Shown one piece after another: positions 1 through 64,000 of a stretch of DNA of 64,000 nucleotides. The number at the start of each line of letters is the position of its first letter. Positions within the stretch are counted from its first letter, which is position 1. The notes under the pieces are model-generated. The model was not told the origin of the DNA. It did not search any database and worked only from the letters and a program-made list of their open reading frames with translations. The DNA comes from Synergistaceae bacterium. GTDB lineage: Bacteria > Synergistota > Synergistia > Synergistales > Aminobacteriaceae. Position numbers and translations under genes: made by a program. The stretch spans positions 1 to 64,000 of the forward strand of contig JAFSXS010000060.1 of NCBI GenBank assembly GCA_017443945.1, read 5' to 3'.

Positions 1-3000
1 ACTGGGCTGTGCAGGTGCCTGCGGGAATGCAAGCCACTTTAACTCTGCTCCGGCCGGTGCTGCTGCGAATAAATCGACTTCGAGTCCGTACTGTCCGTCA
101 GCTGTTGCAGAAATTTCCGGAAGAATTGCAGCAATCATGTAACCTTCTGACTCGATTAATGCTCTCTGCTCGGCTGTGAGTGTTGATTCTGCTCTTTCTG
201 CGCCGATTGATAGTTCGCCTTCACCGAGTGCGACTTTATCCTCTACAAGCTCGTCCATTGTCTCGGATGTTTCTCTGACCTCGGACTCTTCAGCTGTTGT
301 TACGTCCTCAGTGCTTGTTGTTGCTGCGCCGCTGTTGCCGCTTACACTTATTGTAATCGGTACATCAAACGAGCCAATTACAGTGTTGCTGCTGTTCTGA
401 GCTGTAACTTTCACTGTTCCAGTTGCACCGCGATAAGCTCCGTCTTTGGAGAGAACAGCACCATTTTTCAGTGTTACTCGCAATGTAGCCTTATTGACGT
501 CGTCTGCGTCCTTCGTGATCTTAGCTTGAAGATTTGAGGCCGTAATCGCTGTCGTTAAACCGCTGTCAAGTTTCGGGGTCTGAACTTTCCATGTAACTTT
601 TGAGTCGCCCGTTGCTGCGCTTGCCGTTGTAAGTGCAACATTAACATCAACAGATACAGCTTTCTTCAGCTTAAATTTGTCCTTTGACGTGGGCAGATCG
701 CTTACAGAGAGACTCGCTGCTGCAGTTGTATCAATTTCAGGAGCAACGTCCTTGATGATTATCTTAATTGCGCCGGTTGCTGTCTGACCGAAGTTATCAA
801 CTTTGAATTTTACGCTGGTTCCCTTCGTGGCCTTACCGCCGGTTGAAGCCATTGCAATATTCGCAGGAGTCTTATTTGTTGAACTTGCTGGTGTAAGGGT
901 CAAACCTGTAAATTTATCCGAGTAGTCGCTAAGTGCCCCTTCTGTTCCGTCAGCTTTAAGCACTGTCCATGTTACATCACTGCTCACTGCGCCGGTTACA
1001 TCAATCGGGAACGAGTCAGCACTGTTGACCGTAAATGTAAGAGTCTTCGTCGCGATCTTCGGTTTTCCGCCGGTTATCTGAATGAAAACATGTCCCGAAC
1101 CGATTCCAGCTGCGTTGCCGACTTTGACTTCAATATCAAGCGATGAGGCACTATTATCTGTAGCTTTCGTGATATTGTTCTTGCTTATGTTGCTGTTGCT
1201 GACAAATGCGCCCTTAGTCTTGTCGAACGAAATTCCGTAATCACTGCCGAGTTTAGCTTTGTCCAATGTTGCGCCGTTAGTGATCTTAATGTCTCCGAGA
1301 TCCCATGATAACGGCTTTGTTCCGCTTGCAGTAAGGTTGAACTTTATCGTCTTGCCCTGCTGATATACCTTTTGAGGCGGATTCGTTATTGCCGGAGCTG
1401 CCTGCGCTATGAGCTTAACTGTAACTTTCGCGCTCTTGCCAGTTCCATTAGATTTGGCCGTCAATGCAACTGTTGTAGTCTTTGCGTCTCCGTTTGCGTC
1501 TAATGTCTTGATCGTTACTGTTGTTCCGGAAATATCAACACTTACGCTGTTAGTTACATTTTTAAGTCCGCTTGTTATATCAACGTTAGTGTCGCCGCTG
1601 AGTGTGAATGTCGCTAGAGTCGCCGCCGCCGCATCAGCCTTGTAGAGAATCTGAATATCTTTCGAGGCCGCCGGTATAGCTGCACCATTATAGAGCCATT
1701 CAGGAGCCGCCGCGTCAATCGTGAGTCTCAATGTCTTGACAACTGCTCTGCCTACACCGTTATCAATCGATACAACGATCGGGAGATTCTTTGCTGCATT
1801 TCCACCGCTGGTGTGAACGAGATTGATTCCTGACGTGCCGTTTGCTGTGGCTTCGAGATTGAAGGAATTTGCTGCCATAGCTGAGACCGAACCGTTTGAA
1901 GATGTCGATTCTGCCAATGTACCAGAACCAAGAACGATATTATCTGTTACATCTGCACCGAACTTCACCGCGTCCGCCTGCTTAATGTAGACCAGATAGC
2001 TTATCGGAAGAGTTCCGGAGAAATTAATTGCTTGGCTGTCTGCTGTTGTGGTTGTAATGCTCTTAAGGGTGCTTGTAGCAATTTTCGGAGCCGTCGCAGT
2101 TATCTTCAGCGTTACATCCTTGCTGGCCGTATTAAATTCATTGAAAACATCATTTTTGCCCGCAATGTGAACAATAACAGTTCCAACAGGTTTGTTATTT
2201 ACTGTAGGAAGAGCCGTAAATGTTCCGCTAAATTCGCCTTTTGTTGCGTCAAAGGTCAATTCAGAAATTGTTACAGTATTTCCAGCCTCGTCCTTATATG
2301 TAGGTGTATCCCATTCTGAAATGTTTGTACCCTTAAGCGTTGCTTTGAATGCTGTACCTACTTTTGCGGTGCCGAGATTGCTCGTTGTGATCTTCGGTGC
2401 GTCGTAAACTGCAACTGCGTCCGATGACCAAACACCACTCTTGCCCGTCGCAGCGTTACTTGCTGTAATCGTTACGGTCTTGTCAGCAAATGCACTGCTG
2501 AATTTTCCTGATAATTCACCCGTTTTAGCGTCAAGTTTGATTCCGCCGGGTAAATTCTGCGCTTTCCATGTTACTGGGCCGTTTGTCGCTGTGAGGGTTA
2601 CTGCTGTGAAGTCGTCGCCCTTCTTATGACTCGTTGCAAATGTAGTGTCAGTGAAACTTATAACAGGTGCCGGCGCGTCAATATTGAACGTCATATTAAT
2701 TGAGTCATTTCCTGCACCGTTAAGAGCCTTGATTGTTACGCGTTTGTTCTTGGCTGCTTCCGTCGGTGTTCCTGAAATTTTAAGCGTGCCTGCTGTTGTG
2801 TCATCGCTCGCTAAACCTGCCGGGAGTCCGCTGACATCCCATGAAATTTTGCCGGGACCGGTCGCTTCAATTGTGATAGCTTCTATTGCATTCTCGGTGT
2901 CGCCCTCAACTTTCATGTTATTGTAGCTGGCTTTGTCCTCGATTGTAGGCTTGACTGCTACAAACTTAATCGGAAGAGTTATTACTGCATCATTATCAAA

Positions 3001-4542
3001 TGCTTCACTCTCAAGCGTAAATTCTACTTCGCCGGTTACTTCTTTGTTTGAGCCGAAATCTACATCACCAACATTATCCTCGTTGAGGTCCGCTTCAATT
3101 GTAATTTTCGGGTTGCCGGTGTTGACGTTTTCTTCGACTTCGAACGTGAGAATATTCTTATCAGTTACATCTGTGCCGTTGATCTTTAATGCAATATCGC
3201 TCTTATCGACGGTTACAGGTACATCCTTTGTGCCGTTCTTGGTCGTAATATTAAATGTTACTGGTTTGCCGTAAGTTACATCATTGAGCTTAGTTGCAGA
3301 CAAATCCGGAGAGTCAAGCACAACGAGTGTAAATGTCTTAGTAACGCTTGCTACTTTGTTGGAAGCCTGCATAACGATATTATGAGTGCCAGCTACAGGA
3401 GTCTTGCCGCTCTTACGCGTGAATTTACCTGATATTGCGCCATAGTCAGTGGGTGTTGTTGCAGTAGCGTTTGTTTCACTTGAGTCCTCTACCCATTCAA
3501 GCCACGACGGAAATTTTCCTGACTGAGGAGCAAATTTAAGTTTGGTTGTCGTTGCTTCCGATGTGCTGAACGTAATAGCTTCGAAATCGTTTTTGTCAGA
3601 CTCGACTGTGAACGCAACAAAATTACTATCTTCTGCTTTGGCCGCCGCTGTAAGGTCTGTTGTGTCGGGACTTACGATTTTAGGTGCAGCAGCATTGACA
3701 ACGAGCTTGTACGCCTGCTTTACGGGTACGCCGTTATTTTTATCGGTTACGCGGTCATTGGACACACAAATCGTGAACGATTGCCCGGATGTGCTGGTAA
3801 CGTCAAGCAATTGATCAGCTTTAAGAATAAGATCTCCGCTGTCATTGTTGCTGATTGTGAAACCGAGTGTCTCAAGTGCTGTCTTCTGCGTTTCGTCGTT
3901 GAAGTAAATGTTCTGATATTCTTCATTGTCGTCGATATTGCCGCTTGCCTGAATTGTTACTTCATAGGGCTGGCCGTGTGTTCCTGCTGTAACTTTGCTT
4001 GCTGCTGTTGTAAATTTCGGAACTGCTGTCTGCTTCTTGGCCTTGACTGTGATTGTAAACTCTTTAAATATATTAGTATTAGCAGAGTGCCAAAGCTTAA
4101 ATTTATATGTACCTTTGCTTGACGGTTTTCCCGAAACAGTAACAGTTGCCATATAATTTTTCTTGGTAGAGTCATCTTTTTTCAAAATTTGTGTCGTCGA
4201 AACAGTTGCCTTCATTGCGCCATTAATCGTGTATGAAGTTTGTTTTGCATCGACAACATCTTTTTTTGCTTCATCTGATCCGCCTATGTAATATGTCCAT
4301 GGACTAGCTGACAGCGCTCCCCAATATACATCGGTGCCACTACTGGCATACACAAAATATAAAGTTTTACTGTATGTTGAGTCCGCATATCCGACTTCAG
4401 AACCAAATCCCGTAGCATTATTATACGCTGCACCTGTCTGCGCATCAGGGTCGAAAATTATAAAATCAGCAGCCCACGCACTAGCCGAACACGCCAGCAA
4501 GAATCCCAGCACAAGCACAAGAGAAAATATGCGTTTCTTCAT
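1..4542 (-). CDS. Giant exported Ig-like (putative Ig/He_PIG-type) repeat protein, C-terminus cut by window
   Basis: An open reading frame runs from ATG 4542-4540 to the first base of the window with no stop, giving 1514 residues; the C-terminus is missing. A clear Shine-Dalgarno (AAGGAGG) precedes the ATG. The N-terminus (MKKRIFSLVLVLGFLLACSASAWA) is a typical signal peptide. The rest is a chain of roughly 80-110-residue beta-rich Ig-like modules with the 'LPAGL...TAGTLKISGTPT' and 'LPGGIKLDAKTGELSG' signatures of putative-Ig (He_PIG-like) domains, with little Cys. Towards the end of what is visible the sequence changes to a Thr/Glu-rich stretch (TSTEDVTTAEESE) and then a compact segment, as expected before a C-terminal anchor. 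Likely a cell-surface or outer-membrane protein; ligand unknown. Plus-strand ORFs across it are shadows. The Ig-repeat call is firm; the role is not. Confidence 0.85.
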   Translation of the reverse strand, partial: MKKRIFSLVLVLGFLLACSASAWAADFIIFDPDAQTGAAYNNATGFGSEVGYADSTYSKTLYFVYASSGTDVYWGALSASPWTYYIGGSDEAKKDVVDAKQTSYTINGAMKATVSTTQILKKDDSTKKNYMATVTVSGKPSSKGTYKFKLWHSANTNIFKEFTITVKAKKQTAVPKFTTAASKVTAGTHGQPYEVTIQASGNIDDNEEYQNIYFNDETQKTALETLGFTISNNDSGDLILKADQLLDVTSTSGQSFTICVSNDRVTDKNNGVPVKQAYKLVVNAAAPKIVSPDTTDLTAAAKAEDSNFVAFTVESDKNDFEAITFSTSEATTTKLKFAPQSGKFPSWLEWVEDSSETNATATTPTDYGAISGKFTRKSGKTPVAGTHNIVMQASNKVASVTKTFTLVVLDSPDLSATKLNDVTYGKPVTFNITTKNGTKDVPVTVDKSDIALKINGTDVTDKNILTFEVEENVNTGNPKITIEADLNEDNVGDVDFGSNKEVTGEVEFTLESEAFDNDAVITLPIKFVAVKPTIEDKASYNNMKVEGDTENAIEAITIEATGPGKISWDVSGLPAGLASDDTTAGTLKISGTPTEAAKNKRVTIKALNGAGNDSINMTFNIDAPAPVISFTDTTFATSHKKGDDFTAVTLTATNGPVTWKAQNLPGGIKLDAKTGELSGKFSSAFADKTVTITASNAATGKSGVWSSDAVAVYDAPKITTSNLGTAKVGTAFKATLKGTNISEWDTPTYKDEAGNTVTISELTFDATKGEFSGTFTALPTVNNKPVGTVIVHIAGKNDVFNEFNTASKDVTLKITATAPKIATSTLKSITTTTADSQAINFSGTLPISYLVYIKQADAVKFGADVTDNIVLGSGTLAESTSSNGSVSAMAANSFNLEATANGTSGINLVHTSGGNAAKNLPIVVSIDNGVGRAVVKTLRLTIDAAAPEWLYNGAAIPAASKDIQILYKADAAAATLATFTLSGDTNVDITSGLKNVTNSVSVDISGTTVTIKTLDANGDAKTTTVALTAKSNGTGKSAKVTVKLIAQAAPAITNPPQKVYQQGKTIKFNLTASGTKPLSWDLGDIKITNGATLDKAKLGSDYGISFDKTKGAFVSNSNISKNNITKATDNSASSLDIEVKVGNAAGIGSGHVFIQITGGKPKIATKTLTFTVNSADSFPIDVTGAVSSDVTWTVLKADGTEGALSDYSDKFTGLTLTPASSTNKTPANIAMASTGGKATKGTSVKFKVDNFGQTATGAIKIIIKDVAPEIDTTAAASLSVSDLPTSKDKFKLKKAVSVDVNVALTTASAATGDSKVTWKVQTPKLDSGLTTAITASNLQAKITKDADDVNKATLRVTLKNGAVLSKDGAYRGATGTVKVTAQNSSNTVIGSFDVPITISVSGNSGAATTSTEDVTTAEESEVRETSETMDELVEDKVALGEGELSIGAERAESTLTAEQRALIESEGYMIAAILPEISATADGQYGLEVDLFAAAPAGAELKWLAFPQAPAQPS

Positions 4543-4654
4543 GTATAATTAACCTCCTTGTAATAAAAATTTTCCGTATTCCGAACAGATATAAATCTAT
4601 TCCTTTACCGTTTACGCGTTGAATAATTAAAATTTGGTGAACCGAGCACAGAGG

Positions 4655-4736
4655 GTTGAAGGAAATCCCACAGGGTCATAACTGAATGTGTGATAAAACT
4701 CTGTGCCCATGTTCATATTAAAATTTGTTACCCGAA
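4655..4736 (-). other. Possible right end / guide-RNA (omega RNA) 3' region of the TnpB element
   Basis: Directly 3' of tnpB on the minus strand lies about 80 nt of non-coding DNA ending in CCCTGTGGGATTTCCTTCAA (complement of 4657-4676), which can form a short CCC/GGG hairpin followed by TTCAAC. Elements of the IS605/IS1341 type commonly end their omega RNA and right end with a hairpin followed by a TTCAA-like end, so the guide would be the DNA beyond 4655. This is inference from position and the terminal motif only; no second copy is available here to fix the boundary. Confidence 0.3.
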
Positions 4737-6059
4737 TCATTTGGCCTGACTAACTCCCTTCAGGCGTTGCACCCCTTGCACACTAACAGGCGGAGGGATG
4801 GCGGATTCTCGCAAAGCACGGAGAAAAATTCCCCTTGCACCGTTGTAATCACGGTCTAATGTGATATTGCCGTCTCTGATAAATTTCCCCGGAGACTTTA
4901 TTTCGCCGTTCCATGAACAAGTTTGCGAGGTCCAGTCCTCATTTTGCGCGATAATTTTTCGTCCGTACTGTTCGGCCTTAGCTCTGATAAAATCTTGAAA
5001 TTCTGAGTGTGCCCGTGTGAGCATTTCTCTCATCGTGCGCGAGTAAAATTTTTCGGTCATGTCTGCGTTAAATTCCGGCAGTGCAATAACGTCAAAATTT
5101 TTAACGATAAATAATGCTGCTTTGCGGGTTAATTCTTCAGTGAGATTCATGATTCGCCAGTAAAGCCGGTTATATGCCTTCTTCATTTTTGCGCGCTGTC
5201 TGTGATTCGCAAGATTCATCCTATTATATAAGTCATCAAGATAAACGCAGAGGCTGCAAATTTTCGAGAAAGCATTACGGCCGATTTTGCCGCACGAGTC
5301 AAGACTGTAGAACGTCATGAAATTTCTAATGCCCGGATCAAGAGAGACCGCGCGCCCTTGCTTATCGGACGCAATAGAAATTTTTACGGGAACGCAGATA
5401 AACCATCGTCCGGCCTCATAAGTGAGTCTGCAATCGCCTTCAGGAACGGGAATATTTTCCGCATGAGTCATTTTCCCAAGAAAGTGCGAATAAATGCCGC
5501 GTTTGCCCACTGATGATTTAGGAATGTAGAGAGTCTGTCTTGCGTCTCGTCTGGCTCTGAAATTTGCGCTGTTATTGTTTGCTGAAGTCTGCTTGTAGCT
5601 TATGCATGCGTCTCTTACAGCAACAGATTTAATTTGATAGGGGACATTCTGCGCCCAGTCGGGTAAATCTTTTAGCAGCCAGCGTTTAATCTCCAGCCAG
5701 TCCGGATTATTGCCGCGCGTGAGAAATTCAAGTGTCCGGTTAAAGACGTAACGTGCAGTGCCAAGCCATTGATTCAAAATATCCTGCTGCTTTGAGTCGG
5801 GATAAATGCGAATCTTTCGTGAGCGTAAGACCTCGTGAGGCTCTGACTCTTTTGCGTTGTAATATGCGCTGTAAGGTAGGCTGTGAAACTCTGACTCGAA
5901 CCATGAATTATTAATTGCAGACAACGAGTCTAAATTTTCAGATTCATAATTGAGTGAGTCTAACGTCCTGACGCTAGGCAGCCACAAAAACGGCGATAGA
6001 GTCATGCATGTTTCGTCCCAATATCCGCGAGTGTGTGAGAGTGCATTAAATTTTTTCAT
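4737..6059 (-). CDS. tnpB: TnpB-family RNA-guided nuclease (IS605/IS1341 OrfB-like), zinc ribbon degenerate
   Basis: 440 residues. The core starts at about residue 79 (RSRKIRIYP, the usual N-terminus of OrfB) and contains the RuvC-like catalytic residues D241 (SLDPG), E329 (ALPEF) and D402/D404 (LDRDYNGA). The segment that is normally a four-Cys zinc ribbon (TSxTCSxCG...CxxCG) here reads TSQTCSWNGEI...FIRDGN, so only Cys381 of four is kept. An additional N-terminal extension of about 78 residues (contains SPFLWLP and NSWFES) precedes the core. TnpB proteins are transposon-encoded nucleases guided by an omega RNA from the element's 3' end. No tnpA lies nearby, so the element is not autonomous by itself. 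The start at 6059 overlaps the stop of an upstream small ORF as ATGA, which suggests coupled translation. Confidence 0.85.
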   Translation of the reverse strand: MKKFNALSHTRGYWDETCMTLSPFLWLPSVRTLDSLNYESENLDSLSAINNSWFESEFHSLPYSAYYNAKESEPHEVLRSRKIRIYPDSKQQDILNQWLGTARYVFNRTLEFLTRGNNPDWLEIKRWLLKDLPDWAQNVPYQIKSVAVRDACISYKQTSANNNSANFRARRDARQTLYIPKSSVGKRGIYSHFLGKMTHAENIPVPEGDCRLTYEAGRWFICVPVKISIASDKQGRAVSLDPGIRNFMTFYSLDSCGKIGRNAFSKICSLCVYLDDLYNRMNLANHRQRAKMKKAYNRLYWRIMNLTEELTRKAALFIVKNFDVIALPEFNADMTEKFYSRTMREMLTRAHSEFQDFIRAKAEQYGRKIIAQNEDWTSQTCSWNGEIKSPGKFIRDGNITLDRDYNGARGIFLRALRESAIPPPVSVQGVQRLKGVSQAK

Positions 6060-6322
6060 GCGCAGACACCTCCGAACATAATCGGGCGTGAAATTTTCTC
6101 AGGGCAATAAATGAAAGGATGAGCGTTAAATTTTTTTGTTCTCTGCCGAAATTGTAAGCACAGTAATAGCCTCTGCTGCTCTGCTGCTCTGCTGCTCTGC
6201 TGCTCTGCTGCTCTGCTGCTCTGCTCAAATTTTGTAAGTATAGCACATTTCGGCATAATTTTCACCCGCTTTCTAAAGTATTTTTGCAAGTTTCGGAGAT
6301 AAATTTTTTGTTGCTGTAACAC
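6056..6322 (-). CDS. Possible translated leader ORF of tnpB, 88 aa, contains octanucleotide repeat
   Basis: A GTG-start ORF (6322-6320) with a strong Shine-Dalgarno (AAGGAGG, complement of about 6332-6338, spaced about 9 nt) runs 88 codons and ends with TGA 6058-6056, overlapping the tnpB ATG (6059-6057) as ATGA. Its middle part is the translated 8-bp repeat (repeating AAEQQSSR-type residues). The protein has no recognisable domain. Good SD plus stop/start overlap argue that ribosomes enter tnpB through this ORF; the peptide itself may not matter. A second frame (66 aa, ending at 6046) is also open through the repeat and into tnpB. Not proven to be expressed. Confidence 0.45.
   Translation of the reverse strand: MLQQQKIYLRNLQKYFRKRVKIMPKCAILTKFEQSSRAAEQQSSRAAEQQRLLLCLQFRQRTKKFNAHPFIYCPEKISRPIMFGGVCA
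6171..6226. repeat. 8-bp tandem repeat (CTCTGCTG)n, six perfect copies plus one variant
   Basis: Six consecutive perfect CTCTGCTG units (6171-6218) and a seventh differing in its last base (CTCTGCTC, 6219-6226). The unit is not a multiple of three, so copy-number change would shift the reading frame of the leader ORF that contains it, 112 bp upstream of tnpB. Octanucleotide tracts of this kind are typical of slipped-strand phase variation in other bacteria. Confidence 0.9.
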
Positions 6323-6442
6323 TTTGTTAAATCCTCCTTGACTTGTCGTAATTAATCTCGGTGCTTTGAGAGTGAGTCTTTAGCGTTTACGAGATTTATA
6401 AAATTTTATCATAAATATTTTTGGCCGATATAGTTAATTTGC

Positions 6443-6510
6443 GGGACTCCTGGGCGGGGGGTGCGGGGGGGCGATAGGGGCCCCGCATACTGAATCACAA
6501 AATTTTTTTA
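6443..6510 (+). repeat. G-rich intergenic element, copy A
   Basis: Contains GGGCGGGGGGTGCGGGGGGG, then AGGGGCCCCGCATAC and CACAAAATTTTTTT. Two related elements sit at 34832-34914 and 51375-51440 with the same order of parts (GGGCGGGG, AGGGG, optional CCCC, CAYAC, AAATTTTTT). Lies between hicB and tnpB, together with the repeat and AT-rich DNA filling 6060-6507. Function unknown; the strand has clear G-quadruplex potential. Confidence 0.55.
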
Positions 6511-6807
6511 CGCTGCAATGTGCTTTGACTTCAATTCGTCGCGTACAGGAGGCATGAATATATCAATTAGTGCGAGAGTCTCATAATCTTCAAGTTCTAT
6601 ATCATGAAGTAGTGAAGGTTCCGGGATAATATCTCCGTCGCGTTCCATTGAGAATAAATGCAGTCCGAGAGATTCGCGTGCTTGTGTGAATGCGTCAGAG
6701 TCGTTATTGCCTTGTGAAGTGCAGCCGGGGAGGTCAGGGAAAGCGACTCCGACTTGTTCAGGTACATCATAGCCGAAAATTGCGGGAAAAATATAATAAT
6801 CTTTCAT
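6508..6807 (-). CDS. hicB: HicB-family antitoxin
   Basis: 99 residues: KDYYIFPAIFGYD...VGVAFPDLPGCTSQGNNDSDAF, the partial RNase H-like fold of HicB antitoxins, followed by DIFMPPVRDELKSKH. HicB neutralises the mRNA interferase HicA and often represses the operon. SD AAGGAGG lies 10 nt before ATG 6807-6805. The hicA reading frame ends 14 bp upstream (6822), in the usual hicA-hicB order, but hicA is frameshifted (see next entry), so this may be an orphan antitoxin. There is no DNA-binding domain long enough to be certain at its C-terminus. Confidence 0.85.
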   Translation of the reverse strand: MKDYYIFPAIFGYDVPEQVGVAFPDLPGCTSQGNNDSDAFTQARESLGLHLFSMERDGDIIPEPSLLHDIELEDYETLALIDIFMPPVRDELKSKHIAA

Positions 6808-6821
6808 GTAAATTTACCTCC

Positions 6822-7017
6822 TTAAAATTTTATGCCTGATTGTTTCTCGATACTCTTAATTATTGTGCGTGATAAAGTTTTTACGGGATGACGAACTGTA
6901 ACTTTTCCCGATATAAATGCGTGTTTGAAATGCCAATGATCGCCCCTAATGCTGTCTAAATACCAGCCGTTAGCCTCTAAAATTTTTATAAATTCCCGTG
7001 ATGAAATAACTTTTCAT
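6822..7017 (-). pseudogene. hicA: hicA toxin with frameshift directly after the start codon
   Basis: The frame ending at TAA 6824-6822 encodes a recognisable HicA: VISSREFIKILEANGW...GDHWHFKH (catalytic His region of the dsRBD-like fold), TVRHPVKTLS, TIIKSIEKQSGI. No ATG, GTG or TTG opens this frame: upstream it meets TGA. The only sensible start, ATG 7017-7015, is followed by AAAAGTT, where ATG-AAA-GTT would restore MKVISS; one extra A in the A-run (7011-7014) puts it out of frame after the second codon. No SD is visible. Either a true null mutation or a sequencing error in a homopolymer. Confidence 0.75.
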
Positions 7018-7231
7018 GCAAATAATTTTATCATGATTCAGTGTATAAAAATTTTCGTGAAGTTTTTGTGCTGATAAAAAATTTTTTTGCTGTGTGAGTC
7101 TTTGCGCTTTAATGAACGCTATAACATTTTTGTAGTTGTAAATGTAGTTGTAAAATTTATTTCTTGACTCGTGAAAAGTTTTATAGTTGCATTATATAAT
7201 AATCTCAAAATTTTTGCAGGAGGAATAAATT

Positions 7232-7606
7232 ATGATTCGCGACGTTACATCAACAGAAGTAAAAAATTTGCGGGGCGGACGTGGAGTCGTTTATGTTCAT
7301 CACATTTTAACGCCTGAAGAACTTTACGGGCATGGGAGAATGTATGCGCGCATAGTATTGCCTGCGGGAAGTTCGGTCGGGTGGCACCAGCATATTCACG
7401 ACACAGAGCCTTATTATATATTGAAGGGTGAAGCAGATTTCTACGAGGGAGACTCGGAAAACGGCGAGCGCAAAAAATTTCACGTCAAGGCCGGGCAGGT
7501 TTGCTTAATAAATGTCGGTCAATGGCATTCACTGGAGAATAACTCTGACTCGGACTTGGAGTTTATGGCGTTGATTTATAATGAGCCGGGGTATTTGCTG
7601 AATTAG
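7232..7606 (+). CDS. Small single-domain cupin protein
   Basis: 124 residues forming one cupin_2 barrel: motif 1 GSSVGWHQHIHDTEPYYILKG with metal-ligand His/His/Glu (residues about 50-70) and motif 2 GQVCLINVGQWHSLEN with the fourth ligand His. Proteins of this class bind a divalent metal and act as small isomerases, dioxygenase-like enzymes or sugar sensors; the substrate cannot be told. SD GCAGGAGGA precedes the ATG by 8 nt. Followed 16 bp later by the DUF1902 gene, probably co-transcribed. A TATAAT hexamer is present at 7195-7200 but has no good -35. Confidence 0.85.
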   Translation: MIRDVTSTEVKNLRGGRGVVYVHHILTPEELYGHGRMYARIVLPAGSSVGWHQHIHDTEPYYILKGEADFYEGDSENGERKKFHVKAGQVCLINVGQWHSLENNSDSDLEFMALIYNEPGYLLN

Positions 7607-7622
7607 TAAGGAGGTAAATTTT

Positions 7623-7847
7623 ATGAAGTGTACAGTAAAAATTTTATGGGATCCTGAAGCGGCCGTATGGATTACAAAAAGTGAAGAGCTGCCCGGACTT
7701 TTGCTTGAATCAGGTTCATACGACGCACTAATTGAACGCGTAAAACATGCGATTTCAGATTTCATTGACGTTGACGAAATTGACAAGATAGATTACTGCG
7801 ATATAAATTTTGTAGGGTATCGTCTCGAAAGGGTGCTAGTAAGTTAG
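7623..7847 (+). CDS. DUF1902 / HicB-like antitoxin protein
   Basis: 74 residues: CTVKILWDPEAAVWITKSEELPGLLLES then an amphipathic helix (DALIERVKHAISDFI). This is the DUF1902 form of the HicB half-fold, usually paired with a HicA-type toxin immediately downstream. SD AAGGAGG 9 nt before ATG. Downstream only a broken toxin remnant is present (7850-7920), so the gene appears to be a solitary antitoxin. Confidence 0.75.
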   Translation: MKCTVKILWDPEAAVWITKSEELPGLLLESGSYDALIERVKHAISDFIDVDEIDKIDYCDINFVGYRLERVLVS

Positions 7848-7849
7848 CG

Positions 7850-7920
7850 GCTGAATACGAGAAAAAATTACGAAAAATTTTAAGGCAGCACGATGTTATT
7901 TTCTAAGACAGGGAAAAGGA
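7850..7920 (+). pseudogene. Remnant of a HicA-like toxin N-terminus
   Basis: Right after the DUF1902 stop, one frame reads AAEYEKKLRKILRQHDVIF followed by TAA (7904-7906); the -1 frame then continues LRQGKGE before stopping. AEYEKKLRKIL...RQGKG-like is how HicA-type partners of DUF1902 proteins begin, and the catalytic His and the rest are missing. Deletion plus frameshift, then the next gene's SD. Short, so the family assignment is inferred from the position. Confidence 0.5.
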
Positions 7921-7931
7921 GAAATTTAACG

Positions 7932-9658
7932 ATGAAAAAATATTACTTGCTATTATCGCTGCAATTTTATTTTATGTGTCTGCATTTGCGACAGAAAGTC
8001 CCTATAACGTGAAATCCGGAATTTATTACAGTCAGCAATGGGGAATTTACATCGCAAATATTATCGAGAAGGACGGCAAAATTATTAATGTCATAATTGA
8101 CAGGCTAGCGAACGGTAAAAGCAGCAAAGAACTTCACAATAATTACGGCATAAAATCTGTAAGCACTTTCAATAAAGACTGGTGGGAACAGGTCGCCTAT
8201 TATGAAAGCTGGATAGTTAAAAACGGCCTTGAATCCCTCAAGACAGACGAAAAGGGTCATGCGCTGAATCCTGATTTAATTTCCGGAGCAACTATTAGCG
8301 TGGCCGAATTATCTCAAGCCGTAAAAAATGCTACTGATGGAAAAATTGAAGACAGCAGCTACACTCTCAAGACCGGCACTTCTTATAATGATATATACGG
8401 GCTTTATGTAGCAAATGTTATATTCAAGGACGGCGAAATTATTAAAATCTTGCTGGACTTCATAACTAAAGACGGCCAAAGCAGCAAAGAAAAATACGAC
8501 AATTACGGCATGAAAAATATTAGCTCAATTAATAAAGACTGGTGGGAGCAAGCAGCATACTTTGAAGACTGGATATTGAAAAACGGCGTTAACTCAGTGA
8601 AATATGACAGTCAGGGCAAAGCTCTTAACGTAGATTTAATTTCTGGTGCTACAATGTTAATTGATGATATGACGTTAGCTGTTATTGACGCATTGAAAGA
8701 TTCTACAACATTGATATATTCAGACCATGAACCTTTAGGAAATATGCGAACAAAATTTTTGAAAGATGTATTTTTTACAGCTATAAACGAGCAATCACAT
8801 GGTCGCATAAAAATTAATTCTCACTGGAACGGTGAAATAAGTATCAGCTATGACGCATTAAAAACTGTTAAAGACGGCTCAAAAGCTCAAATTGCAGTGA
8901 TAGTGCCGGAATATTTTGCTAAAGAATTGCCGTTACACCAAATTTTTAAAAGTTTCCCCGTTGGCCCTACTGGTCAGGAGCAAGTAAAATTTTTCAGCAG
9001 CATTTATAAAGAAGTTCCCGAATTATTACAGGAAATCGAATCGCAGGGATTGCACGTTATTTTTGTTTCGACCGGTTATCCAGTTGCGTTTTTCAGCTCT
9101 AAGCTGATGAGTGATTTACAAGCTATCAAGGGTCAAAAATGGAGGAGCGCGAGTTTTTGGCACAAAGATTTTCTCACAAATGCCGGAGCAACGCCTATCA
9201 CAATGCCGTGGGGTCAGGGAGTTTTTGACGCGCTTAATAACGGGACTCTTGACGGCCTAATGGTAAATATTGACAGCGGCTACGACATTAACGCTCATAA
9301 GGCAGCACCGAATATTTTAACGTCGCAAAAATTGTGGCTCGGACATGAATATATAATCGCAATGAATAAATTTGCGTGGGAAAAACTTTCGGACTCAGAT
9401 AAACGCGCAATCGAGAAGGCCGCAGAAATTTCGTATTCAAAGCTCGGTGAAGTAATGAATAATTCTTATTGTCGCCAACTTGAAATTTTGAGAGATTCCG
9501 GAGCCAATGTCCAAATATTGACCGATCAAGAAATTAAATTCTGGGAAGATACTACAAACTTTGAGGTTATCCAAGATAAATGGCTTAGTGAGCAGGCTGT
9601 AAAATCTGCTGACGTTCTCAATAAAATTAGGCGTTACATAAAAAATTTTATAAAATGA
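7932..9658 (+). CDS. Exported tandem FMN-binding-domain / TRAP (DctP) solute-binding fusion, frameshift in signal peptide
   Basis: The frame from about 7941 to 9658 encodes KILLAIIAAILFYVSAFA, a complete signal peptide, followed by the mature protein. ATG 7932-7934 has a good upstream SD (AAAGGAGAAA) but is followed by six A's; seven are needed to enter this frame, so as written the start is out of frame by one base. The in-frame fallback start is GTG 7976, inside the signal peptide. Counted from that GTG (560 aa): two about 120-residue FMN_bind-like repeats, residues 10-120 and 130-240, each with KDGKI/KDGEI, DWWEQ and DLISGAT (103-106 and 223-226; the Thr is the site ApbE-type enzymes flavinylate); then a DctP-like periplasmic binding domain, residues about 247-555 (YPVAFFSSK, WRSASFW, MPWGQGVFDALNNGTLDG). 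No DctQM permease or apbE is nearby. Confidence 0.75.
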
Positions 9659-9711
9659 GCAGGATAAAATAATTTTGTGCATATTTATTTTAAGCGCACA
9701 TCCCGTAAAAT

Positions 9712-9741
9712 TTGACATAAAGCGCGTTAATTTGCTAATAT
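9712..9741 (+). promoter_or_regulatory. Sigma70-type promoter of the str operon
   Basis: TTGACA (9712-9717), an 18-bp spacer, then TAATAT (9736-9741), about 75 bp upstream of rpsL. This is the only good promoter between the TRAP-type gene and the ribosomal-protein cluster. Confidence 0.7.
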
Positions 9742-9747
9742 TAGCAA
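9732..9747. promoter_or_regulatory. Perfect 16-bp palindrome over the -10 of the str promoter
   Basis: TTGCTAATATTAGCAA is a perfect inverted repeat and covers the -10 hexamer. The placement is that of an operator for a dimeric repressor, though it could also be chance in AT-rich DNA. Confidence 0.5.
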
Positions 9748-9773
9748 GCTGTAATCCCAGCAAATTTTAACGT

Positions 9774-9819
9774 GAAGGGAGGAAAGTGCAAAAGGATAAC
9801 ACTTTTGCATTGATCAGTG
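9774..9819 (+). promoter_or_regulatory. rpsL translation-initiation region: SD, hairpin, GTG
   Basis: A strong SD (AAGGGAGG, 9775-9782) lies 34 nt before the GTG start at 9817, too far for normal use. Between them is an inverted repeat, TGCAAAAG (9787-9794) and CTTTTGCA (9802-9809), loop GATAACA, extendable by a G-U and an A-U pair. If this hairpin forms, the SD is brought to about 5-7 nt from the GTG. No competing SD is nearer. Confidence 0.6.
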
Positions 9820-10194
9820 CCAACAATTAATCAGTTAGTCCGACTTGGACGCGAAGAGAAGAAGAGCAAGAGCAATTCTCCGGCATTGCAGGGAAATCCG
9901 GCGCGGCGCGGTGTGTGTACAAGAGTTTACACAATTACGCCCAAGAAGCCGAACTCAGCATTAAGGAAGGTTGCGCGTGTAAGATTAACGAATGGAATCG
10001 AAGTTACGTCATATATTCCGGGAATCGGCCATAATTTACAGGAACACTCTGTAGTTCTTGTGCGTGGAGGCCGTGTAAAAGATTTGCCCGGTGTTCGTTA
10101 TCATATTATAAGAGGGACTCTTGACTGCGGTGGAGTCGAAAACCGCAAGAGAAGCCGCTCAAAATATGGCGCACGTCGTCCTAAAGCTAACTAG
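9817..10194 (+). CDS. rpsL: 30S ribosomal protein S12
   Basis: 125 residues starting PTINQLVR, with [11 protein letters not shown] and [14 protein letters not shown], the decoding-centre loops; the two Lys residues linked to streptomycin sensitivity are present (wild-type). Start is GTG, fixed by the invariant N-terminus. First gene of the str operon (rpsL-rpsG-fusA-tuf). The unusual SD-hairpin-GTG arrangement is described separately. Confidence 0.98.
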
Positions 10195-10208
10195 GAGGAT
10201 TTATAACT

Positions 10209-10679
10209 ATGCCGAGAAAAGGACATATTAAGAAGAGACCGCCTGAGCCAGATATTAGATTCAACAATCCTGCTGCATCGAGATTTATTAGTGCTCTCAT
10301 GATGGGCGGAAAACGCAGTCTCGCTGAAAAAATTTTTTACGGCGCATTAGAACAGGCTGCGGAGAAATTGGGCGTTGAACCCTTTGAAGTATTCGAGAAG
10401 GCTATGGCAAATGTAACACCCCAAATCGAAGTCAGACCCAGAAGAGTCGGCGGTGCTACATATCAGGTGCCTGTCGAAGTTACACCCGAGCGCGGAGTCC
10501 AGCTTTCTATAAGATGGATCGTCATGTACGCAAGAGCAAAAAAGGGTATGCCCATGAGTGAAAGATTAATGCGTGAATTAATGGACGCTTACAAAAACGA
10601 AGGTGCTTCAATCAAACGCCGTGAAGACACACACAGAATGGCCGAAGCAAATAGAGCGTTCGCACATTACCGCTGGTAG
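10209..10679 (+). CDS. rpsG: 30S ribosomal protein S7
   Basis: 156 residues, the normal bacterial length ([37 protein letters not shown]). S7 nucleates assembly of the 30S head and contacts the E site. SD CTAGGAGGA just upstream, 14 bp after rpsL. Confidence 0.98.
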
Positions 10680-10692
10680 GGAGTTATATTAT

Positions 10693-12759
10693 TTGGACAT
10701 CAGCAAAGTTAGAAATATAGGAATCGCAGCACACATCGACGCAGGAAAAACTACGACGAGCGAGCGTATACTATATTACACAGGAAGTAATTACAAAGTC
10801 GGCGAAGTTCACGAAGGCACAGCCACTATGGACTGGATGGAGCAGGAGCGCGAAAGAGGTATCACAATTACGTCAGCTGCTACAACATGCGCGTGGAAGG
10901 GTCATACTATTAATTTAATTGATACGCCAGGCCACGTGGATTTTACAGTTGAAGTTGAGAGGTCTATGCGCGTTCTTGATGGGGCTGTTGCAGTGTTCTG
11001 CGCGGTAGGAGGAGTCGAGCCTCAGTCTGAAACAGTGTGGAGACAGGCAGATAAATATCACGTTCCTAGAGTCGCATTCGTAAATAAAATGGACAGAATC
11101 GGAGCAGATTTTAACGCCGTTGTCAAAGCCATGCACGAAAGACTCGGAGCAAACGCAATCCCCCTTCAATTACCGATAGGAGCAGAAGACGATTTCGCCG
11201 GAGTAGTAGATTTAATCGAACAGAAAGCATTTTATTTTTCGGGCGTTCTCGGTCAGGCACCGGCAGAAGGAACTATCCCGCCCGAACTCGCGATGACAGC
11301 CAAACAGGGCAGAGAAAATATAATTGAAGCGTTATCAGATTTCAACGACGATATTATGACTCTCTATCTTGAAGGCAAGCCGGTAAGCTCGGAATTAATC
11401 CGCAAGACTTTACGCGAGGCAGTAATAAATCTTAAGGCCGTTCCCGTTTTGTGCGGGTCAGCGTTCAAGAATAAATGTGTTGAGCCTTTACTCGATGCAA
11501 TTGTTGAATACTTGCCAAGCCCTATAGATTTACCGCCCGTGCAGGGAATTAACCCGGCTAACCGTGATGAAATTATCGAGAGACACAGCGAAGTTGACGA
11601 GCCTTTTACGGCATTAGCATTTAAAATCGCTGTAGATCCGTTCTTGGGAAAAATATTTTTCTTGAGAGTCTATTCCGGAAAACTTGACAAGGGCAGCACC
11701 GTTTTTAATCCTACGTCAGGCCAGAAAGAACGAATCGGGCGAATCATGAGAATGCATTCTAACAAGCGTGAAGATATTGACTCAATGGAAGCCGGAATGA
11801 TTGTCGCTGTTCCCTCACTTAGAAGCACAAGAACGGGCGATACACTCTGCGACGAGTCAAATCAAATAGTGTTAGAGAGTCTCGAATTTCCTGAGCCTGT
11901 AATTTCTCTAGCCGTCGAGCCTGCAACACAGCAGGATAAAGTTAAACTCTCTAAGGGCTTGAACGCATTAGCAGACGAGGATCCGACATTCAGAGTCCAT
12001 AACGACGAAGAGAGCGGACAAACTGTTATTTCAGGCATGGGAGAATTACATCTTGAAATTATTGTAGACAGACTCAAGCGCGAATTTGGAGTCGATGTAA
12101 AAGTCGGCAACCCGCAAGTTTCTTACAGGGAAGCAATCCGCAAGCCCGCACGTGCAGAAGGAAAATATATCAGGCAGTCAGGCGGACGCGGTCAATATGG
12201 TCATGTCGTGTTTGAAATTGAACCTCTTGAGGGCAGCAAATACGAATTTGAAGATAAAATTGTCGGCGGTGTTGTTCCTAAAGAATATATTGCAGCAGTC
12301 GAGAAAGGACTCGAAGAAGCTGTACAGTCCGGCGTTCTTGGAGGTTATCCCGTTATCGGCGTTAAAGTTACGCTTGTTGACGGAAGTTATCACGAGGTCG
12401 ACAGCTCCGAAATGGCGTTCAAGATAGCTGCGTCAATGGGATTCAAAGAGGCCATGAAACGCGCTGATCCCGTTTTAATGGAGCCTGTTATGTCAGTAGA
12501 AGTTGTTACGCCTGAAGATTATTTGGGCGATGTTATCGGTGATTTGTCATCGAGGCGCGGACGTATTGACGGAATGGACGTAAGAGCCAACGCAAGAATC
12601 GTTAAAGCCTTTGTGCCATTGGTCGGCATGTTCGGTTATGCTACGGACTTGAGAAGCAAGACATCAGGGCGCGCAACATATTCGATGCAATTTGATCACT
12701 ACGAGCAGACACCCGCAGAAGTAAGCGAAAAAATTTTGCAGGGTCATTCACATATTTAA
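10693..12759 (+). CDS. fusA: Elongation factor G
   Basis: 688 residues from TTG 10693, which follows GGGAG by about 9 nt and gives the standard N-terminus [20 protein letters not shown]; the longer upstream frame (from 10603) only overlaps rpsG. G1 AHIDAGKT, G3 DTPGHVD, G4 NKMD are intact, as are domains II-V ([20 protein letters not shown]). Ribosomal translocase GTPase. The domain IV/V content is that of a single canonical EF-G, not the fusA2 paralogue. Confidence 0.97.
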
Positions 12760-12783
12760 ATTTTATGAAGGAGTTGCTATATA

Positions 12784-13986
12784 ATGGCAAAAGAAAAATT
12801 TGAACGCACCAAGCCTCACTTAAATATCGGAACGATCGGACATATCGATCACGGTAAGACGACTTTAACAGCAGCTATTACAAAATGTTTAGCTACAGAG
12901 AGTTTTGCAGAGTATACAGCATATGACATGATCGACAAGGCTCCGGAAGAGAGAGAGCGCGGAATTACAATCAACATTGCACACGTTGAGTATCAGACCG
13001 AGAAGAGACACTATGCACACATCGACTGCCCCGGCCACGCTGACTATATCAAGAACATGATTACCGGTGCTGCACAGATGGACGGCGCAATCTTAGTTGT
13101 TAGTGCTGCTGACGGCCCTATGCCTCAGACTCGTGAGCACGTTTTGTTAGCTCGTCAGGTTAACGTTCCTGCGCTTGTTGTCTTCATGAACAAGACAGAC
13201 CAGGTTGACGACCCTGAATTACTTGACCTCGTTGAAATGGAAGTTCGCGAGCTTCTCAACAAATACGAGTTCCCCGGCGATGATATTCCTATTATTCGCG
13301 GTTCAGCTCTTGAAGTTCTCGAAAAGGGTACAGGCAAGAAAGACGATCCTATTTGCAAGCCCATTTATGATTTAATGGACGCATGCGATACTTTCATTCC
13401 TGATCCTGTCAGAGAGATTGATAAACCGTTCTTAATGCCGATTGAAGACGTATTTACGATTTCAGGACGCGGCACAGTTGTTACCGGACGTGTTGAGCGC
13501 GGAGTTATCAATGCAGGCGAGCCCGTTGAGATCGTCGGAGTCAAGAGAGACACAACAAAGACAGTTGCTACATCACTTGAAATGTTCAGAAAGATTATTG
13601 ACAGCGCAGAAGCAGGCGACAACGTAGGCGTATTACTTCGCGGAATTGACAAAGCAGACGTTGAGCGCGGACAAGTTCTCGCAAAGCCCGGCACAGTTAC
13701 TCCTCATACAAAGTTTAAGGGTGAAGTTTACGTCTTAAAGAAGGAAGAGGGCGGCCGTCATACACCGTTCTTCGCAGGTTATAAGCCTCAGTTCTATTTC
13801 AGAACAACGGACGTTACCGGAAATATTAAATTACCTGAAGGCGTAGAAATGGTCATGCCCGGCGATAACGCAACATTTGAAGTTGATTTAATCGTTCCTA
13901 TCGCAATGGAGGAAGGTTTACGCTTTGCAGTTCGTGAAGGCGGTCATACAGTCGGCGCTGGTGTTGTTACACAGATTATCGAGTAA
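12784..13986 (+). CDS. tuf: Elongation factor Tu
   Basis: 400 residues. G1 GHIDHGKT (18-25), G3 DCPGHAD, G4 NKTD; domain [16 protein letters not shown]-terminal [15 protein letters not shown]. Delivers aminoacyl-tRNA to the ribosome. SD AAGGAG 13 nt before ATG. Codon choice is more strongly biased (GTT, GCA, CGC) than in neighbouring non-ribosomal genes, fitting very high expression. It links the str and S10 gene blocks: rpsJ starts 6 bp after its stop. Confidence 0.98.
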
Positions 13987-13992
13987 ATTATC

Positions 13993-14298
13993 ATGGCACG
14001 TAAAATCCGCATAAGATTAAAATCGTTTGATCATCGAGTGCTTGACGCGTCAGCAGCCCAGATCGCCGAGACAGCTCACTCAACGGGTGCAAGAGTCTCC
14101 GGGCCTATTCCTTTACCGACTGAAGTAGGCAGAATTACGATTTTGAAATCGCCTCACAAGGACAAGGACGCGCGCGAGCAGTTCGAAATGCGCACACATA
14201 AGCGTTTGATTGATATTATAGATCCGACGCAAAGGACTATGGATGCACTGATGCAGTTAAATTTAGCGTCAGGCGTAGACATACAGATAAAATTTTAG
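13993..14298 (+). CDS. rpsJ: 30S ribosomal protein S10
   Basis: 101 residues ([27 protein letters not shown]), normal length. S10 sits in the 30S head and is also the NusE transcription-antitermination factor. The start has no strong SD of its own and lies 6 bp after tuf, so translation is probably coupled. First gene of the S10 block. Confidence 0.97.
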
Positions 14299-14319
14299 TT
14301 GTAAGGAGAATAATTAACT

Positions 14320-14946
14320 ATGTCAATTGGGATTCTGGGGAAAAAACTCGGAATGACACAGATTTATGACTCAGAGGGACAGGCCGTAGCTGTTACGGTC
14401 GTCTCTGCCGGGCCGTGCTCTGTTGTTGCTCTGCGTACCCCTGAACAGAACGGTTATTCAGCTGTTCTTCTCGGCTTTGAGTCAGTAAAGGCTCATAAGC
14501 TGTCCAAACCGCAAAAAGTTATGTTCGAGAAATTGAAGCTCGAACCAAAGAAGACTCTTCGGGAATTCAGAGTCAATGACGTAAAGCCCTATGAGGTAGG
14601 CTCGGAGATCAAAGCAGATTTATTCACAGCAGGCGAGAAAATCAACGTAAAGGGTATCTCAAAGGGTAAAGGCTTCGCAGGAGTTATCAAGCGTCATCAT
14701 ATGGGCGGACAACAGTTTTCTCACGGTACGTCCGTTGAACATAGACACGGAGGCTCAAGCGGTGCAATTTCCTATCCCGGCCGCGTTTTTCCCGGCAAAA
14801 GAATGCCCGGCCACATGGGAAGCGACAAAGTTACAGTTAAGAATCTCACTGTAATGGCCGTTGATGTCGAGAATAATTTAATTCTGGTAAAAGGTGCAGT
14901 CCCAGGCGCAAAAAACAGCCTCATTGCCCTCTACAAGAAAGATTAA
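14320..14946 (+). CDS. rplC: 50S ribosomal protein L3
   Basis: 208 residues: IGILGKKLGMTQIYD at the N-terminus and the long loop GTSVEHRHGGSSGAI...PGKRMPGHMG that reaches the peptidyl-transferase centre. SD AAGGAGAA. Early 23S-binding assembly protein; second gene of the S10 block. Confidence 0.97.
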   Translation: MSIGILGKKLGMTQIYDSEGQAVAVTVVSAGPCSVVALRTPEQNGYSAVLLGFESVKAHKLSKPQKVMFEKLKLEPKKTLREFRVNDVKPYEVGSEIKADLFTAGEKINVKGISKGKGFAGVIKRHHMGGQQFSHGTSVEHRHGGSSGAISYPGRVFPGKRMPGHMGSDKVTVKNLTVMAVDVENNLILVKGAVPGAKNSLIALYKKD

Positions 14947-14961
14947 AGGGGGTAAAAGATT

Positions 14962-15588
14962 ATGCCATTCGTAAAAGTTTACGAGTTTAACGGGGACAGA
15001 GCCGGAGAGATGGAATTATCCGACAAAGTTTTTAATACGCCCGTTCATATGGCTGCGATTCATCAAGTTGTAGTTGCCCATTTAGCAAATTGCAGACAAG
15101 GCACTCACAGCACAAAGACTCGCGGTGATGTATCAGGCGGCGGAAAAAAGCCATGGAGGCAGAAGCACACCGGACGCGCTCGTCAGGGTTCTACAAGATC
15201 GCCCATTTGGACACACGGCGGAGTAGCTCACGGCCCGCACCCTAGAGACTATCATCAGAAAGTGAACAAGAAAGTACGTCAGCTCGCAATAAGGAGCGTT
15301 TTATCTGATAAAGTACGCGAGGAATTAATGGCCGTCGTTAAAGGCTTTGACCAGATCGAGAAGCCCTCAACGAAAGCAGTTAAGGCATTATTTGACTCGC
15401 TTGGATTCGGCAAGACTCTTGTTATCTACAGCGGAAATGCTCTTAACGTAACGCGCTCAGTAAGAAATTTGCCCGGCGCAAAGTGCATTAACGTATCAAG
15501 CATCAACGTTTATGATATTCTGAACGCTAAAAACTTGATTCTCACGCCTGAAGTAGTCGCAAAAATTGAGGAGGTCTATTCAGCATGA
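14962..15588 (+). CDS. rplD: 50S ribosomal protein L4
   Basis: 208 residues with the extended exit-tunnel loop (GTHSTKTRGDVSGGGKKPWRQKHTGRAR split around residue 50-75) and RSPIWTHGGVAHGP. In some bacteria L4 also autoregulates the S10 operon; no L4 leader structure was seen here. SD AAAGGGGG. Its stop overlaps the rplW start (ATGA). Confidence 0.97.
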   Translation: MPFVKVYEFNGDRAGEMELSDKVFNTPVHMAAIHQVVVAHLANCRQGTHSTKTRGDVSGGGKKPWRQKHTGRARQGSTRSPIWTHGGVAHGPHPRDYHQKVNKKVRQLAIRSVLSDKVREELMAVVKGFDQIEKPSTKAVKALFDSLGFGKTLVIYSGNALNVTRSVRNLPGAKCINVSSINVYDILNAKNLILTPEVVAKIEEVYSA

Positions 15589-15881
15589 ATTTAACTGCTC
15601 ACGATATTATTATCAGGCCGGTAATCACGGAAAAATCAAGCTCGTTAATGGGCTATGGCAAATATACTTTTGAGGTTCACAAGAACGCGAATAAAGTTCA
15701 GATTCGCAAGGCCGTTGAAGAAGTCTTTAAAGTTCAGGTCGCCGGAGTAAATACTATGAATGTGAAGGGTAAATTACGCCGTCGCGGAATGACAAAGGGT
15801 TATACACGCTCATGGAAAAAAGCGATCGTATCACTCAAGCCCGGCCAGAGTATAGAATTTTTCGAGGGTGCCTCGATTTAA
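15585..15881 (+). CDS. rplW: 50S ribosomal protein L23
   Basis: 98 residues (DIIIRPVITEKSS; FEVHKNANKVQIRKAVEEVF), the usual bacterial length. At the tunnel exit, docking site for trigger factor and SRP. Starts 4 bp inside the end of rplD, so translation is coupled. Confidence 0.97.
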   Translation: MNLTAHDIIIRPVITEKSSSLMGYGKYTFEVHKNANKVQIRKAVEEVFKVQVAGVNTMNVKGKLRRRGMTKGYTRSWKKAIVSLKPGQSIEFFEGASI

Positions 15882-15900
15882 TTACAGGAGATTTTGAGAC

Positions 15901-16728
15901 ATGTCGATTAAACAATTTAAGCCGTATACGCCGGGTCGCCGTCAAATGACGATTCAAGGCCGCGAAGATATTACGGCAGACAAACCGGAACGCTCACTCG
16001 TTGTGCATTTACGCAAGCACGGAGGCCGCAACAACACCGGACGAATCACAATGCGTCATATCGGCGGCGGTCATCGCAGAGCATACCGGATTATAGATTT
16101 CAAGCGTGATAAATTAGGCATTCCCGGAAAAGTTGCGACCGTTGAATACGATCCCAACAGAAACGCAAGAATCGCCCTGATTAATTATGCTGACGGAGAA
16201 AAGCGTTATATCATTTTGCCCAAGGGACTTAATGTCGGCGACACGATTTATTCAGGCCCTGAGAGTGATATTACTCCCGGAAACGCCTTAAAGCTGAAGG
16301 ATATTCCCGTCGGTACGTTTATTCACAATATCGAATTACAGCCCGGCGGAGGTGCTAAATTAGTACGTTCAGCAGGTACAAGCGCGCAGTTAATGTCCAA
16401 AGAAGGCAAATACGCTTATATCAGAATGCCCAGCAATGAATTACGATTAATTTTGCTTGAATGCATGGCTACAGTAGGTCAGGTAGGCAACGAAGATTAT
16501 GACAATATTTCACTGGGTAAGGCCGGAAAAATGCGCTGGAAAGGTCGCAGGCCGGTTGTTCGCGGTATGGTAATGAACCCCGTAGATCACCCTATGGGCG
16601 GCGGTGAAGGCAAGAGTAAATCAAACAAGCACCCTGTATCGCCTTGGGGAACCCCTGCAAAGGGTTACAAGACACGCAAACGCAAGCCTTCTGATAAATT
16701 AATCGTCCGCGGGCGTTATGATAAGTAA
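15901..16728 (+). CDS. rplB: 50S ribosomal protein L2
   Basis: 275 residues: [30 protein letters not shown] and the C-terminal [14 protein letters not shown] carrying the conserved His of the peptidyl-transferase region. SD CAGGAG. Normal length and order within the S10 block. Confidence 0.98.
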
Positions 16729-16744
16729 AAGGAGCTGAAGATAA

Positions 16745-17014
16745 ATGCGCTCAACAAAGAAGGGGCCTTTTGTCGAACAAAGGCTCTTAGACAGAATAGA
16801 AGCTATGAACGTTTCAGGCAATAAAAAAGTTGTTAAGACTTGGTCAAGACGTTCTACAGTGGTGCCTCAGATGATCGGCCATACAATCGCAGTTCATAAC
16901 GGGAGAATGCATTTACCCGTCTATATAAGTGAGAATATGGTAGGGCACAAGCTCGGCGAGTTTGCACCAACGCGCAAATTTGGACATCACGCCGGACAGG
17001 ACAAGAAGAAATAA
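16745..17014 (+). CDS. rpsS: 30S ribosomal protein S19
   Basis: 89 residues ([46 protein letters not shown]). Binds with S13 in the 30S head. SD AAGGAG 9 nt before ATG. Confidence 0.98.
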
Positions 17015-17032
17015 GCGGGAGGAAAATTTTTC

Positions 17033-17380
17033 ATGGCAGAAATGAAGACAGCCGAAGCAATGACGAAAAATGCAAGAATTTCCCCGTATAAAGTCCGTCA
17101 GGTGTTGGAGCTTATTCGCGGGAAAAGTGCAGAGGAGGCCGTTGTAATACTCAAATTCAGCGACAAGAGAGCAGCCGGCATTATCTTAAAAGTGTTAAAC
17201 AGTGCAATGGCAAACGCTGAACATAATTACGGCATGGACTTAGACAAATTGTTTGTCTGTGAGGCTTATGCGAATCAAGGCCCTATGATGAAGCGTTTCA
17301 GACCCGTATCAATGGGACGCGCTCATCCCTATGTGCATAAAACATCGCATGTAGTCATCAAGCTCGGCGAGCGTAAGTAG
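17033..17380 (+). CDS. rplV: 50S ribosomal protein L22
   Basis: 115 residues; ARISPYKVRQVLELIRGK and the tunnel beta-hairpin region ending in RAHPYVHKTSHVVIKL. The loop is standard, with no macrolide-resistance insertion noticed. SD GGGAGG. Confidence 0.97.
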   Translation: MAEMKTAEAMTKNARISPYKVRQVLELIRGKSAEEAVVILKFSDKRAAGIILKVLNSAMANAEHNYGMDLDKLFVCEAYANQGPMMKRFRPVSMGRAHPYVHKTSHVVIKLGERK

Positions 17381-17395
17381 GAGGAAATTTTGTAA

Positions 17396-18079
17396 ATGGG
17401 ACAGAAAGTTCACCCAATAGGCTATCGTCTCGGAGTATCAAGCGAATTTCAGTCGAGATGGTTCGCCGACAAGAAAAATTACGCAAAAAAATTACACGAA
17501 GATTTAAAGCTGCGTAAATATATAATGAAAAAATGGGAAGGCGCAGGAATTTCACGCATTGAAATTGAACGCGTCGGACCGGTCGTAAGATTTACGATTC
17601 ATACAGCTAGACCCGGTGTCGTAATCGGCAAGGGCGGCAACGAGATTCAGAACATCAAGAACGAACTTCAGGCCATCACCGGCGGTAAAGTAATGGTCAA
17701 CGTTCACGAGATCAAGAATCCCGACGTAGAAGCCCAGTTAGTAGCAGAAGGAATCGCAAGCTCACTCGAACGCCGCGTATCATTCAGACGTGCAATGAAG
17801 CAGGCAATTTTCAGAGCAACTAAAGCCGGAGTCAAGGGCATTAAAGCTCAGGTTGCAGGACGTTTAGGCGGTGCAGAAATCGCTCGTACAGAATGGTACA
17901 ACGAGGGACAATTGCCGCTTTCAACAATTAGAGCAGATATTGATTACGGATTTGCAGAAGCTGTTACTATGTATGGCGTAATCGGCTGCAAAGTCTGGAT
18001 TTACAGAGACAGACAAAACGAGAAGGCACAAGCTCCGGCACGTCCGGCGCGAAACAGGCCGGCTAACAAGGGGGCATAA
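17396..18079 (+). CDS. rpsC: 30S ribosomal protein S3
   Basis: 227 residues: GQKVHPIGYRLG, KH domain with VIGKGGNEIQ, C-terminal RIDIDYGFAEA-like core (here RADIDYGFAEA), then a Lys/Ala/Pro-rich tail. Lines the mRNA entry channel. SD AGGAGG about 8 nt before ATG. Confidence 0.98.
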   Translation: MGQKVHPIGYRLGVSSEFQSRWFADKKNYAKKLHEDLKLRKYIMKKWEGAGISRIEIERVGPVVRFTIHTARPGVVIGKGGNEIQNIKNELQAITGGKVMVNVHEIKNPDVEAQLVAEGIASSLERRVSFRRAMKQAIFRATKAGVKGIKAQVAGRLGGAEIARTEWYNEGQLPLSTIRADIDYGFAEAVTMYGVIGCKVWIYRDRQNEKAQAPARPARNRPANKGA

Positions 18080-18082
18080 ATC

Positions 18083-18499
18083 ATGTTAATGCCTAGCCGC
18101 GTAAAATTTCGTAAGTCCCATAGATCTCCGTTGAGGGGAATTTCTAAGGGCGGCACAAAAGTAGATTTCGGCGATTACGGCATTCAGGCTCTCGAAAATG
18201 TTTGGCTCTCAGCTAGACAAATCGAAGCAGCTCGTGTCGCTATATCACGTAAAATGAAGAAGGGCGGCAAAATCTGGATCCGCGTTTTCCCTGACAGACC
18301 CTACACGAAGAAGCCTTTGGAAACTCGTATGGGTAAAGGAAAAGGAGCACCGGAATACTGGGTAGCCGCAGTTAAGAGAGGCCGCGTACTGTTCGAGTTT
18401 TCCGGAATCACAGAAGATGTCGCACAGCAAGCCTTCAGGACAGCAAGCCACAAACTGCCCGTAAAGGTTCGCATGGTACGCAGTGGAGGGAGTGACTAG
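18083..18499 (+). CDS. rplP: 50S ribosomal protein L16
   Basis: 138 residues: [15 protein letters not shown], conserved GRVLFEFSG and [18 protein letters not shown], near the A-site tRNA elbow. Start at 18083 matches the invariant MLMP N-terminus. 3 bp after rpsC. Confidence 0.97.
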
Positions 18500-18503
18500 C
18501 CTG

Positions 18504-18731
18504 ATGGACGCAAGCGTAAAGCCGGAGAAATTAAGAGAGCTTACACTCGAAGAAATTTCCGGGAAAATCAAAGAGTACAAGACAGAATTATTTAATCTGC
18601 GTTTCCAGAATGCCGTCGGGCACTTGAAGAATACAAGCCGAATCCGTGAGGTCAGGAAGACTATAGCAAGACTCCTGACAATCGCATCAGAGAAAAACGC
18701 AGCAGAAAGGGGAGCGGCAGAAAATGCCTAG
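18504..18731 (+). CDS. rpmC: 50S ribosomal protein L29
   Basis: 75 residues from ATG 18504 ([34 protein letters not shown]). A GTG (18492) or the ORF limit (18483) would add residues not typical of L29; SD GGAGGG (18485-18490) fits either ATG or GTG. Slightly longer than usual because of an Ala/Glu-rich C-terminus. Its end overlaps rpsQ by 8 bp. Confidence 0.95.
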
Positions 18732-19017
18732 TAAAGTTCGCACGGGTATAGTCGTGAGCAACAAAATGGACAAAACTATAGTCGTCCGAGTTGAACGCAT
18801 GGCCGAGCACCCGTTATATGGCAAAAGAATTAAACGCGCAAAAAAATATGTAGCTCATGACGCAGAAAATAAATGCGGGATGGGTGATGAAGTCCGTATC
18901 AGAGAGACTAGACCATTAAGCAAAACAAAACGCTGGGAATTAGTCGAGATAATGAGACAGGCACCCGTTTTCGGTTCTGATGCCGAAGTAATTGCAGAAG
19001 GAGTTCAGGAGGATTAA
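18724..19017 (+). CDS. rpsQ: 30S ribosomal protein S17
   Basis: 97 residues ([41 protein letters not shown]), with a 10-15-residue C-terminal tail beyond the usual end. Primary 16S-binding protein. SD AAAGGGGAG inside the end of rpmC. Confidence 0.97.
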
Positions 19018-19019
19018 TC

Positions 19020-19388
19020 ATGATTCAATTAACTACAGTTCTGAACGTTGCTGATAATTCCGGCGCAAGAAAATTATTCTGCATTCAGGTAATGGGCGGC
19101 AGTAAAAGACGTTACGGCACAATCGGCGATGTTATTGTAGCGTCCGTACGTGAAGCAATACCGAACAGCAATATCCCTAAGGGCAGCGTTGTTAAAGCTG
19201 TTATCGTGCGCACAAAGAAGGAAATCAGACGCAAAGATGGGACCTATGTTCGATTTGATGACAATGCAGCAGTATTAATCGACGCTAACGGCGAGCCGAG
19301 GGGAACTCGTATATTTGGGCCGGTCGGTCGTGAGCTTAGAGCGAAGAAATACATGCGAATTTTGTCGCTTGCTCCTGAAGTCGTATAG
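19020..19388 (+). CDS. rplN: 50S ribosomal protein L14
   Basis: 122 residues ([44 protein letters not shown]). Inter-subunit bridge protein, standard length. SD AGGAGG overlaps the rpsQ end; 2 bp gap. Confidence 0.98.
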
Positions 19389-19399
19389 GAGAATTTATC

Positions 19400-19729
19400 A
19401 TGACAGTAAGATTAAAGAAAAATGACCGGGTTAAAGTTATCTCCGGCAAAGATAAAGGCAAAGAAGGCAAGATTATCCGCAGAATCCCTGAGCGTGATTT
19501 AATTGTCGTCGAGGGCGTTAACATGGTCTCTCGCCACGTCAGAGCAACGCAGACTAATCCTCAAAGCGGCATGATCAAGCAGGAAGCTCCTATTTATGCG
19601 AGTAAAGCAATGCTTGTCTGCCCCCAGTGCGGAAAAGCTACAAGAGTCGGCACTAGTTTTCTTGAGAGCGGAAAAAAAGTCCGTGTCTGCAAGAAGTGCG
19701 GCGAAATAATCGACAGGGGAGGGCTTTAA
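19400..19729 (+). CDS. rplX: 50S ribosomal protein L24
   Basis: 109 residues: KOW motif [14 protein letters not shown] near the N-terminus, then a C-terminal four-Cys zinc ribbon (CPQCGKATR ... CKKCGE) that only some bacterial L24 proteins have. Assembly initiator of the 50S subunit. SD TAGGAGAA. Confidence 0.97.
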
Positions 19730-19732
19730 TCT

Positions 19733-20293
19733 ATGGCAATCACACCTAGAATGCTTGAGAAATATAAGAATGATGTTGCCCCGGCTTTACTCCGTGAATT
19801 TGGCTATAAAAACGTTATGCAGCTGCCCAAAATTGAGAAAATCGTCGTAAATATCGGTGTCGGCGATGCAAAGCTCGATATTAAATTTATGGACGCAGCA
19901 ATAAATGAATTACGCGCAATCACCGGCCAGGCTCCGTTGTTAAAGCGCGCGAAAAAGTCAATTGCAGGCTTCAAGGTTCGTCAAAATATGCCCGTTGCCT
20001 GTGCAGTTACTTTGAGGGGCGCAAAAATGTGGGAGTTCTTGGACAGGTTAGTATCTCTTGCACTTCCTGCGATTAAAGATTTTCAGGGTATAACGCGCAA
20101 AGGTTTTGACGGACGCGGAAATTATAATCTCGGTCTGAGAGAACAGTTAATTTTCCCTGAAATAAGCTATGATAAAGTTATTCGCTCAAGAGGTATGAAT
20201 ATCTCAATTGTAACAAGCGCGAAAACGGACGAGGAAGCATTTGCACTGTTAAAGGGCTTAGGACTTCCATTCAGGACAGGCAGGGAGGCTTAA
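19733..20293 (+). CDS. rplE: 50S ribosomal protein L5
   Basis: 186 residues ([38 protein letters not shown]). 5S rRNA-binding protein contacting the P-site tRNA. Starts 3 bp after rplX. Confidence 0.97.
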
Positions 20294-20295
20294 TA

Positions 20296-20481
20296 ATGGC
20301 ACGTAAGGCACTCAAGAATAAAGCAATGCAGACGCCGAAATTCAGCACAAGAAAATATAATCGCTGTCCTTTATGCGGCAGGATTCACGGTTATATCAGA
20401 ATGTTTGATATGTGCAGATGCTGCTTTAGAAAAATGGCGCGTGAGGGAGTATTCCCCGGCGTTGTTAAATCAAGCTGGTAA
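20296..20481 (+). CDS. rpsN: 30S ribosomal protein S14, type Z (zinc form)
   Basis: 61 residues with two CxxC pairs (NRCPLCGR and DMCRCCFR), the zinc-containing short form rather than the about 100-residue zinc-free form. SD GGGAGG. Shares the C+ trait with L24 and L36 in this cluster. Confidence 0.97.
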
Positions 20482-20503
20482 TCGGAAGGGGTTAAATTTA
20501 AAT

Positions 20504-20908
20504 ATGTACGTTAATGACCCTGTTGCAGATATGCTCACAAGAATAAGAAATGCTAATATGATCTATGCAGAAAGCGTTGACATTCCTTCGAGCAAAATGA
20601 AATTAGCCCTTGCAAGGATTCTCAAAGATGAGGGCTATATACGCAATTTTAGAATGATAACGGATCCTGCAAAACCATACGCGGAAATCAGGATTTATTT
20701 ATCATACGGCAACGGCAAAGAGAGAGTCATTCAGGGACTTAGACGCATAAGCAAACCGGGACGCAGAATCTATGTAGGACGCGACAAATTACCCGTTGTT
20801 ATGGGCGGTCTAGGGCTTGCAATTCTCTCTACGTCAAAAGGTTTGAAGACAGGCTTAGAAGCAAATAAACTCGGTCTCGGCGGAGAAGTTCTCTGCTATG
20901 TCTGGTAA
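20504..20908 (+). CDS. rpsH: 30S ribosomal protein S8
   Basis: 134 residues from ATG 20504 ([17 protein letters not shown]); the longer open frame upstream (from 20405) overlaps rpsN and is not used. SD GAAGGGG about 9 nt before ATG. C-terminus GGEVLCYVW is canonical. In other bacteria S8 autoregulates the spc operon. Confidence 0.97.
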
Positions 20909-20924
20909 GAGGAGGAATTTATAA

Positions 20925-21464
20925 ATGTCTCGTATCGGACGCAAAGCAGTAGAAATCGCAAAAGGCGCAAGCGTTGATCTCAAGGGAAATGATATTATCG
21001 TCAAAGGCCCTAAAGGTGAATTACACGCTAAATTAATGCCCGGAATTAGTCTCGAAATCGACGGCGGACTCGTTAAAGTAAACCGAGCAGATGACGAGAA
21101 ACAGACTCGCGCATGGCACGGAATGACAAGAGCTTTAATCGCAAACATGATTACGGGCGTTACAACAGGATTCTCGAAGACTCTTGAAATCGTCGGCGTA
21201 GGCTGGAGAGCAGCTTTACAGGGCAAAAAATTAGTCCTGAATCTCGGCTACTCTCACCCGATAGAATTTAACCCGCCCGAAGGTATTGAAATTGTTGTAG
21301 AGAACCCGATTAAATTTCACGTTCGCGGCATTGATAAAGAATTAGTCGGACAAACTTGTGCGCTAATAAAAGAGTTCAGGCCGCCTGAGCCTTATCACGG
21401 AAAGGGTATCAAATTCGAGAATGAATACATTATCCGCAAGGCCGGAAAGACTGGAGCAAAATAA
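20925..21464 (+). CDS. rplF: 50S ribosomal protein L6
   Basis: 179 residues (SRIGRKAVEIAKG; PPEPYHGKGIKFENEYI). Binds 23S near the GTPase-associated centre. SD AGAGGAGGA. Standard length. Confidence 0.98.
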   Translation: MSRIGRKAVEIAKGASVDLKGNDIIVKGPKGELHAKLMPGISLEIDGGLVKVNRADDEKQTRAWHGMTRALIANMITGVTTGFSKTLEIVGVGWRAALQGKKLVLNLGYSHPIEFNPPEGIEIVVENPIKFHVRGIDKELVGQTCALIKEFRPPEPYHGKGIKFENEYIIRKAGKTGAK

Positions 21465-21467
21465 AAC

Positions 21468-21833
21468 ATGAAGAAGAGAAGCAGAAACGATATGCGCGTA
21501 ATAAGACATGAGAGATTACGCAAGACTCTTTCAGGCACAGCAGAGAAGCCCCGGCTTTGTGTGTTCAGGAGCTTGAAGAATATTTATGTACAAGTCATTG
21601 ACGATGACAAAGGCCACACACTTGTGAGTGCGTCAACTCTTGAGAAGGCATTACAACCGGAACTCAAGGGAGGCTGCAACATAGCGGCTGCAAAAGTTAT
21701 CGGCAAGACCATAGCAGAACGTGCAAAGGCGAAGGGCATTACTTCTGTTGTATTTGACAGGGGAGGCCATGCCTATCACGGAAAGATTCAGGCTGTAGCA
21801 GACTCAGCCCGTGAAGGAGGCTTAATATTCTAA
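21468..21833 (+). CDS. rplR: 50S ribosomal protein L18
   Basis: 121 residues ([47 protein letters not shown]). 5S rRNA-binding. Stop overlaps the next start (TAATG). Confidence 0.97.
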
Positions 21834-22378
21834 TGCCCAGAAAAAATGAATTAGAATCAATCGAACTTCAAGAACGCGTTGTAGCGATTAATCGTGTCAG
21901 CAAAGTCGTTAAAGGCGGTAAGAGATTCAGATTTGCTGTTCTCGTTGTTGTCGGTGATGGCTCAAGTCAGGTCGGCACAGGAATCGGAAAAGCAAAGGAA
22001 ATCGCCGAGGCCGTTCGCAAAGGAATCGAGAAAGCTAAGAAAAATTTAGTAACAGTCAAACACGACGGAGACACAATCCCGCACCCTGTAGTAGGTGAGT
22101 TCGGAGCAGCTAGAGTCTTGCTCAAGCCATCACCCGCAGGAACAGGAGTCATCGCAGGCGGAGTCGTTCGTGCAATTATGGAGCTTGGCGGAGTCAAGGA
22201 CGTTGTTACAAAAGTTACCGGCAGAACCTCAAACGCTATCAATGTAGCACATGCAACACTTGAGGCGATCAAGATAACCCGCACAGAAGACGAAATTATG
22301 AAGTTGCGCGGGCTTGCAGGTGAAGTCGAAGCAGAAGAAACAGCAGCTCCGGATGAAGCCGCAGTTATCGGGGAGTAG
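21833..22378 (+). CDS. rpsE: 30S ribosomal protein S5
   Basis: 181 residues: VVAINRVSKVVKGGKRFRF, KPSPAGTGVIAGG; a Glu/Ala-rich C-terminal tail extends beyond the usual end. Decoding-fidelity protein at the mRNA entry. SD AAGGAGG inside rplR; 1-bp overlap. Confidence 0.97.
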   Translation: MPRKNELESIELQERVVAINRVSKVVKGGKRFRFAVLVVVGDGSSQVGTGIGKAKEIAEAVRKGIEKAKKNLVTVKHDGDTIPHPVVGEFGAARVLLKPSPAGTGVIAGGVVRAIMELGGVKDVVTKVTGRTSNAINVAHATLEAIKITRTEDEIMKLRGLAGEVEAEETAAPDEAAVIGE

Positions 22379-22386
22379 TGAACATC

Positions 22387-22569
22387 ATGGCCAAAATTAA
22401 AGCAAAATGGATCAAGAGCGCAATTAGTTTCCCCGAAAGACAGAAACGCACAATTAAAGCATTGGGATTCAGAAAATTAAATTCTGAAGTCGAACACGAG
22501 GACACACCTCAAATTCGCGGAATGCTTGAACACGTGCGGCACCTAGTTAAATGGGAGGTGCAAGAATAA
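22387..22569 (+). CDS. rpmD: 50S ribosomal protein L30
   Basis: 60 residues from ATG 22387 (AKIKAKWIKSAISFPERQKRT; TPQIRGMLEHVRHLVKWE). A GTG at 22378 is too close to the GGGGAG SD. L30 is missing in several phyla, so its presence is mildly informative. Stop overlaps rplO start. Confidence 0.95.
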   Translation: MAKIKAKWIKSAISFPERQKRTIKALGFRKLNSEVEHEDTPQIRGMLEHVRHLVKWEVQE

Positions 22570-23015
22570 TGATTACGTTAAATGATCTGCACCCGGCAAA
22601 GGGCAGCACTCATAAATCAAAACGTTTAGGACAGGGAATCGGAAGCGGACACGGTAAAACTTCCGGCAAAGGCAACAAGGGCGACAAATCAAGAACGGGC
22701 GGCGGTGTCAGACCCGGTTTTGAAGGCGGTCAAATGCCGTTGACTCGTAGAACTCCTAAGCGCGGATTTAATAATTACAGATTCGCAAAAGTTTTCCAGA
22801 TTGTGAATCTTGATGTACTCGAGAAAAAATTTGATTCAGGTGCAGAAATAGATTTTGAAGTTCTCTACAAAGCTAGAATCGTCAAGAAAAAATTACCCGT
22901 TAAGATTCTCGCAAATGGTGAGCTTACAAAGTCATTCAAGATAAAGGCCGCTGCATTCAGTGAAGGTGCTGCAAAGAAAATCGAGGCAGCCGGCGGTTCT
23001 CATGAGGTAGCGTAA
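22569..23015 (+). CDS. rplO: 50S ribosomal protein L15
   Basis: 148 residues from ATG 22569 (ITLNDLHPAKGSTHKSKRLGQG; GFEGGQMPLTRRTPKRGF). SD GGGAGG at the end of rpmD; the earlier in-frame GTG (22551) would add six non-conserved residues. Confidence 0.96.
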   Translation: MITLNDLHPAKGSTHKSKRLGQGIGSGHGKTSGKGNKGDKSRTGGGVRPGFEGGQMPLTRRTPKRGFNNYRFAKVFQIVNLDVLEKKFDSGAEIDFEVLYKARIVKKKLPVKILANGELTKSFKIKAAAFSEGAAKKIEAAGGSHEVA

Positions 23016-24317
23016 ATGTTCGGGTCGCTTGGAGATATTTTCAGGTTACCCGACCTGAAGCGCAGAATATTTTTTACGCTGGGGATATTATTTATTTTCC
23101 GTCTGGGAGCTTATATCCCCAGTCCCGGCGTTGATCGTGCTGCAATGGCGAGTTTATTTAACACCGGCGGCGGAGTTATGGATTTCTTGAATTTATTTTC
23201 GGGCGGTGCTCTTTCCCGTTTTGGTATATTCTCGCTGGGTGTTGCGCCTTATATTAATTCAAGTATCGTCATGCAGTTATTAGTGGTAATTTTCCCGACT
23301 CTTGAGAAATTGCAGAAGGACTCAACCGACGGACACAAGAAAATTACTCAATGGACTCGTTACGGGGCTGTATTATTTGCTCTCGTTCAGGCAATAGGCA
23401 TGACGGCATGGCTTAGAGGTCTTGGCATTATGCAGGGCGGCGCGTTTGAATGGGTCTTAGTCGTCGTAACTCTTGTAGCTGGGTCAATGGCTGTTATGTG
23501 GCTCGGCGAAGAATTAACAGATCACGGAATCGGCAACGGCATATCATTATTAATTTTTGCTGGTATTGTCGCGCGAATCCCTGAAGCGATTTTGCAGACT
23601 TGGAGCATGGTACGTTTAGGCTCATTAAGTGTAATTGCGCTGTTAATCGGCCTTGTTTTAATGGTCATCGTAGTTGCAGGCTGTATTTTATTGCAGGAAG
23701 GCCAGCGCAGACTCCCGGTTCAGTACGCAAAAAGAGTCGTCGGCAATAAAATTTATGGCGGTCAGAGTACATTTATCCCGTTGAAGGTGAATCAATCAGG
23801 AGTTATCCCGATAATTTTTGCGAGCTCATTATTAATTTTCCCGTACACAATTGCAAATTATTTCAGTGATACAACGGCCGGAAGATTCATCAGCGGTTTA
23901 TTTGCCCCGAACAGCGTATTTTATATTTTGTGCTACGTTGCATTGATTATATTTTTCTCGTATTTCTACACAGCTGTAGTCTTTAACCCTACTGATATAG
24001 CAAATAATATGAAGAAATACGGCGGTTTTATTCTGGGAATCAGACCCGGCAGCCCTACATCAGATTATATTACACGCGTGATGGAAAGAATCACGCTCGG
24101 CGGTGCAGTTTTTCTCGCGATTATTGCATTGATTCCAAACGTTATGTCAAGCGTATTGAATATTAACAGCTTCTATTTCGGAGGAACAGCAGTATTAATC
24201 GTCGTAGGCGTTGCAATGGATACGATTAATCAGATCGAGGCTCAATTACTTATGCGGCATTATGACGGGATTCTCAAGAAATCCGGCGGCGGCCGTAAAG
24301 GTCTTCTAAGGGGTTAA
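23016..24317 (+). CDS. secY: Sec translocon subunit SecY
   Basis: 433 residues with ten hydrophobic segments; N-terminus DIFRLPDLKRRIFFTLGILFIFRLGAYIPSPG split over TM1, plug region ALSRFGIFSLGVAPYINSSI, cytoplasmic loop GQRRLPVQYAKR. Forms the protein-conducting channel. Starts immediately after rplO (no gap), standard spc position. Confidence 0.98.
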   Translation: MFGSLGDIFRLPDLKRRIFFTLGILFIFRLGAYIPSPGVDRAAMASLFNTGGGVMDFLNLFSGGALSRFGIFSLGVAPYINSSIVMQLLVVIFPTLEKLQKDSTDGHKKITQWTRYGAVLFALVQAIGMTAWLRGLGIMQGGAFEWVLVVVTLVAGSMAVMWLGEELTDHGIGNGISLLIFAGIVARIPEAILQTWSMVRLGSLSVIALLIGLVLMVIVVAGCILLQEGQRRLPVQYAKRVVGNKIYGGQSTFIPLKVNQSGVIPIIFASSLLIFPYTIANYFSDTTAGRFISGLFAPNSVFYILCYVALIIFFSYFYTAVVFNPTDIANNMKKYGGFILGIRPGSPTSDYITRVMERITLGGAVFLAIIALIPNVMSSVLNINSFYFGGTAVLIVVGVAMDTINQIEAQLLMRHYDGILKKSGGGRKGLLRG

Positions 24318-24319
24318 TC

Positions 24320-24943
24320 ATGAGACTCGTATTGTTAGGTGCTCCCGGGGCCGGAAAAGGTACTCAGGCAGCACTGTTAAAATTAGAACACGAACTCGAA
24401 CATATTTCGACGGGAGATATTTTCAGGCACAATTTAAAGAATAATACTCCGCTGGGACTCGAAGCAAAAAAATTTATGGATGCAGGTCAATTAGTCCCTG
24501 ATGAAGTAGTAAATAAAATGGTCGCTGATACCCTGAAGAATTTAGCCCCGGATAAAGGCTTTATGCTCGACGGTTTTCCGCGTACAAAGGCGCAGGCTGA
24601 ATTTCTCGATGGGGTCGCAAAAATTGACGGCGTTATATTGTTCTCTGTTCCTGACGAGGAAATTATAAAGCGTCTCACAAGCCGTGGAGTCTGCAAGGAA
24701 TGCGGAAATGTTACTAATATTCATGAGCATAAAACTTGCCCGTCCTGCAATGGTGAGCTTTATGTCAGAGACGACGACAACGAAGCAACTATCAGAAGCC
24801 GTCTTAAAGTCTTTCACGAGCAGACAGAGCCGTTAATCAAGTTTTATGGTGATAAGGGCTTATTGTTCGAGGTTAACGCAACGGGGACACCTGATGAAAT
24901 TTTTTCGCGTGTTCAGAAAGTTTTGCAGCATGATAAAGATTAA
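24320..24943 (+). CDS. adk: Adenylate kinase
   Basis: 207 residues: P-loop GAPGAGKGTQ (8-17), DGFPRT, and a LID domain with a zinc-binding CKECG...CPSCN pair of CxxC motifs. Interconverts 2 ADP with ATP and AMP. The last 14 bp overlap map. Confidence 0.98.
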   Translation: MRLVLLGAPGAGKGTQAALLKLEHELEHISTGDIFRHNLKNNTPLGLEAKKFMDAGQLVPDEVVNKMVADTLKNLAPDKGFMLDGFPRTKAQAEFLDGVAKIDGVILFSVPDEEIIKRLTSRGVCKECGNVTNIHEHKTCPSCNGELYVRDDDNEATIRSRLKVFHEQTEPLIKFYGDKGLLFEVNATGTPDEIFSRVQKVLQHDKD

Positions 24944-25703
24944 GCGGCCAGAAGAAATTGAATTAATGCGAGTTGCAGGACGTGTTACAGCAGAAGTGCT
25001 TGACATTATGCGCGAGGCAGTCAGACCCGGAATATCAACCGGTGAGCTTGACAGACTCGCAGAGGAGCATATACGCAAAAATAACGGCATTCCCGCATTC
25101 AAGAACTACAAGCCGGCAGCAAATATGACTCCTTTTCCCGGTACTATATGCGCGTCAATAAATGAAGAAGTCGTTCACGGGATTCCAGATTTTAACAGAA
25201 TCCTTCAAGAGGGCGATATAATCAGCGTTGACGTGGGAGCATATGTAAACGGCTGGTGCGGTGATGCGGCCTGCACTTTTCCCGTTGGAAATATAAGCGA
25301 TTCCCGTAAAAAATTGCTCGAAATTACAGAAGAGTCGCTTAATCGTGCGATAAAAGCTGCTCTTGCCGGGCACACACTCGGCGACATAGGGCACGCAATA
25401 GAAAGTTTTGTAAAGCCGCTCGGTTTTGGTATAGTACGTGATTACACAGGACACGGCATCGGCAAGAAAATGCATGAAGCTCCGCAGATTCCTAATTACG
25501 GCGAATCAGGACAGGGCGTAACGCTGCAAAGAGGCATGACAATAGCAATTGAGCCTATGATCATGTCAGGCGCAGAAGATGTAAAAGTCGGCTCTAACGG
25601 CTGGACAGTATCAACAGTAGACGGTTCTGACGCGGCACATTTTGAACGCTCTATAGCGATTCTCGACGATGGGCCGGAGATTTTAACGAAATGGGGAATG
25701 TAA
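24930..25703 (+). CDS. map: Methionine aminopeptidase type I
   Basis: 257 residues from ATG 24930 (IKIKRPEEIELMRVAGRVTAE); the frame upstream of this lies wholly inside adk. Metal ligands: D of DVGAY and D of GDAACTFP, H of GHGIG, E of EPM and E near the C-terminus (HFERSIAI). Removes initiator Met. Position after adk and before infA is classical. Confidence 0.97.
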   Translation: MIKIKRPEEIELMRVAGRVTAEVLDIMREAVRPGISTGELDRLAEEHIRKNNGIPAFKNYKPAANMTPFPGTICASINEEVVHGIPDFNRILQEGDIISVDVGAYVNGWCGDAACTFPVGNISDSRKKLLEITEESLNRAIKAALAGHTLGDIGHAIESFVKPLGFGIVRDYTGHGIGKKMHEAPQIPNYGESGQGVTLQRGMTIAIEPMIMSGAEDVKVGSNGWTVSTVDGSDAAHFERSIAILDDGPEILTKWGM

Positions 25704-25707
25704 ATAA

Positions 25708-25932
25708 ATGGCTTCCGGCAAAGAAGACGTAATGGAAATCAAGGGCGTAATATCGGAACCGCTGCCAAATGCTATGTTTAGAGTCGAGCTTGAAAACGGT
25801 CATAGAGTTCTGGCTCACGTCAGCGGCAAAATGAGAATGCACTTCATCAGGATTTTACCCGGTGATAAAGTTCTCGTTGAAATATCCCCTTATGATTTAA
25901 CGAGGGGCAGAATTATTTATCGTTATAAATAG
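25708..25932 (+). CDS. infA: Translation initiation factor IF-1
   Basis: 74 residues, an OB fold ([42 protein letters not shown]). Blocks the A site during initiation. Four bases after map. Confidence 0.97.
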
Positions 25933-25947
25933 CGGAGGTTATAAATT

Positions 25948-26073
25948 ATGAAAGTAGGGCCTTCAGTAAAGCCTATTTGTGAATTTTGCAGAGTAATCCG
26001 CCGTCATGGTGTTGTGCGTGTAATATGTTCGCGCAATCCAAGACACAAGCAGAGACAAGGTGTCAGGAGGTAA
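25948..26073 (+). CDS. rpmJ: 50S ribosomal protein L36
   Basis: 41 residues, too short for most gene finders: [20 protein letters not shown]...[14 protein letters not shown], with the CxxC...C...H zinc site (C11, C14, C27, H33). Three or four residues longer than usual at the C-terminus (VRR), and it carries G4 where Arg is usual. SD GCGGAGG 9 nt before ATG. Confidence 0.97.
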
Positions 26074-26081
26074 TTAAATAA

Positions 26082-26459
26082 ATGGCACGTATCGCAGGAG
26101 TAGATTTACCCAGAGACAAACGGGTGGAGATCGGCTTAACTTACATTTTTGGAATCGGTCTCAAGACTTCACAGAAAATTTTAGCGGCAACAGGCGTAGA
26201 TCCTAATATCAGAGTCAAAGACTTGAGCGAGGCAGATACTCAGAAATTACGCCGTGAAATAGAAGATAATCACAAGGTCGAGGGTGATTTAAGGCGCGAA
26301 ATTTCCATGAACATTAAACGGCTTATTGACATAGGCTGTTATCGTGGGACTCGTCATCGCTTAGGACTCCCAGTCAGAGGCCAGCGCACTAAGACCAACG
26401 CAAGAACCCGCAAAGGTCCGAGAAGAACTGTCGCTAACAAGAAAATGGCGACGAAATAG
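26082..26459 (+). CDS. rpsM: 30S ribosomal protein S13
   Basis: 125 residues ([52 protein letters not shown]). Contacts both subunits and P-site tRNA. SD AGGAGG overlaps the rpmJ end. Confidence 0.98.
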
Positions 26460-26480
26460 CATTAACGGGAGGTAAAGAAC

Positions 26481-26879
26481 TTGGCAAAGAGAACAGCTCA
26501 GGCTCGTAAAGGCAAGAGGCGCGAGAAGAAAAATATAAATTACGGTGTAGCGCACATTTATTCGACATTCAATAATACGATTATGTGCATTAGTGACCGC
26601 GGCGGAAATATTATCACTTGGGCAAGCGGCGGCAATGTCGGCTTCAAGGGTACGAGAAAATCTACACCGTTTGCAGCTCAAATCGCAGCACAGCAGGTCG
26701 CAAAGGGTGCACAGGATCAGGGAGTGCAGGAAATTGACGTTATCGTAAAAGGTCCCGGCCCCGGCAGAGAGAGCGCGATTAGATCTCTTCAAGCGGCTGG
26801 ACTTCAGGTCAATTTAATCAAGGACGCGACTCCTATTCCTCATAACGGATGCAGACCTCCTAAGAGAAGGCGTGTTTAA
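26481..26879 (+). CDS. rpsK: 30S ribosomal protein S11
   Basis: 132 residues from a TTG start (26481) placed 8 nt after CGGGAGG; the N-terminus [17 protein letters not shown] and core [17 protein letters not shown] are canonical. In most bacteria rpsD (S4) follows; here rpoA follows 3 bp later, so rpsD has moved elsewhere or is lost from this locus. Confidence 0.97.
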
Positions 26880-26882
26880 TAT

Positions 26883-28142
26883 ATGGAGACAAGTTTTAAA
26901 ATTTTTATCGAGAAAGCAAGTCAAGATTACAGCAAATTATCGATTGAGCCATTAGCACGCGGCTACGGTGATACGCTGGGTAATGCTTTAAGGCGGCTTC
27001 TGCTCTCGTCAATAAAGGGGGCGGCTGCTACTGCTTTGAGGCTCGACGGCGTTTTGCACGAGTTCAGCACGATTAAAGGCGTTCGAGAAGATGTAATCGA
27101 AATCTTGATGAATCTCAAGCATATTCCCATTAAGGCAAAGAATGATTTACCGGCGGGAGAATATAAGATTTTGACTCTTGACTCTGAGGATCTCGGCAAA
27201 GACTTTTTCACGCGCGAAGTAAACCCGGGAATAATTACCGCTCAAGACTTGAATACTATATATGATACTGATTTCGAGTTCGTCGGAAATGGTATTTTAT
27301 GCACTCTTGAGCCCGGCGCGCACGTCATAATGGAAATTTATATACAGCAGGGAGTCGGCTATTTGTCTGCTGAACGTGAACGCCCCGCACAACCGCCTAT
27401 GCCGCTTGACGCAATGTTGGCAGATGCAATTTTCTCGCCTGTTACCCGCGTTAATTACGAGATCGAGCCCGCAAGAGTAGATCAAAGCATAGACTATGAA
27501 AGATTAATTCTCGAAGTGTGGACTAACGGCGCAATCACTCCGAAAGAAGCAGTAAAACAGGCCGCAGACATTGCAGCAGATTACTTCATGAAAATTTCAG
27601 AAAGTGTCGAGTCTGCCCAGCTCAAAGAACAGCCCGCAGAAGTTGAAAAAGTTCGTGATAAAGCTGGAAAAGGTAAAGGCACAGAAGAAGCAGAACAGCC
27701 CAAGCCTCAGACTTTACCTGATAATCCGATTCATGAGCTCGAATTAAGTATCAGAAGTGAAAATTGCTTACTTCGCGGCGGCATGAACACTATCGGCGAT
27801 CTGATTCAGAAGTCCCGCGATGACCTGTTAAAGATTCGCAATCTCGGCAGAAAGTCTCTCACCGAAATCGAAGAAAAACTTGCGTCAATGGGATATTCTC
27901 TCAAGCCCAGCAAGCCCGGAGCAGCAAAAGTTGATGACTCGTCAGAAAGCGAATCTCCAGAGACTCAAGAGTCCGAAGTTACACCAGAATCAGAACCGAC
28001 ACTCGACTCTATATTTGAACCTGAAGAAGAGTCAGAACCGGCCCCGGAACCTGAAGCAAAACCGGAGAAGCCCAAGAAAAAGAAATCTGCAGGTAAATCT
28101 ACTAAATCAAGCAAGAAATCATCTAAGGAGGTGGACTCATAA
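26883..28142 (+). CDS. rpoA: RNA polymerase alpha subunit, with long acidic/basic C-terminal tail
   Basis: 419 residues, about 85-100 longer than usual. Residues 1-235 form the assembly domain (SIEPLARGYGDTLGNALRRLLLSS); a charged linker (about 240-280) leads to the C-terminal domain with NCLLRGGMNTIGDL and KIRNLGRKSLTEIEEKL (about 285-350), then a tail of about 75 residues, first Ser/Glu/Pro-rich, then Lys/Ser-rich. RpoA is the assembly scaffold and contacts UP elements and activators. The tail is disordered in appearance and its role is unknown. Confidence 0.97.
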   Translation: METSFKIFIEKASQDYSKLSIEPLARGYGDTLGNALRRLLLSSIKGAAATALRLDGVLHEFSTIKGVREDVIEILMNLKHIPIKAKNDLPAGEYKILTLDSEDLGKDFFTREVNPGIITAQDLNTIYDTDFEFVGNGILCTLEPGAHVIMEIYIQQGVGYLSAERERPAQPPMPLDAMLADAIFSPVTRVNYEIEPARVDQSIDYERLILEVWTNGAITPKEAVKQAADIAADYFMKISESVESAQLKEQPAEVEKVRDKAGKGKGTEEAEQPKPQTLPDNPIHELELSIRSENCLLRGGMNTIGDLIQKSRDDLLKIRNLGRKSLTEIEEKLASMGYSLKPSKPGAAKVDDSSESESPETQESEVTPESEPTLDSIFEPEEESEPAPEPEAKPEKPKKKKSAGKSTKSSKKSSKEVDS

Positions 28143-28517
28143 TTGAGACATCATGTAGACCATAGAACGTTAGGACGTTACGGCAGCCATAGACATTTAA
28201 TGCTCGGAAATATGGCAGCTAGTTTATTTCTTAACGGTCAAATCACAACGACTGTAACAAGAGCTAAAGAATTACGACGTGTCGCAGAAAAACTAATCAC
28301 CCGCGCAAGAGGCGGCAGCGTTCATGATATACGCGTAGTTTTCTCGAAAATGCCCCACAAAGAGGCAGCTACGAAATTATTTCAGGAGATCGCCCCGAAG
28401 TATAAGAGCTTCGATAAAGGCGGTTATACAAGAATCGTCAAACTCGGTGCACGCAAAGGCGACGGGTCTCCGATGGCAGTGATTGAACTTGTCGAACGCA
28501 CAGAGGAGCAGAAATAA
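28143..28517 (+). CDS. rplQ: 50S ribosomal protein L17
   Basis: 124 residues from TTG 28143, directly after the rpoA stop and 7 nt after SD AAGGAGG; N-terminus RHHVDHRTLGRYGSHR is standard. Last gene of the alpha block; its 3' end overlaps the most upstream possible start of the ecfA gene. Confidence 0.96.
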   Translation: MRHHVDHRTLGRYGSHRHLMLGNMAASLFLNGQITTTVTRAKELRRVAEKLITRARGGSVHDIRVVFSKMPHKEAATKLFQEIAPKYKSFDKGGYTRIVKLGARKGDGSPMAVIELVERTEEQK

Positions 28518-29949
28518 TCTCCCGTTAATAGAAGTGCGCTCGCTTTCGTTCAAATATGACGCAAAATCTACGGGACGTGCATTACAACGCGTCTCGTTTT
28601 TTGTGAACAAAGGCGAAAGAATTGCTCTGCTTGGTCATAATGGGTCGGGCAAATCTACTCTTGCTAAAATCTTGGCCGGACTCATTAATGATTACGATGG
28701 CGAGTGCATTATTAACGGCGAAAATATTCATGTCGGGATAGTCTTTCAGGATCCAGAGAATCAAATTATCGCGTCAACTGTAGAAGATGATACGGCCTTT
28801 GCTCCTGAAAATCAGGGGTTATCGCCTAGTGAGATTCAATCCAGAGTCGATAATGCTTTGTCGCTCGTAAAATTGTCTCACAAAAAAAATTCTCCCGTTC
28901 ATGCGTTGTCAGGCGGAGAAAAACAAAGGCTCGCACTTGCCGGAGTCATTGCTGCAAAAATTGACTGCTTGATTCTCGATGAACCCGACTCAATGCTTGA
29001 TCCTGAAGGCCGGCACGATTTAGAATCTATTTTGCGTGAACTTCATAAAAACGGTATGACGATAATACAAATTTCTCACCAGTTAGAGAGCCTTGACGAT
29101 ATTGACCGCGTAATAATATTTTATAACGGTGCTGTAACATGGCAGGGCAGCGCAAAAGATTTCGAATCCCGCAAAAAATTATACGGATTTGACGATGAAT
29201 TTATGCCGGTGAAGTTCGCGAGTCATTCAAGCAATAAATTATTTGAGATAAAAAATTTGTCGTTCGCTTATGATGAATCAAATAATATACTCGACAATAT
29301 AAGCGCAGAAATTTTCAAAGGCTCGTGGCTCTCGATTATCGGCAGGACTGGCAGCGGAAAATCTACACTGTTGCAGCATTTGAACGGCTTATATAACGTT
29401 CAGTCAGGAAATATAAATTTTAACGGTGCACCGATTCCAAATAAGGGCGAAGAACTTTATAAATTGCGTCAAAAAGTGGGACTCGTTTTCCAGAATCCCG
29501 AAGATCAATTATTTAATCCGACAATCTATGAAGAATTAGCGTTTTCTCCCAGTAATGCAGGCTTAAAAGCTCATGATTTAGAGGATGCAATTTTTTACGG
29601 GCTTAAGTGTGTCGGGCTTGACAAAAATTTTCTGACTCGCAATCCTTTGCAGCTTTCCGGCGGTGAAAGAAGATTAATTGCTATTGCGTCAGTCTTGTCG
29701 GCTCGTCCTGAATGTATTGCGCTCGATGAACCGTTAGCGGGGCTTGATTTCGTGTTCAGGAATCAAATTTTAAATATGTTATGCACTTTGCGTGATGAGG
29801 GCAGGACGATAATTACAATCACTCATAATTTGCAAATGGCCATGAATTACAGCGACAAAATTTTATTGCTTCGTTCAGGAAAATTAATTGCGTTCGGTGC
29901 GCCCGATGAAGTCCGCGAAATAATTTCAAAGGAGTTCCCCTCATGTTAG
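28483..29949 (+). CDS. ecfA: Fused ECF transporter ATPase (EcfA1-EcfA2 in one chain)
   Basis: 488 residues from TTG 28483. Two complete ABC ATPase domains: first with GHNGSGKST, LSGGEKQRLALAG and LILDEPDS; second with GRTGSGKST, LSGGERRLIAIAS and ALDEPLAG. Energises vitamin or metal uptake with EcfT and separate S-components. The start is uncertain: TTG 28483 or 28489 overlaps rplQ, while the SD AGAGGAG (28502-28507) has no ATG/GTG/TTG at good spacing and the next in-frame candidate is GTG 28534. Most species carry two separate genes here; the fusion explains the single ORF. Overlaps ecfT by 7 bp. Confidence 0.9.
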   Translation: MNLSNAQRSRNNLPLIEVRSLSFKYDAKSTGRALQRVSFFVNKGERIALLGHNGSGKSTLAKILAGLINDYDGECIINGENIHVGIVFQDPENQIIASTVEDDTAFAPENQGLSPSEIQSRVDNALSLVKLSHKKNSPVHALSGGEKQRLALAGVIAAKIDCLILDEPDSMLDPEGRHDLESILRELHKNGMTIIQISHQLESLDDIDRVIIFYNGAVTWQGSAKDFESRKKLYGFDDEFMPVKFASHSSNKLFEIKNLSFAYDESNNILDNISAEIFKGSWLSIIGRTGSGKSTLLQHLNGLYNVQSGNINFNGAPIPNKGEELYKLRQKVGLVFQNPEDQLFNPTIYEELAFSPSNAGLKAHDLEDAIFYGLKCVGLDKNFLTRNPLQLSGGERRLIAIASVLSARPECIALDEPLAGLDFVFRNQILNMLCTLRDEGRTIITITHNLQMAMNYSDKILLLRSGKLIAFGAPDEVREIISKEFPSC

Positions 29950-30683
29950 CAAATATAAATCTCGGTCAATATGTACCGTCAGACTCGTTTATTCACAAAT
30001 TAGACCCGCGCGCAAAATTATTTGGACTGATATTTATTATTACGGCGGTTTTCGCTGTCAAAAATTTTGTTATTCTCTCCTGCTGGGCTGTCTTGCTTGC
30101 GTTAATCGTGAGAGCGTCAAAAATTTCGTTTCGTGTCATGATTAAATCTGTTCGGCCTATATTATATCTTGCTGCGTTCACGTTTATATTTAATTTGTTC
30201 ATGAGCGAATTTGCGCAGGCTTTATTTCTGACAGCCAGATTAATTGTGTTAATGCTTTATGCGCTGTTATTGCCTATGACGACTGCTCCATTAGAATTAA
30301 CGGACGGGCTTGACGTGTTATTAACTCCACTTGAGAAAATAAAATTTCCTGCACATGAAAGCGCGTTAATGATAGGTCTTGCGTTAAGATTTATCCCGTT
30401 ATTGACTCACGAGACGGACAAAATTATAAAGGCTCAATTATCACGGGGCGCAAGGTTGGATCAGGGGAATCTATTTCAGCGCGTAAAATCATTTTTTCCG
30501 GTATTGATTCCGCTTTTCGTTATAATATTCCGCAGAGCTGATGAAATCGCATTAGCCATGACTGCACGAGGCTATAACGGCGGAAAAATCAGAACTCGCA
30601 GAAAGCCTTTAATCTGGAAATTTCGCGATACTCTCGTGATTATATTTTGTGCGCTATTATCGTATATGTCCGTAATAATGTGA
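29943..30683 (+). CDS. ecfT: ECF transporter transmembrane subunit EcfT
   Basis: 246 residues: INLGQYVPSDSFIHKLDPRAKL is the diagnostic N-terminus, four to six hydrophobic helices follow, and two coupling-helix motifs, SRGAR and TARGY (Ala/Ser-Arg-Gly), near residues 150-215. Couples the fused ATPase to S-components. SD AAGGAG inside ecfA. No S-component is encoded in this neighbourhood, so it is a shared (group II) module. Confidence 0.93.
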   Translation: MLANINLGQYVPSDSFIHKLDPRAKLFGLIFIITAVFAVKNFVILSCWAVLLALIVRASKISFRVMIKSVRPILYLAAFTFIFNLFMSEFAQALFLTARLIVLMLYALLLPMTTAPLELTDGLDVLLTPLEKIKFPAHESALMIGLALRFIPLLTHETDKIIKAQLSRGARLDQGNLFQRVKSFFPVLIPLFVIIFRRADEIALAMTARGYNGGKIRTRRKPLIWKFRDTLVIIFCALLSYMSVIM

Positions 30684-30720
30684 GAAAAACTTTCTATAAA
30701 CGCGACTCCAGAGCATAAAC

Positions 30721-30735
30721 GGGTGGGTGGGTGGG
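30721..30735 (+). other. Perfect short-loop G-quadruplex motif
   Basis: GGGTGGGTGGGTGGG: four G3 runs with single-T loops, one of the most stable parallel quadruplex sequences known. Lies 38 bp after ecfT and about 140 bp before the NhaC gene, in the RNA-like strand of both. Confidence 0.8.
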
Positions 30736-30874
30736 CGGAACCAATTGTAAGGGGACTTTATCGCCCTGCATAGGGTCAGAAATATGTGCATTAATTATAT
30801 ACTTGTAAATTTTCCTGATAGAATCTGCTAAAATATTCAAGAAATTCATTTTTTCAGGAGTGATTAATTTAATC

Positions 30875-32329
30875 ATGTTAGCATTAATTAAATTGAGTCC
30901 TGTTATTGTTTTAGGCGTGCTGATGAATTCCAAAATTGGCCCCGGCCTTGATGTGTTAATGGCTGCACCTCTTGCGCTGGTTTATGCTGTGCTTGTCGGA
31001 ATGTTCATCGGCAAAATCAAATTTAATGACTTAATGGACGCTGCTATCGAAAATTTAAAGCATATCTTAATCGTATTCTTGATTCTGCAAATGGCCTATG
31101 CTGTTGCTACATGCTTTATGGATACGGGTGTCGCTGCTTCAATAATTAATATGGCGTTATCGCTCGGACTTACTGCAAAACTTGTAGCTGTAACTGCATT
31201 ATTAGTAACTGCAATTCTTTCAATAGCAACTGGTACATCATGGGGAACTTTTGCGGCGTGTGCTCCGATTTTCTTATGGCTGAATCACATTGTAGGCGGC
31301 AGTATGATTCTCACGATTTCAGCAATTGCGGGAGGTTCATGTTTCGGAGACAATATCGGCCTAATTTCTGATACAACAGTTGTAAGCTCAAGCCTTCAGA
31401 GAGTCGCAATAGTTGACAGAGTCAGACATCAGGGATTCTGGTCGTTCTTGTGCTTGGCCGCAGGTGCAGCAGCATTTTATTTCGCAGCTGTAAATATGGG
31501 ACTTCCTGACACGATCGGCAACGCAAATGACGCGATCGCACAAATTCCCGCTTCAGTGTGGGACGCTCTCAAAGAAAAACGCCCTGCAGCAGTTACACTT
31601 TTGAATCAAGTTCGCGCCGGAGTGCCTTATTATATGGTCATTCCGTTAATAATCGTCTTAGTTCTTGCAGCAATCGGAACAAATACGCTTGTTTGTTTAG
31701 GAGCAGGTATTCTCGGCTCATTAATTTGCGGTTACATTGCCGGAACAGTTACGGACATCATGAAATTTATCGAGCTTGTACAGTCAAGTTTTGCGGATGC
31801 TGGCAGCTGGGTTATAGTCATGATGTTATGGATAGGCGCGTTTGGCGGAGTAATGGCGAAAATGGACGCTTTTGACGGTATAGCAAGAATCGTAATGAAG
31901 TGCGTACGAAGTGTCAGGCAGTTAATGTTTGCAAATGGGTTATTATGCTTGCTGGGAAATGCCGCGCTTGCTGATGAAATGGCGCAGATAGTTACAATTA
32001 GTCCCATAATCAAAAATTTAACTGATACACACGTCAAGGGCAGCGATAAAGCAATGTATAAATTAGCTCTGAGAAATGCTACTTTTGCCGATGCTATGGG
32101 AGTATTCGGTTCGCAGTTAATTCCTTGGCACGTTTATTTAGCGTTCTTTGCCGGAATAGTTGAAGCCGTTTATCCGATGGTAAATGTAACTGTTACAGAT
32201 GTTATTATGCACAATTATTTAGCGTGGATTGCTGTAATTTCTATGCTGTTATTCACGTTGACGGGGCTTGATAGATTCATTCCGTTGTTCAGTCTGCCTT
32301 CTGAACCTGAAGTCGAGCTTGTGAAATAA
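30875..32329 (+). CDS. NhaC-family Na+/H+ antiporter-like protein
   Basis: 484 residues from ATG 30875 with about 11-12 membrane segments. Family signatures GTSWGTFAACAPIFLW and GGSCFGDNIGLISDTTVVSS match NhaC-type antiporters. NhaC proteins exchange Na+ for H+, and some relatives exchange organic acids (malate/lactate), so the substrate is open. SD CAGGAG serves ATG 30875; GTG 30860 overlaps it and is less likely. Followed by a good terminator. Confidence 0.88.
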   Translation: MLALIKLSPVIVLGVLMNSKIGPGLDVLMAAPLALVYAVLVGMFIGKIKFNDLMDAAIENLKHILIVFLILQMAYAVATCFMDTGVAASIINMALSLGLTAKLVAVTALLVTAILSIATGTSWGTFAACAPIFLWLNHIVGGSMILTISAIAGGSCFGDNIGLISDTTVVSSSLQRVAIVDRVRHQGFWSFLCLAAGAAAFYFAAVNMGLPDTIGNANDAIAQIPASVWDALKEKRPAAVTLLNQVRAGVPYYMVIPLIIVLVLAAIGTNTLVCLGAGILGSLICGYIAGTVTDIMKFIELVQSSFADAGSWVIVMMLWIGAFGGVMAKMDAFDGIARIVMKCVRSVRQLMFANGLLCLLGNAALADEMAQIVTISPIIKNLTDTHVKGSDKAMYKLALRNATFADAMGVFGSQLIPWHVYLAFFAGIVEAVYPMVNVTVTDVIMHNYLAWIAVISMLLFTLTGLDRFIPLFSLPSEPEVELVK

Positions 32330-32358
32330 TAAAACTTGAATTTACCTGATATAATTTT

Positions 32359-32398
32359 AGCAGGGCTTGTGAAAAACGGCTCTGCTTTTATTTTATTT
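32359..32398 (+). terminator. Rho-independent terminator after the NhaC-type gene
   Basis: AGCAGGGCT (32359-32367) pairs with GGCTCTGCT (32378-32386), nine pairs with two wobbles, loop TGTGAAAAAC, followed by TTTATTTTATTT. Confidence 0.8.
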
Positions 32399-32410
32399 CG
32401 TGGTGAGTAA

Positions 32411-32959
32411 ATGATGACAGAAATTAACAATGAAAATTTTGCTTCTCTAATGCATGATAATGAGCTTTGCAGGGAAATGATTCGCCGTATTGTGCCGGAA
32501 ATTAAAGCTGGTGATATAGAGTTTCTCAAAAATTGCGATATTCCGGACTCTAAAGGCCTGCGATTTAATGTGCATATTGACTCGAACAAGAAAAAATATT
32601 ACACGTTCTATGTTGAGATTCTCGCAAAAGATCCCGGCTTCATTTCATTACTAGACAGAAAATATCACGCTTTTATGGGACTCGACGCTTTGACTCCCGG
32701 AAATTTGGGCGCATACGTTATATTAGTCTGCAAGTTTGACCCGTTTGATAGAGGTCTGCACAAATATACAATCAAGACAGCAGAAATCGAGAATCCCGAA
32801 ATAATACTTGATGACGGCAGAAATTCTATATTTCTTAACACAGAGAGCAATGCAGACGATATTAAACCGGAGCTGAAAAATTTTCTTGACTTCATTGCAG
32901 GAAGAGAGAGCGGCGCAAGTGATTCATTTATTAATAAATTAACGGAGCTGACACAATGA
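32411..32959 (+). CDS. Rpn/PD-(D/E)XK nuclease family-like protein, active site probably degraded
   Basis: 182 residues resembling the Rpn recombination-promoting nuclease/putative transposase family: DNELCREMIRRIVP, GLRFNVHIDSN..YTFYVEIL, LLDRKYHAFMGLDALTPG..YVILVCKFDPF, DGRNSIFLNT, LKNFLDFIAG. The family's catalytic run is usually R-x-D-V...E-x-Q; here the Asp is Asn (RFNV) and the E-x-Q is E-I-L, so nuclease activity is doubtful. Ends overlapping the trpF start by 4 bp. Assignment rests on motif order only. Confidence 0.6.
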   Translation: MMTEINNENFASLMHDNELCREMIRRIVPEIKAGDIEFLKNCDIPDSKGLRFNVHIDSNKKKYYTFYVEILAKDPGFISLLDRKYHAFMGLDALTPGNLGAYVILVCKFDPFDRGLHKYTIKTAEIENPEIILDDGRNSIFLNTESNADDIKPELKNFLDFIAGRESGASDSFINKLTELTQ

Positions 32960-33579
32960 CAAAAGTTAAAATCTGCGGAATTACCCGCGAAATAGAAATA
33001 AATATCATGAATGAGTTAATGCCTGATTATGTCGGGTTTGTATTCGAGACTCGTAACAGACATTTTGTATCGCCTCAATATGCCGGAAATTTGCGAGCCA
33101 GATTAAAGAGCGGTATTAGATCCGTCGGAGTATTCGCAAATTCATCACTCGAAAGTATTGCAATGGCTATAGAAATTGCCGGCCTCGACATGGTGCAGCT
33201 TCACGGCGACGAGACAGCAGAATATATCGCAGCATTACGTGAATATATACGCTGCCCGATCATAAAGGTTATAAAAATTTCTCAGCCCATTGACGCAGAT
33301 AAAGCAATGTATTCAACAGCAGATTTTGTTATGCTTGACGGAGGCGGAGCAGGGCACGGAAAATCTTTTGACTGGTCATTATTAGGGGCGGTCAGGAGAA
33401 ATTATTTTCTTTCGGGAGGTTTGAATCCTGATAACATAGTTGAAGCATTGCAGGTGTCATCGAGTCCATTCGGCGTAAATGCGAGCTCAGGACTTGAGTC
33501 AAATAGAGTCAAAGATTACCGCAAAGTCATGAAATTTATTACAGCAGTCAGAGAATATAACAAGGGCAAGAAACGCTAA
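32956..33579 (+). CDS. trpF: Phosphoribosylanthranilate isomerase
   Basis: 207 residues of the TIM-barrel PRAI: KICGIT with the catalytic Cys, MVQLHGDE, VMLDGGG with the catalytic Asp, FDWSLL, LSGGL and ASSGLE. Converts phosphoribosylanthranilate to CdRP in tryptophan synthesis. It stands alone; no other trp gene is in the window. The motif usually reading DVSSG(V/I)E is NASSGLE here. Overlaps the previous stop by 4 bp. Confidence 0.93.
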   Translation: MTKVKICGITREIEINIMNELMPDYVGFVFETRNRHFVSPQYAGNLRARLKSGIRSVGVFANSSLESIAMAIEIAGLDMVQLHGDETAEYIAALREYIRCPIIKVIKISQPIDADKAMYSTADFVMLDGGGAGHGKSFDWSLLGAVRRNYFLSGGLNPDNIVEALQVSSSPFGVNASSGLESNRVKDYRKVMKFITAVREYNKGKKR

Positions 33580-33582
33580 ATC

Positions 33583-34431
33583 ATGCTATATATTTTTATT
33601 TCTGGAATCTTATGGGGCATTATAGGAATCTTCGTAAACGAGTTGAGCGCGCTGGGTGTGAGCGTTCAATCAACGAGCTTTTTGCGCATGGCATCAGCAT
33701 TTGTGATAATGTTCACTTTTGCGGTGTTAAAGCACGGGAAAAATGTAATTTTACGCGATAAGAGGGCATTAATCCTGTGTGCGCTGCTAGGTCTTATATG
33801 TAACGGAATATTTAATTTATGTTACAGCACGTCAATAAAATTAAACGGTGTCGGAACAGCGGCTATATTGATGTATACTGCTCCGGTTTTTACGGCAACA
33901 GCGAGTAAAATAATCTTTCACGAAAATTTTTCACGCACGAAACTTTTTGCGCTTGCATTAAATATTATAGGCTGTATCTTGACAGTAACGGGAGGCAGCA
34001 TTCAAGCAAATAATTTTTCTGTAGTCGGGATATTAGCAGGAATTTATACGGGCTTCGGTTATGGAATGGTAACGATAATAGGCCGTCTCGCAGGTGAGAA
34101 GACTGACGCAATTATTATGAGTGCATACAGTTATTTATTTGCGATGATATTTTTGCTGATATTTGCGCGTCCTGAGATAGTGATAAATGCGAAAATTTTG
34201 ACTCTGGGATTTCTTTACGGATTAATACCAACGTCGCTGGCCTATGTGCTTTATTATGCAGGATTAAGGAAGATTCGCGATGCAAGCCGTGCGCCCGTGA
34301 TAGCCTCGATTGAACCTGTTACGGCCGTTATAGTAGGTCTGCTGATATATAATGAAGTTATCGGACCTGCAAATTTTATCGGAATGCTTGTTGTTCTTGT
34401 GTCGATTATTATAATAATGCGCGTGAAATAA
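33583..34431 (+). CDS. EamA-family (DMT superfamily) permease
   Basis: 282 residues, ten predicted membrane segments in two homologous halves (SGILWGIIGIFVNELSALG; TGFGYGMVTIIGRLAG), with the typical end SIEPVTAVIVGLLIYNEVIG. These proteins export amino acids or metabolites; the substrate is unknown. Lies 3 bp after trpF, so export of a tryptophan-related compound is conceivable but only a guess. Confidence 0.88.
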   Translation: MLYIFISGILWGIIGIFVNELSALGVSVQSTSFLRMASAFVIMFTFAVLKHGKNVILRDKRALILCALLGLICNGIFNLCYSTSIKLNGVGTAAILMYTAPVFTATASKIIFHENFSRTKLFALALNIIGCILTVTGGSIQANNFSVVGILAGIYTGFGYGMVTIIGRLAGEKTDAIIMSAYSYLFAMIFLLIFARPEIVINAKILTLGFLYGLIPTSLAYVLYYAGLRKIRDASRAPVIASIEPVTAVIVGLLIYNEVIGPANFIGMLVVLVSIIIIMRVK

Positions 34432-34540
34432 AATTATTGCTGCTTACGGGAAAAGTTTATAGCCATTATTGTAAATAAATGTATGAGTCTCTACATCCCG
34501 CCCGCCCGGATTGAAGGGGTAATCTCTACGGCGAAAAGTT

Positions 34541-34572
34541 TTTTGCAAGTATTCAAGTCTAACTGCTATAAT
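34541..34572 (+). promoter_or_regulatory. Promoter-like repeat 1
   Basis: TTGCAA (34543-34548), 18-bp spacer containing ATTCAAGT and TAACTGC, TATAAT (34567-34572). A near copy at 35142-35171 keeps hexamers, spacing and most of the spacer (TTGCAG, ATTCAAGTGTAATTGC, TATATC), and a more divergent one lies at about 34757-34788. Conservation of the spacer, not only the hexamers, suggests a duplicated regulatory unit. Confidence 0.5.
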
Positions 34573-34831
34573 AATCACAGAAAATTTTTCATTCAATTTT
34601 TCACGAACAAAGCGGCTTTTACTAATACATTTACCAATACAAAAAATTTAATTTTTCGCAGTTATATTAATGCTTCACACAAAAATTTTATTTCTTTATG
34701 TATGTGATTTGCTTATATAATTTTTTATTTATGAAGCAGCGTGAACGAGCAAGAAATTTTTACGAGCATTCAAGCATATAGCTAATAAACTTTAATAGTT
34801 AAAGTCTTTCGGAAACATGCATTTATAATTA

Positions 34832-34914
34832 CGGGCGGGGAAAAAGAGCGCGAGAAAAAACGGGTTTTAGGGGTTTTGTCTCGCACACATACAACAAATT
34901 TTTTGTAAATATTA
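34832..34914 (+). repeat. G-rich intergenic element, copy B
   Basis: ACGGGCGGGG ... ACGGGTTTTAGGGGTTTT ... CACACATACAACAAATTTTTT. Shares ACGGGTTT(T/C)AGGGGTT, CACATACA and AAATTTTTT with copy C at 51375-51440, in the same order and orientation. Confidence 0.6.
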
Positions 34915-35141
34915 AAGTTTTTAGCTCAACAAAAATATTTTGTTATAGTTTTCCGAAAATGTTTGTTGTAAAATTGTCGCAAATTATTTCGTACGTGTTT
35001 TTGCTGCATCAACGGGAGCAACAGATAAGATTTTGACTTTGTTGTTATAGCTTTTAAGTGTTTTCACTATAATATAACTTCACAAATTTTTACTATAATC
35101 ACTATGAAACATAATTTATCATACGTTCATGCAGGAAATTT

Positions 35142-35171
35142 TTGCAGATATTCAAGTGTAATTGCTATATC
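35142..35171 (+). promoter_or_regulatory. Promoter-like repeat 3
   Basis: TTGCAG (35142-35147), 18-bp spacer with ATTCAAGTGTAATTGC, TATATC (35166-35171), about 75 bp before the ParA-like gene; could be its promoter. Confidence 0.45.
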
Positions 35172-35245
35172 AGTGTTTTTGCTATGATTGTATAATATAG
35201 CGGGATTGTAATAAAAATTTTAATAGATTCAGGTGATTAATTAAC

Positions 35246-35917
35246 ATGTCAAAAATTGCAGTAGCGGTATTCAACCGTAAAGGCGGAGTCGGAAAGTCAA
35301 CCCTTTCTGTTATTCTTGCTGAGATTGCGCTTGTCAGACATAATAGTGTCCTCGCTGTAGATCTTGATCCCTCGCATAATTTCACGGACGCATTAAATTT
35401 TTTGCAGAACTATTTTAGAGATTCACTGCGCATTAAATCAAACTTGAAAGATTCCGACGCAAACGCAAAAGAAGACTGGATTATAATAGACTGCCCGCCC
35501 CTGATGGGAAAAGAGTCAGACGCTGCTATGAAATTTGCTGATATAATGGTCGTTCCTGTGAGGCCGGACTTTTTCTCGCTGTCGAGTCTGCCTGTAACGT
35601 ATTCTAAAGCAGGAGATTTCGATAAAGACCGTGTACAATTACCGCTCGTTAAAATCGGTTATGACAATTCAGCAATGACGAGAATAGCAAATCAGATCAT
35701 CACAGATTCAAATTATCCCGTCGCAGCAGATATAGCCATGCACAAAAAAATCCCGTATAACATTACGCTTGGTCATATTTGGTCTACAGGTTTAACGGCA
35801 GCAGCAAGAAATCCCTATGAAAATTTATTCGAGAAAATCGAGCTTGCTGGCGAAAAATTAAGTGCGGGCGCAACGGTTTCTGAAATTGGCGATGTCTGGG
35901 CAAAGGAGGCCGATTAA
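35246..35917 (+). CDS. ParA/MinD-type ATPase
   Basis: 223 residues. Deviant Walker A KGGVGKST (12-19) with the signature Lys, Walker A' VDLDPS (about 44-49) and Walker B IIIDCPP. ParA ATPases position DNA, protein complexes or organelles by dimerising on the nucleoid or membrane. There is no C-terminal amphipathic membrane helix of MinD type and no ParB gene nearby. SD is weak (AGGTGA). Followed 4 bp later by the acidic protein, likely its partner. Confidence 0.85.
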   Translation: MSKIAVAVFNRKGGVGKSTLSVILAEIALVRHNSVLAVDLDPSHNFTDALNFLQNYFRDSLRIKSNLKDSDANAKEDWIIIDCPPLMGKESDAAMKFADIMVVPVRPDFFSLSSLPVTYSKAGDFDKDRVQLPLVKIGYDNSAMTRIANQIITDSNYPVAADIAMHKKIPYNITLGHIWSTGLTAAARNPYENLFEKIELAGEKLSAGATVSEIGDVWAKEAD

Positions 35918-35921
35918 CATA

Positions 35922-37040
35922 ATGAGAACATTCAACAGAGGCGTTGAGAATCTAAAATATCTCATGGCCAAGCACGAGGCAGAATGGAGAATCGAGAAAG
36001 GCGAAGAAGGCGTAAAAGTGCCTACTCTCGAAAATTTTGCATCAACTCCTATCAAACCCCCGCGAAAATCTGAGTCTAACCTTCCTGAAAATAGATTCTT
36101 GAGCAGTGCAGAACCTAAAGTCGAGTCAGTACAGGTCTTAGAGAACAGCGGCAAACATCATTCATGGCTCTATAACGAGGTAATGAAGGCAATCAATGAC
36201 GCAGCAGCCAAGAATAAAAATTCTCGAATTATTGCAATTTTTGTACCAGTCCTGCAAGATAGCGGAGAATTTAAAGATTTGCCCGTCGATGAAACTATTA
36301 CGATTAATAAGCCCGATAACAGTCAAGAGTCCGGGATTACTGAAGAAGGAGACAACGATATTGTTGATATAACGTCTGTATTACCGCCTTTAGAACTAGA
36401 GCAAGAGTCAGAATCAGACACAGAGTCCCCCGAACCTGAAGAATCAAGCGCGCCTGAATCAGAAAAACTTGATGACGTTGCAGCAGATGAACCTTCCGAA
36501 GAATTGAACGCGATAGAGTCTCCTGTTGATGAAGACGAAGAGTTGCAAGTTGTACCGCTTGAAGAGATTCACGAGTCCAGCGAGGAAGAAGAATCCCCCG
36601 AACTTGAATCACCTGAAGAGCTTAACGAATCAGAAATATTGCCCGCTGTTGAAGAGTTAGAGTCCGAGTCTGAGTCTGAGCCTGAAGAAGTTATCTTAAT
36701 AGAGGAACCGGCAGAGCTTAAAGAGTTAGATACTCCTGATGAAATAGTAGAAATTCTTGCAGCCCCCGAAGAAATTGCAGAATCAGAACAGCCCTCAAAA
36801 TTAACTGTCATTGAGGAAGAACCCGCAGAATTAGACTCTGATTTAGCGGAACTAGAAAATTTAGATGACTCCATAACGGAAGAACCTGTTTTGCTTCTCC
36901 CTGATGACGACGAAGAAATTAAAATCGAGGAAGCACCGGAAGAAATTTTATTAGATTCTGATTCACACTCTGACGGCGAAGAAATAGAAATTTTGCCCGA
37001 TATTCCGCCACTCGACGATGACGAAAAGAAGCGCGAATAA
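35922..37040 (+). CDS. Highly acidic, low-complexity protein paired with the ParA-like ATPase
   Basis: 372 residues from ATG 35922 (SD AAAGGAGG about 13 nt upstream, inside the ParA gene). Residues 1-40 are mixed/charged helix (RTFNRGVENLKYLMAKHEAEW), 75-120 form a compact segment (HHSWLYNEVMKAINDAAAKNKNSRIIAIFVPVL), and from about 130 to the end the chain is dominated by Glu, Asp, Ser and Pro (LESPEEL, EELESESESEPEE) with no signal peptide, TM or Cys. Probably disordered. No family recognised. By analogy with ParA-partner proteins the short basic N-terminus could contact the ATPase; this is inference. The longer upstream frame (35862) overlaps the ParA gene and is not used. Confidence 0.75.
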   Translation: MRTFNRGVENLKYLMAKHEAEWRIEKGEEGVKVPTLENFASTPIKPPRKSESNLPENRFLSSAEPKVESVQVLENSGKHHSWLYNEVMKAINDAAAKNKNSRIIAIFVPVLQDSGEFKDLPVDETITINKPDNSQESGITEEGDNDIVDITSVLPPLELEQESESDTESPEPEESSAPESEKLDDVAADEPSEELNAIESPVDEDEELQVVPLEEIHESSEEEESPELESPEELNESEILPAVEELESESESEPEEVILIEEPAELKELDTPDEIVEILAAPEEIAESEQPSKLTVIEEEPAELDSDLAELENLDDSITEEPVLLLPDDDEEIKIEEAPEEILLDSDSHSDGEEIEILPDIPPLDDDEKKRE

Positions 37041-37049
37041 AAAATTTAT

Positions 37050-37083
37050 CTCCGGGAAAATGCATAAATCCCGGAGTTTTTTT
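37050..37083 (+). terminator. Strong terminator between convergent genes
   Basis: CTCCGGGA (37050-37057) and TCCCGGAG (37069-37076), perfect 8-bp stem, followed by seven T's. Serves the plus-strand ParA operon; the reverse strand has an A-run on the other side (ends before 37088), so it may also help the minus-strand GH13 gene only weakly. Confidence 0.85.
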
Positions 37084-37087
37084 CTCT

Positions 37088-38935
37088 CTACAGTTCAGCA
37101 AGCAGCCACAAGAAGCCGAATCCCTCAAGTTTTATTTGTCCTGTGCCGTAATTGTTGAATTTCTCGCCAGTTATCATGTTGTGATACTTGAATATCCCGC
37201 CGAGATTCTCACTCGTTGAAATAAATTGAGTCTCCCCGCTGAAATTGAAGAACGCTAACATTTTTTCTTTCTTGGTCTTCTCGCCGTAATAACGCCCGAT
37301 TCCTAAAACGTGATCATTATTTGTCTCAATCAGCCACGTATCAGCCGAATTTGAGAACACCGACAAAGTATCACGCAAGCCCATTAAAGTTTTTATCGCG
37401 TTAAAAATTTTGCCTTCTGGAGTCGTCATGTCCTCGCGTTTTGCTGCATTTGACCAGATAAACGGCCCTCGATGAAGATAACGGCTGTCTTCTGCTTTTT
37501 TCGGGTCATTGTGATAATCGTAGTAGTTAAGCTGTCCGATCTCGTCGCCGCTGTAAAGTACCGGGATCCCGCTTTGAGTGAATAAAAACGCGTGAAGCAT
37601 TATATCAAGTTTTACAGCTGAGTCCTTGTCAGGTGATTCGAGCCCGCAAAGTGAAGCAGTTGTGCCGCACATTCTAGCGTCGCCAAGTTCCGGAGCATCG
37701 TTATATGTCTCGCCGCGTGAAGGTGAATTTTTGAAATCGCCTTTGAAGTAGTCATTAAGAAATTTTTTGTGCGCAACTTCATCAATTCCGAATTGACGCA
37801 GAAAATCATAATCGAGTCCCCAGCCTATATCATCGTGGCAGCGTAAATAATTCAAGAAAACATATTCTTTCGGGAGTGCAAAGACGCTCGCTAACTGGTG
37901 CTTCATCAATCGTGTATCTTGAGTCGCTACCGTGTGCCAAGTGCTGGCCATTGTCGTAACGTTGTATAACATGTTGCATTCGGGTTTCTCGACAGTTCCG
38001 AAATATGGGACAACTTTAGAAGGCTCCATAACGACCTCACCTAATAAAAGCGTTCCCGGACAAACTATTTCAGCGGCCATTCTCATAATTCTAACGAGCG
38101 TATGAACCTGCGGGAGATTTCTGCAATTAGTACCCAGAGTCTTCCAGATATAGGGCACAGCGTCGAGTCTTATAATATCTACGCCTTGATTGCATAAGAA
38201 GAGCATATTTTCTGTCATGTCATTAAACACTACTGGATTGCGGTAATTTAAATCCCATTGATACGGATAGAAAGTTGTCATTACGACTTTGCCGGCCTCT
38301 TGACAATATGTGAAATTTCCGGGTGCTGTTGTCGGAAAAACTTCGGGTAAATTTTGCTCGAATTGATTCGGGATCTCCCAGTTGTCAAAGAAAAAATAAC
38401 GGTCTTGATATTCCTTCTCGCCATTTCGTGCACGTTTTGCCCATTCGTGATCCTCGCTTGTGTGATTCATTACGAAATCAAGGCATACACTTATACCCAG
38501 TGAATGACATTTTGCGGCCAAGTCTGCAAGGTCTTCAATAGTGCCTAAGTCGGGTCTAACTTTCCTGAAGTCTGACACTGCATAACCTCCGTCGCTGCGT
38601 CCTTCCGGGCTGTCAAGTAACGGCATTAAGTGCAAATAAGTTACTCCGCATTCTTGAATATAATCAATGTGAGATTTAATGCCCTGTAGAGTCTTCCCGA
38701 AACACTCTGTATACATCATCATGCCGAGAATGTCATTATTTGCGTACCAGTTCGGAATAACCTCGCGCGCGTCGTCCAATTCCTTCAATAAATCATTACG
38801 TTCAAGCCAGCATTTACGAAGCATGGAGCAGAAATAATCAAATGCCTGCTTATCATTTCCGTAAAGCTCATAATAAAGCCATTTCAACTCGTCATAATAT
38901 TTAGCGAGCCTTGATTCAAATGCGTTATTGCTCAT
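37088..38935 (-). CDS. Amylosucrase-type glycoside hydrolase (GH13)
   Basis: 615 residues with the layout of amylosucrases (N-terminal helical domain, barrel with B domain, C-terminal beta domain). GH13 catalytic residues: nucleophile D258 in DIIRLDAV, acid/base E300 in LLGEVV, and D368 in LRCHDD; region I DFVMNHTS (153-160). Such enzymes make alpha-glucan from sucrose or hydrolyse sucrose or sucrose phosphate; the exact reaction is not settled. SD CAGGAGAA before ATG 38935. Single transcription unit bounded by terminators; no sugar transporter next to it. It could provide storage polysaccharide. Confidence 0.85.
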   Translation of the reverse strand: MSNNAFESRLAKYYDELKWLYYELYGNDKQAFDYFCSMLRKCWLERNDLLKELDDAREVIPNWYANNDILGMMMYTECFGKTLQGIKSHIDYIQECGVTYLHLMPLLDSPEGRSDGGYAVSDFRKVRPDLGTIEDLADLAAKCHSLGISVCLDFVMNHTSEDHEWAKRARNGEKEYQDRYFFFDNWEIPNQFEQNLPEVFPTTAPGNFTYCQEAGKVVMTTFYPYQWDLNYRNPVVFNDMTENMLFLCNQGVDIIRLDAVPYIWKTLGTNCRNLPQVHTLVRIMRMAAEIVCPGTLLLGEVVMEPSKVVPYFGTVEKPECNMLYNVTTMASTWHTVATQDTRLMKHQLASVFALPKEYVFLNYLRCHDDIGWGLDYDFLRQFGIDEVAHKKFLNDYFKGDFKNSPSRGETYNDAPELGDARMCGTTASLCGLESPDKDSAVKLDIMLHAFLFTQSGIPVLYSGDEIGQLNYYDYHNDPKKAEDSRYLHRGPFIWSNAAKREDMTTPEGKIFNAIKTLMGLRDTLSVFSNSADTWLIETNNDHVLGIGRYYGEKTKKEKMLAFFNFSGETQFISTSENLGGIFKYHNMITGEKFNNYGTGQIKLEGFGFLWLLAEL

Positions 38936-38989
38936 GATTATAGATTCTCCTGTGAATAAATTTAGTGTCTCAAGTATAGCAAAAAACGC

Positions 38990-39025
38990 AAAAAAATCCC
39001 CCGCCTTTATTATCAGACAGGGGAA
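38990..39025 (-). terminator. Terminator of the flagellar operon
   Basis: Read on the minus strand: TCCCCTGTC pairs with GGCGGGGGA, nine pairs with two wobbles, followed by TTTTTT, 13 bp after the flgE stop. Confidence 0.75.
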
Positions 39026-39037
39026 AAATTTTATTTA

Positions 39038-41128
39038 TTATCTCTTGAGGTTGACGACTTCTTCTAAAATTTGATCGCTTGTAGTGATGACGCGCGTATT
39101 TGCCTGGAAGCCTCTTTGCGCGATTATTAAGTGCGTAAATTCCTCTGTTAAATCGACGTTTGACATTTCGAGAGTCTGCGAAATTATTGTTCCTTTGCCG
39201 TTAATTTGTGCGGGGTCGATATTTGCTGTGCCGGAGTTCACTGACTCGCGGAACATCGTATCACCAACTTTTTCGAGGCCCTGTTCATTTGCAAATGTTG
39301 CGATTGCGACTCTATATAACGGAATATTTTTCCCGTTTGAGTATGCGCCCGTGATAGTTCCGTCTTGGCCGATTGAGAAATTTTCAAGGACTCCCATTTC
39401 GTAGCCGTCCTGATAAACAGCTTTTGTAGTTGTCTCTGAAGCAAATTGCGTTACGCCGTTAAGAATATCGCCTGCACTTCTGCCGATACCGCCGCCGAAA
39501 TTAAGTAAAACGCTGCTATTTTCAGAGCCGTCCATGCTGAAGGGGATATTAATTTCTGCGTAAACATTTCCTTCGCTCGATAATGTTCTAGTGCCTGCGC
39601 TTGTTACTGCGTTATTGATTGTGCCGTCGCCGTTAAATTCGATTTCTCCGCAATTAGGTTCGGGCATTCCGACGTTATATTCGATTTGGCCGTCATCATT
39701 TACGAGGAAAGCCTCCCAACGCCAGCGGTTCTCGGTTAATTTCTTGAAATTTACTTCTAACGTGTGTTTGTTGCCGAGATCGTCATAAATTGTAGTCTTC
39801 GTTGAGTGATGTCCGCCGATGTTGATTTGCGCTAAAATCTGATAACTTCCGCTCGGTGTTGCAAGGTTCTTATCCTGCTGAATCTCTAAATATTGACCGT
39901 TCTCAGAAGGTACGATTCTGAAATTGTCTGCGGTAACATTTCCGAAAGAGCCTACTATATCATTTACGGATGCAAATGTGCCGTCGGGGTTAAAATAAAC
40001 CTGCGCGGTTAATTGCTGCATAGTGCCGGAGCCGTCATCAACCCACATTCTAAGAGTTGAACTTGTTGCCGCTAAATCGGAAGCTGATCCGTTCGGGACG
40101 ACTGACTCATCAAATTCTGCAAGTATCGGCGTGTATGTGTAAGGGCTTGTAGAATTGTCTACGATCGAGAAAGAAGTATAATTCATGCCCATTTTCAGGT
40201 TATTCTGAAATACGACTTGGCCGTCAGCGTTGCGGAGTCTTAATAAACCTGATGTATCGTCATAAAGGATCGTTAATTCTTTCTCGTTGGGAGCAGTGCC
40301 GATCGTTATAGTTTGATCTACGGGAGTTAATGCCGGTGTGCCGTCGTTGTTGATTCCTGTCATGTTGAAATTTAGCGGGACTTCTGTAACGCCGTCTGAA
40401 ATCGTGATAGTTAAATAATTTTCGCCGTTAGCTGCTGTCAAATTCGTCTTAAAGCTCAATTGGCAGTCAAGATCATCAATTACTACATTTGATGTGCCTG
40501 TTGAATTAGTGCGTGAAAGTCCTGCACGCGTGTTAAATGGTAAATCGGGGAAACCGTACGGCAAATAAGGCTTTGAGTCACTGTTCAGGTTACATTGAAA
40601 TCTGACTTCTGATGTTGCCTTAGGGTCTATTTTCTTGCCTAATTGAATATTTATATTGCTTAAATCGCTTGCTCTCACGTATTGAGTCGGGTCTAACGGG
40701 TCCTCGCTGATTTCGTAGCCCTGAAGATAATAGCCCGTGCCTGCCTGAACTAAATCGCTGTTTGCGTCGAGAACTGCTGCGCCCGATCTGCTGTAAAGAC
40801 TTGCATTCCCGTTCTTATACACAAAAAAGCCCCTTCCCTGAATCATCATATCTGAAGGGTTGCCGGTGTAAGATGCTGAACCTTGCGTGTGAATTGTCTC
40901 TATTGCTGAAACGCTGACTCCGAGTCCGACCTGTGCAGGGTTAACGCCTCCGCGTGTGTCTCCTGCGCCTGACGCGTATTTCTGAGCCTGATACATCATA
41001 TCCGCAAAAATTGTAAAATCTTTCTTGAATCCCGTAGTGTTTGCGTTTGCTATATTGTTGCCCGTTACGTCAAGCATTGTCTGGTGAGCGCGAACACCCG
41101 TTACAGCTGTAAATAAAGATCTTAACAT
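39038..41128 (-). CDS. flgE: Flagellar hook protein FlgE
   Basis: 696 residues, longer than enterobacterial FlgE (about 400) because of the central D1/D2 insertions. N-terminal rod-type motif SLFTAVTGVRAHQTMLDVTGNNIANANTTGFKK (split across residues 4-37) and C-terminal SNVDLTEEFTHLIIAQRGFQANTRVITTSDQILEEV-type coil (last about 40 residues) form the D0 core. Polymerises into the hook. SD AAGGAGAA before ATG 41128. Last gene of the operon, followed by a terminator. Confidence 0.96.
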   Translation of the reverse strand: MLRSLFTAVTGVRAHQTMLDVTGNNIANANTTGFKKDFTIFADMMYQAQKYASGAGDTRGGVNPAQVGLGVSVSAIETIHTQGSASYTGNPSDMMIQGRGFFVYKNGNASLYSRSGAAVLDANSDLVQAGTGYYLQGYEISEDPLDPTQYVRASDLSNINIQLGKKIDPKATSEVRFQCNLNSDSKPYLPYGFPDLPFNTRAGLSRTNSTGTSNVVIDDLDCQLSFKTNLTAANGENYLTITISDGVTEVPLNFNMTGINNDGTPALTPVDQTITIGTAPNEKELTILYDDTSGLLRLRNADGQVVFQNNLKMGMNYTSFSIVDNSTSPYTYTPILAEFDESVVPNGSASDLAATSSTLRMWVDDGSGTMQQLTAQVYFNPDGTFASVNDIVGSFGNVTADNFRIVPSENGQYLEIQQDKNLATPSGSYQILAQINIGGHHSTKTTIYDDLGNKHTLEVNFKKLTENRWRWEAFLVNDDGQIEYNVGMPEPNCGEIEFNGDGTINNAVTSAGTRTLSSEGNVYAEINIPFSMDGSENSSVLLNFGGGIGRSAGDILNGVTQFASETTTKAVYQDGYEMGVLENFSIGQDGTITGAYSNGKNIPLYRVAIATFANEQGLEKVGDTMFRESVNSGTANIDPAQINGKGTIISQTLEMSNVDLTEEFTHLIIAQRGFQANTRVITTSDQILEEVVNLKR

Positions 41129-41219
41129 GATTTATTCTCCTTCTAGTAAATTTATTCTAAAACTTTGGCGGGCGTCCTTCCTGCCGTGCCTCGTTGTCTC
41201 GTCCTTGAGAACTTATCTA

Positions 41220-41693
41220 TTAACCAATATCGGAAATTCCCTGCACATTTTCAAGGGGTACTTCGCCTTCAGTTGTGTCGAGAATAGTTTTTCCGTTGTC
41301 GAACCATACAGCATTAACGACAGCAGCAATTTGACGGCCTTCACTGTTTGTGAAAGCTACAGCCTTCCCGACATAATTTGCAGCTGAAAATTTATTTGCC
41401 TCTGCCATTGAAGTTAGAGTGTTATTCATGTTCTGCATTTGTTCAAGGCTTGAGAATGTCGCCATTTGTGAAATAAATTCCCTGTCTTCCATAGGGTTTA
41501 ACGGGTCTTGATTGGAAAGCTCGGCGATTAAAAGTTTCAAGAAAGCGTCTTTGCCTAAATCGTTAGTTGCTGTAGTTACTGCATTTGTTGATGATGTAGA
41601 ATTTGTCGAAGTCGTATTATTTGCAGCCGTCGTTGTGTTGGCAGCTGCGATATTTGCAAGATTTGTATAATTATTAACGTCCGTTACGGCCAT
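41220..41693 (-). CDS. flgD: Flagellar hook cap protein FlgD
   Basis: 157 residues: Asn/Thr-rich N-terminus, then KDAFLKLLIAELSNQDPLNPMEDREFISQMATFSSLEQMQN split over the conserved FlgD N-terminal domain; short C-terminal part (GKAVAFTNSEGRQIAAVV). Scaffold for hook polymerisation. Shorter than the proteobacterial form (about 230), lacking much of the tudor/FnIII part. Confidence 0.95.
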   Translation of the reverse strand: MAVTDVNNYTNLANIAAANTTTAANNTTSTNSTSSTNAVTTATNDLGKDAFLKLLIAELSNQDPLNPMEDREFISQMATFSSLEQMQNMNNTLTSMAEANKFSAANYVGKAVAFTNSEGRQIAAVVNAVWFDNGKTILDTTEGEVPLENVQGISDIG

Positions 41694-41727
41694 ATTTCGT
41701 TCACTCCCCGATAAAATTTTTATATAT

Positions 41728-41758
41728 TTCCCCCTCGCAGAGACTTCACAAGGGGGAG
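41728..41758 (-). other. Hairpin between fliK and flgD
   Basis: CCCCCT (41730-41735) and AGGGGG (41751-41756) make a six-pair stem with one flanking A-T, loop 15 nt. No good U-run on the minus strand, so more likely a processing or attenuating structure than a full terminator. Confidence 0.35.
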
Positions 41759-41804
41759 CTTTAAAACTGGTGGGGTTTCCTTCAACTTTTACCCTTTTGT
41801 GTTG

Positions 41805-43424
41805 CTATGCTACCCAGTAAAGCAGCCCTTCTTCTAAATCGACTCTAAATTCTTCGCTAGAGTCCGATTCGTCGCCAGCTCCGTTATTAAATGCTCTGTA
41901 GTAGGGATTATCGCTTTGATTCTGGCCTTGTCCCTGCTGGTTATCCTGCTGAACGTCTACGCTGAAATCTGTAACTTGAACGCCCTGCTGTGATAAATTC
42001 ATACGAAGCTGAGTCAATTGGTCTTGCACTAATTGTCGGATTTGTTCGCTTGCTACTTTAATTGAAGCCTCAACGCCGGAAGAATTTGAAGTTAATTCTA
42101 TGCTGATTCGTCCGAGTGCAGGAGGGTCAATCACAATATTTGCTTTCTGGACTCCGTCGGCGCGGATGAATCTAATTACATTCACGACTCCATCACGTAA
42201 ATTAGCACTGGGTGTAAATTCAAGATTTGCGCGTAAATTTAAGGGTGTCGGCGAATTTTGCGAGGCTGTGCGGCGATTTGCTAAGACTCCTTCAAAAAAT
42301 GTCTGAAAACTTGAATGCGATTCAGTCCGGTTATTATTTGCGCGTTCGGGCTGGTTTGATTCAGTTCTGCGGGCATTATTTATATTCCTTGATTGAGTGC
42401 GTGAACTCGTGAAATTTTCGCGTGCGTTCGTGAAATTATTGCCGTTAAAATTTTTATTGCCTGAGTCCTGATTATTATTATTATTTGCTTGAGGCTGGGA
42501 CTCTGACTCTGACTCGCCGGGAATTTCGCGGATTGAGTCATCAAAATTTGTTGTCTGTGTTGATTCCGTTTTTGCGTCTGACTTGGCCGGAGTCTGTAAA
42601 TTTTCATGAGTCTGCAAATTTTTATGCGGTGCGATATGTGCTGTTACGTCATTTGCGGGCTTGGTTGAGGTCTCATTATCTGCCGGAATATTAACGGGAA
42701 CAGCTGCGAAAATATTTGCTTGCGGGGTCTCGTTTTGTTCTGATTCAATTTCTGACTCTGAGTCGCTCTCGTCTTCGTCAGATTCAGGAATTATATATGA
42801 CTCTAAAGATTTTTCCGGGATTCTGACGGGAATATCGGAAGGCTTTAAATTTTGGGGTAAATTCAGATTTTCACTCAAGACAGCAAATAATTTTTCCTGT
42901 TTCTCCTGAATTACGCTAGAGTCTTGATTATTTTGCGCTGACTCAATAAATTCATTAACTGCCTGTAAAATTTGAGTCTGCTTATCTTCGGGTAATGAGA
43001 GTATTTGCGCTTTGATTGTCTCGTCATTCATTAAGTGCGCTATAAAATTTAACGGGTCTGCTTGAACGTCATTATTTGCCGGATTCTGTGATGATTCGAA
43101 AAATTTATTAAGTGCCTGCAAAATTTGAGTCTGCTTATCTTGAGGCAATGCAGATATTTGCGACTCGAGATTTTCATTATTCAGACCAGCAAGAATATCA
43201 ATCACTGACTGCGGGAACGAGCTATTATTCTTGAACGTCATTAAATTTTCGCGGACTTGCATAATCTGTTCAGGGTTAATTATTTCTTGAGTGCCAGTCA
43301 AATTATTTATCAAGCTCTCAAAGAGTCCCGGCTGTGCTTGAGAGTTATTATTCTGCGGGTTATTTATTTGTGCTGCTTGAGCATTTATATTCGGCTGAAT
43401 CAGCGTAAAAATTTCTGTTGACAT
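41805..43424 (-). CDS. fliK: Flagellar hook-length control protein FliK
   Basis: 539 residues. The C-terminal domain (about 400-500) has the FliK signature PPALGRISIELTSNSSGVEASIKV...VQDQLTQLRMNLSQQGVQV. The N-terminal three quarters are Asn/Gln/Glu-rich and contain two related repeats with LPEDKQTQILQAVNEF / LPQDKQTQILQALNKF at about residues 80-95 and 145-160. Acts as the molecular ruler of the hook and switches export specificity. SD AAGGAGG just before ATG. Confidence 0.9.
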   Translation of the reverse strand: MSTEIFTLIQPNINAQAAQINNPQNNNSQAQPGLFESLINNLTGTQEIINPEQIMQVRENLMTFKNNSSFPQSVIDILAGLNNENLESQISALPQDKQTQILQALNKFFESSQNPANNDVQADPLNFIAHLMNDETIKAQILSLPEDKQTQILQAVNEFIESAQNNQDSSVIQEKQEKLFAVLSENLNLPQNLKPSDIPVRIPEKSLESYIIPESDEDESDSESEIESEQNETPQANIFAAVPVNIPADNETSTKPANDVTAHIAPHKNLQTHENLQTPAKSDAKTESTQTTNFDDSIREIPGESESESQPQANNNNNQDSGNKNFNGNNFTNARENFTSSRTQSRNINNARRTESNQPERANNNRTESHSSFQTFFEGVLANRRTASQNSPTPLNLRANLEFTPSANLRDGVVNVIRFIRADGVQKANIVIDPPALGRISIELTSNSSGVEASIKVASEQIRQLVQDQLTQLRMNLSQQGVQVTDFSVDVQQDNQQGQGQNQSDNPYYRAFNNGAGDESDSSEEFRVDLEEGLLYWVA

Positions 43425-43442
43425 ATATAATGCCTCCTTAAA

Positions 43443-44123
43443 TTATCTTTGCGGGCGAGACATTAATTCGGTGAGTCTTGCGGCTTTAGTGGGCTTAATT
43501 TTTCCCATTATCGAGGCTCTTGCGTCATTCGGCAATTTCATTAAGAGTTCGACGGCTAAATTATCGCGTAACTGTTCGACAATTGCGGCGGCGTTACGTG
43601 CTGACATATCTTGATAGGTGCGTGCGATTTGATTCATTAATTCCTGCTCGCTTTCAGAGGGCGGGGCGTTGTTTGCGTTATTATTTGCGATTTGTTCATT
43701 TAATCTGCGCTGCCTGCGTGTTATATCGCGTGAGAGTTCCATTAACTCTATTTCGCGCCTGTCATAGTTTGCGATTCGTGAAAGGTCGCCGCTTTCTAAA
43801 TTTCTTTCTCTTGCGTCGAGTCTTCTCTGCCATTGTTCGAGCTCCACTGCTCTGCGTTCACCAACACTGAGCGCGTAATATTCCGGTACCTGAAAAAATT
43901 CGGATAACTGTTTGCCTACATAGGGGACTCTGGGAATAACGCTCCAGAATAACGGCCTGCCGTCCCAAATGCCGCTTAAGTGCATTCCTACAGCAGTTCC
44001 GAGTCCAAGCAGTAACAGCCAGAATAACATTGTAATTTTTCCGAGCTTCTTTTTTTTCTTTCTGCGTCTGACTATCGGCTCTGATGCTGGTGCTGAGTCT
44101 TGAGTCTGTCTCTCGTCTGCCAT
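43443..44123 (-). CDS. MotE-like flagellar protein (MgtE N-type domain)
   Basis: 226 residues: cytoplasmic Lys-rich N-terminus (RRRKKKKKLG), one membrane helix (ITMLFWLLLLGLGTAVGM, about 27-48), a coiled coil (about 95-150) and an MgtE-N-like C-terminal domain (YQDMSARNAAAIVEQL...MKLPNDARASIMGKI). This is the architecture of MotE/FlbB proteins that help stator or MotB assembly in the periplasm. Sits between fliK and the lytic transglycosylase. MotE identity is inferred from domains and location. Confidence 0.75.
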   Translation of the reverse strand: MADERQTQDSAPASEPIVRRRKKKKKLGKITMLFWLLLLGLGTAVGMHLSGIWDGRPLFWSVIPRVPYVGKQLSEFFQVPEYYALSVGERRAVELEQWQRRLDARERNLESGDLSRIANYDRREIELMELSRDITRRQRRLNEQIANNNANNAPPSESEQELMNQIARTYQDMSARNAAAIVEQLRDNLAVELLMKLPNDARASIMGKIKPTKAARLTELMSRPQR

Positions 44124-44126
44124 TTT

Positions 44127-44696
44127 TTAACCTGCCTCCCTGAGTCTGCGGTAAATTGCCATTATATTTTTCACGTAACGTTTTGAGACATCCGGAATAT
44201 TTCCAGAGTCAACTCTTGCCGGGCCTGCGTTGTAAGCTGCTAAAGCCTTCTCAATGTCGCCTCTATATTTATCGGTCAAATCAGAAATATATCTTACGCC
44301 GCCTTCGATATTCTGCACGGGGTCAAATGGATCTGTTACGCCCAACATTGCAGCTGTGCGGGGCATTAACTGCATTAAACCTTGTGCGCCCTTGTTCGAT
44401 ACTGCTCGTGTGTCCCAGCCTGACTCGACTTGAATCATAGCGCGGATTAATTCGGGGTCTATATTATATTTTTGTGCGCATGAGTCTATAACACTTTTCA
44501 GCGCGTTATAATCAGTTCTGCCCGTAATATTTGCCCTGTTCCTGTTTACGTCATTGAGGACATCGACAAAACGGCTTCTCAACGGGTTATTATTGTCTTG
44601 ATTCGGAATATTGTAGAGCTGCGGAGAAATTTTGTGATGAATTTCATCTATGCGGCTTAATATGCGGGTTATGTTCGTAAAGTCGGGGCCGGCCAT
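44127..44696 (-). CDS. Flagellum-associated lytic transglycosylase (SLT domain)
   Basis: 189 residues; SLT domain from about residue 75: DPELIRAMIQVESGWDTRAVSNKGAQGLMQLMP with the catalytic Glu in QVESGW, and ALAAYNAGP. Cuts peptidoglycan so that the rod or hook can cross. It lacks an obvious signal peptide, so export through the flagellar system or an unusual signal is implied. 3 bp before the MotE-like gene, 2 bp after fliJ. Confidence 0.85.
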   Translation of the reverse strand: MAGPDFTNITRILSRIDEIHHKISPQLYNIPNQDNNNPLRSRFVDVLNDVNRNRANITGRTDYNALKSVIDSCAQKYNIDPELIRAMIQVESGWDTRAVSNKGAQGLMQLMPRTAAMLGVTDPFDPVQNIEGGVRYISDLTDKYRGDIEKALAAYNAGPARVDSGNIPDVSKRYVKNIMAIYRRLREAG

Positions 44697-44698
44697 TG

Positions 44699-45148
44699 TT
44701 AAAACACTCCTTTATGTGAAAATTGTATTGATGCAACGTCGTCAAGTTCGTTTTGTTCTATGCTTAATTGTTCCTGAAAATCTGCCTGCTTTAAGTGATC
44801 TATATAAGTTTCCATTATTCTAACGTCTTTGTGTCTCTCTACAAGTCTTGCTTCTGTGCCTGCGATTCGTGTGCGTACATCTGCAAGCGAGTCATTACCC
44901 TTTATTATGTCTGTGTTGATTGCGTCTATAAATTGTCTCTGAAACCATAAGTCATTTGCTGAAACTGTTTTATTTCCTGCCGAGCTGAAATCTAATATTG
45001 CTTGAGTCTTCTCGCTCTCAAGTTTTGCTAAATGATTCATTACGTTTTGTTCTTCGCTGCGTTCGGCTGCTAAAATAGTCTGCTCATTGCGGCGGCTGTC
45101 TTCTCTGAGTCGTAATATTCTATTGAATGTTGCTATGCGTTGATTCAT
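44699..45148 (-). CDS. fliJ: Flagellar export chaperone FliJ
   Basis: 149 residues, nearly all helical coiled coil (NRILRLREDSRRNEQTILAAERSEEQNV), the form of FliJ, which stimulates the FliI ATPase ring. Low sequence conservation in this family; position next to fliI (split by relB) supports the call. SD CGGAGCA before ATG 45148. Confidence 0.8.
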   Translation of the reverse strand: MNQRIATFNRILRLREDSRRNEQTILAAERSEEQNVMNHLAKLESEKTQAILDFSSAGNKTVSANDLWFQRQFIDAINTDIIKGNDSLADVRTRIAGTEARLVERHKDVRIMETYIDHLKQADFQEQLSIEQNELDDVASIQFSHKGVF

Positions 45149-45163
45149 GATTGCTGCTCCGAA

Positions 45164-45274
45164 TTAAATTAATGAGTCAATATCGCGCTTATTGTGAATA
45201 ACATTAACATTTTTGTATATATCCCTTATATCATAAAACGCGCTGTGCAAAATATTAACGTGATAAGACAGCAT
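45164..45274 (-). pseudogene. Truncated RelE/ParE-type toxin
   Basis: 36 codons, MLSYHVNILHSAFYDIRDIYKNV then unrelated residues and a stop. The beginning matches the first beta-strand and helix of RelE/ParE toxins (A-x-x-D-I-x-D-I-Y). The remaining two thirds, with the catalytic Arg/His/Tyr residues, are absent. It overlaps the end of relB in another frame, the normal antitoxin-toxin arrangement. Confidence 0.6.
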
Positions 45275-45635
45275 TTTCTTCTTCCTCCAAGATTTTTTCT
45301 GCTTCTTCAAGGGAGTAATACCGGCCTGCTTTGTGATCGTCATATGCTTTCTGCATGTAAGTAGTAAATTCTTCATCGGTCATGTTGTCAATAAAAGGAA
45401 TGCTGTATTTTTTCAACACTTCCGGGTCATCATCGGGTAATTTTTCATCCTGCACAGGTACACTTAATTTAAACGGGATCTCATTATGCAATATAACTTG
45501 TCTTGTAAATAAATCTACCGCTTGAGAATACGATAATCCCATTTGATTCAAAATATTTTCGGCTCGTTCGTATATTTCCGGTTCTAACTCTACTACATAT
45601 GAATTTGTTGTTTTCTCTGCAATTGCTGTACTCAT
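45255..45635 (-). CDS. RelB/DinJ-family antitoxin inserted in the flagellar operon
   Basis: 126 residues: YVVELEPEIYERAENILNQMGLSYSQAVDLFTRQVILHNEIPF is the ribbon-helix-helix region of RelB/DinJ antitoxins, followed by an acidic tail with a SLEEAEKILEEEE helix. DinJ-type proteins usually are 80-95 residues, so the middle is longer. It lies between fliI and fliJ, same strand; SD AAGGGGAA. Its toxin partner is only a fragment. It is likely read by the flagellar transcript. Confidence 0.85.
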   Translation of the reverse strand: MSTAIAEKTTNSYVVELEPEIYERAENILNQMGLSYSQAVDLFTRQVILHNEIPFKLSVPVQDEKLPDDDPEVLKKYSIPFIDNMTDEEFTTYMQKAYDDHKAGRYYSLEEAEKILEEEENAVLSR

Positions 45636-45665
45636 TAAAAATTTCCCCTTTCGTGATTAAATTAT

Positions 45666-47036
45666 TTAGCTGGCTGCTTTTTCCGGCTGTGTCTGTGTCT
45701 GTACTGTCGGATAAGGCGCAAGAGCAAGCAGTCTACTATCAGTATCGTCAAAGCTCGTTTTGTCCTCGACTCTCTGCGATAAAAAATTTCTTACGTCTTC
45801 CATGTTTGCCAAAGCCCAGTCAACGCGCATATTACTTCCGGACTTATACGCGCCTATATTTATTAAATCTTCTGACTCGGCATAAGTAGCTAATAAATCA
45901 CGGACTCTTGCGGCTGCGTCCAAATGCTCGCGGGACACTAAAGCAGGCATAACACGACTCACACTGTCTAACACACTTACAGCAGGATAAAAATTTCTCG
46001 CCGCAATTTTTCGCGATAAAACAATATGTCCGTCAAGAATACCCCTGACTGTATCTGCAACAGGTTCATTCATGTCGTCGCCGTCAACTAAAACTGTATA
46101 GATTCCCGTAATGCTTCCGACTTCACCAGCTCCGGCGCGCTCTAACAATCTCGGCAGCATTTCAAACACTGAAGGAGTATAGCCCCTTGTCGCAGGAGGT
46201 TCACCTATTGCAAGACCGATTTCACGCTGGGCACGCGCGACTCTTGTTACAGTGTCCATCATCAATAAAACGTCTTTGCCCTGATCCCTGAAATATTCAG
46301 CTATGGCCGTTGCTGTCATTGCAGATTTTAATCTAATTAATGCCGGCTGATCTGACGTAGCAATAACTAATACTGAACGTTTCAAACCTTCCGGGCCTAA
46401 GTCACGTTCGATAAATTCGCGCACCTCTCGGCCTCGTTCGCCTACAAGTGAAATTACATTTACGTCCGCAGTAGTGTAGCGCGCCATCATTCCTAACAGC
46501 GTACTTTTTCCCACGCCTGAACCAGCAAAAATTCCGATTCGCTGGCCTTTACCTAGTGTGAGCATTCCATCAACAACACGCACGCCGACTGATAAAGGAG
46601 TATCTACCATTTTGCGCCTTAACGGATGAGGAGGAGTCGCATACAACGGATAAAAATCTGTTGCAGCAATAGGGCCTTTGTCGTCGATAGGATTTCCGAG
46701 TCCGTCAAGCACACGCCCTAGCAAAGCATCACCGACGGGAACTTCAAGCGGCCTGTTAGTCGATACAACATCACAGCCGGGGCCGACCTCCTGTAAAGCT
46801 CCTAGAGGCATAAGCAAAACTCTATCTTCACGAAATCCGACAACTTCAGCGTCTAACTCGTGCGAACCGTCGCGAAAACAAATTTTGCACAAATCACCGA
46901 CTCTAACGTCAGGGCCCTGAGACTCTGCTACTAATCCGACAACTTGAACAATACGGCCGTTTATCTTGATTAATGGCTTCTGCAATAAATCAGTGCTGAA
47001 TAACTGAAATAAATTTAAATCGTCTAAATCTTTCAT
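45666..47036 (-). CDS. fliI: Flagellum-specific ATPase FliI
   Basis: 456 residues; Walker A AGSGVGKST (171-179), MMDTVTRVARAQREIGLA, and EPPATRGYTPSVF characteristic of FliI/type III ATPases. Powers export substrate unfolding with FliH and FliJ. 3 bp after fliH. Confidence 0.96.
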   Translation of the reverse strand: MKDLDDLNLFQLFSTDLLQKPLIKINGRIVQVVGLVAESQGPDVRVGDLCKICFRDGSHELDAEVVGFREDRVLLMPLGALQEVGPGCDVVSTNRPLEVPVGDALLGRVLDGLGNPIDDKGPIAATDFYPLYATPPHPLRRKMVDTPLSVGVRVVDGMLTLGKGQRIGIFAGSGVGKSTLLGMMARYTTADVNVISLVGERGREVREFIERDLGPEGLKRSVLVIATSDQPALIRLKSAMTATAIAEYFRDQGKDVLLMMDTVTRVARAQREIGLAIGEPPATRGYTPSVFEMLPRLLERAGAGEVGSITGIYTVLVDGDDMNEPVADTVRGILDGHIVLSRKIAARNFYPAVSVLDSVSRVMPALVSREHLDAAARVRDLLATYAESEDLINIGAYKSGSNMRVDWALANMEDVRNFLSQRVEDKTSFDDTDSRLLALAPYPTVQTQTQPEKAAS

Positions 47037-47039
47037 GCT

Positions 47040-47990
47040 TTAGTCTTCCTTTGCTGCCTGCTGAAATACTTCATCAACAACTGACTCGACCTGACTCATT
47101 TGAGTTTTCCAGCGGGCATCATAGACTCCGAGACTCGTTTCAACAATGCAGGCACCTTTTTCGACACTTGAGTCCGGTTTTATCTCTAAACGCTTGACTC
47201 CCCTTAATGCATCCTGAAATTTTGAGTCTATATTGCTTTCTACGTGCTTCAAATCTTCGGGCGATACGTAAATTAAAACTTGATTCTTGTCGCTCAAACG
47301 TGCTAATACTTCAGTCAACACAGAGTCAATTGTATCAGGGTTTAACTCGACTTGACGATGTAACATGCGCCTTAACATTTCAGTCCATACGCGAATCAAA
47401 CGGGGCTGATTTAATTTCACGAGTTCAGCAAAATTTTCATTAAGTTTTTGTCCGAGATTATCAATTACTCCGGCCAAGTCAGCAAATTTCGTCAAATATT
47501 CCTGTTCGACCTCCTGCCGAGCCTGCGTTAATCCCTCGTTATAGCCTTTGTTAAATCCTTCCTGCTGTGCTTTAGTGCGTGCCTCGTCAGCAATTTTTTT
47601 CGCGTTTGCGTTTGCTTCTGACTCTAGGGTTCTGCGCCGTGCCTCGTATTCGGATTTAATGCCGCCTATTTCGCTTTCGAGTCGTGCTTTAGCTTCTGAT
47701 AGTTGAGAGTTAGCTAATTCTGCCGTGCCTAAACTGTTAGTGAGTGCTTTAATTTGCGCTGTCAACTCGTCTAACTCTTTTGCGTCGGGAGAAGGAATAT
47801 TTACCTGCAATTTTTGCGCGGAATTTTTCCCGGCTCTCACTGTCTTAGCTGATCCGGGCTGCTCTGATTGATTGTCGGGCGGTTTATTTCCTTCCTGCTT
47901 TATTTCGCTCTCAAGGATTCCGATTTTCACAGCTTGCGGCAAAAGTCTCACAGTGCGCAGGACTCTTTGATGAGCAAGACCGTTATACAA
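47040..47990 (-). CDS. fliH: Flagellar assembly protein FliH
   Basis: 316 residues: charged N-terminus, long coiled coil (about 70-180: DELTAQIKALTNSLG; ARTKAQQEGFNKGYNEGLTQARQEVE), and a C-terminal FliH/V-ATPase E-like domain (VLTEVLARLSDKNQVLIYVSPEDL...VEKGACIVETSLGVYDA). Negative regulator and anchor of FliI. Overlaps the fliG end by 8 bp. Confidence 0.92.
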   Translation of the reverse strand: MYNGLAHQRVLRTVRLLPQAVKIGILESEIKQEGNKPPDNQSEQPGSAKTVRAGKNSAQKLQVNIPSPDAKELDELTAQIKALTNSLGTAELANSQLSEAKARLESEIGGIKSEYEARRRTLESEANANAKKIADEARTKAQQEGFNKGYNEGLTQARQEVEQEYLTKFADLAGVIDNLGQKLNENFAELVKLNQPRLIRVWTEMLRRMLHRQVELNPDTIDSVLTEVLARLSDKNQVLIYVSPEDLKHVESNIDSKFQDALRGVKRLEIKPDSSVEKGACIVETSLGVYDARWKTQMSQVESVVDEVFQQAAKED

Positions 47991-49002
47991 CTAGCTCGTC
48001 TCCTCCGCCGGTAGCAATTACGATTTCTCCCTGTTCCTCTAAGCTCCTGATTACGTTTACTACCTTCTGCTGGGCTTCTTCTACGTCTTTGACTCTTACC
48101 GGGCCCATGAAATCCATATCTTCCTGTAACATTTCGGCAGCACGCTTTGACATATTCTTGAAAAATTTTGCTTTGAGGTCTTCTGTCGCGCCCTTGAGTG
48201 CCAAGCTGAGTTCTTTGAGGTCGACTTCACGCAAGACTCTCTGTAACGACCTGTCATCAAGTTTCATGCTGTCTTCAAATACAAATAATCTCTTCTTGAT
48301 TTCTTCTGCGAGTTCGGGATCATTTTCTTCGAGATATTCCATGATGTTGCGTTCAGTTGCTCTATCAGTGCTGTTTACGATTGCGACAACTGCATCAATA
48401 CCGCCTGCAACTGTGAAATCCTGCCCCATAACGGTGCTTAATTTGCGCTCTAACACTCTTTCAACCTCCCGCAAAACTTCAGGTGTTATGCGATCCATAT
48501 TAGCGATTCTTTTCGTAACGTCGGCCTGCAGAATGGGATTTAATCCGCTCAGAATCATTGCTGCCTGCGTCGGTTCAAGATAGGACAGAATTAATGCTAT
48601 TGTCTGCGGGTGTTCGTTCTGAATGAATCCTAAAATCTGTCCTGCGTCCGTGTGTCTCATGAAATCGAACGGCTTAACCTGAAGGCTTGCTGTGATTCGT
48701 GCCAGTAGATTCTGAGCTTTCTCCGGACCGAGTGCGCGTTCGAGTACGTCTCTTGCATAGTCAACACCTCCGCGCGCCATAAATTCACGAGCCATTAAGA
48801 TTTCTTGAGCTTCTTTCAAGACCGTGAGCTTTACGTCGGGCGTTACCTTTCTTAAATTTGCGATTTCCAGCGTAATTAATTCTATTGTTGCATCATCGAG
48901 CTTCTTATATACTTCCGGGGCTATGTCGCTTCCAAGTGAGACCATCAAGACCGCAACTTTTTCACGGCCGCTTAACCCCTTTCCGCCTTCTTCTTTGGGC
49001 AT
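47983..49002 (-). CDS. fliG: Flagellar motor switch protein FliG
   Basis: 339 residues; SGREKVAVLMVSLGSDIA, middle-domain EHPQTIALILSYL and C-terminal torque helix region DLKELSLALKGATEDLKAKFFKNMSKRAAEML. Connects the MS ring with the C ring and contacts MotA. Standard length. SD GAAGGAG before ATG. Confidence 0.97.
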   Translation of the reverse strand: MPKEEGGKGLSGREKVAVLMVSLGSDIAPEVYKKLDDATIELITLEIANLRKVTPDVKLTVLKEAQEILMAREFMARGGVDYARDVLERALGPEKAQNLLARITASLQVKPFDFMRHTDAGQILGFIQNEHPQTIALILSYLEPTQAAMILSGLNPILQADVTKRIANMDRITPEVLREVERVLERKLSTVMGQDFTVAGGIDAVVAIVNSTDRATERNIMEYLEENDPELAEEIKKRLFVFEDSMKLDDRSLQRVLREVDLKELSLALKGATEDLKAKFFKNMSKRAAEMLQEDMDFMGPVRVKDVEEAQQKVVNVIRSLEEQGEIVIATGGGDELVV

Positions 49003-49024
49003 AACGTCAACTCCTTCACGTTAA

Positions 49025-50602
49025 TTAACTATCCATTGAGAGCCATTCATTAACGAGAGTCGCAATCTCATCGGGATGACTCTTTGCGTAGGCTTTGAGC
49101 TGTTCTTCAAGTACCGCCATTTCACCTTGGAACGCAAGCAAATCTGGTGAAGTGAGCATTTCTTGAATCGTCGGAACTTTTTTGCCGGCTTCCTCGATCT
49201 CCTGTACTGCGAGTCTCTGCTTCTTGATTCTCCACCACCAGAATAAACCGCCCAAGAGCAATAACAACACAAATAATGCAGCAATTGACCCCGAAATAAT
49301 TCGCCATCTTCGTTCTTGCCGTAATTCTTCAGCCATAGCATCAGCAAAAGCAGTTGAGAATCTCATCGAACGCACGACAAGAGTATCACCCCTCTGCGAA
49401 TTAAAGCCTATTGCAGACGAAATTATTTCCTTCAATGAGTCTAATCTTTCCTCGCTCAAATTTTCGCCTTTATCATCAATCAAGACTGAAGCCGTTAATC
49501 TCCGCACACTTCCGGGCGTTACGACCTGATCGCCTTTTCTAGTTGTGATCTCATAATTTGTCGTAGAATTTGATCTATTATATTCGCTGTTCACCGTCGT
49601 AGAATTTATTGCGTAACCTGGAATATTTGTTGTCGTGCCGGGGTTGCCGTTGACTGGGTTTCCTTGACCTGTGTAGCTTTCTTCTTGACGTTCATTACTG
49701 CGGGGGACTCCGACTCCTGTTTCGGGATTAGGCGTGTATTCAACAAATGAGCTTGTGCGCTTGTCAAAATCTAAATCAACCTTGACTCTCACAACAGCAG
49801 AACCGGGGCCGAAAACTTGTTCAAGCATAATTCTAACTTTATTCTCTAGTTCGCGTTCGTGCTGGCGTTCTAACTCTCTTTGCACTGATGCAACGGAATT
49901 AGACCCGTCCGGATTGTACATAATCATAGAGTCCGAAATCATGTCAGACAAAATGCGGCCTTGAGTGTCAACAACTGTTACTGCGTCGGGCTGGAGTCCG
50001 TCTACACTATGAGCGACCAAATGAATAATTGATTTAACTTGATTCGGGCCGATAGTTGCTCCCTGCCTCAAACGCAATAAAACTGACGCTGTAGAAGGTT
50101 TCTGCTGTTCGAGAAATAATCTCTGCTCAGGAATAACAACGCTGACTCGTGCGTGTTCAACTTGTGCCATTTGTGAAATTGTGCGTGCAAGTTCGCCTTC
50201 TATCGCGCGCATATAAGCGACTCTCTGCTGAAATTCGCTCATTCCCATTTTCGAGTCATCAAAGAGTTCAAAGCCTCTAGTACCGCCCTTAGGGAGTCCC
50301 ATTTGTGCAAGAGCTAATCTCGTTTCATAGACTGCATTTCCCGGCATTAAAATAGCGTTTGCACTCGGATCTAATCTGTATGAAATATTATGTTCGCGCA
50401 AATAATCAACAATGGCCGCCTGATCTTCGACTTCTAAACCTGCGTATAAAGGCTCGTAACTCGTTGTGCCGGTCATAAAAATTAATGCTATAAGCGCACC
50501 GAAAACTATTAATATTGCGAGAATGATAGAGATTCTCTGCCAGATTTTCAGCGATGCCCAGAAGTTTAAGAACGAGGCCATCCAGCGTTTCAAAGTGTCC
50601 AT
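49025..50602 (-). CDS. fliF: Flagellar MS-ring protein FliF
   Basis: 525 residues with two membrane helices (about 23-45: IWQRISIILAILIVFGALIALIF; about 430-455: WRIISGSIAALFVLLLLLGGLFWWW, each longer than listed here in part). YscJ-like ring domain YEPLYAGLEVEDQAAIVDYL and VSVVIPEQRLFLEQQKPSTASVLL. Base of the motor. Short C-terminus with the FliG-binding motif. Confidence 0.96.
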   Translation of the reverse strand: MDTLKRWMASFLNFWASLKIWQRISIILAILIVFGALIALIFMTGTTSYEPLYAGLEVEDQAAIVDYLREHNISYRLDPSANAILMPGNAVYETRLALAQMGLPKGGTRGFELFDDSKMGMSEFQQRVAYMRAIEGELARTISQMAQVEHARVSVVIPEQRLFLEQQKPSTASVLLRLRQGATIGPNQVKSIIHLVAHSVDGLQPDAVTVVDTQGRILSDMISDSMIMYNPDGSNSVASVQRELERQHERELENKVRIMLEQVFGPGSAVVRVKVDLDFDKRTSSFVEYTPNPETGVGVPRSNERQEESYTGQGNPVNGNPGTTTNIPGYAINSTTVNSEYNRSNSTTNYEITTRKGDQVVTPGSVRRLTASVLIDDKGENLSEERLDSLKEIISSAIGFNSQRGDTLVVRSMRFSTAFADAMAEELRQERRWRIISGSIAALFVLLLLLGGLFWWWRIKKQRLAVQEIEEAGKKVPTIQEMLTSPDLLAFQGEMAVLEEQLKAYAKSHPDEIATLVNEWLSMDS

Positions 50603-50612
50603 GATGATTTAT

Positions 50613-50954
50613 TTAGCCTGTAATTCTTGATAATGCTTGATATGCATCGAGGAATTTATTACGAAGTTCCATGACCATCCTTAAAGCCGTATCAGCCCTT
50701 GACGTTGCGAGCACTACTTCTGAAATGTCGTCTACGTCGCCGGTTGACAGGTCTCTAATTTTTTTGTCTGCTTCCAGCTGCAATTGATTAACTTTCTTGA
50801 TAGAGTCAGAGAGCATATCTTCAAATGACAATTTCGGGGCTTGCGGCGTTACATTATCCGCAAGTGCAGCGCTTGTATTGTATATACTTCTAGGAATTTC
50901 GCGCGTTCCATTTTGTCCGTATACTTGAGAAAAATCTATTAATAGACTATCCAT
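50613..50954 (-). CDS. fliE: Flagellar hook-basal body protein FliE
   Basis: 113 residues from ATG 50954 (MDSLLIDFSQVY), SD GGGAGG 12 nt upstream; the frame continues upstream to 51032 without conserved residues. C-terminal VVLATSRADTALRMVMELRNKFLDAYQ is the FliE signature. Links MS ring to rod. First gene of this operon: flgB and flgC, often upstream, are not present. Confidence 0.93.
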   Translation of the reverse strand: MDSLLIDFSQVYGQNGTREIPRSIYNTSAALADNVTPQAPKLSFEDMLSDSIKKVNQLQLEADKKIRDLSTGDVDDISEVVLATSRADTALRMVMELRNKFLDAYQALSRITG

Positions 50955-51820
50955 AATAAATAAGGGCCTCCCAGTCAGATAATTTATTTTTTCGCTCCAT
51001 CGATATGCTTCATCTATTATTAAGGGCAGCAACTCGAAACATTGTCTAGCATCCTTCTAAGACATCCCATTTACACAAGCCGGGTAAATTTGCCGCTCAT
51101 TTCTTCATAAAATTTTCACATAACAATTTTACACCCATAATGCTTTAAATTTTTACGGGACTCAAAAATTTTCACGTACAAATCTGCACAAAGCCTCGTT
51201 AAAGATTTAAATCAAGGGGCAAAAATATTTTTCTCATTATACACTATAATATTTATAATTCACGACACAATAATAATAGCGTGATACAGAAATTTTTGCA
51301 TCACATTTTAATTTATTATCGGCAGGGAAAAATTTTTTATTAATAGACAAAACACTTAATTTGCGCCACTGATTCCGGGCGGGGAGGGGGGCAAGGGGGA
51401 ACGGGTTTCAGGGGTTCCCCCACATACACAAAAATTTTTTCTACGGTTATATAGTCAATGCAATAATTTATCGCGCAAATATGCAAAAGTTTTTACAGCT
51501 ATAAAAGTGTATTTACTCTGAAATATTTATCTATAAATTTTTTCTCGCGAATCAATGCTGTATTGAAAAATTTTTCTTCGCGAGTCATTGCAATTAATAA
51601 AATAATTCAACATTTTTGTATTAGTATAAGTATTAGTAAAAAACTTTCATTTGCCGGAGAAATTTTCATAATGGAATCGTAAAATAATTATAACATTTGC
51701 AAGTCTTATATATAATATACTCGAAAAGGGGAAATTATCGCGCCTTTATCTAAAGAATTTATTTGACTTACATTATAATATATTGAATCATGACGCGAAA
51801 GGAGAAATTATTTATTTACT
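50955..51820. other. Divergent intergenic region, AT-rich, with G-rich element
   Basis: About 790-870 bp between fliE and the DUF4139 gene, with no credible ORF. Contains many AAAATTTT words, G-rich element copy C (51375-51440), and an imperfect direct repeat TTTTTCTCGCGAATCAATGC / TTTTTCTTCGCGAGTCATTGC (about 51538-51558 and 51574-51594). The promoters of the divergent units must lie here, but no hexamer pair is convincing. Confidence 0.6.
51375..51440 (+). repeat. G-rich intergenic element, copy C
   Basis: CGGGCGGGGAGGGGGG, then ACGGGTTTCAGGGGTTCCCC, CACATACA, CAAAAATTTTTTC. Best match to copy B (34832-34914). Confidence 0.6.
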
Positions 51821-53383
51821 ATGAAGACATTTATTATTTCACTCGTTATTATTGCAGCGTTAGTCAGTTCAGCTGTTGCCGCAGAAGTGAGCATTAACGC
51901 ATTAGACTTTTACCCAAGCGGCGCAAAATTTACGTTCACAGTAAACCCCGGCGAAAATTCAGCGTTCGAAATTATTTTACCGGGGGCATTCAAAGCAGAC
52001 TCTATCAGATTACTAAATCCCGATGACGTTCAGGGAAATATAAAAGTTGAATCACGTTCGCGCACAAAATGGACTCCTGAAGGACTCGCAGAATTAGACT
52101 CGCAGGTACAAGCACAATCAAGAGTCATCGACGAATTAAACGCGAGAAAAGCTGCACTCGAACAGACTCTATCACTCCTGAAAAATTCTGTTCCGGAATC
52201 AGCAAGACCCGAAAAATTACTTGAATTTATCCGTGAAGCTCAGGACTTGAGACTCGAAACAGAAAACGAGCTTGCAGACTTAAATATCACACTCGAACAG
52301 GAAAAAGCAAAGCTCACAACTTTACGCAGCGAATTAAATTCACGCACTCCCAGCAATGAAAAAAGTTATCTGCTCATTTCCGGCAAAGCAAATAAACCAG
52401 TAAAATTTGAGGCTTTCACAACTTCAGCAGCATGGCGGCCAAGCTATATTTTGAATCTCGACAGCAGCACGGGCAGCATTGACGTAAAAATGTTTATTCG
52501 AGCTTCACAGAAAACGGGACTCGATTTCAACGGAAATATGACTCTTCACACGAAGACTCCCGATGAAAGAATCACAACTCCCGAATTAAAGCCGCTCAAA
52601 GTCGCAATCAAACCCAAAGAAGAAAATCTCGGCGGAGTAGGTAATCTCAGACTCAGACGCAATAACAGTCAATATTCTTCAGCAGCTAGAGAAATGGCCG
52701 CTCCCATGCTTGATGATACAGCACTAGAAGACTTTGCAGCACCCGAAGCAGCTAAGGCACCGGCAGTAACTGAAACTCTTTCCGACAGAACTATAAATAT
52801 TAACGGACTAATCACAGGCGACGGGCACGAGTCAGAATTTGAAGTCATACGCAGCGCACTCACACTCAACAGCAAGCCCGTTATAATGCTCATTCCCGAA
52901 CAAAGAAATAATGCGTGGATTATTGCAGAAATGGACGACTCAAACGAGCATTTAATACCGGGTAACGCAGAACTTAGAGTCGACGGTACAGCAACGGGAA
53001 AAATTTTTATTGAGGAGTTCGGCAAAGGTCAAAAATCTATTCCGTTCGGCTATCTCGAGCAGATCACAATCAAGAAAGAGGCTTTAATCGAGAAAACTGG
53101 TACATCATGGTTCAGCGGTGTTTTCACGAGCGGCTACAAACTCGAAATCACTAACGGCACAAAGGAAGACCGCACAGTAACAATAAGAGATAGACTCCCG
53201 ATCCCTACAGACGAAAAAATTAAACTCGACATTAAACGCATTGAGCCCGCACAGAAAGATAAAGACAAAGAAAATAGATTCACATGGGAAATTAATATTC
53301 CGGCAGGTTCAACGCAAAATATAATAGTTGATTACACATTAAGTTATCCTTCAGGAGAAGAACTGCGCTATGGGACAAACTAA
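51821..53383 (+). CDS. Exported DUF4139 protein
   Basis: 520 residues. Signal peptide MKTFIISLVIIAALVSSAVAA. An N-terminal beta domain (VSINALDFYPSGAKFTFTV), a coiled coil (about 85-175: LDSQVQAQSRVIDELNARKAAL), then the DUF4139 beta domain (AAWRPSYILNL; ending DYTLSYPSGEELRYG). Periplasmic or surface-exposed; function of the family is unknown. SD AAAGGAGAAA. Its end overlaps the next gene by 14 bp. Confidence 0.85.
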   Translation: MKTFIISLVIIAALVSSAVAAEVSINALDFYPSGAKFTFTVNPGENSAFEIILPGAFKADSIRLLNPDDVQGNIKVESRSRTKWTPEGLAELDSQVQAQSRVIDELNARKAALEQTLSLLKNSVPESARPEKLLEFIREAQDLRLETENELADLNITLEQEKAKLTTLRSELNSRTPSNEKSYLLISGKANKPVKFEAFTTSAAWRPSYILNLDSSTGSIDVKMFIRASQKTGLDFNGNMTLHTKTPDERITTPELKPLKVAIKPKEENLGGVGNLRLRRNNSQYSSAAREMAAPMLDDTALEDFAAPEAAKAPAVTETLSDRTININGLITGDGHESEFEVIRSALTLNSKPVIMLIPEQRNNAWIIAEMDDSNEHLIPGNAELRVDGTATGKIFIEEFGKGQKSIPFGYLEQITIKKEALIEKTGTSWFSGVFTSGYKLEITNGTKEDRTVTIRDRLPIPTDEKIKLDIKRIEPAQKDKDKENRFTWEINIPAGSTQNIIVDYTLSYPSGEELRYGTN

Positions 53384-54533
53384 TTTTTTGAAGTGGGTAA
53401 CGTTCCCGCCTGTTATATCAATTGCTACGATAATGCTTGCCCGTTCAATGGGTGAAGGCACTATTGTAGGCGGATTAGATTTATCAGTGTGGGCGTTGGT
53501 GTGGCTGATATTTATTATATTAAGCATTCTTTACGCGTTATTTATCATGAACGGATTTAATATCGGGTTAATTTCTCTTCAGGCACTTGCGCAGGGAATA
53601 ATACTTTGTCCGATGTCGATAGCTTACGGTGCTAGAATGTTTCAATGGCTCGGCGTGCTATTAGCTGTGTGCGGGGCTGCTGCTCTAGTTGTTGCATATA
53701 ATCAAGCTGAAGCGGAGAAAAGAATCATAGTCCCGAAAGAAGTAGAAAACGATATGCGCCAATTACCGATAAATTTTGCGATAACTAACGAGACCGGCGC
53801 AATATTGAATCTCACTGACGGAATGCTTGAGATTTTAGGACTCTCGCTCGCTGATATAATGGGAAAAAATATTAGCGACTGGTTTAGCCCTGTTGCAAAG
53901 ACTGCCGAACTTCACGAAAAAATTTGGGACATTAAGCGCAAGAGTCTTGATAATGGACGCAGATTTTATTTCGAGCTGACTCAAAAAGGTCTTCCGGTGG
54001 GTGAAGAAGGCGCAGAGACTCCCGAAACTGTAATAAATGCAGATCCGGCGGCATTCATTGACCCTGATACGAAATTGCATACTTATAATTACGGTTTTGC
54101 GAGAATCACCGACGAGCTTTACAGATTAGGACGTTACAGCAGACCTCTAGCAGCATTGATGATTCGTGTAGTTTTCCCGTCGTTATTGCCTGATGATGAC
54201 ATGGAGAAATATGTTAGACCGTTCAGAGCTTATTGTGCGAGAGTCAAGGCAGATTTAAGACAATCAGATACAGTGATTCAAACGGGAGAATTTCAATTTT
54301 TGATCGTGTTGTCAGAGAGCGATGCAAGGGACGCAGAAGGGGTCGCCGAAAGACTTGTAGCGATAGTAAATGCCTTAGTGCCGACGTTCGACGAATTTAG
54401 AAATGTTACAGTTCTGAATGTAATCGAAGCATTTGAATCGCCTAACAGCATGCCAAGCCCGCAGGAACTTGTTGACAGGATGACTCACGCAATGACCCGT
54501 AAATATTCTGCAACTGCTTTATCACAACAATGA
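53370..54533 (+). CDS. Membrane protein with PAS and degenerate GGDEF-type domain
   Basis: 387 residues: about four membrane helices in the first 115 residues, a PAS-like domain (about 130-190: FAITNETGAILNLTDGMLEILGLSLADIMGKNISDW), then a GGDEF-like fold (about 230-375) in which the signature is TGEFQFLIVL instead of GGDEF-x-x-x-L. The active-site motif is lost, so it probably does not synthesise c-di-GMP. Overlaps the LptF/G gene by 4 bp (ATGA), implying coupled translation with LPS-export genes. Confidence 0.75.
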   Translation: MGQTNFLKWVTFPPVISIATIMLARSMGEGTIVGGLDLSVWALVWLIFIILSILYALFIMNGFNIGLISLQALAQGIILCPMSIAYGARMFQWLGVLLAVCGAAALVVAYNQAEAEKRIIVPKEVENDMRQLPINFAITNETGAILNLTDGMLEILGLSLADIMGKNISDWFSPVAKTAELHEKIWDIKRKSLDNGRRFYFELTQKGLPVGEEGAETPETVINADPAAFIDPDTKLHTYNYGFARITDELYRLGRYSRPLAALMIRVVFPSLLPDDDMEKYVRPFRAYCARVKADLRQSDTVIQTGEFQFLIVLSESDARDAEGVAERLVAIVNALVPTFDEFRNVTVLNVIEAFESPNSMPSPQELVDRMTHAMTRKYSATALSQQ

Positions 54534-55633
54534 GACGGGGATTACTTAATAAATTAATTCTCGGAGCGTGCGTCGGGCCGTTTATGTTCGGGATATTAAT
54601 TTTTGTGCTGATATTTGTTGCGGGAGATTTATTATTTCAGGCTGCAAGATTAATTATCGAACAGGGAATCGCCTTCAGTGTCGTTACTCGATTATTCTTT
54701 TATCGATTGCCGGAAGTGGTTGTTATGACGATTCCGATGTCATCATTGCTTGCGACTCTATTAGGAATGTCGACTCTTAACGGGAGCAGCGAATTAATTG
54801 CGTTAAAGTCTTTGGGAATCTCGTTCAAGCGAATTTTGCGGCCGATTTTGCTTACGTCGATTCTAATTTCAATTACGGCGTTGACATTTAACGAAACTTT
54901 TGTGCCGTTTGCCTCGATTGCTGCTGATAGATTAATGAAGTTCGAGATACTCAAGAATCAAGCGGCGGCGGTTCAGGAAAAAGTTTTTTTGCGCGAGGAA
55001 GAAAACGGGAAATTAAAGCGCGTTCTATACATTGACGAATTAAACCCGGAAGAAGGCATTATGTCAGGTATTATGATGCACGAGTTCAACGAGGAGGGCG
55101 GATTAACTGCAACACTTAACGCACGGCGGGGAACGTGGCAAAATTCGCAATGGTGGATAGAAGACGGCAGAATGTATGACGTAGACAAAGACGGCGAAAT
55201 AAGTTTATTATTACGCTTTGAACGTCAAAGGCTCGCGATAAAATTATCTCCCCAACAATTACAGCGCAGTACGAGAAGACCTTCAGACATGAGCGCACAC
55301 GAGTTATGGAGCTACATTAATCAAGCGCAGACAATCGGCACAGATTTATCAAAATTATGGGTAATGTTTCATTTGAAATTGGCTGTACCGTGGGCTTGCG
55401 TAATAATGGCTGTCTTAGGTGCGGGCTTTGGTGCATCGAGGCGCGGACGTTCGGGCGGAGGCGTAGGCTTTGGAATAAGTGTCGTGATGGTCTTTGCTTA
55501 TTATGTAGTAATGTCATTGTGCCGTGCATTGGGCGAGTCGGGAAATATTCCGCCGGTTATAGCAGGTTGGGGGCCGAATCTTGTATTTATCGTGCTGGCT
55601 TTATTCTTTGCGATGAGGGTAGACAGAATTTAA
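54530..55633 (+). CDS. LptF/LptG-family LPS export permease
   Basis: 367 residues: GLLNKLILGACVGPFMFG, membrane helices at N- and C-terminal ends around a periplasmic beta-jellyroll (about 110-280), family pattern FLFYRLPEVVVMTIPMSSLLATLLGMSTL (residues about 55-85). With LptB and its partner it extracts LPS to the outer membrane. Only one of the pair is in this operon; lptF versus lptG cannot be decided. Confidence 0.9.
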   Translation: MRRGLLNKLILGACVGPFMFGILIFVLIFVAGDLLFQAARLIIEQGIAFSVVTRLFFYRLPEVVVMTIPMSSLLATLLGMSTLNGSSELIALKSLGISFKRILRPILLTSILISITALTFNETFVPFASIAADRLMKFEILKNQAAAVQEKVFLREEENGKLKRVLYIDELNPEEGIMSGIMMHEFNEEGGLTATLNARRGTWQNSQWWIEDGRMYDVDKDGEISLLLRFERQRLAIKLSPQQLQRSTRRPSDMSAHELWSYINQAQTIGTDLSKLWVMFHLKLAVPWACVIMAVLGAGFGASRRGRSGGGVGFGISVVMVFAYYVVMSLCRALGESGNIPPVIAGWGPNLVFIVLALFFAMRVDRI

Positions 55634-56428
55634 ATGAGTATAGCATTAATTGCAGGTGAGGGAATCTTACCCGTTGAAATCGCTAAAAGACTTCAGACTC
55701 AGCAGGAGACTTTAATAATGACTCTTCGTGATGATCCTGAAGTCTTGAGACCCTACGCAAAAAAATTAATCCGCATGAGGACTCCGAATCTTGGCCGGGG
55801 TTTGCGCGAGATAAAAAATTTCGGTTCAGACAAATTAATAATGGCCGGACGAATCCCGAAGAAAATTATTTATTGCCTGCCGTTATTGTTCGACAAAATT
55901 ACACGTTCGATTCTGAAAAAATCTTTACGCGACGATCATTCATTATTGGGAGCTGTCGTGAGAGTCTTTGAGTCAGAGGGGATTCAAGTTATACCATATT
56001 GGCAGATTTTGCCGGAATTTATAGCGGCATCAGGAAAATTAACGAGCCGTGAGCCCACTACAAACGAATTATCCGACATTGAGTGCGGGAAAAAAATTTT
56101 GCGCGTTACTCTTCCGTGTTCATTCGGTCAGGCTGTTTGCATTGCTGGAGGTGCTGTCGTTGCAATTGAGGCGATGGAAGGCACCGACCAAATGATAAAG
56201 CGTGCGGGAGTTCTTGCGGGACGTGGAGTCGTCGTGAAAATGATTCGTGAAGATCAAGATTTGCGTTATGATTTGCCTACAGTCGGGACAAAGACTCTCG
56301 AAAATATGCATGAAGCCGGCTTAACGTGTCTAGCTGTTGAGTCAGGGAAGACGCTGATATTAGAGCCTGAAAAATTCTTTGATCTCGCGGAAAAATTTAA
56401 TATTTCAGTCTGGGGGATTCAGCCGTGA
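55634..56428 (+). CDS. lpxI: UDP-2,3-diacylglucosamine diphosphatase LpxI
   Basis: 264 residues, LpxI_C/N family: IALIAGEGILPVEIAKR at start, DHSLLGAVVRVFESEG, GQAVCIAGGAVVAIEAMEGTD and the tail DLPTVGTKTLENMHEAGLTCLAVESG. Makes lipid X in lipid A synthesis where LpxH is missing. The start directly follows the LptF/G stop. Its end overlaps lpxB by 4 bp. Confidence 0.93.
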   Translation: MSIALIAGEGILPVEIAKRLQTQQETLIMTLRDDPEVLRPYAKKLIRMRTPNLGRGLREIKNFGSDKLIMAGRIPKKIIYCLPLLFDKITRSILKKSLRDDHSLLGAVVRVFESEGIQVIPYWQILPEFIAASGKLTSREPTTNELSDIECGKKILRVTLPCSFGQAVCIAGGAVVAIEAMEGTDQMIKRAGVLAGRGVVVKMIREDQDLRYDLPTVGTKTLENMHEAGLTCLAVESGKTLILEPEKFFDLAEKFNISVWGIQP

Positions 56429-57540
56429 ATATTTTTATCTCGTGCGGGGAAGTCAGCGGGGACATTTACGCAGCTGATTTGATTCGTGAATTGTTAAAAA
56501 TTTCTCCTGACTCAAAAATTTGGGGAATGCTGGGAACTGAAAGCGTTAAGGCCGGAGGTTCTGCAAAATGGAGCTACGAAGAATTAAAGCTGATGGGAAT
56601 AATTGAAATTTTGCCTGCGATACCTAGAATTTTGCGCCTGAAAAATAATATCGTCCGTGAAGTAATGAAATCGAATCCCGATATAGCAGTGCTTGTTGAC
56701 AGTCCCGACTTTAATTTAATTCTTGCGCGTTCACTCCGTAAATCGGGCTATAACGGCAAAATAATATCTCTGATTCCTCCTACTGTGTGGGCTTGGCGTT
56801 CAGGAAGAGTCAAGAATCTCAAGCGCGATTTTGATTTATGCCTGCCGTTATTCTTGTTTGAACATAAATTTTTGCTGGATCACGGTGTTAAATCATTATG
56901 GAAGGCTCATCCCCTCGTGCATGACTTGAAAAATGTCAGAGTCTCTCAAGAGTTTGCTAATAGATTTGCCGGAAAAAAAATTATTGCCCTAATGCCCGGC
57001 AGCAGACGCTATGACATAAATTTTCATCTTGATATTTTGCTGGGGACTGCTGAAATTTTGCGCGAAAAAAATTATTGTCCGGTCTTCTCGGTTGCACAGG
57101 GACTCACAAAGAATCTTGCTGATGAACTGCGCGAACGTGTAAAAATTTCCGGCTTTGATTTATGGGAGGGCGAGGGGCGCGAATTAATGTGCGGATCTCT
57201 TGCTGTTGCGGGTGTTTCCGGAACTGTTGCGGTTGAAGCTATGTTATTAGGCCGTTACATGGTCGTAATTTATAATATGAAGAGAATAACTCATGCGATT
57301 TTAAAGCGTTTAGTACACGTGAAAAATATTTCAATCCCGAATTATTTAACAGACAAGCAATTATACCCGGAATTATTATGCAATGACGCTTCACCAGAAA
57401 GAATCGTGCATGAGCTCGAAAATTATTTGCTCGATAATGATATAAAGCTCGCAATAGACTCAGGACTCAACGAGGCAAAAAAATTAATGGGCACTGACAA
57501 CGCAGCAGAGTTTTGGGCAAAATGCGTATTTTCACAGTAA
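56425..57540 (+). CDS. lpxB: Lipid-A-disaccharide synthase
   Basis: 371 residues: ISCGEVSGDIYAADLI, VDSPDFNLILAR, PPTVWAWR, MPGSRR and GTVAVEAMLLG, all standard LpxB motifs (GT19). Joins lipid X and UDP-diacyl-GlcN. Confirms a lipid A outer membrane. Slightly shorter than in Proteobacteria (about 380). Confidence 0.95.
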   Translation: MNIFISCGEVSGDIYAADLIRELLKISPDSKIWGMLGTESVKAGGSAKWSYEELKLMGIIEILPAIPRILRLKNNIVREVMKSNPDIAVLVDSPDFNLILARSLRKSGYNGKIISLIPPTVWAWRSGRVKNLKRDFDLCLPLFLFEHKFLLDHGVKSLWKAHPLVHDLKNVRVSQEFANRFAGKKIIALMPGSRRYDINFHLDILLGTAEILREKNYCPVFSVAQGLTKNLADELRERVKISGFDLWEGEGRELMCGSLAVAGVSGTVAVEAMLLGRYMVVIYNMKRITHAILKRLVHVKNISIPNYLTDKQLYPELLCNDASPERIVHELENYLLDNDIKLAIDSGLNEAKKLMGTDNAAEFWAKCVFSQ

Positions 57541-57609
57541 CATTTTTATTTATAAGCGTGTTATTATTCCTCTCGTTTTGAAAATTTATTCAGGGAGGAT
57601 TATTTATTT

Positions 57610-58380
57610 ATGAAACGTTTTCTAGTTTGTGCGTTAATTCTTGTTCTTGCTTCACCTGTTTTCGCTCATGAACTCACGATTAAAGCAAAGGACAGCGCAC
57701 CCGAAGCAGGAAAAATTTTTCACGTTACTGTACAGTCTGCTCACAGATTCATAGTTCCTGAAGAGGTCGAAATTTTATCACGCGTCAAAGCCGGACTCAT
57801 CAAAGACGGAAAATTAATCGAGTCGCAATTAACCGGCAATGATAAAGATTTGTGCATTGATTTTACTGTTACAGCTCCTGAAGGCACGTTTATTTTAGCA
57901 GCAATCAAAGACGGCGAGTCATGGTGTGTTACTAATGAGGGCGGGAAATCAGGCGCGCGCAAAGATTTAGAGGCACAGGGACTCAAGGTTATATCAGCAA
58001 ATAAATATGACAAGTACGCAAAGGCCATTTTCAACGCCTCACACGACGATAAAACTTTTTCGCAGGTTCTGAATTTCCCGTTAGAGATTATCCCCGTAAC
58101 TAATCCGGCAGATGCGAAAGCCGGCGAATATTTTGACGTAAAAATTTTGTTGAACGGTCAGCCTTACACCGGGCCGGTATGGGCGACTTATGACGGCTTT
58201 GTAACTGAATACGAGAACACTTACGCATATTACACCGAAGCAGAAAACGGCCAAGCACATATAAAGATTACTGCTCCGGGCTTATGGGGAATCAGAGCAG
58301 CACAGGGAAATTTACCCGGCAAACCTGGCGATTACGATAATTTAAATTTGCGTTCGTTCTTATTATTTAACGTGAAGTAA
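57610..58380 (+). CDS. nikK: Periplasmic DUF4198 protein, NikK-like
   Basis: 256 residues with signal peptide (MKRFLVCALILVLASPVFA, then His21) and DUF4198 beta domains (HVTVQSAHRFIVPEEVEIL; YFDVKILLNGQPYTGPVWATYDGF). In nickel ECF loci NikK is a periplasmic accessory component. First gene of the five-gene block; SD CAGGGAGGA. The metal is inferred from the set, not from this protein. Confidence 0.8.
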   Translation: MKRFLVCALILVLASPVFAHELTIKAKDSAPEAGKIFHVTVQSAHRFIVPEEVEILSRVKAGLIKDGKLIESQLTGNDKDLCIDFTVTAPEGTFILAAIKDGESWCVTNEGGKSGARKDLEAQGLKVISANKYDKYAKAIFNASHDDKTFSQVLNFPLEIIPVTNPADAKAGEYFDVKILLNGQPYTGPVWATYDGFVTEYENTYAYYTEAENGQAHIKITAPGLWGIRAAQGNLPGKPGDYDNLNLRSFLLFNVK

Positions 58381-58381
58381 C

Positions 58382-58813
58382 ATGCGAAAATTTTTGCTCA
58401 CTCTCATAATAATTTTATCTGCGGCTCCTGCATTAGCTCACGGGACGGGCTATAATATTTCAAATCTGCCTGCAATCGCGCTTGAATTTTTCTATTCGAC
58501 CGGCGAAAAAATGAGTTATCGCGAAGTAAAAGTTTTCTCACCGTCAGACTCAAAATTTGCAGCTCAAACCGGACGCACTGACGAATTTGGGAGATTTGCA
58601 TTTGTCCCGAACGTTTCAGGAGACTGGCGGGTAATAGTGCGTGATGAAGAAGGCCATCAATGCGAGGCAAATATTACGGTTGCAGAAAATTTCAACGCGG
58701 CAGTAAATGACTCACAGCCTGAAGGATTTAATTTATATTTTCGCGCTATTCTGGGAGTGAGCTTAATATTTAATCTTGCAATGTTGATAAAAATTTTCAG
58801 GAGAAATAACTAA
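58382..58813 (+). CDS. nikL: NikL-like membrane-anchored accessory protein
   Basis: 143 residues: signal peptide (RKFLLTLIIILSAAPALAHG), Ig-like/carboxypeptidase-regulatory-like segment (REVKVFSPSDSKFAAQTGRTDEFGRFAFV), and a C-terminal membrane helix (LYFRAILGVSLIFNLAMLIKIF). Topology and position agree with NikL. Starts 1 bp after nikK and ends 1 bp inside nikM. Confidence 0.75.
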   Translation: MRKFLLTLIIILSAAPALAHGTGYNISNLPAIALEFFYSTGEKMSYREVKVFSPSDSKFAAQTGRTDEFGRFAFVPNVSGDWRVIVRDEEGHQCEANITVAENFNAAVNDSQPEGFNLYFRAILGVSLIFNLAMLIKIFRRNN

Positions 58814-59400
58814 TGCACATCAGCGAGGGGATTTTATCAGGCAGTGTATTAATTGCGGGTTGGGCGGGGACTGTTGCCGGAGTCTCCGTCGGTCTCAAGA
58901 AAACTAACCCCGACAAAATTGTAAGAGTCGCGCTTTTATCGTCTGCGTTTTTTCTTGCTTCACTGGTAAATGTGAAAGTCGGCCCGAGTTCGACTCATTT
59001 ATCTTTGCTTGCTCCGATGGGATTAATTCTCGGCTGGGCTGCTTTCCCTGCGATATTAATTGCGTTGCTGCTTCAGGCTGTATTATTTCATTTCGGGGGC
59101 TTGCTCGTTCTGGGTGTGAATGCGTTTATAATGGGATTCTCGTCAGTGAGCGTTTATTTAATGTTCGGAAAAAAGATTCGCGAGTCAGGGAGCAAAATTT
59201 TTTCATTTATTGCCGGAGCTTTGGCCGTGATTATAGCTGCATTGCTTGTAGGTTTGTGCTTGGGAATTACTGACGGAAATTTTTTAACAGCTGCAAAATT
59301 AATAGTACTTGTTCACTTGCCGTTAAGCCTGATAGAAGGACTTGCGACGATGTTTATAATTTCGTGGTTAAAGCGTGTTTCGCCGGAGTTCTTGTCATGA
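58813..59400 (+). CDS. nikM: Ni/Co-specific ECF substrate-binding component (NikM/CbiM)
   Basis: 195 residues, six membrane segments. Begins MHISEG, in which the amino group and His2 of the mature N-terminus coordinate the metal in NikM/CbiM; SSTHLSLLAPMGLILGW holds the further His. No cbiN gene is nearby, which favours the Ni (NikKLMQO) type over the CbiMNQO type. Its stop overlaps nikQ by 4 bp. Confidence 0.93.
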   Translation: MHISEGILSGSVLIAGWAGTVAGVSVGLKKTNPDKIVRVALLSSAFFLASLVNVKVGPSSTHLSLLAPMGLILGWAAFPAILIALLLQAVLFHFGGLLVLGVNAFIMGFSSVSVYLMFGKKIRESGSKIFSFIAGALAVIIAALLVGLCLGITDGNFLTAAKLIVLVHLPLSLIEGLATMFIISWLKRVSPEFLS

Positions 59401-59948
59401 TTATATTTGCGATTATTTATGCTTTTATTGTCTCGTTGAGTGAATCAATTTATTTGCTGGCTCTTGCGTCGATTCTGCCTGTTATTATAGTAGTTAAGCG
59501 TCCGGAAATCTTGAAATCTCTTGTGAAATTAAACGCGCTGAATTTATTTATGATAGCAACATTAATTTTGACTTGGCCGAATGTGCGTGAGGGCGTTATT
59601 ATTGCGATGCTTATAACGTGGCGGCTGAATTTGATTTACACGATTTTTGCGGGAGTAATTGCGCGTATGGGGTTTGCTGGAATTTATGCGGCTCTCGTGA
59701 AATATCATGTTCCTGAAAAATTGCGAGTGCTGTTATTATTGACAATGCGCGGAATATTTATAATGAATGACAGATTTGACTCGGCGTTGACTGCTTTAAA
59801 GTTGCGTGCTCCTGACATGAAATTTATTACGAGATTTAAAACTTTCGGCTATATAACGGGAAATATTTTATTGCAGAGTGAGTCTCGTTCTGAAAAAATG
59901 TTACAGGCGATAAAGTGTCGGGGCGGCTTTGAAGGCTTCAATCAGTAA
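59397..59948 (+). CDS. nikQ: ECF transmembrane subunit NikQ/CbiQ
   Basis: 183 residues from ATG 59397, overlapping nikM (ATGA). A short EcfT with about five membrane segments; coupling helix motifs TMRG and LKLRAPD / IKCRGGF at the end. Energy-coupling partner of NikM and NikO. The N-terminus looks shorter than usual for CbiQ (about 220-250). Confidence 0.85.
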   Translation: MIIFAIIYAFIVSLSESIYLLALASILPVIIVVKRPEILKSLVKLNALNLFMIATLILTWPNVREGVIIAMLITWRLNLIYTIFAGVIARMGFAGIYAALVKYHVPEKLRVLLLLTMRGIFIMNDRFDSALTALKLRAPDMKFITRFKTFGYITGNILLQSESRSEKMLQAIKCRGGFEGFNQ

Positions 59949-59950
59949 TA

Positions 59951-60000
59951 ATTTTTTCTCCCCCTCGGGGTTGGGAGGGGGTCGGGGGGTGGGGTGGGGG
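59951..60000 (+). repeat. Very G-rich stretch after nikQ
   Basis: TTTTTTCTCCCCCTCGGGG and then GGGAGGGGGTCGGGGGGTGGGG with GGGGG, directly before the nikO 5' duplication. At least six runs of three or more G. Confidence 0.7.
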
Positions 60001-60007
60001 TTAGCGG

Positions 60008-60100
60008 GATGGAGTTACAACAATGCTTGAAATTAGAAATTTATATTACACATATTCAGATAATCACGAGGCTTTAAAAAATGTTTCTCGTAGTGCTTGA
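60008..60100 (+). pseudogene. Truncated duplicate of the nikO 5' end
   Basis: GATGGAGTTACAACA then ATG 60023 begins 25 codons (MLEIRNLYYTYSDNHEALKNVS, then RSA and TGA 60098-60100). The same segment recurs 107 bp downstream (60115-60194) as the true nikO start with four mismatches over about 76 bp, so it is a tandem direct duplication. Only the leader and first 22 codons are copied. Confidence 0.9.
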
Positions 60101-60129
60101 CAATATGCTGATGTGATGGAGTTACAACA

Positions 60130-60834
60130 ATGCTTGAAGTAAAAAATTTATATTACACATATTCAGACAATCACGAGGCTTTAAAAAATGTCTCATTCGC
60201 TATTAATGACGGTGAAAAAATTGCTCTTGTCGGCGCAAATGGTTCGGGAAAATCTACACTTTTATTGCACTTGGCCGGAGCTGTTGAAGTTCAACGGGGA
60301 AAAATTTTCATCAACGGCGATTCTAAAATTGAGACTCTGCGAAAAAAAGTCGGGTTAATCTTTCAGGACTCGGACAATCAGTTATTAATGCCAAGCGTTA
60401 TAGAAGATGTAGCATTTAATCTCGTCGCAAATGGAGTTAAAGCAAACAAAGCACATGAACTCGCAGAAAAAATTTTAAATTCTCTGGGAGTCTCGCACTT
60501 GGCCTCAAGACCTCCGCACAAACTATCAGGCGGCGAGAAAAAAATTATCACAATAGCAGGCACAATTATTTCACAACCTGAAATATTAGCACTTGATGAG
60601 CCTACGTCAGGACTTGACCCTAAAGCACGAAGACGGGTAATAAATTTTTTGCGCGGTTATGACAAGACGATTTTATTAGCAACTCATGATTTAGATATGG
60701 CATTAGACATTTGTTCGCGTGCGATAATTTTATATAACGGCGAAATTGTAATAACGGGAACTTTGCCGGAATTATTTACGAATCAACAAATTTTAGAGCG
60801 TTACGGACTCGAATTGCCCCTGCGTTACTCATGA
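60130..60834 (+). CDS. nikO: Ni/Co ECF transporter ATPase NikO/CbiO
   Basis: 234 residues: LEVKNLYYTYSDNHEAL, Walker A GANGSGKST, Q-loop QDSDNQL, signature LSGGEKKIITIAG, Walker B ILALDEPTSG, switch His ATHD. Hydrolyses ATP to drive NikMQ. The translation start is repeated upstream (see duplicate), and the 180-bp gap from nikQ is unusual in an otherwise overlapping operon. Confidence 0.93.
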   Translation: MLEVKNLYYTYSDNHEALKNVSFAINDGEKIALVGANGSGKSTLLLHLAGAVEVQRGKIFINGDSKIETLRKKVGLIFQDSDNQLLMPSVIEDVAFNLVANGVKANKAHELAEKILNSLGVSHLASRPPHKLSGGEKKIITIAGTIISQPEILALDEPTSGLDPKARRRVINFLRGYDKTILLATHDLDMALDICSRAIILYNGEIVITGTLPELFTNQQILERYGLELPLRYS

Positions 60835-60885
60835 AAACGTGATAGAATATTTTGCAATAAATCACGAGAAAGGATCTTGACAAAA

Positions 60886-61908
60886 ATGGAATCATTTGCC
60901 ACAATTGACCAGACCAGACCAGACCAGCTATTATTATCACTTGTAATGCCTTCAATTCCTGATGATATAAATACACTTCTTGCAAACGTAAATATTTATT
61001 TCGACTATCTCCCAATAAAGAATATATACATAATCGGCCCCGACACAATAAAAGAACGAATCACCCGGCAAAATGACCCCAGACTAATTTTTATGAACGA
61101 GAATGAATTTGTTGATGTTGCCAGAATCCGCGAGCTTTATTCTTTACGCACTGACAAAAATTTAAAGCGTGCAGGCTGGTACATTCAGCAATTTATAAAG
61201 ATTCAATTTTCGCGCTTTACTAATGACGAATATTATTTAATCTGGGACAGCGATACAATACCGTTAAAGCAAATAAAAATGTTTAGTGAGGACTCGCGGC
61301 CGTTTTTCGATATGAAGACAGAATTTCACCCGCCATATTTTGATACGATTGCGAAATTATTTCCCGATGTCAAGAAAGTAATTAATAAATCTTTCATCAG
61401 CGAACATATGATAATAAATTCAAATTTTATGCGCGCGCTTATAAACGAAATCGAAGCTAACTCAAGTCTTCAGGGGAAAAATTTTCAGAAGAGAATAATA
61501 AACGCTGTTGACTGTGAAAATTTGCCTCGTTCGGGGTTCAGCGAGTTCGAGACTTACGGAAATTATGTCATGACTCGTTATCCTGAAAGCTATATTTTGC
61601 GGGACTGGCACTCACTGCGGACTCATGTAAAATTTTACAGAAATATAGACGAACTTAACGAACGTCAAAGAAAATGGCTGGCAACTTTCTATGATGCAGT
61701 AACAATAGAAAGATTCCAAAAACTTGCTTTCTTTGCGCCATTGATTCAGTCTAACTTATTCCAGAAAAAATTTGCGCCTCAAAGCCTCAATGATGTTGAC
61801 GATTATCTCATTATAAAAATTTTATTATGGCTGAGAATGCTCCCTTCCCGCTTAATTCCAGAAAAAATAAAACTCGTGATAAAGCGCATACTTCACAAGA
61901 AGATATAA
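60886..61908 (+). CDS. DUF6492-like glycosyltransferase-fold protein
   Basis: 340 residues from ATG 60886 (SD AAAGGA about 11 nt upstream; TTG 60877 is too close). Rossmann-like start (LLLSLVMPSIPDDINTLLANVNIYF, IKNIYIIGP), RAGWYIQQFIKIQF and the DxD-type WDSDTIPL at about 122-130, as in GT-A transferases of the DUF6492 type. Probably transfers a sugar to a surface glycan. A small triplicate of CCAGA is present at the 5' end (60911-60926). Family call from motifs only. Confidence 0.65.
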   Translation: MESFATIDQTRPDQLLLSLVMPSIPDDINTLLANVNIYFDYLPIKNIYIIGPDTIKERITRQNDPRLIFMNENEFVDVARIRELYSLRTDKNLKRAGWYIQQFIKIQFSRFTNDEYYLIWDSDTIPLKQIKMFSEDSRPFFDMKTEFHPPYFDTIAKLFPDVKKVINKSFISEHMIINSNFMRALINEIEANSSLQGKNFQKRIINAVDCENLPRSGFSEFETYGNYVMTRYPESYILRDWHSLRTHVKFYRNIDELNERQRKWLATFYDAVTIERFQKLAFFAPLIQSNLFQKKFAPQSLNDVDDYLIIKILLWLRMLPSRLIPEKIKLVIKRILHKKI

Positions 61909-62043
61909 CGGCGGGCAGTGATAGCTAAAATTATATTCGGGAAAATAACTCTTCATAAATTTTTTATCTCATGATAAATAACGCGCTATAATTATGCGAC
62001 AATAATAATAAATAATTGCACAAATGAAGGAGAATAAAATTTT

Positions 62044-62586
62044 ATGGCATCACAAAATCTGCTCGGTTATATCGTAATCGAAGGTACAGAAGGACAAATG
62101 CGGGGTGCTGCACTTGCGTCTGATATGCGCGGGATTCCTGTTGATTTCCGTTATACTGACCTCGTAAAGCCTAACAAGCTCGAAAAAATTTTATACGGCT
62201 CTTCACTTGATACATACTTGAAAGAAGAATTAATGCTCGAAAGTTTATTAGACTCAATCGAAGTAGACCCGCAATTATGGCTGTGCAATGACGGCGATTT
62301 GCTTAACCCGTTAAAGATTATCGGACAAGTAAAAGCTGTGTTAATCTCTGAGTCTTCACATGCTCCGTTAGAAGCTGCCGGCCACATCGAGACAACTTCA
62401 GAAAAAGGAGTCTATTTATTGCAAGCGTCGGCAAATGGTGCGCCCGTAATGTTAGAATTTCCCGAAAACGTCAGACCCGAAGAAATCAAGCAGGCCGCAG
62501 AAATTCTCACAGAAGCGTCTAAATCAATGGACATTTTAGAACCGTTTACAAGAGTTCAGAAGGCGTTATTATCTCTGGGAGCATAA
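62044..62586 (+). CDS. Conserved-looking protein of unknown function
   Basis: 180 residues, acidic, no signal peptide or TM. Starts QNLLGYIVIEGTEGQMRGAALASDMRGIPVDF; an internal YLKEELMLESLLDSIEVDPQLW helical region; ends with LEPFTRVQKALLSLG. I do not recognise a family. SD AAGGAGAA 11 nt before ATG. First gene of a four-gene plus-strand run (this, 62593, S1 protein, DUF501). A TATAAT (61992-61997) upstream could be part of a promoter. Confidence 0.7.
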   Translation: MASQNLLGYIVIEGTEGQMRGAALASDMRGIPVDFRYTDLVKPNKLEKILYGSSLDTYLKEELMLESLLDSIEVDPQLWLCNDGDLLNPLKIIGQVKAVLISESSHAPLEAAGHIETTSEKGVYLLQASANGAPVMLEFPENVRPEEIKQAAEILTEASKSMDILEPFTRVQKALLSLGA

Positions 62587-62592
62587 ATAAAA

Positions 62593-63177
62593 ATGTTCGA
62601 CGGGCTGAGAAAGACTCTAGCAAGACATTTTTTCAGGCGCATAAAAATTTATAGACCGGACGAAGCATTTATTACGGAACTTCCGGCGACTCATTCACTG
62701 CGCAGGAAAATAGAGACTCATAAATTCGAGAGCAGCATAAAAATTGACGTTCTGACATTGCCGGACGTATTAAAGAATTTGCGCTGTACAGTAAAGAAAG
62801 TAAAATTTACGCTCAATAAAATTACCGTCAAGAAATTCAAGATTAAACGCTACACAAGGCAGGATATACGCGTGAATAAGCTGCCTAAACGCGGGATGAA
62901 CACATATAGCGCACTCAAGCAAATTCAATCATTGCCGCAAGAACGCGAAAATATACTCAAACTCTTGAGAAATAAGCCGGCGATCGCGAAAAATGAAATG
63001 CTGCTTGCTTGTTATGGCCCTATAGTTGATAGCGCCGTGATAAAATTAGCGTTGAACAAGAGCAAAGGAACGCTTTTAATCTGGTACAATGCCGGAAGCC
63101 GCCAACTCAAAGCAAGATACGTGTATTTAGTCCGCAGGCTTGGACTTGGCGAGAAACCCGAGTGGCGTTGGGTATAA
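62593..63177 (+). CDS. Basic protein of unknown function
   Basis: 194 residues, strongly basic (many Lys/Arg), with a middle K-x-K-rich segment (TVKKVKFTLNKITVKKFKIKR) and a more hydrophobic C-terminal part (KGTLLIWYNAGSRQLKARYVYLVRRLGLG). No known motif, no signal peptide. Six bp after the preceding gene, so probably translated with it. Could bind nucleic acid; that is a guess from charge. Confidence 0.65.
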   Translation: MFDGLRKTLARHFFRRIKIYRPDEAFITELPATHSLRRKIETHKFESSIKIDVLTLPDVLKNLRCTVKKVKFTLNKITVKKFKIKRYTRQDIRVNKLPKRGMNTYSALKQIQSLPQERENILKLLRNKPAIAKNEMLLACYGPIVDSAVIKLALNKSKGTLLIWYNAGSRQLKARYVYLVRRLGLGEKPEWRWV

Positions 63178-63209
63178 ATAAATTTTTTTTCGAGGGAGAA
63201 ATTTTTTAA

Positions 63210-63734
63210 ATGGCCGATAACGCTCTAAACATTGGCGACATAGTAGATTGCACCGTTGAGCAAATCATGCCGTACGGAGCTTTTGTCAGGATTAACAAGT
63301 TCGGACGCAAAGGAATGATTCATATTTCCGAGCTTTCATATAATTTTGTGAAGGATATTAACGACGTTCTCAAGCTGCAAGACGAGATCAAAGCAAAAAT
63401 TATCAGGATCGACGAGAAAGGCCGCATAGATTTATCAATAAAGCAAGCCTCAGAGCCTCCTGTTATTCAAGCAAAACCGCAAAGACACTTAACGCCGGTA
63501 AATTACGAGTTCAGACAGCCGCGCGAAAATCCTAAAGTCTTTTATGATTTCAGGGAACTTGCTTCAGACGAGAATAATAATTTTACGACTTCACCTGATG
63601 AGGCTGACAGCTTCGAGAAAAAAATGGCGTTGTTTCTGAAGACCAGCGAGGCCAAAATTACGGACTTAAACACGAGAAATTCTGCAAGATCAGGACGCAG
63701 CAAGAGAAGACTTGACAGACGCGAATATCCTTAA
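63210..63734 (+). CDS. S1 RNA-binding domain protein
   Basis: 174 residues; one S1 domain at residues about 5-77 (IGDIVDCTVEQIMPYGAFVRI, RKGMIHISELSYNFVKDINDVL, KIIRIDEKGRIDLSIKQ), then a long low-complexity tail. Related to the single-S1 proteins of the YabR/general stress type, which bind RNA or ribosomes. SD GAGGGAGAAA before ATG. Overlaps the next gene. Confidence 0.88.
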   Translation: MADNALNIGDIVDCTVEQIMPYGAFVRINKFGRKGMIHISELSYNFVKDINDVLKLQDEIKAKIIRIDEKGRIDLSIKQASEPPVIQAKPQRHLTPVNYEFRQPRENPKVFYDFRELASDENNNFTTSPDEADSFEKKMALFLKTSEAKITDLNTRNSARSGRSKRRLDRREYP

Positions 63735-64000
63735 GGCCGTGAAATTTGATAATTCCATTGTGATGGGAGCTGCTAAAGTCTGCCGGTTTAATCGTGTCCA
63801 AGTGATTAAATGCGCGCCGGTCGGTGAAAAAATGAGACTCTTTCCGACTAGTTTTTGGCTGATGTGTCCGTATCTAATAAAACTTGCTGGAAAAATTGAG
63901 TCTGACGGCGGAGTCAGCGAGCTTGAAAATTTTCTGCGTTCTCGTAATTTATATAAAGGCTGGAATAAATATAATTTGCTTCATCAATTAATACGGGTTA
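63712..64000 (+). CDS. DUF501 family protein, 3' end outside window
   Basis: The frame encodes ...AKVCRFNRVQVIKCAP...LFPTSFWLMCPYLIKLAGKIESDGG, the DUF501 signature (FPTxxWLxCPxL). It continues past 64000. The start is either TTG 63712 (22-bp overlap with the S1 gene) or GTG 63739; the weak purine-rich AAGAGAAG before the TTG gives it a slight preference. Family function unknown; often a neighbour of cell-division or polyphosphate genes elsewhere. Confidence 0.8.
   Translation, partial: MTDANILKAVKFDNSIVMGAAKVCRFNRVQVIKCAPVGEKMRLFPTSFWLMCPYLIKLAGKIESDGGVSELENFLRSRNLYKGWNKYNLLHQLIRV

Follow-up and report, generated by a model that had tools for sequence, protein, structure and literature searches.

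Several multi-flavinylated FMN_bind proteins have been described, such as those surveyed by Meheust 2021 (PMC8238504), SaFMN3/CbFMN4 (PMC10339131) and Listeria PplA, and tandem FMN domains are viewed as possible electron wires (PMC8238504; PMC11334425). The main text of the eLife flavinylation survey (PMC8238504) makes no mention of TRAP, solute-binding or substrate-binding, and DctP is mentioned in none of the flavinylation papers that a literature search retrieved. TRAP solute-binding proteins (PF03480), such as TarP, have a carboxylate arginine whose role is known (SiaP Arg147, TarP Arg149; PMC3610893). FMN_bind-FAD_binding_2 extracytoplasmic reductases, of the urocanate and fumarate reductase type, use FMN_bind as the electron inlet of a secreted protein, and type-B carboxylesterases (PF00135) include p-nitrobenzyl esterase and fumonisin esterase. 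For most flavinylated proteins with several FMN domains we know of no role.

The window, which is the whole stretch of 64,000 nucleotides analysed here, belongs to a genome of 2.4 Mb in 114 contigs, whose nearest relatives with a name are MAGs labelled Synergistaceae or Synergistales bacterium, recovered from red deer, roe deer and goat. Its ORF at 7976-9658 (plus strand, like all parts of the gene given below) starts with GTG and encodes 560 aa, with FMN_bind repeat 1, repeat 2 and then a DctP (TRAP receptor) domain. This fusion, which the sequence-only reading rightly spotted as two SGAT-bearing repeats ahead of a DctP-like domain, is real and unusual. As in the multi-flavinylated proteins, the family has tandem FMN_bind domains, [S/T]GA[S/T] motifs, ApbE in the genome and no fused catalytic oxidoreductase, but what sets it apart is the attached TRAP receptor, with or without a hydrolase.

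FMN_bind (PF04205) matches two stretches of the 560-aa protein in the Pfam scan with 32.6 bits (E 1.3e-7), above the curated cutoff of 22 bits. Scored singly, repeat 1 (8003..8341) reaches 22.6 bits, barely over the cutoff, and repeat 2 (8363..8701) reaches 16.9 bits, under it. The two repeats are 51% identical across 111 aa (E 5e-43), and their profile matches the canonical FMN_bind domains of the same genome, which are those of RnfG and two FMN_bind-FAD proteins, with 93.7% probability and E 2e-7, SGAT aligning on SGAT. The D-x-x-SGAT motif is present in both repeats and is retained in relatives wherever the repeat is retained. The SGAT codons are located at 8282..8293 (residues 103-106) and 8642..8653 (residues 223-226), and the predicted flavinylated residues are Thr106 and Thr226, as had been numbered before. 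The AlphaFold2 model, built from a 22-row alignment (pLDDT 83.8), has three strands followed by helices in each repeat, with the flavin loops at low confidence, and a complete TRAP-receptor domain. Domain search and structure prediction, which had been proposed as checks of the fold, were both run and, together with the profile match, place the repeats with FMN_bind. Matches of repeat 2 to PvuII in the PDB search cover about 41 residues and were judged to be chance.

The DctP domain (8705..9655) matches PF03480 with 77.2 bits (E 5.6e-22 to 1.7e-21, residues 264-527, Pfam scan) and the NCBIfam model TRAP_S1 with 61.6 bits against a cutoff of 50, and its AlphaFold2 model matches TRAP receptors. 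By alignment, Arg390 in GQKWR (codon 9143..9145) occupies the position of the TRAP carboxylate-binding arginine, and its equivalent is found in every aligned member of the DctP subfamily and in the TRAP outgroups. The possibility that the fusion conceals a reductase domain was considered and rejected, as its Pfam scan finds neither FAD_binding_2 nor another catalytic reductase domain; in this the window protein differs from the FMN_bind-FAD_binding_2 reductases.

Candidate partners for flavinylation and electron supply are encoded in the same genome. ApbE, whose absence the sequence-only reading had named as fatal to its proposal, is present in a single copy (E 3.7e-77) and occurs in 42 of the 43 genomes of the genus. 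The RNF complex, for which a search had also been advised, is present, with subunits A, C, D, E and G identified in an operon unlinked to the fusion gene, and two FMN_bind-FAD_binding_2 proteins are encoded elsewhere in the genome. From the motifs and ApbE, we infer that both SGAT threonines are flavinylated.

The beginning of the gene is damaged as assembled. The earlier reading placed the start at ATG 7932, which is out of frame with the fusion ORF: it reads MKKYYLLLSLQFYFMCLHLRQKVPIT and then a stop, the frame shutting after 26 codons, and a reading from this codon was rejected. The original start (7932..7940) comprises this ATG and an A6 run (7935-7940), and comparison with L063 and L064 shows that a base is lacking behind the run. 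The sister locus L063 has ATGAGAAAATTATTA where the window has ATGAAAAAA-TATTA, and since L063 carries one more base there, the window gene as assembled has a frameshift within the signal peptide. A ribosome-binding site, AAGGAG at 7916..7921, serves ATG 7932, and none is found ahead of GTG 7976. The signal-peptide coding stretch ILLAIIAAILFYVSAFA (7940..7990) lies in the ORF frame and has no in-frame start. A one-base slip at A6 would restore MKKILLAIIAAILFYVSAFA, but programmed frameshifting was rejected in favour of a deletion or an assembly error, which is likelier given the shortness of the run and the lack of conservation of the site among relatives. The gene as it stands would make no secreted fusion, and export of the protein is improbable in this genome. 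As to the proposed location outside the membrane, the relatives L064 and L047 have intact signal peptides, and the window copy, which has no in-frame signal peptide, may not reach the outside. L064 is an intact FMN-FMN-DctP protein of 570 aa with its signal peptide, and L063 has frameshifts of its own. The dN/dS between the window and L063 is 0.07 for the FMN part and 0.12 for DctP, which indicates that the 560 remaining codons were under strong purifying selection until recently; therefore the start lesion would be recent, or an assembly error.

The surroundings of the gene point to a displacement. Upstream and outside the fusion is a DUF1902 (HicB-like) gene (7623..7847, plus strand; PF08972 E 1.1e-14), followed by a hicA-like gene (7836..7922, plus strand, start approximate) that is truncated where the FMN-DctP gene starts. 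Its relatives match up to window position 7922 and then run on as GKGDHDIWFSP..., which is missing in the window. In L063 the fusion gene lies directly 3' of an alpha/beta-hydrolase-Amidohydro_2 gene, which has AAAGGAGAAATTTAACAATG at its end and ends AAAGGAGAAATTTAAC; the window retains GGAGAAATTTAAC (7918..7930, plus strand), a remnant of the last amidohydrolase codons (GEI-stop), and upstream of it has the hicA-like gene. From this remnant and the cut hicA-like gene we conclude that the window copy joined the DUF1902/hicA-like pair beside the rpsL operon without the rest of its cluster, and on this comparison it is a displaced member of the cluster, moved into the truncated hicA-like gene. 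No other genes of the FMN/DctP cluster are near the window copy. A second cluster copy in the same genome was rejected as well: no close copy of the cluster amidohydrolase or esterase is found in it, the carboxylesterases it has being distant (34-40% identity) and its matches to the amidohydrolase weak. Farther upstream of the fusion, the minus strand encodes an IS605-type OrfB/TnpB-like gene (4737-6059) and a HicB-like antitoxin (6508-6807). Promoter and terminator scans gave nothing useful above shuffled background. The same genome also has, at L087:5473-8787, a 1104-aa ORF that joins Amidohydro_3 to a carboxylesterase, a further large, secreted-looking hydrolase fusion that is unrelated to the FMN/DctP family.

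The FMN pair is matched in 16 of the 43 genomes of the genus. A profile search of 188 Synergistota genomes finds the FMN subfamily in 15, each of which belongs to the same ruminant-gut Synergistaceae genus, with none outside it at E 1e-6. Architectures were taken from 18 loci, the relatives being metagenome assemblies, some of them fragmentary or frameshifted. FMN-FMN-DctP is found in the window, L064 (intact) and L063 (broken), and FMN-FMN-carboxylesterase-DctP in L047 (1074 aa, PF00135 E 9.2e-120), L048 (second repeat shortened) and L056 (decayed). L050 and L051 have an FMN-FMN gene and a metallo-hydrolase-Cu_amine_oxidN1-DctP gene, and L049 and L052, together with the frameshifted L057, have an alpha/beta-hydrolase-DctP gene with an FMN gene downstream. 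The order is reversed, DctP-FMN, in L054, whose frame is broken upstream; L053 has an FMN gene and then a DctP gene as neighbours, and DctP is alone in L055, L061 and L062. L059 is decayed, as are L056 and L057. In most species carrying the FMN subfamily, FMN and DctP are fused or adjacent.

The middle domain of L047 and L048 resembles type-B carboxylesterases, with most of its length aligned (1c7i E 3e-87 and 8s6d E 2e-84 in the PDB) and GESAG present; unlike them, it sits between FMN_bind repeats and DctP, and it is missing in the window copy. A single-sequence structure model of the L047 fusion had a pLDDT of 32 and was set aside. The esterases of L047 and L048 are 87% identical, whereas their DctP domains are 60% identical and placed in different clades, as expected from module exchange, to which unequal rates could contribute. 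Taken together, these comparisons indicate that the FMN pair, DctP and the secreted hydrolases are modules exchanged within this genus.

Further features accompany these loci. In L050 (7043-9103) and L051, the Metallo-beta-lactamase-fold hydrolase, Cu_amine_oxidN1 and DctP form one 686-aa ORF, and the separate FMN-FMN gene beside it has an extra SGAT in its first repeat. The single FMN_bind domains at L052:6318-6674 and L053:6223-6630 are apparent hybrids, with the front half of repeat 1 and the end of repeat 2, and look as if recombination deleted one repeat. Recurrent neighbours encode MarR, aldo/keto reductase, nitroreductase with a signal peptide, Amidohydro_2, PNPOx-like, SDR and S9/S15 hydrolase proteins. 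The signal-peptide nitroreductases (L047:2853-3494 and homologues) recur beside FMN/DctP genes, and it is uncommon for a flavin enzyme to lie outside the cytoplasm. At L055:4833-7711 the DctP gene, and in L064 the entire MarR-to-FMN-DctP cluster, stand between two Band_7-type (hflK/hflC-like) genes, which may mark an insertion site.

The DctP domain has the full fold and the conserved carboxylate arginine of TarP and other TRAP solute-binding proteins, and its nearest structural matches are receptors for cinnamates and for other cyclic or aromatic carboxylates. In the Foldseek search, the modelled domain best matches TarP with cinnamate (E 2.2e-21), the top structures being TarP with cinnamate, coumarate, ferulate and caffeate and then other aromatic-acid receptors. 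The sequence search gives the pyroglutamate receptor DctP6 (2pfz) first, with a Desulfovibrio receptor and TarP next. The TarP-like model, the kept arginine and the associated hydrolases point to aromatic carboxylates freed from plant esters as the putative ligand class, an assignment by fold rank, which is a weak guide, and by sequence at about 20% identity. Unlike TarP, the window DctP is the C-terminal module of a larger protein and has no DctQ/DctM neighbour, and its subfamily is monophyletic, a single clade (100/100) separate from three transporter-type receptors. L024 and L026, which are among the nearest outside receptors, adjoin DctQ-like genes, recognised by sequence and position; no DctQ or DctM genes were recognised beside the related loci. 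A TRAP permease was looked for and rejected, with none beside the fusion or within the window. The sequence-only reading took this as pointing away from ordinary transport; the observation stands, and the pointer is weakened by about a dozen strong DctM genes elsewhere in the genome and by the DctQ-like genes beside near outside receptors. An extracellular reductase that binds its own acceptor, as it suggested, is a possible reading, but the fusion has no domain for catalytic reduction, and the solved receptors nearest to it bind cinnamates, tryptophan-like or cyclic carboxylates for uptake.

Our preferred interpretation, put forward tentatively and at somewhat less than even confidence, is that the family makes a secreted protein in which an FMN pair for electron transfer is linked to a recruited receptor for aromatic carboxylates, as part of a kit for hydrolysing plant aromatic esters and reducing them. 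The two FMN domains, covalently loaded by ApbE, would act as an electron wire, and the receptor domain would have been recruited from an aromatic-carboxylate TRAP transporter. The partners within the genus would be the secreted esterases and other hydrolases, the signal-peptide nitroreductase and the amidohydrolase. The hydrolases would release aromatic acids from plant esters, the DctP domain would capture the released acid, and electrons reaching the envelope by RNF or another route would travel along the FMN pair and reduce either the compound or a partner reductase; the electron donor and the reduction step are the presumed parts of this scheme. The domains, motifs, ApbE, RNF, module exchange, purifying selection and intact relatives with signal peptides support it. 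Against it stand the lack of a catalytic reductase domain, a ligand class assigned at about 20% identity with DctP6 as best sequence match, the window copy without in-frame signal peptide, the frameshifted L063 and decayed L056, L057 and L059, the unlinked RNF operon, and a window genome without a close copy of the cluster amidohydrolase or esterase. A stronger form, in which DctP, by closing on its ligand, gates the passage of electrons from the two covalent flavins either to the aromatic acid that it has captured or to a partner enzyme, we consider improbable.

The damage at the start also suits a relic, a cluster fragment that came to lie beside rpsL, was deprived of its signal peptide when one base was deleted, and is disappearing. 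The junction with the truncated hicA-like gene and the amidohydrolase-end remnant, the further frameshifts of L063 and the lack of other cluster genes nearby agree with this, but the 560 codons are open and under strong purifying selection, and in a metagenome assembly the lack of one base may reflect an error or a minority variant. We regard a relic as a minority possibility. Slightly less probable still is product-capture uptake, where DctP would catch the acid released by hydrolases and pass it to a TRAP permease of the genome, with the FMN pair as an independent carrier, merely carried along or serving the nitroreductase, and no coupling of redox to ligand. Such uptake is favoured by the fusion of DctP to hydrolases of three unrelated types, whether FMN is there or not, by about a dozen strong DctM genes, by the DctQ-like neighbours of near outside receptors and by the retained arginine. 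However, no permease gene was noted beside the loci read, docking on a permease may be impossible for a receptor tied to a 500-residue esterase or to two FMN domains, and FMN and DctP keep together in most species with the FMN subfamily. That the repeats are structural or binding domains without flavin, in a plain receptor, is very improbable: the weak single Pfam scores and low model confidence around the flavin loop would allow it, but both repeats keep D-x-x-SGAT, as do the relatives that retain the repeat, ApbE is present, and the profile matches canonical FMN_bind.

What is new here is a predicted multi-flavinylated protein whose exchangeable partners are a TRAP receptor domain and, among relatives, hydrolase domains as well. 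The repeated linkage of an FMN pair with a ligand receptor and secreted ester hydrolases offers testable substrates, which are plant phenolic esters, and a testable mechanism. If the gated, redox-coupled receptor were true, hydrolysis, capture and reduction would take place on one secreted chain, a platform that evolves by swapping hydrolase modules. Rumen Synergistaceae are a group known to break down plant toxins (PMC12366334), and in them a TRAP receptor domain is found apart from any transporter operon, as a module that can be swapped. In sister species these parts recur in other combinations with secreted ester-cutting enzymes, a pattern that suggests a little-known kit by which plant aromatics would be handled outside the cell.
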